Below, piece after piece: positions 1 through 20,575 of a DNA stretch of 20,575 nt. Position numbers and translations under genes: made by a program. The notes below the pieces were generated by a model that saw only the letters and a list, made by a program, of their open reading frames with translations, did not search any database and was not told the origin of the DNA. The DNA is taken from positions 1 through 20,575 of the IMG/VR virus record IMGVR_UViG_3300017730_000129; one strand, 5' to 3'. The first letter of the stretch is position 1. The number at the start of each line of letters is the position of its first letter. The DNA is from a virus.

Positions 1-392
1 AAACCATTATTGTCATAGGCTATTTCTGTATTTGGATCAATAATTAAATTACCACCTGCAACATCGTCACCTGCGCCTGGCTTCCATCTAAAACGGATTT
101 CACCAGTTGCTGCGAAGCCTCTAGTTGCGTCATGCCCAGCAAGTCTTGCAAGTCCATGAATTGATTCAGGCTGTTGAGCTGTATAAATATTCTGTTCAAC
201 AGTAGAGTCCTCTATATAGAACAAGAGCATCTCATTCATTTCAGCCATTACCTCAAGGATTTGAGAAAATGGACTTGCCGTTGTAAAATAATTTCCGGCT
301 TTCTTATAAACTCTACTTAAATAAGACCTTGTGTCAGATACAATGTCTCCCGCAGTAGCTCTAGCCTTATCTAAAAATTTAAAATCTGCCAT
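1..392 (-). CDS. 6: Baseplate wedge protein, gp6-like (partial; runs off the left edge)
   Basis: The reading frame starts at ATG 390-392 and stays open to base 1, giving the first 130 residues of a longer protein. It begins MADFKFLDKARATAGDIVSD and contains a helical stretch (SPFSQILEVMAEMNEMLLFY) followed by an HGLARLAGHDATRGFAATGEI segment. An early helical region followed by an 'R-aG.....ra..G.i' segment is typical of baseplate J/gp6 wedge proteins, which form the ring around the hub in T4-type baseplates. T4 gp6 is about 660 residues, so most of this protein lies outside the window. It follows gp25 by 11 bases, and a gp25-gp6 neighbourhood is usual in contractile tails. The assignment comes from the N-terminal pattern and the gene order. 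Confidence 0.72.
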   Translation of the reverse strand, partial: MADFKFLDKARATAGDIVSDTRSYLSRVYKKAGNYFTTASPFSQILEVMAEMNEMLLFYIEDSTVEQNIYTAQQPESIHGLARLAGHDATRGFAATGEIRFRWKPGAGDDVAGGNLIIDPNTEIAYDNNG

Positions 393-403
393 TCTTTAAT
401 CTT

Positions 404-760
404 TTAATTTACATAAACACCAACTAAATATTTAGTGTCTACTTCTATGTTTATTTGAGCAATATCTCTAACTTCTCCTCTTGTAAATTCAACATCGACT
501 TTAGTGCCATATTTATTTGCAAGTGGACAATATATTTCTATTTGATCTTCTATTGCTTTTTTAACTTCAAATTCATTAAAATTAAAACTGTATATCATTT
601 TTTCAAGGTCTGCTCCAAATCCACTCTTTCCTAAAACATCTCCTTTATTTGTAAAAAGAAGAGTCTCAATCTGAATTAAAAGTTGACTTAATTCATTTTC
701 AACATCAACTCCTTTTGCATCAAAGTTTGGATCACCTATTGTTTTTATATACAGTTCCAT
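404..760 (-). CDS. 25: Baseplate wedge protein, gp25-like
   Basis: This 118-residue protein has the length and layout of the gp25/GpW-like wedge family (T4 gp25 is 132 residues). A glycine-rich segment, KSGFGADLEKMIYSFN (about residues 45-60), precedes a helix (EFEVKKAIEDQIEIYCP) and then two strands (TKVDVEFTRGEV and AQINIEVDTKYLVGVYV). In T4 and other contractile systems gp25 is part of the core wedge bundle that clamps gp6 and nucleates sheath assembly. The classic Glu-Pro-Arg core motif is not obvious here; IEIYCPLANKYG occupies the expected place. The gene starts 19 bases after the neck gene ends, behind a CAG + AT-rich leader like those of the spike and hub genes. Confidence 0.78.
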   Translation of the reverse strand: MELYIKTIGDPNFDAKGVDVENELSQLLIQIETLLFTNKGDVLGKSGFGADLEKMIYSFNFNEFEVKKAIEDQIEIYCPLANKYGTKVDVEFTRGEVRDIAQINIEVDTKYLVGVYVN

Positions 761-779
761 TAATTATTTATCTGTTTTT

Positions 780-1625
780 TTATGAGTGCATCATCCAATC
801 TACACCTTCATCTCCTTTAATCTCTTCAAGTACTCTTTCCATTTCCTCATCTCCCATGGATTTAATGCCATCATAATCAATCTCTACACCACCTGGTAAA
901 GAGAATTTAAAGACTCCTAATTTAGCACCAACTGCCTGTTTTACTTTAGCTGCAACATATCTAAAAAATATTTCATCATTATATAATGCGCAGTTTTCAA
1001 TGCTTTCATAACACTCAATAATTACATCACCCTTTGGAGTATCTCCCATAAATTTAAGTTGACCTGTTAATTGTGAGTAGTGAAAACTTAAAGGGTTTTC
1101 TAGGATTTGACGAGCCATATCAAAATAACTTTGATTAATTACATAATATTGAAGTTCTTCTGCAGATTCTGCTGCTCCCGTTCCTGCAAATGAATTACTA
1201 AAAAACATTTTTTCAATATTAAAATCTGCTCCACCTGCAAATCTTAAATCTAATCCACTTCCACCTGTATTCCAACCAGAAGCAAGGTCATACACTCCAT
1301 ATATTGAAAAGACTTCACCAGCACCTGATGTTGCATTTTCCTTTGGAAAGTTTAAAGTTCTAGTTGTCTTAAAACTTTGACTACTAAAAACTCCATTAGG
1401 TACATGAAAATAGTTTTCTCTAAGACTATATTCGTAATTTTTTCTGAACCATTTAACGGCTCTTTTTATAACGTTTATTATTTCAGCCTGTGGCAAATTA
1501 AGAGGTATCATACATGCACCTGTTATTTCTGAACCAATTTCATTTAAGAATTCAGTTAAACAGTCTGTGCCATAATCTCTACCTTGACTTAAATCTATAT
1601 TATCGCCGCTTCTAATATCACTCAT
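780..1625 (-). CDS. 13: Neck / head-completion protein, gp13-like
   Basis: This 281-residue protein resembles T4-type gp13 (309 residues in T4), which with gp14 closes the portal after DNA packaging and forms the neck that accepts the tail. The N-terminal half has a helix (EIINVIKRAVKWFRKNYEY) followed by a 'YFHVPNGVFS' strand, matching the pattern of a helix leading into an 'xx-I-x-hP-x-x-I' strand. The C-terminal half carries the more telling signature: YNDEIFFRYVAAKVKQAVGA, then FSLPGGVEIDYDGIKSMGDE and an acidic helix ending in EEIKG. The LPGGV.idydgI segment is a good match to my recollection of gp13 proteins of marine T4-like phages. It sits between the amidoligase and gp25. A different virion adaptor is the main alternative. 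Confidence 0.65.
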   Translation of the reverse strand: MSDIRSGDNIDLSQGRDYGTDCLTEFLNEIGSEITGACMIPLNLPQAEIINVIKRAVKWFRKNYEYSLRENYFHVPNGVFSSQSFKTTRTLNFPKENATSGAGEVFSIYGVYDLASGWNTGGSGLDLRFAGGADFNIEKMFFSNSFAGTGAAESAEELQYYVINQSYFDMARQILENPLSFHYSQLTGQLKFMGDTPKGDVIIECYESIENCALYNDEIFFRYVAAKVKQAVGAKLGVFKFSLPGGVEIDYDGIKSMGDEEMERVLEEIKGDEGVDWMMHS

Positions 1626-1627
1626 TT

Positions 1628-2941
1628 TTAATTAATTTTTTTACTTGTTATTATTTCAGTACCATCAAATTCCGCCTCTTTACTTATTTGACCATGTCTA
1701 AATATACCTCCAACCATTTTACCTTTAAATACAGAATCCCATTGAAACACATAGCTATTTTTAACTTCACATGTTTGGTTAGTGTAACATGATTCTACCT
1801 TAGAATCTTCAACACTTGTACCTTGATATAAATTACATCTTTTTAAACTTGCTGTTTTTATTTGACATCTAAAAATATCACAAAAACTTAAAGAACCAGA
1901 AAGTTCACAATCTACAAAATCATAATTGCTTAATTCAAAGCAAAATGGTAAACTTCCATTTCTCACTTGCACTCTACTTAAATCACTATCATAATTTATG
2001 TCTCCTTTTACTAAACCTCCATGGCTAATTAATCTTAATACCTCCATTAATATTTTAGGCCAATACATGTCTATAATTTTTTCATTATCTTTTAGATCAA
2101 CATATAGATTAATTTCCGGATAAAAGTCTTTTAATCTTCTCCAATCTTTTAGTATTTCAGTAAACTTGTGATTCCTATTAAGAATTCTTTTTAATTCTAT
2201 TAAGTTTAAATCAGTATATTTTTCTTGATTTGCAATTGCCCACATTTGTAAAACAAAGCGATCTAATAAATATAAAATATTTGTTGTTTTCTTTTCATAA
2301 TCTTTTCCGCCAATATATCTAAACTCTAAATAACCTTGTTGCAATTTTTGAAAGTTTACACCATAATATTTTTCAACAGCAAAATGAAACACATGTGGAT
2401 TTATATTTTGACCTTCATAATAATTATGGTCAATTTTGGGCATAATCCATTTTATAGACTTCGCATAAACACTATCTTTTCTATTACTAAATAACTTATA
2501 GACTTCAGTCTCATTAAATCCTAAAATAAATTTAAGAGGATCCATTTTAGAAATAAGATTACTTCTACCTGTTTTTTTAGGATCAAAACTTAAATTTAAG
2601 TGAATTGAACTTTTTGAAGTAGTATAGCCGTTTTCTTGAATCCAGCCTAATACTTTTATTATAGTATTTCTTGCAACACTATATGAAATAGGAGCAGTAA
2701 TAAGTTCTATAAGACCTTTACCTCCACTCATATCAGGTTCTAATTTATATTCATCTTTAGTTGGAACAAAGTCACTATGTGCTTTATTCTCTAATCTGAT
2801 TTTTTTACCTAATAGAGTAGAAATTTCACTTCTAACATCTTCAATCTCTTTGTCAGAATAGAATTCAAACTCTATTCCGACAAGAGAGTCTTGTAAAATG
2901 TCTTCTTTACCTTTATGTTTTGTAATTTGATATGTTAGCAT
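1628..2941 (-). CDS. Glutamine-synthetase-fold amidoligase (COOH-NH2 ligase) fused to a pentapeptide-like beta-solenoid
   Basis: The 437-residue protein has two parts. Residues about 18-215 show the landmarks of amidoligase-family, GS-like peptide ligases: a metal-binding VGIEFEF strand (E24, E26), a KLEPDMSGGKGLIELITAP segment (residues 66-84, matching the usual 'D-x-S......E-hh-o-P'), an SSIHLNLSF strand (H114, N116) and YLEFRYIGG (E206, R208). This family uses ATP to join a carboxylate to an amine. A helical linker follows, and residues about 325-428 form short repeats such as NYDFVDCELSGSLSFCDIFR that look like a right-handed beta-solenoid rich in Cys (334, 345, 354, 359, 369, 385, 391). 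Such a tail could bind a target or serve as a structural module. The gene is flanked by S1 and the neck gene and has its own late-type promoter. Substrate is unknown; the fold call is firm, the role is inference. Confidence 0.72.
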   Translation of the reverse strand: MLTYQITKHKGKEDILQDSLVGIEFEFYSDKEIEDVRSEISTLLGKKIRLENKAHSDFVPTKDEYKLEPDMSGGKGLIELITAPISYSVARNTIIKVLGWIQENGYTTSKSSIHLNLSFDPKKTGRSNLISKMDPLKFILGFNETEVYKLFSNRKDSVYAKSIKWIMPKIDHNYYEGQNINPHVFHFAVEKYYGVNFQKLQQGYLEFRYIGGKDYEKKTTNILYLLDRFVLQMWAIANQEKYTDLNLIELKRILNRNHKFTEILKDWRRLKDFYPEINLYVDLKDNEKIIDMYWPKILMEVLRLISHGGLVKGDINYDSDLSRVQVRNGSLPFCFELSNYDFVDCELSGSLSFCDIFRCQIKTASLKRCNLYQGTSVEDSKVESCYTNQTCEVKNSYVFQWDSVFKGKMVGGIFRHGQISKEAEFDGTEIITSKKIN

Positions 2942-2960
2942 GCAATATTAAATAATTATT

Positions 2961-2974
2961 TATTTATATATCAC
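2961..2974 (-). promoter_or_regulatory. Putative T4-type late promoter before the amidoligase gene
   Basis: Read on the minus strand this is GTGATATATAAATA, containing the T4 late-promoter octamer TATAAATA (2961-2968) about 20 bases before the amidoligase start. The identical 14-mer occurs at 11187-11200 before another virion gene. Late promoters of T4-like phages consist of this -10 box alone, without a -35 element. The surrounding DNA is AT-rich, but an exact 14-base match in two start-proximal spacers is hard to ascribe to composition. Confidence 0.6.
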
Positions 2975-2992
2975 ATTTATTTATTACCTAAC

Positions 2993-4192
2993 TTATTCCT
3001 TAGGCAATTTTAAGAATATTTTTTTAGTATCTTCTTCAATTTTTGTAATTAATACCTTAATACTTTGTTTAGGCTTATATGTTTTTATTTTGTCTTCACC
3101 TATTTCACTAACATGTAATAGCCCTACAACACCAGCTTCTAATTCAACAAATAACCCATAATCTTTACAAGTCTTTATAGTAGCATCAACCTCAGAAGGT
3201 ACTTTATATTTTTTATTAATTTCTAACCATGGATTCATTTCCACATCATCTCTTTGAGTTAATGTAATTTTAGAGTTTGAAATAATATCTTTAACCTTAA
3301 ATTTAATTTCTTCACCTGGTTGAATTTCTCTTTTCTTGTGTCTAACTAAAGTGTCTCCATCTAAATCATTTACATGAATCATTCCAGTTAAACATCTTGA
3401 AAATTCACAAAAAACACCATATTTAGCAGAGCCTGTTACAGTTCCAACTATTTCTTCCATTAAATCTTCTTTAAGATTTTCAATAGCATCTGGAATTAAT
3501 GTTTTAAGATAGGCTCTATGAGAAACAACCATTGTTCTTCTTTCTTTAGAAAAACTAACAGGCACAACATATATTTCTTCACCAACAACGCTTTCAAAAT
3601 CATGAAGCTTATTAATACCAGCTAAACTACCTGGCATAAAACAGTCAATACCATTAACGCTAATCATATAACCAGCATCTTCTAACATTCTTTTAACCTT
3701 TCCTACCCAAGCAGTACTCTGATCTTCAATAGCTTCTAACATTTCTTGGAAAGTAGCTCTCTTAGTTCCTTCACTAACACTACCCATTATTGGCTTTTTA
3801 TCATCATTTAACGGAGAAGTAATTATTACACTTACCTCTTCGCCAGGTTGAATGTTTTTGAATTCGCCTTCTTCTTTAGCAAGATTTACATAAACTAACT
3901 GTCTATAACCAATGTCTATGCTAGCGGTTTCTTCAGTAATTGCAAACACTCTACCCTTATACGCAGATCCATATTTAATATGAGTAATAATATCATTTTC
4001 TTCAATATGGCCTACCATCCTATTATACATGTCTTGAGCATATGGCTCTCTACTGTATACTTTATGTTTATCACTTACTACTTTTATGTGTGGATTTGGG
4101 GTTCTTAAAACTTTTGGACATGTTGACTCATATCCATCCCAATCGAAATTGCCATCTTTATCAAAAAAGTCAGCATTTTGTTTTTCTATCAT
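2993..4192 (-). CDS. Ribosomal protein bS1-like RNA-binding protein, four S1 domains
   Basis: This 399-residue protein carries four S1 (OB-fold) RNA-binding domains at about residues 76-140, 160-226, 246-314 and 333-397. The third (EEIVGTVTGSAKYGVFCEF...GMIHVNDL) and fourth (DATIKTCKDYGLFVELEAGV.GLLHVSEI) are canonical. The second contains GIDCFMPGS and TMVVSHRAYL, closely paralleling the second domain of cellular bS1. The first 70 residues include NFDWDGYE (15-22), which resembles the N-terminal 'F(N/D)WDAYE' of Bacteroidota bS1 as I remember it. Cellular bS1 has six domains, so this is a shortened copy. In bacteria S1 binds the small subunit through its N-terminal part and recruits unstructured, A/U-rich mRNA leaders. 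It sits among virion genes behind a late-type promoter box, which suggests late expression. The S1 fold is certain; ribosome binding is inferred. Confidence 0.88.
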   Translation of the reverse strand: MIEKQNADFFDKDGNFDWDGYESTCPKVLRTPNPHIKVVSDKHKVYSREPYAQDMYNRMVGHIEENDIITHIKYGSAYKGRVFAITEETASIDIGYRQLVYVNLAKEEGEFKNIQPGEEVSVIITSPLNDDKKPIMGSVSEGTKRATFQEMLEAIEDQSTAWVGKVKRMLEDAGYMISVNGIDCFMPGSLAGINKLHDFESVVGEEIYVVPVSFSKERRTMVVSHRAYLKTLIPDAIENLKEDLMEEIVGTVTGSAKYGVFCEFSRCLTGMIHVNDLDGDTLVRHKKREIQPGEEIKFKVKDIISNSKITLTQRDDVEMNPWLEINKKYKVPSEVDATIKTCKDYGLFVELEAGVVGLLHVSEIGEDKIKTYKPKQSIKVLITKIEEDTKKIFLKLPKE

Positions 4193-4221
4193 TTTTTATT
4201 TTTTTAAAGGTTAAAACTTAT

Positions 4222-4233
4222 GAATTATATATC
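4222..4233 (-). promoter_or_regulatory. Putative late-type promoter before the S1-like gene
   Basis: On the minus strand this reads GATATATAATTC, sharing GATATATAA with the two exact late-promoter copies at 2961-2974 and 11187-11200. It lies in the 48-base spacer between the 173-residue gene and the S1-like gene, 30-40 bases before the S1 start. The octamer is TATAATTC rather than TATAAATA, so it is a weaker match. Confidence 0.4.
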
Positions 4234-4240
4234 TAATTAA

Positions 4241-4762
4241 TTATTCTATTTTAACTGCACCTGGTTGAATATCAGTTCCAGATTTAGCAGCAGCCGGCTG
4301 AAATGTTATAGTGGTTCCAGTTACTACCTCATCTAATGTTGCTCCAGGATGTACTGTTATTGTAATATCTGCTTTTTTAATCTGTTCATTAATTTCATGG
4401 GCTAAATCTGCAACAATATCTTTTTCTAACCAGTCTATTATATTTTTAGAAATTTCTGCTGACATTTGTCTTGAGAACTCTCTCCACATTTCTTTTTTAA
4501 CCTTATTCATATCTTCCCCAGGTGCAGGTCTATTTGCAAGTACATGATCATCTACGCTTTTTAATGCACTGTATATACCTCCAATTGGAGTTATTAATTG
4601 ATCAGCCTCATATTCTATTTTAGTATCAGTTGGTGAAAACTCATCTCTTCTAATATTTAATGGATTTCCTCCTTCTAATCTTTCTCTAAGCAGTCCTCTT
4701 TTTACAATACTTCCGAATACTGTTTTTAATTTATTTTCTAATACGTCGTCTTCTAATGCCAT
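4241..4762 (-). CDS. Unknown protein in the baseplate gene block
   Basis: This 173-residue protein is not recognised. It has a helical middle (about residues 80-130: EDMNKVKKEMWREFSRQMSA and an amphipathic helix through ISKNIIDWLEKDIVADLAHE) and a beta-rich, Ala/Thr-rich C-terminus (ITITVHPGATLDEVVTGTTI, then QPGAVKIE). Its ATG follows the spike gene so closely that the two are separated by one base, with an AACAGAATAAA leader overlapping the end of the spike gene. That packing and its place between the spike and S1 genes suggest a small virion or baseplate-assembly protein, but the sequence itself does not show this. Confidence 0.6.
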   Translation of the reverse strand: MALEDDVLENKLKTVFGSIVKRGLLRERLEGGNPLNIRRDEFSPTDTKIEYEADQLITPIGGIYSALKSVDDHVLANRPAPGEDMNKVKKEMWREFSRQMSAEISKNIIDWLEKDIVADLAHEINEQIKKADITITVHPGATLDEVVTGTTITFQPAAAKSGTDIQPGAVKIE

Positions 4763-4763
4763 T

Positions 4764-5486
4764 TTATTCTGTTTTACTAATTTTACTTAATTCTGTTCCT
4801 GATAGAGGTACGGTCGGTGGTGTTGTAGGAAGTCCTAGATTTCCAAGGTGTGTATGTGTATTAAATAACGCTTGAAAAGTATTTCCTTTAATTACTTGTT
4901 CAAGTGCTATTTCACCAAGCTCAACCTTTGGACTATTAACATGAACTTTTTTACCTTTAACTTCTACGTCTCCATCTGTAAATACTTCAACCTTACCTTC
5001 TTGATCGGTGTGGATATGTATTTCACCGGTTTGTTTTACATTTATAAAAGGCTCTGTTTTAATTCCATCACCCATTGAAACTATTAAACCTTCATTTGGT
5101 TCATAATAGATTCTAAATTTATTATCAACATCATATACAATTGATTGTGCTTTAACAGCTTCCTCAGCACCTAATGCTTCTAATATTTCTGTTTTAAATG
5201 TATTTCTATCATTGCTGTTAATTGTATAAGTATATTCAGGGTGGTAAATGTCTCCATTATCAAATTTAACAGAAACAATATCTCCTAACTTTGGGGTAGA
5301 GTAAGTTCCTATCATATTACTATTAGAAGATGTTGCCCATGGAATAGATTCAGTTGGTATTTTATCAAACTTACCATATACCATTACTCTACATCTACCC
5401 TCAAGTAAAGGGTCAGCAGTATCAACAACCTTTCCCAACCAATGAGTGTCCCTTAAATTATCTTTATATAATTCTTCAGCCTTCAT
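4764..5486 (-). CDS. 5: Baseplate central spike, gp5/GpV-like, without lysozyme domain
   Basis: This 240-residue protein has the layout of a contractile-tail spike. Residues about 12-95 form a gp5/GpV-type OB-fold (HWLGKVVDTADPLLEGRCRV ... IPWA ... GTYSTPKLGDIVSVKFDNGD). Residues about 120-195 are short alternating strands of a triple beta-helix (GEIHIHTDQEGKVEVFTDGD, VEVKGKKVHVNSPKVELGE). The C-terminus FNTHTHLGNLGLPTTPPTVP contains an HTH triplet (H211, H213) like the His-x-His iron site at the tip of P2/phi92-type spikes. T4 gp5 has a lysozyme domain between OB-fold and helix; here nothing fits between them, so this spike should pierce without digesting peptidoglycan. It follows the 48-residue gene and precedes the 173-residue gene by one base. 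Confidence 0.85.
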   Translation of the reverse strand: MKAEELYKDNLRDTHWLGKVVDTADPLLEGRCRVMVYGKFDKIPTESIPWATSSNSNMIGTYSTPKLGDIVSVKFDNGDIYHPEYTYTINSNDRNTFKTEILEALGAEEAVKAQSIVYDVDNKFRIYYEPNEGLIVSMGDGIKTEPFINVKQTGEIHIHTDQEGKVEVFTDGDVEVKGKKVHVNSPKVELGEIALEQVIKGNTFQALFNTHTHLGNLGLPTTPPTVPLSGTELSKISKTE

Positions 5487-5501
5487 ATATTATATATTCT
5501 G

Positions 5502-5648
5502 TTAATCTTCTGACCAATTTCTTAGAGTTTCTTCTATTTCTACTCTATAGTTTAAATAAAATTGAATGTCTTCAGGAGACTCCATGACTTCTCCGCACAC
5601 GATTCTTTTAGCAAAATTTATTATTTTAAGTCTGTGTTCAGGATTCAT
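5502..5648 (-). CDS. Small unknown protein between two baseplate genes (48 residues)
   Basis: A reading frame from ATG 5646-5648 to TAA 5502-5504 fills what would otherwise be a 164-base gap. It encodes 48 residues, starting MNPEHRLKIINFAKRIVCGE and ending VEIEETLRNWSED. The start lies 2 bases before the upstream gene's stop, and the stop lies 15 bases before the spike gene. Such packing is normal for this genome. The composition is ordinary for a folded, mostly helical protein with an acidic C-terminus. No family is recognised. It could be a baseplate-assembly factor; position is the only hint. Confidence 0.65.
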   Translation of the reverse strand: MNPEHRLKIINFAKRIVCGEVMESPEDIQFYLNYRVEIEETLRNWSED

Positions 5649-5650
5649 AT

Positions 5651-6958
5651 CTAACGTACATTTCCTAGGTTAGCATCATTCTCACTACTTCTTTGAGGAT
5701 ATATGTTATCAGAATTAAGTGAAGATTCTTCAGTAGTTTCTGGAAAGACATTATCTGATCTAAGCGGAGATTTTTCTGGAGTATCATTAAATATTTTAGT
5801 ACTTTTTAATGCAACTTCAGGGTTAGTTGCTGGGAAAAGATTATCATTAATATCTGCACCTACTCCTCCTAATTCTCTTTGATCGTCTCTTCCTAACAGT
5901 GGTTTAATAGCATTTATAGAACCTGAATTAAAGACATCTTGTAGGTTTGATAGAGTATTTGCACCATATACGTTACCTAAAAGAAGTCTGCCTTTTAAAT
6001 TATCTAAAGTTCTTTCAGCTGCTCCAATCGCTGCATTACCTAATTGATTTCCTGCGTCAACTGCTGCTGCAAGACCTTTAGTTGCAAGATCATTTAAAAT
6101 ATCATTGTCAAATGTACTTAATGGATCTGCGTCTTTATAATTAAAGGCGTTTAAATATTCTACTTCAGATATACTTGCACCTTGATAATAAAAACACATT
6201 TTATGTTTTACAGGGGTAGATATGTCAACATTGCTTATTTCACTAAACATTTTACTACCATTATCCCAATCAAATTTACAATTATCTAAACGTGTAACAA
6301 ATCTTGGACCCATACCCTTAGCTTTCCAATCTAAGAGATCTGAGTCTAATCTATCTTGTACGGCTTTATAACCATCAGCTGCTGAAATATTAGTTAATTG
6401 ATCTAACGCTTCTTTTCTTTCCTTTCCACTCATTCCTTTTAATTTTTTAACCTGATCTACATTTGAATCAGCTCCAATAAATGGTACAAAGTTTCTTATT
6501 TCTTGCACATGCACATAAACCCTAAATTTTCTTAAATTACCTGGTAAAACTTCGACATATCTATTAGTGTCTATAACACAGCTTCTATATAAATCAAATA
6601 TACCTGAAATTGTAAAATCAAGAGTGTCTAAACAATCTATTTCTATTTTAGCATCTGCATAACCATAAGGGTCTTTCATTGCACCGTAAGAGTGTGCGGA
6701 TTCTAGGCCTGTAATACTTTGCCAAAACCATGGCATTTCTAAATTAATCTTTTTTAAATACTTTACAAACTGTTCTAGTTTTTTAGCTCTAGCCTCATCT
6801 CCATAAACGTCTCTTAAAAAGGCAGCAGCTTTACCATTAAACAACGGAGAGCCAGAACCAGTCCAATCGAATATTAAGAAAAAACTTAAAAAAGTTGGCT
6901 CATCATAAGGGTGTCCTCCTCTAGCTTTTGTAAATCTGTTTTTATTTCCTTTTAACAT
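5651..6958 (-). CDS. Tail/baseplate structural protein, possibly tube-junction type
   Basis: This 435-residue protein lies between the hub and spike genes. The N-terminal part contains EPTFLSFFLIFDWTGSGSPL and an aromatic segment (MPWFWQSITGLESA). A central segment, DTLDFTISGIFDLYRSCVID, leads into NRYVEVLPGNLRKFRVYVHV, a 'P.NLR.F...v.v.E' pattern seen in tail-tube-like and tube-initiator proteins of contractile phages. The C-terminal 130 residues are Asn/Asp/Ser-rich and probably extended, with a repeated 'SDNVFPETTEESSLNSDNIYPQ' theme. I infer a baseplate or tube-junction protein (the gp48/gp54 role in T4), since the hub-spike neighbourhood is specific to tails. No catalytic motif is visible. 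The exact counterpart is uncertain. Confidence 0.55.
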   Translation of the reverse strand: MLKGNKNRFTKARGGHPYDEPTFLSFFLIFDWTGSGSPLFNGKAAAFLRDVYGDEARAKKLEQFVKYLKKINLEMPWFWQSITGLESAHSYGAMKDPYGYADAKIEIDCLDTLDFTISGIFDLYRSCVIDTNRYVEVLPGNLRKFRVYVHVQEIRNFVPFIGADSNVDQVKKLKGMSGKERKEALDQLTNISAADGYKAVQDRLDSDLLDWKAKGMGPRFVTRLDNCKFDWDNGSKMFSEISNVDISTPVKHKMCFYYQGASISEVEYLNAFNYKDADPLSTFDNDILNDLATKGLAAAVDAGNQLGNAAIGAAERTLDNLKGRLLLGNVYGANTLSNLQDVFNSGSINAIKPLLGRDDQRELGGVGADINDNLFPATNPEVALKSTKIFNDTPEKSPLRSDNVFPETTEESSLNSDNIYPQRSSENDANLGNVR

Positions 6959-6959
6959 T

Positions 6960-8477
6960 CTATAAATTATTTGCTCTTGTTGGCCATTCTCTTCTTAATA
7001 GAGTTAATCTCTGCGTTAGGGCTTGATCACCATCTGAGTATATATATTCTATTCCACCTACGATATAATGCCCAGTAATAAAATCGTCTTGTTTAACTGG
7101 AGCTTCTTCAGCTTCTACTTCGTTTTTACTATCAAATGCCTTGTCATCTACCTTTACTCCTTTTTTCTTTAGTTTTTCCTCTTTAGCAGCAATGACTTGA
7201 GACTTTCTTTCCTCATAAATATACATCATTACTGGTATTTTTTGACACATATAAATACTTGGGTTAAAGCTATCAAGTTCTACAATAAGTTTCATCTTTT
7301 CAAGTTCTTGTAAATTTTGCCAATTATTTAATATAGAGTATTTTCTATTTAAATGTACATTTCCTTCTAATGCATAGTCTTGCATTCTACCTACCCATTT
7401 ATATTTTGAATGATTATCATATTCACTTTCTCCTCTTCTACCCTTTAATGGCTCTTCAACATCTCTAATGTTTTTACTAGTAAAAGATTCTACATCAAAC
7501 TCTATAAGTCTTTCAGCATCCCATTGATTTGGATTGCTTTCTTCTAATCCATCCCACATCTGTAATACTCGCCTATAACCATTTAATAATGATATTTTAC
7601 TTGAATTATTTTTTAATGCAAATTGAGATATTTTAAGATTAGTTTTATCAAATTGTAGATTATTAGTTAAAAATAGTTTTGTTTTTATATCATCTTCATT
7701 TTCACTATTAGCATCTTCACTATAGCTTTTAGAAAGAGATGTAAAGTTTTCTTGCATACTTTCAATACTTACATTTTCAGAATTAAAAATACGATTCATC
7801 TCTACAAAGTTTAAATTATAATATTGATCTATGTAAAAAGTTTGAAAGCTTTCTTCATTGATGTATGAAGAATTAACAACATCTCCTATATATGTTAAAG
7901 AAGTATCATAAGGTTGAATTCTATTTTGACTATCTGTTGTGGCATCGACGTTTGTTGCTAAGCCAAGTTTTAATTTAGATGCTATTTCTTCAAGATGGCC
8001 TAAACTTGTATTTTCACTAAAAAATACACAATCCTCGCTAAATAACCCAGGTACTTTACAATTACCTGAAAAACTATATTCTTTTTCACTGCTAGGTAAC
8101 CCTATTGTCGGCGATATTATTGATGTAATATTAAAATCCATATGGATACTTTTAAAGGTATCCTGATTTTTAGAATTAATATAGGCTGTAATTACATCAC
8201 CGTCTCTTGGGTATTGATCTATATCAAAGAAACCTTGGCTATCTTTTACTGTAATTGAAATTGTAGGATATTTTTTATTAATCCCAACTGTTAATTTAAA
8301 TGATAATATGTCTGACTCTTCAAATAAATAACCGTTAATTATAATTCTAGGAACGTTTGCACCAAAGCCTTTAGTTGTTTTATCTCCACCATCTCCTTCA
8401 TTTCCACCTTCTAACTCAACGTCAGTAGGCCTAATTGTAGGCTCTATTACAGACAATATATTATTATTTAACTCCAT
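6960..8477 (-). CDS. 27: Baseplate hub protein, gp27-like
   Basis: This 505-residue protein resembles the hub (gp27/GpD) family, which forms the trimer linking the tail tube to the spike. The N-terminal domain has the expected strand pattern: VPRIIINGYLFEESDILSFK, then NKKYPTISITVKDSQGFFDI and YPRDGDVITAYINSKN. Later segments (SLTYIGDVVNSSYINEESFQ and TFYIDQYYNLNFVE) match the 'yi..v...s....e..f.w.iD....l.f.' region of hub proteins. The C-terminal third includes SIYMCQKIPVMMYIYEERKS, a Lys/Glu-rich charged stretch and a closing beta segment (FITGHYIVGGIEYIYSDGDQ). It is longer than T4 gp27 (391 residues). Its ATG overlaps nothing and follows the LysM/gp53-like gene by 16 bases behind a CAGGATAAATAAT leader. 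Confidence 0.7.
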   Translation of the reverse strand: MELNNNILSVIEPTIRPTDVELEGGNEGDGGDKTTKGFGANVPRIIINGYLFEESDILSFKLTVGINKKYPTISITVKDSQGFFDIDQYPRDGDVITAYINSKNQDTFKSIHMDFNITSIISPTIGLPSSEKEYSFSGNCKVPGLFSEDCVFFSENTSLGHLEEIASKLKLGLATNVDATTDSQNRIQPYDTSLTYIGDVVNSSYINEESFQTFYIDQYYNLNFVEMNRIFNSENVSIESMQENFTSLSKSYSEDANSENEDDIKTKLFLTNNLQFDKTNLKISQFALKNNSSKISLLNGYRRVLQMWDGLEESNPNQWDAERLIEFDVESFTSKNIRDVEEPLKGRRGESEYDNHSKYKWVGRMQDYALEGNVHLNRKYSILNNWQNLQELEKMKLIVELDSFNPSIYMCQKIPVMMYIYEERKSQVIAAKEEKLKKKGVKVDDKAFDSKNEVEAEEAPVKQDDFITGHYIVGGIEYIYSDGDQALTQRLTLLRREWPTRANNL

Positions 8478-8493
8478 ATATTATTTATCCTGA

Positions 8494-9444
8494 TTATTTT
8501 CCTTCGTATTTAGAAAATGTAACAGTTTGAGTTGTTTCAGAAGAGCCATCTGGTTTTACAATAGTTTTAGTAACTGTTTTAGTTACCTTATCACCTTCAA
8601 TCTGTTCAGACTGATTTACAGATTGATTTCCTATTTTATTACCATCTTCATCAACTGCCTCTGACATGTTAGTTGAAAAATTAGAAGATGAAACAACATC
8701 AGATCCTATTACTGTACCGTCAAACGTAGTTGCTAATTTAACAGTGCCTGAACTGCCTGCAATGTCTGTAACTACCTTTGAACTTATTCCACTGTTTTCT
8801 ATTTTAGCAATTTCAGCATCTGTTAATTGTTCTGATTTATTACTTTGTAATTTCTTCACAATAGAATCTGCAATTGACTGCTCTTCTACTTTAGATATTT
8901 TAGTTTCGCTTTTCTTAGCTGAAAAATTAGATTCAGGAGTTCCAACACCCATGCCCATTTTTGTAGTTGTAGTACCGTCTGGGTTTTTAGTTATTTCAGA
9001 ATTGCTAAATCCAGATTTTAACATGTTAGGTGGAAGAACCTCTTTAATTTTATATTTCTTTTTAAGGAAGTCAAGCCTTCTTTGATCTTTCTTAGTTAAT
9101 TTTTTACCACCTACAAAGGATTGTCTAACTATATTATCAATTGCTCCTTCAGGTCTTTCTAATTTTACAATTAAAGAATTTTCAACTGGTATTTTTAAGA
9201 TGTCTCCTTCATTAATTGAAAATGGATCAGATATACCATTAAATTTTAGAATGTATTCAACGTCAGGTCCATCATCGGAACCGTATTGGTCTAACGCAAT
9301 GAGATCAATTCTACCAGCATCTTCTGCTCTAACCTCGTACTCTGTAAATGGTACCTCTTCTTTATCTTTAAAAATAAAGGTAGGTTGTGCTAATATTAAT
9401 TTGCCACCCTCTACTATTTTATCTATAACTGTTTTAAAATTCAT
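8494..9444 (-). CDS. 53: Baseplate wedge protein with LysM-like domain, gp53-like
   Basis: Of 316 residues, about 33-88 form a LysM-like module: FTEYEVRAEDAGRIDLIALD, QYGSDDGPDVEYILKFNGIS, DPFSINEGDILKIPV. The 'LIALDQYG....vEYILKFNGI.DPF.i.eGD.LkIP' pattern fits gp53 and GpX-type baseplate proteins. In T4, gp53 holds neighbouring wedges together. From about residue 150 the protein becomes Ser/Thr/Lys/Asp-rich with many short beta-like repeats (for example GTTTTKMGMGVG and GSSETTQTVTFSK), an extension not typical of gp53 as I know it. Its start codon overlaps the stop region of the preceding gene by one base. The LysM call is good; the gp53 equivalence is an inference from context. Confidence 0.65.
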   Translation of the reverse strand: MNFKTVIDKIVEGGKLILAQPTFIFKDKEEVPFTEYEVRAEDAGRIDLIALDQYGSDDGPDVEYILKFNGISDPFSINEGDILKIPVENSLIVKLERPEGAIDNIVRQSFVGGKKLTKKDQRRLDFLKKKYKIKEVLPPNMLKSGFSNSEITKNPDGTTTTKMGMGVGTPESNFSAKKSETKISKVEEQSIADSIVKKLQSNKSEQLTDAEIAKIENSGISSKVVTDIAGSSGTVKLATTFDGTVIGSDVVSSSNFSTNMSEAVDEDGNKIGNQSVNQSEQIEGDKVTKTVTKTIVKPDGSSETTQTVTFSKYEGK

Positions 9445-11171
9445 TATCCATTTGCATATTTTGCAGCCTTGTTAAAGAAGGCTTTTGCTGAAGCATTTTG
9501 TCCATTATCTTTATTACCATAAGCACTTACGTCAAATGATTCAGTAGGATCTATTACTCCTTTTTCTGGTAAATATAATCTACCTTTACCAGCATTAAAC
9601 ATTGATTCAATATCTGATTTATCTCTTGGTCTATTCGGTTGCAATTGAACTGTTACTTTTAGTTTTGTTGGAAAGTCTTCATAACCTAAAGGCCCGTCAA
9701 ATTGAAAGTCAGTTTTAGTACAACCTAAATTTCCAATAACAGCAATAGGATTTAATGGATTTCCAACTGTTAAATGCCATTGTCCAGTAGATTCACCAGT
9801 TAAAAATGCTTGAGCAATTTGTCCACCTTGTGGTCCACCAAATAAATCCATTAAACCACCTCCTAGAACATTATTTAAAGCCTTACTATCTCCCATTTTA
9901 GATAAATCATCCATAATATTACCAAAGCCCTTTCCAATGTCTTTCATTATACTACCAAAAAATCCTTTATAATCTCCTTTTTTCAATAGTCCAATATTTC
10001 CAAAAGGTTTTCCAATATGTTTACCGCCTCCTGTATATCTTAAACCGCCTCCCCAAAAAGGAGCATTGTTATAAGTTAATAATAATAAATTAGCAAGTAC
10101 ATCTAAGAATGCAACCTTAGGACTTGTATTTGGAATGCCTTTTAAATTATATTCAAAAACTATACTAAAGCTTTGATCAAATGTTAAGCCACTATCTCTA
10201 ACTTGCATACTTTTAATAACATTAAGCGGGGCAAATGTATGATTAGGATATGTTTGTTTCAAAGGATCCCAATTGTCTCCTTGTGCAAGTCTTCTTTTTG
10301 TTTGTGCAGCACTCTCTCCTGCTAAACCCCCTTGAATTTGTTGAGATTTTGGAAGTCCATCTAAAAAACCACCTACAAACCCTTTATCTCTAGGCTTTGA
10401 ATTTATTTCTTGAAGATTAGCATCTGCTTGTTTCCAATTAAAACCAACACTAAATTTTAATATATCATTTAAATTATTACCAGCGCTTTCACCCATCCAT
10501 GTTACAGCCTGTGCAAGGGCAGGTTGAATATTTGCTATTTCAGCTTGTTCTTTAGCACTGTAAACCATTGGGTTTATGATATTATCTTCAGCTGGAAAAG
10601 GAAACCTTCTTAAAGTTAACATATAATTATTAGGTATTTTACCATACCATCTAGAAAAAACAAAGTCTTTATAGTTATATGTGTAACTAGCAGATTTATT
10701 ACATTTTTCAATTAAAACATTTGCAGTTGGATTTAAATATTGATTATTAGTTCCTCTACTATCACCTAACACCGCCTTGTTATAGTCAGTACTATTTCCT
10801 TCACCTCTATATTTTAATAAAGACCAAGTGTTTTGTTTACTTCTTACTGCGGCTTCGCCGGCTATATTTTCTTTACCATCTTTACCCTTATATCTGGCAG
10901 ATGTAGTTTTATCAGTGTATAATCCTTTATCGCTCTTAACGTCTATATCACTATTACCTTGTGCTGAAAATAAAGCACCTAAAGCACTTAACTGTGATTC
11001 TAAATTAGAATCAGATGGATTGTTTTTAGCACCTGATATTTTACCACTAAAATTTTCATTAAAACCAGTTTCTAAATTCTTGTAAACAAAATCACCAGTA
11101 TCGGTAACTGCTTCATATGCATAATTGGCTGCGGATTGTCCAGCCTGTAAAGCTGCTAATAAAATTGGCAT
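9444..11171 (-). CDS. Tail-tube/baseplate junction protein candidate (gp48/gp54-like)
   Basis: This 575-residue protein has an Ala/Gln-rich N-terminus, a segment with YNYKDFVFSRWYGKIPNNYM followed by LTLRRFPFPAEDNI, and a Gly-rich middle (about residues 360-440) with many GG and FG pairs. The C-terminal segment WHLTVGNPLNPIAVIGNLGC then PLGYEDFPTKLKVTVQLQPN and GKGRLYLPE reads like the 'GNP..pi..i.n....... lG.dd.Pt.l.v.v.l..gr.r' region of tube-related baseplate proteins. In T4, gp48 and gp54 cap the baseplate and start the tail tube. Position next to gp53-like and hub genes agrees. The gene has its own exact late-type promoter and starts a virion run that continues to gp6. I am fairly sure it is a virion protein, less sure which one. 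Confidence 0.55.
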   Translation of the reverse strand: MPILLAALQAGQSAANYAYEAVTDTGDFVYKNLETGFNENFSGKISGAKNNPSDSNLESQLSALGALFSAQGNSDIDVKSDKGLYTDKTTSARYKGKDGKENIAGEAAVRSKQNTWSLLKYRGEGNSTDYNKAVLGDSRGTNNQYLNPTANVLIEKCNKSASYTYNYKDFVFSRWYGKIPNNYMLTLRRFPFPAEDNIINPMVYSAKEQAEIANIQPALAQAVTWMGESAGNNLNDILKFSVGFNWKQADANLQEINSKPRDKGFVGGFLDGLPKSQQIQGGLAGESAAQTKRRLAQGDNWDPLKQTYPNHTFAPLNVIKSMQVRDSGLTFDQSFSIVFEYNLKGIPNTSPKVAFLDVLANLLLLTYNNAPFWGGGLRYTGGGKHIGKPFGNIGLLKKGDYKGFFGSIMKDIGKGFGNIMDDLSKMGDSKALNNVLGGGLMDLFGGPQGGQIAQAFLTGESTGQWHLTVGNPLNPIAVIGNLGCTKTDFQFDGPLGYEDFPTKLKVTVQLQPNRPRDKSDIESMFNAGKGRLYLPEKGVIDPTESFDVSAYGNKDNGQNASAKAFFNKAAKYANG

Positions 11172-11186
11172 AAAATACTTTATTTT

Positions 11187-11200
11187 TATTTATATATCAC
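11187..11200 (-). promoter_or_regulatory. Putative T4-type late promoter before the baseplate block
   Basis: On the minus strand this is GTGATATATAAATA, the same 14-mer as at 2961-2974, with TATAAATA at 11187-11194. It sits in the 36-base spacer ahead of the gene starting at 11171, about 16 bases before its ATG. Its place at the head of the uninterrupted baseplate run fits a late promoter for that run. Confidence 0.6.
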
Positions 11201-11207
11201 TTAAAGT

Positions 11208-11801
11208 TTAGACGTGTTTGTCTAAATCTCTAATATCGGTGGATGCAAGAAAATCATTCCACCATTTATCTGATTGAGGTGATCGTTCACCAAAGAACTT
11301 TTTAAGTGCTCTCTTGAACATATCTTTAGTATGATAATAAAATCTACCATATCTGTATTCTTTCCTTCTAGTCATCTCGTATAGCTCTCTCAGATTCTTT
11401 TGTATCATAAACGTTTGTATCTTATTAAAGAAGTCAACTTGTTCTTTTCTTGTTCTACAGCAATAAACACTATCAACTACAATTAAGTAGCCTTCCCAAT
11501 TATCACCATTAAAAACTTTCTGTACAAACTCATCTGTTGTTTTATAACTTGTTCTTGTAAATTTCCATCTGCTATCTTTACCATCAAAGTTTCGGATAGT
11601 TCGGCCTTTAAATAAATATCGCTTTAAGAACGCAATATCATCATACATTTTATCTACTTTAATTTGATATTGAGGATTGTACTCATCAAATTTAGTATCA
11701 TAAATCGTGCCTCTAACTGGAAATAAAATATTTGGATTTGTTGTTGAATGTATTAGAGCATGGATTCTTTCACCTTTTGAAAATATCTTATGTCTTATCA
11801 T
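11208..11801 (-). CDS. Unknown basic/aromatic protein
   Basis: The 197-residue product is not recognised. It is rich in Lys, Arg, Phe and Tyr: FSKGERIHALIHSTTNPNIL near the N-terminus, a TIYDTKFDEYNPQYQIKVDK beta segment that could be a small SH3-like barrel, and a strongly basic helical C-terminal third (RRKEYRYGRFYYHTKDMFKR ALKKFFGE). The charge suggests contact with nucleic acid or another acidic partner. Its start overlaps the end of the 149-residue gene by 14 bases, so the two are probably translated together. It is the last gene of the small-gene block before the baseplate promoter. Confidence 0.6.
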   Translation of the reverse strand: MIRHKIFSKGERIHALIHSTTNPNILFPVRGTIYDTKFDEYNPQYQIKVDKMYDDIAFLKRYLFKGRTIRNFDGKDSRWKFTRTSYKTTDEFVQKVFNGDNWEGYLIVVDSVYCCRTRKEQVDFFNKIQTFMIQKNLRELYEMTRRKEYRYGRFYYHTKDMFKRALKKFFGERSPQSDKWWNDFLASTDIRDLDKHV

Positions 11802-12237
11802 TGTCTACAATTCTAACGTTATCGAATTTACTCAATACTTTAGGATCTAATTTATCTTCTCTATTAATAACTACTAAGTCAAATTCTACTCCATCAGCAA
11901 TTTCATTAATAAAGTTTTTAAAATTTAGTACATTTTCTTGATTTAAGTTTTTAAGAAGATATGTAACTTTTGCAGTTTGATCTTCTTCAACTTCTTCTTC
12001 TACTCTCCTGTTTTTATTAACAAGATTTCGTATTAATTTTTGTATATGCAAAGCAACTAAAGTTTCAGATGGAGTATTTCCATAAGGATCACTCTTAGAA
12101 AGTCTATCTCCAATTTCATTATAAGAAATTATTTGGTTTTTAAACTTGTCATATTCTTCTGACTTTTTAGTTTCTCTTGCAAATCTATTAAAATCAGTTT
12201 TAGTTTTACACCATATACATTCTACCTTAAGATTCAT
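11788..12237 (-). CDS. Unknown protein
   Basis: This 149-residue product is unrecognised. It opens MNLKVECIWCKTKTDFNRFA with one CxxC pair, too little for a full zinc site on its own. A helical middle (ETLVALHIQKLIRNLVNKNR) is followed by an acidic run (VEEEVEEDQ) and a final FDLVVINREDKLDPKVLSKF-type segment. Both ends overlap neighbours (14 bases with the next gene, 11 with the previous one), which marks it as part of the coupled small-gene block. Confidence 0.6.
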   Translation of the reverse strand: MNLKVECIWCKTKTDFNRFARETKKSEEYDKFKNQIISYNEIGDRLSKSDPYGNTPSETLVALHIQKLIRNLVNKNRRVEEEVEEDQTAKVTYLLKNLNQENVLNFKNFINEIADGVEFDLVVINREDKLDPKVLSKFDNVRIVDNDKT

Positions 12238-12565
12238 ATTTTTTAAGTTCTTTTTTATACTTCTCTAATAGCCTTTCAGCTCCCATAATACTTGTCTCTA
12301 ATTCTTTCTTTGTCATTAGTGACATGTCTTTTGGTTTTTTATAGAGATTTATATTGAGTCTTTTTTGGTCATTTATATTTCCAATACTTAACCCAATATC
12401 TAAACAAAGATCTTTTAAAAATTTTATTTTATTTTCATAATCTGGATCTTCATCAAAGACATAGAGGGTTTTGGTGACATTTATTTCACCGTTTCCATTG
12501 TAGTTATCGTCTTCAATAATTTTAACTACACCATTGTCAGCTATATCTAATACTACCGTTATCAT
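12227..12565 (-). CDS. Unknown protein
   Basis: This 112-residue product is unrecognised. The first 35 residues look like beta strands (MITVVLDIADNGVVKIIEDD, NVTKTLYVFDEDPD), the middle is FLKDLCLDIGLSIGNINDQK, and the last 35 residues form a charged helix (ELETSIMGAERLLEKYKKEL). Its start overlaps the stop of the previous gene in an ATGA at 12562-12565, a standard re-initiation arrangement, and its end overlaps the following gene by 11 bases. Confidence 0.6.
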   Translation of the reverse strand: MITVVLDIADNGVVKIIEDDNYNGNGEINVTKTLYVFDEDPDYENKIKFLKDLCLDIGLSIGNINDQKRLNINLYKKPKDMSLMTKKELETSIMGAERLLEKYKKELKKYES

Positions 12566-12930
12566 TTATTAACACGCTTAGCTTTTAAAGCTTCTGCTTC
12601 TTTAGTTAATCTTTTAGCATCTTTTTTATCTTGTTGATAATTATCTTTATCTTTAACTGCTCTAAGCATCCAAGCCTCTGCTAATTTTTCAATTTCTTTA
12701 CCTTCCCATCCAGTAACTTCAAGATTCTTCTTATATTCAGCAAGCTTATGTTCCATTTCTTCATGGTATTTTCTTTCATTAGCTTCAACCATTGCTTTAT
12801 GTTTTTCCTTACCTTCTCTACTAAGTTGTTCTGTAATTTGATTTCTTACTGGATCATTAAATTGCCTAGAGCTCTTGTTTTTAAGAATTCCCATAGACTT
12901 ATATGCATTTCTTCTTTGTTGCCTATTCAT
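12562..12930 (-). CDS. Small charged coiled-coil protein, MNRQQRR-type N-terminus
   Basis: The 122-residue product starts MNRQQRRNAYKSMGI; an 'MNRxQRR' opening is common in small phage proteins but does not define a function. From about residue 35 to the end it is almost all Lys, Glu, Ala, Arg and Gln in helical heptads (REGKEKHKAMVEANERKYHE, YQQDKKDAKRLTKEAEALKA), predicting a long coiled coil. Proteins like this are often assembly chaperones or scaffolding-type factors, but that is a guess here. Overlaps are 8 bases with the preceding gene and 4 bases (ATGA) with the following one. Confidence 0.6.
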   Translation of the reverse strand: MNRQQRRNAYKSMGILKNKSSRQFNDPVRNQITEQLSREGKEKHKAMVEANERKYHEEMEHKLAEYKKNLEVTGWEGKEIEKLAEAWMLRAVKDKDNYQQDKKDAKRLTKEAEALKAKRVNK

Positions 12931-13549
12931 AGTATTGATTTTGAATAAAAGTTTCTACTTCTTTGTTTAATTGTTGTTCTAGATTATTTATCTGTTTTTT
13001 TACAAGCTTCACTAGACCCTCTTTTAATTCTTCTTCTTCCATGTCCATTTGCAAAGCTTTAAAAATAGTTTTTCCAGGTATATTAACACCTACACTAATA
13101 TCAAAATTAGTTTTATTCTTTTTACTTAGCTTTTCTAAAATACCAACTACTATACCATCTTCAGTGTTTGTTTTTGTTTCTACCTCAGGTTTTTTAGTTA
13201 CCCACTTCATTCCCTTCCACTCTGTTCCTTCTAAATCTTGATTGTCTAATTTATTTGGATCTTCAACACCTGCCTGTGCAACTCCACCGACTGGACTTAA
13301 TATTTTTGCAATACCTTCAGCTTCTTCCATTGAAGTAGCTTGACTTAAAAATTCACTTGTTAGTTTTGGATTAATTCTACTACCATCTGTAAAGTATAGC
13401 CAACCGTCTTTAATTTCTTTTTCAATAACAATTTTACCTATTCTTTCAGACTTTTGCCAAACATAGATATTGGCAGTTTTTTCTTCTGACATATTTTTGG
13501 TTTTTATATTATATTCCTTTTTACGGAAAAGTTTATTAAATAATCCCAT
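12923..13549 (-). CDS. Unknown protein with C-terminal helical region
   Basis: This 208-residue product begins MGLFNKLFRKKEYNIKTKNM, an amphipathic basic start. A beta-rich segment (TANIYVWQKSERIGKIVIEK, DGWLYFTDGSRINPKLTSEF) follows, then WKGMKWVTKKPEVETKTNTE and a later KTNFDISVGVNIPGKTIFKA strand pair, ending in a coiled-coil-like helix (ELKEGLVKLVKKQINNLEQQ). No family is named with confidence. Similar length to T4 gp26 is a coincidence as far as I can tell, since no gp26-like sequence is seen. A second in-frame Met at residue 20 (MSEEKT) could be the true start. Confidence 0.6.
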   Translation of the reverse strand: MGLFNKLFRKKEYNIKTKNMSEEKTANIYVWQKSERIGKIVIEKEIKDGWLYFTDGSRINPKLTSEFLSQATSMEEAEGIAKILSPVGGVAQAGVEDPNKLDNQDLEGTEWKGMKWVTKKPEVETKTNTEDGIVVGILEKLSKKNKTNFDISVGVNIPGKTIFKALQMDMEEEELKEGLVKLVKKQINNLEQQLNKEVETFIQNQYYE

Positions 13550-13568
13550 GGAATATAGTAATTGGAAA

Positions 13569-13757
13569 TTATTGCTTTATAGTTCTTCTCTTATTATAAC
13601 CTTTATATAGAATTTGATTTACAATGTTTACACTTTCAGAACAGCCTTGTAAACTACCATATTTTCTGTATCTTTTAAAGATTGCGGTTTCTCCTTGCTC
13701 TTCTATTAATCTTTTTAATTCTTCTGGTTCTGGTAGTTGTGTTCTAATATATGTCAT
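13569..13757 (-). CDS. Small unknown protein (62 residues)
   Basis: The 62-residue product starts MTYIRTQLPEPEELKRLIEE and ends in a basic tail (YKGYNKRRTIKQ). The segment IFKRYRKYGSLQGCSESVN could be a small helix-turn-helix-like unit, but it is too short to call. Its ATG overlaps the helicase stop in an ATGA at 13754-13757, so it is very probably translated by re-initiation after the helicase. Confidence 0.6.
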   Translation of the reverse strand: MTYIRTQLPEPEELKRLIEEQGETAIFKRYRKYGSLQGCSESVNIVNQILYKGYNKRRTIKQ

Positions 13758-15574
13758 TTTATCGTTTTTATTCTATTTTTAAAGTTATCTGGAAAGTATT
13801 CTAATTTATTTATCAGATTTCCAAAGCATGCATCCAAGATATAAGTCACTGCCCAATCTTCTTTGTTTCTAATACTTCTACCTGCACCTTGTTGGATTGT
13901 TATTCCAGTTTTCCAATCATACCAACCTGGTGATTTCTTTATTTTAGCACTTGTTAATGGATCTCCTAATGAAGGATACGGTACTTTAAAAAATATTTGA
14001 AACCTACAAGTGTCATCTTTAAAATCTAAACCTTCAAGAATTGATGGACCCATAATAACTCCATTCATTGTATTCTTAAATTTAACTAATGCTTCTTTCT
14101 TTTCACTACTCTTATTGTACTCAATGATCCTCTTAATGTGTGAGGTGTGTCCTTTAATATATTGACTAAATTCATAACTTCCTGTGTGAATAAGCCCTCT
14201 GTGTCCTTTATGTTTCTCTAAAATTTGATCTAACATTTTGATAGCTTCAGGTAAACTTTTATGCTTATGTTGCATTGACATCTTCCATCGGTCAACAAAT
14301 ACAATTGGAGACTTTTCATATGTAAATCCATTAGATAGTCTAATAAATTTAGCATTGTCTATTCCCATTACTTTCATATAAGTTTTAGGTTCTCCAATAG
14401 TCGCTGACATAAATACTTTAAAGCCTGCTCTTTTGTGTAAATGCTTTTTAATTAGATGCGCCTCACTCAAACACATTAATTTAATTTCACCATCATGTAA
14501 GTTTTGATTAAAAACCATAGACTCAATGCCCGTAGTTTCTATAATTTCTAAATAGTCTTCAATTTTACAATGAGTATCTTTAAGTCCGTCAAGCTGTGAA
14601 AATGCCCGTTGCCATTTCTTTGGAAGACTTGAATTGACATCAATTCCAAACTTTTGTTTTGCTCGCTGATTTAATTCTGCTCTACCTTTTAAAATGCTCC
14701 ATAAAAATCCTTTTACTTTCGCTAGTTTAATTAGAAGTTTCTCCTTATTTTCTTCTATTAGAATTTCATCCATTAGATCTCCTATAAAACTTTTAGAAAC
14801 TGCTGGGACTCTAACTCCTTGTTGCATCATGAAGTCAATCAAAGTCCCTGTTTTAAAAAGGGAAAATTTTTTCAAAGAAGGAGAAAAATGTTGTTGAACA
14901 ATTTCATCTACCTTGTGCGCCTCATCAAAGAAAACAAAGTCCCGTTTCTTAAAAGGAAAAAAATTATCATATGATTCTAAAATTTCATCATATCGTTCCG
15001 AGGACACATCATTAATAAGGGTATTATGTCCTTCTTTCTCCATTTGTCTTACAGCCATTCTATAATTAACATAATTTTGCTGTATCAACCAGAAACTATA
15101 ATTAACAAGGGTAACTGGCGCATCGATCGCCTTTTTTCGAGTGTTTAAATAGTCGCACATTCTGGCGCATTGTAACCTTTCGGCTTGGCCATAAGAGTAG
15201 CCTCTCATCTTACATTCACCTAGGCTAAACGGCAGGCCGTTCACTTCACAGTTGTAGTTGTCAATGCCTTGGATGGAGGGCCATCCTGTATTATACTGTG
15301 AGAAGTCATATTCGTATTGTTCTTGTAGTGTTTTATCCGATGTTACTATGTAGCCTTGATTGCCTAGTTCCTTGAGAATGTATGAGGACCACATTGCAAT
15401 AATTGATTTACCAGTACCTGTAGGGGCATCTATAACAATTGTAGACTCAGGGTCTTCTATATATTGATTAACGATTGCTGTGATTGTTTCACGTTGGTAT
15501 TGTCTAAACTTAAAGTCTTTACCAAATTTATTTTCCTGTATGGCTTGTTCTATTATCTTATTTACTTGATCCAT
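13754..15574 (-). CDS. XPD/DinG-type iron-sulfur superfamily 2 DNA helicase
   Basis: The 606-residue protein carries the main motifs of the XPD/DinG family. These are a Q-type motif (FRQYQRETI), Walker A APTGTGKS (50-57), and four cysteines between motifs I and II (C109, C121, C136, C140) spaced like the family's 4Fe-4S ligands. They continue with DEAH (217-220), an MSATIGEP motif III-like segment and QQGAGRSIR (561-569) as motif VI. These enzymes unwind DNA 5' to 3' with ATP and act in repair, recombination and removal of blocked structures. Its start overlaps the dCMP deaminase gene by 17 bases. The part coding the cysteine region is much richer in G+C than its surroundings (49 of 100 bases in 15161-15260 by my count), hinting at mosaic origin. 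T4 itself uses other helicases (Dda, UvsW). Confidence 0.88.
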   Translation of the reverse strand: MDQVNKIIEQAIQENKFGKDFKFRQYQRETITAIVNQYIEDPESTIVIDAPTGTGKSIIAMWSSYILKELGNQGYIVTSDKTLQEQYEYDFSQYNTGWPSIQGIDNYNCEVNGLPFSLGECKMRGYSYGQAERLQCARMCDYLNTRKKAIDAPVTLVNYSFWLIQQNYVNYRMAVRQMEKEGHNTLINDVSSERYDEILESYDNFFPFKKRDFVFFDEAHKVDEIVQQHFSPSLKKFSLFKTGTLIDFMMQQGVRVPAVSKSFIGDLMDEILIEENKEKLLIKLAKVKGFLWSILKGRAELNQRAKQKFGIDVNSSLPKKWQRAFSQLDGLKDTHCKIEDYLEIIETTGIESMVFNQNLHDGEIKLMCLSEAHLIKKHLHKRAGFKVFMSATIGEPKTYMKVMGIDNAKFIRLSNGFTYEKSPIVFVDRWKMSMQHKHKSLPEAIKMLDQILEKHKGHRGLIHTGSYEFSQYIKGHTSHIKRIIEYNKSSEKKEALVKFKNTMNGVIMGPSILEGLDFKDDTCRFQIFFKVPYPSLGDPLTSAKIKKSPGWYDWKTGITIQQGAGRSIRNKEDWAVTYILDACFGNLINKLEYFPDNFKNRIKTIK

Positions 15575-15992
15575 TTATTTCTGTTGGTTCTATTCTTATT
15601 ACTTCTATATTGGCTTGTTCTAATAGTTCTATACCTGACATATCTCTATAAGTTTCTGAATAATATACTCGTGATATACCAGATTGAATAATTATTTTTG
15701 AACAACTAAAACAGGGGGCTGTTGTAGTGTAGAGTTCCGCCCCGCCGCTCCCCATCGTAGATTGGGCAACTTTAGTAATAGCATTAGATTCTGCATGTAG
15801 GACTTCAGGTTTAGTAGTGTCATTTAATTCACAAGTGTTATCAAATCCTCTTGGCGTTCCATTATAGCCAAAACTTATTACTTGTTCATTTTTAACAAGA
15901 ATACATCCAACTTGCCTTCTTTCAGCATAGCTTAATTTAGCAAATTGATAAGCAACTTGCATATATGTATATTCTATTGGTGTTTTTGGCAT
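15558..15992 (-). CDS. cd: Deoxycytidylate (dCMP) deaminase
   Basis: This 144-residue protein is a zinc-dependent dCMP deaminase, converting dCMP to dUMP for thymidylate synthesis. The active-site signature is complete: LHAESNAI with H66, A67 and the catalytic E68, then APCFSCSKIII with C94 and C97 as the other zinc ligands. The segment QVGCILVKNEQVISFGYNGT before it is the typical core strand pair, and length agrees with the family. In T4-like phages the enzyme balances nucleotide supply with phage DNA composition. The gene is the first after the terminator near 16010-16044, and its end overlaps the helicase start, so it probably heads a unit with the helicase and the small genes behind it. 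The short leader AAACAGAC lies directly before its ATG. Confidence 0.93.
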   Translation of the reverse strand: MPKTPIEYTYMQVAYQFAKLSYAERRQVGCILVKNEQVISFGYNGTPRGFDNTCELNDTTKPEVLHAESNAITKVAQSTMGSGGAELYTTTAPCFSCSKIIIQSGISRVYYSETYRDMSGIELLEQANIEVIRIEPTEINGSSK

Positions 15993-16009
15993 GTCTGTTT
16001 AGTTTGTAT

Positions 16010-16044
16010 TAAAAAAGCCATCTTTATTATTATATAGATGGCTT
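16010..16044 (-). terminator. Intrinsic terminator for the upstream minus-strand unit
   Basis: Read on the minus strand, AGCCATCT (16036-16043) and AGATGGCT (16016-16023) form an 8-9 bp stem around a 12-base AT loop, followed directly by a run of six T. This is a standard rho-independent terminator. It lies 32 bases past the stop of the 60-residue gene and 24 bases before the dCMP deaminase start, so it separates the repair/oxygenase unit from the nucleotide/helicase unit. Confidence 0.85.
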
Positions 16045-16075
16045 AGTTAATTGTTTTAAAATTGTTAATAAATTA

Positions 16076-16258
16076 TTAAGAATTAAGTTGTTGAGTCCCG
16101 CCCTCAATTTTAAGTCCTAATAAGAATTCTCTGACGGCATAGCCATAAGCAATACCAGCATAGAATTTATCTCCTTGGAATAGTAATAGGGTTGCTATTC
16201 CACCTGCAATTGCGGCTTTAAACCAAGACGCATTTACAATTTCTTTTACTTTTTTCAT
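16076..16258 (-). CDS. Small membrane protein
   Basis: The 60-residue product has one probable membrane helix (about residues 12-28, FKAAIAGGIATLLLFQG), possibly followed by a second short hydrophobic helix (YAGIAYGYAVREFLLGL). The N-terminus is basic (MKKVKEIVNASW) and the C-terminus polar, so the N-terminus should face the cytoplasm. It is not recognised; small phage membrane proteins include holins and exclusion factors, but no lysis gene is seen nearby. It follows the dioxygenase gene by 8 bases and is the last gene before the terminator. Confidence 0.6.
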   Translation of the reverse strand: MKKVKEIVNASWFKAAIAGGIATLLLFQGDKFYAGIAYGYAVREFLLGLKIEGGTQQLNS

Positions 16259-16266
16259 AGTTATTT

Positions 16267-16845
16267 TTATTGTTCTGATCTAAAGTGACCTTTGCTATAA
16301 GACCATGGTTCTTTATCCCATAAATTAAAGGCCATTGCTCTTCTAGTACCTGTTAACACTTTATCAACTCTATGTGGTACTTGACCAGCTTGAAACATGA
16401 TTAATCTATTTGCTATAGGGACTACAGTATCAGATGGCTTATCAGTTCCTTCTGTAAATACGTTTAAGGCTCCTCCTGTAAATTCAGAACCCGCAGGATA
16501 ATATACACATCCAAGAGTTGGAAACATTCTATTTCCAGTTTCTAATCTGTATTGTACATCATCATCATAATGCATTACTAAATAGTCTTTAAATCTACCA
16601 TTTGGATCAGCTTCTTGAACTCCGGTCCAATATTCAAAACCATCTGGTGTATTATACTTTTTACCTAATGGATAATTATATCTCCAAACATATTCAATAA
16701 TTCTTTGCTTAATCGATTTAGCTTCTGAATTCCACCAACCTTTCCAGTAATAATATACACCAGGATCTTTAAAGAACATGTCATCGTTAGCTATATCTTC
16801 TAATAGCTTTTCATCTTTTATAAAATCATCAAATACTGCAATCAT
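16267..16845 (-). CDS. 2-oxoglutarate/Fe(II)-dependent dioxygenase
   Basis: This 192-residue protein has the double-stranded beta-helix signature of 2OG-Fe(II) oxygenases. The iron triad is H92-x-D94 in LVMHYDDDVQYR and the distal H158 in GQVPHRVDKV. The 2-oxoglutarate-binding Arg is R168 or R169 in TGTRRAMAFNLW. Between them PTLGCVYYPAGSEFTGGALN matches the prolyl-hydroxylase-like subfamily (P4Hc) often found in marine T4-like phages. Such enzymes hydroxylate protein side chains or nucleic-acid bases. The target cannot be told from sequence. Candidates by position are the Thr/Glu-rich protein encoded just upstream, and phage DNA. The preceding gene ends 6 bases away, so the two are likely cotranscribed. 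Confidence 0.9.
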   Translation of the reverse strand: MIAVFDDFIKDEKLLEDIANDDMFFKDPGVYYYWKGWWNSEAKSIKQRIIEYVWRYNYPLGKKYNTPDGFEYWTGVQEADPNGRFKDYLVMHYDDDVQYRLETGNRMFPTLGCVYYPAGSEFTGGALNVFTEGTDKPSDTVVPIANRLIMFQAGQVPHRVDKVLTGTRRAMAFNLWDKEPWSYSKGHFRSEQ

Positions 16846-16851
16846 TTTAAA

Positions 16852-17556
16852 TTAAGCTTCAGTTTTAGTGATAATTGAATCTGCTGGTCCTTGAACAGGT
16901 TCGTTCTCAGATTCAGGTCTTTCATTTTCAGAAGTACCATAAGCTTCAATCATTTCGTTACACTTCTTTACATAAGCTTCTTTAATTTCGTTACAAGCAG
17001 CTTCAAACTGTTCTGTTGAACATGTACCTTCAGAAGTAGTATACATTTCTTTAACAGCATTGCAGTGACCTTCAGCAACTAAATTTGCAGTTTCAGTCAT
17101 ATATGTACCTTTAGTATGTTCTTCATAATCATCATTTTCATATGCTTTAGCTTCATCTTGAAGTAAAGTACATGCTTTTTCATACATTTCAGCAACTGTT
17201 GTAGTATGTACTTCTTCTTCCTCTTCATTTACTTGAACAGATTCAGCAGCTGAGTGAGAGTGTGTGTGAACTGACTCTTCTTTTGTTTCTTCAGCATCTG
17301 TAGTTTCTTCTTCTGTTTCTTCAGAATCAGTAGTTTCTGTATCTGTTGTAGTTTCTTCAGAATCAGTAGTTTCTGTATCTGTTGTAGTTTCTTCAGAATC
17401 AGTAGTTTCTGTATCTGTAGTTTCTGTATCTGTTGTAGTTTCAGCGTCCGGTGCTGTATCTACAGTAGCAGTATCTACGGTTGGAGCATCAACAGTTGCA
17501 GTATCAGTACCTCTAGTTGAAAACTCCTCGAATGATAAAATTTTATTTGTTTCCAT
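16852..17556 (-). CDS. Acidic Thr/Glu/Asp-repeat protein with helical C-terminal domain
   Basis: The 234-residue product has three parts. A short N-terminal motif (MSequence METNKILSFEEFSTRG) is followed by about 80 residues built from tandem TTDSEETTTDTE 12-mers and shorter TTDTE units (residues about 36-92). A His-containing linker (ESVHTHSHSAAE, residues 95-106) with a run of Glu leads to a helical domain (about 119-206) with cysteines at 129, 165, 179, 188 and 199. The product is extremely acidic. No family is recognised. It may be an internal head or prohead-core protein, which in T4-like phages are often acidic, or a decoration or secreted protein; the Thr-rich repeats would be a natural target for the adjacent dioxygenase or the glycosyltransferase. 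These are inferences from composition and neighbourhood. Confidence 0.72.
   Translation of the reverse strand: METNKILSFEEFSTRGTDTATVDAPTVDTATVDTAPDAETTTDTETTDTETTDSEETTTDTETTDSEETTTDTETTDSEETEEETTDAEETKEESVHTHSHSAAESVQVNEEEEEVHTTTVAEMYEKACTLLQDEAKAYENDDYEEHTKGTYMTETANLVAEGHCNAVKEMYTTSEGTCSTEQFEAACNEIKEAYVKKCNEMIEAYGTSENERPESENEPVQGPADSIITKTEA
17316..17438 (-). repeat. In-frame 36-bp tandem repeat inside the acidic protein gene
   Basis: Two identical 36-bp units (17316-17351 and 17352-17387) are followed by a 33-bp copy lacking one codon (17388-17420) and an 18-bp half copy (17421-17438). The unit encodes 12 residues, TTDSEETTTDTE in register. The DNA identity, not just the protein identity, points to recent duplication by slippage or recombination, so copy number is likely to vary between isolates. 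Confidence 0.9.
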
Positions 17557-17577
17557 TATAATGTATTTTTTTATTAT

Positions 17578-17590
17578 TAATTATATATCA
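17578..17590 (-). promoter_or_regulatory. Putative late-type promoter before the acidic repeat gene
   Basis: On the minus strand this reads TGATATATAATTA, differing from the exact late-box copies at one of the aligned positions (TATAATTA for TATAAATA). It lies 22-34 bases before the ATG of the acidic protein, in the 54-base spacer after uvdE. The upstream side is part of a 7-bp inverted repeat (17585-17603 region, TATCATA/TATGATA). Confidence 0.4.
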
Positions 17591-17610
17591 TAATAATATG
17601 ATAATCTTTT

Positions 17611-18549
17611 TCAAACAACTGGAGTTGCCTCAAGTATTGATTCTATTTGATTTTTTTTTAAATAATCAATTAATGCTAATTCTTTAGCTTTAGCTTCCAA
17701 TTCTACATCTACATCATAACCAAATGTTGGAATAGTTTCATAAATATAGTCAGCATGTGCTCTATTGATAACTGAACTATCTTCATGTAATTTTTTACAT
17801 GAACTATAATGTGTACATTGTTTAGTTCCTTCTGGCCATGTTGATCTTGCAAGTTCAAATGCTTCTTTGACTGGCATTGGATCTTCATAACACCAATGGT
17901 GGTGATAGTCAAACATAACTGGACAACCAACCACATCTGAAACACCTTCTTTCAAATCTTTTACACTGTATTGTGCTTTCTTATCGTCATTTTCTACAAC
18001 AAGTCTAGTTCTTACACTTTCATCCAATGTTAAGAACCTTTCACAGAATCTTTGCATACTTTCTTTCTTGCCACCCATTGTTGTATTGACATGTATATTG
18101 ATAGGTGCGTTAGGATTTCTTGGGAGACCCATGAGGTCCATGATTTCGCCATGTTGATTTAATTCATGTATCGCAGAAGATACTACCCTAGGAGTCATGC
18201 TAGCCAATACGCAAAAATGACCTGGGTGGAATGTAAGTCTTTGACCACCTTCCATGGCCATATGTCCAGCACCTTGTAGCAATACTTTAATTCTATTATA
18301 TGTAGGAAGGTCTTTTAAATCGTATTCAGTAGACCATGGAAACATGCTTGAAGACATTCGATAAAGTTTAATGCCATTTTCATTGTTCCATTTAATAATC
18401 TTACACATGTCACTTACATTTAAGAGTGCAAGTTGACCTGCATATTCAATACCTCTTTCAGTAAAGGTTTTTTTAATCATTTTTCTGCCGACTTTAATAT
18501 CTTGTTCAGCAAGTGTTTTGTTGATACAACAATATCCGTAATTTGTCAT
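17611..18549 (-). CDS. uvdE: UV-damage endonuclease, UvdE/UvsE family
   Basis: This 312-residue protein is a UvdE-type endonuclease, a TIM-barrel, metal-dependent enzyme that nicks DNA 5' to UV photoproducts and starts an alternative excision repair. The family segments are in order: YCCIN near the N-terminus, GIKLYRMSSSMFPWSTEYDL (60-79), RLTFHPGHFCVLAS with H108 (104-117), IHELNQHGEIMDLMGLP, INIHVN, LVVENDDKKAQYSVKDL with E186 and D188/D189, and VMFDYHHHWCYEDP with D214 and H216-218. H265 (RAHADYI) is another likely ligand. Length matches the family. T4 uses DenV for the same task, so this may be a functional replacement. G+C content appears higher than in the neighbours (26 of 60 bases at 18121-18180), suggesting later acquisition. 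Confidence 0.93.
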   Translation of the reverse strand: MTNYGYCCINKTLAEQDIKVGRKMIKKTFTERGIEYAGQLALLNVSDMCKIIKWNNENGIKLYRMSSSMFPWSTEYDLKDLPTYNRIKVLLQGAGHMAMEGGQRLTFHPGHFCVLASMTPRVVSSAIHELNQHGEIMDLMGLPRNPNAPINIHVNTTMGGKKESMQRFCERFLTLDESVRTRLVVENDDKKAQYSVKDLKEGVSDVVGCPVMFDYHHHWCYEDPMPVKEAFELARSTWPEGTKQCTHYSSCKKLHEDSSVINRAHADYIYETIPTFGYDVDVELEAKAKELALIDYLKKNQIESILEATPVV

Positions 18550-18773
18550 TTTGTATATTCTTTAATAATTGATACTAATATGTAAATAAGGCATAGTGGC
18601 CATAATAAAACAACAAACACTTTAGTAAACGTGTCCCATCTGTCTTCATCACTTGTGCCTGAACCTATTACTCTATAATCCATGTTATTTCTACCAATCC
18701 AATCATACATTAAATCTACTAATAAGTTAATTAAGATTCCGATTAGTAAATATATTGAAATTGCTTGTAACAT
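18546..18773 (-). CDS. Small membrane protein with two predicted helices
   Basis: The 75-residue product has two hydrophobic helices, about residues 4-22 (AISIYLLIGILINLLVDLM) and 50-69 (TKVFVVLLWPLCLIYILVSI), joined by a polar loop (DWIGRNNMDYRVIGSGTSDE). This hairpin topology suits a small inner-membrane protein. Its stop overlaps the uvdE start in a 4-base ATGA at 18546-18549, so uvdE is probably translated by coupling to it. No family is recognised; class-II-holin-like topology exists in this size range, but no endolysin is seen to support that. Confidence 0.65.
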   Translation of the reverse strand: MLQAISIYLLIGILINLLVDLMYDWIGRNNMDYRVIGSGTSDEDRWDTFTKVFVVLLWPLCLIYILVSIIKEYTK

Positions 18774-18789
18774 TTAATTTTATATAAAA

Positions 18790-19023
18790 TTATTGCAAAT
18801 TGTTTATTTCTTTAAAGAATTCAATACTTTCAAACTCTTTTAATAGATATGGCATCTTTTTAGATTCGATCCATTTTTTACGATTATGTTTCCAGCGATT
18901 CATCCAATTAATCGCGATTTCTAATTGTTGTCCTGTTTTACAACTTTGAATTACTCTTTTTACAAATTGTAATTCATTTAATAATTCATCAAGAATCTGA
19001 ACTTCCTTCCGGTCTTCTTTCAT
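18790..19023 (-). CDS. Small unknown helical protein
   Basis: The 77-residue product is Lys/Glu/Trp-rich and mostly helical (VQILDELLNELQFVKRVIQS, then QLEIAINWMNRWKHNRKKWI). It is not recognised. Its first 12 codons overlap the end of the 106-residue gene by 35 bases; the next Met comes too late to be a likely alternative start, so the overlap seems genuine. Confidence 0.55.
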   Translation of the reverse strand: MKEDRKEVQILDELLNELQFVKRVIQSCKTGQQLEIAINWMNRWKHNRKKWIESKKMPYLLKEFESIEFFKEINNLQ

Positions 19024-19309
19024 TATGAAATTTTTCTAGTTTTTCTTTTTTAATATCTAAACGCTTAATAACATGGTGTAATGTTGCCTCCATTGCTTTA
19101 AGTTTTTTCATTTCTTCTCCTTTAGGATTTCTATCAAGGTGATCTTTTAATCTTCTTTGAGCTTCTTCTAAAGAACAACTCTTTCTAAATCTTTTTTCTA
19201 ATTTTTTTACGTAGCTTTTCTTTTCCTCTTTTAAAGTCTCTATCCTAAGCTCCATTTCTTCAATACCTCTTATTTCTTGGCTAATATAATTTAAATCTAT
19301 TGGATGCAT
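18989..19309 (-). CDS. Small coiled-coil protein
   Basis: The 106-residue product is highly charged and helical throughout: EEMELRIETLKEEKKSYVKK, SLEEAQRRLKDHLDRNPKGE, and HHVIKRLDIKKEKLEKFHNE. This predicts a coiled coil with a break at NPKGE. The C-terminus ERRPEGSSDS lies in the 35-base overlap with the next gene. No family is recognised. It starts 7 bases after the end of the 76-residue gene. Confidence 0.55.
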   Translation of the reverse strand: MHPIDLNYISQEIRGIEEMELRIETLKEEKKSYVKKLEKRFRKSCSLEEAQRRLKDHLDRNPKGEEMKKLKAMEATLHHVIKRLDIKKEKLEKFHNERRPEGSSDS

Positions 19310-19315
19310 ATTGTT

Positions 19316-19546
19316 TTATTTTTTTATTGTATTATATTTATTAATTTTATACTTATGTTGCCAAGTATCTATAAACGAACTGCCAACTCCAACCTCATCC
19401 ATTACATAACTATTATCTAATAAAGGTTTTCTTTTTTCTTCTAAGACATCATCTACCTTAATGTCTTTAAAAACTGTCATATATCTTTTTGCTGCTCTAT
19501 CGCTTTTTCTCCAAACGACTACAACCTCAGGTTTTGTTTCTCTCAT
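19316..19546 (-). CDS. Small unknown protein
   Basis: The 76-residue product is not recognised. It opens with a beta-like segment (MRETKPEVVVVWRKSDRAAK, RYMTVFKDIKVDDVLEEKRK) and ends in a basic, Asn/Tyr-rich tail (HKYKINKYNTIKK). It is packed between the glycosyltransferase gene (16 bases away) and the coiled-coil gene (6 bases away), consistent with cotranscription. Confidence 0.5.
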   Translation of the reverse strand: MRETKPEVVVVWRKSDRAAKRYMTVFKDIKVDDVLEEKRKPLLDNSYVMDEVGVGSSFIDTWQHKYKINKYNTIKK

Positions 19547-19562
19547 ATTATTAAATTTAAAA

Positions 19563-20381
19563 TTATATGTTTATTTTTTCTAATATCTGTTTAGGTACTT
19601 CATGTATTCGTTTATTTAAAATAGGCGTAAAGTACCACTTCTTAACTGCAGGCAATTCTTTAATTCTATAATGCCAATTATAATTATTATCTTTACTCCA
19701 TTCTAATTTAGAAGCATCTAAATGTTTTTTAATAGTGGACTGATAATCAATCTTGTGTAAATGTAATAAAAATAAGTTATTATCAATAACTTCATATTTT
19801 TCAAATTCATCGTTTTCCACTTCCTGGCTACTCATTTTATCGTGTTTAAATGCGTGAAAACCAATACACCAATTTAAGTCAATCTTTGAAATTACCGTTT
19901 TATTATAATTATTTTTTTCTTGACACCAATATTCAAATTGATCACACCACTTCTTAGAATAATCAAAAGGTTCTTGTAATTCAGGAATGTGAATAATTTC
20001 ATAACCACTACATGTTACATAATCTTTATCTAAATTTTCTAAATATTTTTTAAGCCCTCCTTCCTTATTATAAACAATAAATTCATCAACATCTAGAGGA
20101 ATAATATAATCATAACCTTTTTTTCTTAAAAGCTTTATATTTTTTTTAATTTCATCAAATACACCTACTGGATTCCAAATATCTACATTAGAATTAATAA
20201 CCATCGCTTTACCATGAATATATTCTTTTAAATATTCTTTATCAGAATCAAAATTTAAAATCCAAATATCGTTCCCGCCATTAGGTAAATGTCGACTATA
20301 ATATTCTAAAAATTTAGAAATATACTTAGTTTCATTTTTAATAGGACATATAACCGCCGATTTATTCATATTTTTTTTCAT
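19563..20381 (-). CDS. Glycosyltransferase, GT-A fold, family 2/92-like
   Basis: This 272-residue protein looks like a GT-A glycosyltransferase of the Glyco_tranf_2_4/GT92 type. It opens with VICPIKNETKYISKFLEYY (about residues 10-28; the nucleotide-sugar-binding 'hK(N/D)E..Y..E(F)L.Y' pattern), then IWILNFDSDKEYLKEYIHG, and has the DxD metal motif in YIIPLDVDEFIVY (D97, D99, E100). Further on, KHLDASKLEW and HYRIKEL segments match the acceptor half. No membrane anchor is seen, so it should be soluble. In T4-like phages glycosyltransferases modify DNA bases, virion proteins or host surface sugars; which applies here is not visible. Two in-frame Met codons (residues 1 and 5) are possible starts. 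A perfect TATAAATA box precedes it. Confidence 0.82.
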   Translation of the reverse strand: MKKNMNKSAVICPIKNETKYISKFLEYYSRHLPNGGNDIWILNFDSDKEYLKEYIHGKAMVINSNVDIWNPVGVFDEIKKNIKLLRKKGYDYIIPLDVDEFIVYNKEGGLKKYLENLDKDYVTCSGYEIIHIPELQEPFDYSKKWCDQFEYWCQEKNNYNKTVISKIDLNWCIGFHAFKHDKMSSQEVENDEFEKYEVIDNNLFLLHLHKIDYQSTIKKHLDASKLEWSKDNNYNWHYRIKELPAVKKWYFTPILNKRIHEVPKQILEKINI

Positions 20382-20403
20382 ATTTTTTTATTTAATTTTA
20401 ATA

Positions 20404-20411
20404 TATTTATA
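20404..20411 (-). promoter_or_regulatory. Putative late promoter box before the glycosyltransferase gene
   Basis: The minus strand reads TATAAATA here, the exact T4 late octamer, 23 bases before the glycosyltransferase ATG and 2 bases past the upstream gene's stop. It lacks the GTGATA extension of the copies at 2961-2974 and 11187-11200, so it is a plausible but weaker member of the set in this AT-rich spacer. Confidence 0.4.
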
Positions 20412-20413
20412 AA

Positions 20414-20575
20414 TTATTTCCAAAAAACTTGTATTAATAATATACAAATTGATAACATTGCACATATTGTTGTTTTTAAATTCATTCCTTCTCCCATTAG
20501 ATAATATGTAAATATAGCATATGTTACCATACCAATAGAAAACCCTATAAACCTGCCAGGCCAAATTTGCCCATC
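20414..20575 (-). CDS. Membrane protein, C-terminal part only (enters from the right edge)
   Basis: One minus-strand frame is open from base 20575 to TAA at 20414-20416, giving 53 C-terminal residues. It contains two hydrophobic helices, FIGFSIGMVTYAIFTYYLMG and TTICAMLSICILLIQVFW, separated by a short EGMNLK loop. The start lies outside the window. The two-helix end suggests a small integral membrane protein. No family is recognised. Because the frame is short, an internal start cannot be excluded, but the hydrophobic pattern supports a real coding sequence. Confidence 0.6.
   Translation of the reverse strand, partial: DGQIWPGRFIGFSIGMVTYAIFTYYLMGEGMNLKTTICAMLSICILLIQVFWK

Follow-up and report, generated by a model that had tools for sequence, protein, structure and literature searches.

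What does an extremely acidic, repeat-bearing protein do for a large marine phage that encodes it next to a dioxygenase? The window (the whole 20,575-base IMG/VR virus record analyzed here) encodes on its minus strand, at 16852..17556, a 234-amino-acid protein that starts with ATG and, by composition count, contains 66 Asp/Glu residues, 12 Lys/Arg residues (net charge -54) and 50 threonines. A sequence-only reading of this DNA had singled out the hyperacidic ORF, which is borne out by the ORF listing and by a family of orthologs, and had raised the idea of a Thr-rich virion or secreted protein modified by enzymes encoded nearby. Our analysis points elsewhere: with a probability of roughly 0.65, this hyperacidic protein is targeted to the capsid of a T4-type jumbo phage, either as part of the prohead core or as an internal head protein.

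The baseplate and helicase proteins of the window are related to those of jumbo phages of Tenacibaculum, Flavobacterium, Chryseobacterium, Prevotella and 'Sphingomonas' (phage PAU), the nearest by these proteins being the uncultured 462-kb phage LR756500; gene lists throughout are longest-ORF calls rather than annotation. The target protein itself matched no Pfam family, no PHROG beyond a weak hit to phrog_9216 (E = 0.01), none of 50,697 phage records by tblastn, and nothing in IMG/VR when searched directly. Orthologs were likewise not found in 8 records carrying baseplate and dioxygenase relatives or in six named jumbo phages. Three contigs that overlap the baseplate genes of the window (98-100% and 89% identical) extended the analysis to an adjoining region of this phage lineage, and a protein encoded there, here called METQ-type (METQIQSFATFSETR..., L014 2629-3612), led to 35 loci of its own. 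Four of the 19 searched records reached through METQ-type relatives contained a target ortholog: G012-G014 (207 amino acids, mutually identical) and G016 (197 amino acids). Alignments of these first orthologs recovered 12 and at least 32 loci, at least 39 of them distinct; two divergent orthologs used as queries gave no match in named phages. We examined 35 ortholog loci, leaving out L143-L146, which repeat the L142 protein (L143 and L144 repeat L142; L145 and L146 are the same records as G014 and G012). Pfam and PHROG matches of individual orthologs were set aside, as they look like acidic or low-complexity composition. Judged from sequence, this appears to be a new family of hyperacidic proteins of the capsid targeting sequence (CTS) type, with no convincing Pfam or PHROG score.

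Every complete-start ortholog has a tag-like N-terminus (save one split gene), followed by a hyperacidic middle part and, at the C-terminus, a conserved helical domain. In the window, all on the minus strand, these correspond to residues 1-16 (METNKILSFEEFSTRG; 17509..17556), to a Thr/Asp/Glu region at residues 17-118 (17203..17508) that is predicted to be disordered from alignment, AlphaFold2 and composition, and to a three-helix domain at residues 121-208 (16933..17196). The tail that follows (residues 206-234; 16855..16941) is near-invariant in the closest relatives and lost in distant ones, and the HTHSHS linker (residues 97-102; 17251..17268) is present only in the window and those closest relatives, where it reads HTHTHS. 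AlphaFold2, supplied with nine orthologs, predicted a confident three-helix bundle over residues ~121-208 (pLDDT near 90) and a short helix at residues 9-15, with low confidence between the two; the three-helix region was weak in a single-sequence model. The prediction thus agrees with the helical C-terminal domain proposed earlier, whose description as Cys-containing does not carry over to the family, since cysteines are not conserved (1 to 9 per complete ortholog). Foldseek searches of PDB and BFVD gave no match to the model at E ≤ 0.001, and a sequence profile gave at most weak low-complexity or designed-helix matches in PDB.

The claim that the 36-bp repeats are identical and young also held. 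A repeat search placed an array of 2.9 copies with 100% matches at 17315..17418 (minus strand; unit TDTETTDSEETT), and a direct search found the unit twice without mismatch and once more with 2 mismatches (shuffles, 0/100); the exact unit was not found in IMG/VR. Length variation, anticipated from the repeats, proved to be natural among relatives. Across 1,797 aligned bases, L150 and L151, two contigs, differ solely by an in-frame indel of 21 bp within the acidic tract, and complete-start orthologs span 152 to 406 amino acids (the 88-amino-acid L180 ORF, part of the split gene, is left out of this range). The repeat arrays of the orthologs differ in unit. In the window and its close relatives the acidic middle is built of TD/TE repeats; L150/L151 have poly-Asp there, L152 has PVEEPEVEEE repeats, L181 has EEVEDT repeats, and L172 has a 63-bp repeat. 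An EGNAFG..GETYKVEES module, recognized by eye in the acidic part of L172-L174, is also present in METQ-type proteins. By these sequences, what is conserved in the middle is charge and not sequence. Threonine richness and the His linker are confined to the closest relatives; because more distant orthologs use poly-Asp, Glu-Pro-Val or Glu-Ser repeats in its place, threonine is not a conserved feature, and the retention of charge while sequence varies argues against a Thr-specific modification.

Gene neighbourhoods bear on the same question. The dioxygenase ORF (16267..16845, minus strand; 2OG-FeII_Oxy_3, E = 8e-8) does begin 6 bases beyond the target stop codon, as had been pointed out. For the glycosyltransferase said to lie in the same region, an ORF is indeed present ~2 kb from the target gene (19563-20381), but its Pfam assignment, Glyco_tranf_2_4, scores 26 bits against a cut-off of 27.5. 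A homolog of the window dioxygenase was found within 3.6 kb of the target in none of the 35 other ortholog loci, and neither it nor the glycosyltransferase had a match among the ORFs of G014, a 205-kb relative in which the ortholog occupies the same gene order as in the window and is directly followed by a 60-amino-acid gene. PF13640 enzymes occurred in 4 of 12 searched records, the window included, and in the other three they lay at least 16 kb from the target. Conversely, five records with a close dioxygenase relative had no detectable target, and none of eight records reached through dioxygenase or baseplate relatives paired the two genes; in L006, L008 and L009 the dioxygenase relatives adjoin, by eye, recA-like and replication genes, with no target. 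The partner that is conserved is a dCMP deaminase (15558..15992, minus strand, in the window), located no more than three genes downstream of the target in 34 of 35 loci, the remaining contig ending before that point. With the dioxygenase beside the target in 0 of 35 other loci and in G014 not at all, the two genes most likely came together in the window through a chance insertion.

A surface or secreted protein hydroxylated or glycosylated by its neighbours is therefore highly improbable. The 6-base spacing speaks for it, as does a dioxygenase relative in L005 that sits beside glycosyltransferases and a collagen-like fibre gene; against it stand the lack of an adjacent dioxygenase in the other loci, the lack of a match to either enzyme in G014, the unconserved threonines, and an N-terminus that, read directly, has no hydrophobic signal for secretion. 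The virion part of the earlier proposal survives in altered form: the protein is probably a virion component, but one predicted to lie inside the head.

Three side observations concern these neighbourhoods. At L005:430-5287, where the target is absent, two oxygenase-like ORFs, glycosyltransferase-like ORFs and an 823-amino-acid collagen-like repeat protein lie side by side (the second oxygenase and the glycosyltransferases being judged by eye), which makes this cluster a better candidate than the window for hydroxylation of a phage repeat protein. The target also adjoins a gene for a UV-damage endonuclease, UvdE (window 16852-18549), much as T4 ipII/ipIII adjoin denV (T4 64939-66415), a parallel that is probably coincidence. 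Finally, in close relatives a 213-amino-acid ORF with a signal-peptide-like start lies between UvdE and the target (L142:4250-4891); it is absent from the window and from L148 and matches no family.

At the N-terminus of the target, ILSFEEF (17521-17541, minus strand) is the sole run of seven invariant residues among nine aligned orthologs that are 28-78% identical to the window protein. The pattern [FY]E[EQD][FY] was present within the first 22 residues of 28 of 29 distinct complete-start orthologs, compared to a background of 0 to 4% of ORFs in five phages; 21 of the 29 do not contain the ILSFEEF search pattern, so that selection by it does not bear on them, and 20 of these have the core. 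The exception, L180, is the split gene, and its upstream ORF starts MAKLKTFEEFLS. Divergent orthologs show the full form of the tag: KLKSFEQFLAE (L155), KLKSFEQFVAE and IKRFEDFVSE. In T4 (NC_000866), the internal proteins IPII and IPIII both start with MKTYQEFIAEA, and IPI with MKTFKEFTSTTTPVSTITEA. That the T4 CTS can bring foreign proteins into heads has been proven by experiment. According to a review of T4 head assembly (PMC9026906), the CTS acts in targeting mainly through residues 4 and 7 (Y4, F7), whereas processing depends on residues 8 and 10, the protease gp21 cutting after L/I-x-E. F9 and F12 of the target have the same aromatic spacing as Y4 and F7 and are invariant across the nine-ortholog alignment. 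The window tag has no adjacent [ILV]-x-E processing site, reading FSTRG there; such a site directly follows the tag in 6 of 29 orthologs.

A profile trained solely on 21 LR756500 tags gave, as uncorrected p values, 4.9e-5 (the test floor) for T4 IPII and IPIII, which lie outside the training set, and 0.14 for IPI. The window tag was weakly significant (p = 0.024), ranking 3 of 29 in the window and 20 of 256 in G014. Orthologs scored as low as 4.9e-5 (L167), 6e-4 (L171) and 2.5e-3 (L155 and L172), and many were not significant (p up to 0.31); these weak scores trace to the second half of the tag, where many orthologs lack [ILV]-x-E. The METQ tag was not recognized by this profile, and an FS.TR tag subclass seemingly shared by the target and METQ-type proteins is a lead at most, as ~1% of shuffles reach its score.

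The same wording recurs on other proteins of these phages. Defined by the regular expression [FYL]..F[ILVM].E starting within the first 16 residues, the tag was carried by 23 of 664 ORFs in LR756500 (3.7 expected if uniform) and by 11 of 256 in G014 (2.2 expected). In LR756500 it falls nearly always at residue 7 of a start such as MKYIKEYEEFLNEA, and the proteins that bear it are unrelated; the tags of G014 include MKTYEEFINEA, close to the MKTYQEFIAEA of T4. Counted in successive 16-residue bins, the motif occurred 23, 0, 2, 4, 0, 2, 0 and 3 times in LR756500, 11, 4, 1, 0, 1, 3, 1 and 3 times in G014, and 25, 1, 0, 0, 1, 2, 1 and 5 times in 377 distinct ortholog-neighbour genes, some of which are entered twice through the near-identical contigs L166/L176. 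These counts mark the tag as a feature of N-termini. No excess of this wording was seen in PAU (1/285 ORFs), pT24 (0/288) or MaF61 (1/183). PAU has tags of another wording, MKTL..LYEAKLNEA, that cluster around its portal, protease and capsid genes, and one bearer, gp270, was annotated by its depositors as an internal capsid protein. At PAU 106051-113735 (within L060), about ten short ORFs near these genes have common MKTL..LYE starts, possibly a lineage-specific wording of the capsid tag.

Tag statistics alone do not prove a packaging meaning. The N-terminal helix could serve some other docking in a cytoplasmic acidic protein, for example a DNA-mimic or histone-like inhibitor, and the extreme acidity of all orthologs, their conserved three-helix domain, and a gene position always by nucleotide-metabolism and helicase genes rather than head genes would suit such a role. 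We regard this as unlikely, given that the same N-terminal wording marks unrelated proteins, the gp67/gp68 position of G014 and the internal proteins of T4, and that the free variation of the acidic tracts, in length as in order, is not what a structured DNA mimic would show.

Although the 20.6-kb window fragment contains no prohead protease or capsid gene, the head genes of its relative G014 could be compared directly with those of T4. Their order is Portal_T4 (PF07230, 1e-70), a tagged 114-amino-acid ORF, Peptidase_S77 (PF03420, 5e-11) and Gp23 (PF07068, 8e-44), matching the T4 order 20-67-68-21-22-23; the tagged ORF (MKIKTFNQFITEA), which has an acidic tail, thus sits between the portal and the S77 prohead protease. 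At its N-terminus the G014 capsid protein carries LINEA and GINEA, motifs that end like the FINE-type tags, a similarity consistent with one protease serving both the capsid and the tags, as far as the motifs indicate.

A more specific fate within capsid targeting, overlapping in confidence with the main reading of which it is a sub-case, is that the target is a core scaffold equivalent to T4 gp67: chopped and mostly lost at maturation, and thus absent from virions or present there as fragments. T4 gp67 is the closest protein in charge (-31 per 100 residues, compared to -23 for the target), gp21 cuts core proteins into fragments (PMC9026906), and the target contains five [LIV]-x-E sites, at residues 111, 123, 162, 170 and 193. 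This equivalence is nonetheless doubtful: the target gene adjoins dCMP deaminase and lies outside the portal-protease position of gp67, a slot held in G014 by another tagged acidic ORF, and the gp67 profile match (11.9 bits, bias 16.1) reflects composition, the helical domain yielding none.

Our preferred reading thus remains a capsid-targeted prohead-core or internal head protein; that it is encapsidated, what its acidic region does and what becomes of it after packaging we infer as follows. The ILSFEEF N-terminus would act as a CTS, docking the protein into the core of the prohead while the shell is still open. The acidic repeats would form a disordered, charge-conserved filler or spacer whose sequence and length drift by repeat slippage, and the three-helix domain would be the conserved working part, which would either serve in core packing or, once ejected along with the DNA, act on a host target. 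Because the window copy has no [ILV]-x-E after the aromatic pair, we predict that it is targeted without cleavage next to the tag. We lean slightly toward a structural core role with possible ejection, since divergent phages retain the family at the same place. The gene's location outside the head cluster, the weak window tag (p = 0.024), the non-significant scores of many orthologs, the missing I-x-E site and the contrast between this very acidic protein and the slightly basic T4 internal proteins count against the capsid reading, for which a search also turned up no virion proteomics of any of these phages.

A wider proposal, to which we give about even odds, is that the jumbo phages of this Bacteroidota-type lineage have a T4-like capsid tag in a wording of their own, with which they load a dozen or more unrelated proteins per genome into the head for delivery to the host; at the same even odds, the target would be the lineage's hyperacidic member, its charge rather than its sequence conserved, and the load would include tRNA nucleotidyltransferase-like and GNAT-like proteins. 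Two adjoining G014 ORFs with tag-like starts (L133:10045-11561) are of these kinds: one, MRRLKLYEEF..., matches a tRNA nucleotidyltransferase/poly(A) polymerase (PF01743, 1e-32) and the other, MRNIKSYDEF..., a GNAT acetyltransferase (PF13508, 1e-7). From their sequences both are candidate packaged enzymes. Separately, an 866-amino-acid protein at L014:10108-12708 has a tag at its start and two internal ones (residues 447 and 537), and resembles fused cargo units with possible protease sites between them. The METQ-type family (L014:2629-3612, L084-L118) ranges from 145 to 487 amino acids among full-start members, and in its distant members the start is replaced by MSITREQLKNIVKE-like helices.

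The T4 CTS and the N-terminal packaging signal of P1 DarB are already known; what would be new is the large, tag-defined set of candidate cargo in Bacteroidota-type jumbo phages. We found no description of the tag in such phages in open-licence PMC articles, and the search for virion proteomics yielded just SDS-PAGE without protein identification, for MA9V-1 (PMC10537231). For an acidic repeat protein that had no assigned place, the analysis offers a concrete prediction, that it is carried inside the head, and it makes the tag a readable signal for listing packaged, perhaps injected proteins of abundant, mostly uncultured huge phages.

Among known systems, the T4 internal proteins are one of the closest parallels. 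IPI, IPII and IPIII have, like the target, an N-terminal aromatic-x-x-aromatic tag of the same wording and, like the tagged proteins of these phages, diverse bodies behind a common tag, and T4 shares with G014 its type of portal, S77 protease and Gp23 capsid. IPI, moreover, resembles the target in having a Ser/Thr-rich stretch after its FKEF core, without I-x-E. The T4 proteins differ in being slightly basic, whereas the target is hyperacidic, has repeats and lacks an adjacent processing site, and its helical domain has no sequence relation to them. T4 gp67, for which a prohead-core role parallels the one proposed here, has a comparable density of negative charge, but another gene position and domain order and no homology beyond composition. 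The gp53 and gp54 proteins of SPN3US have identical N-termini that have been compared with the T4 CTSs (PMC5694885). In phage P1, the DarB protein is, as we propose for the target, sent into the head by an N-terminal signal (PMC9024508), although that signal is longer than the tag described here and different in sequence.
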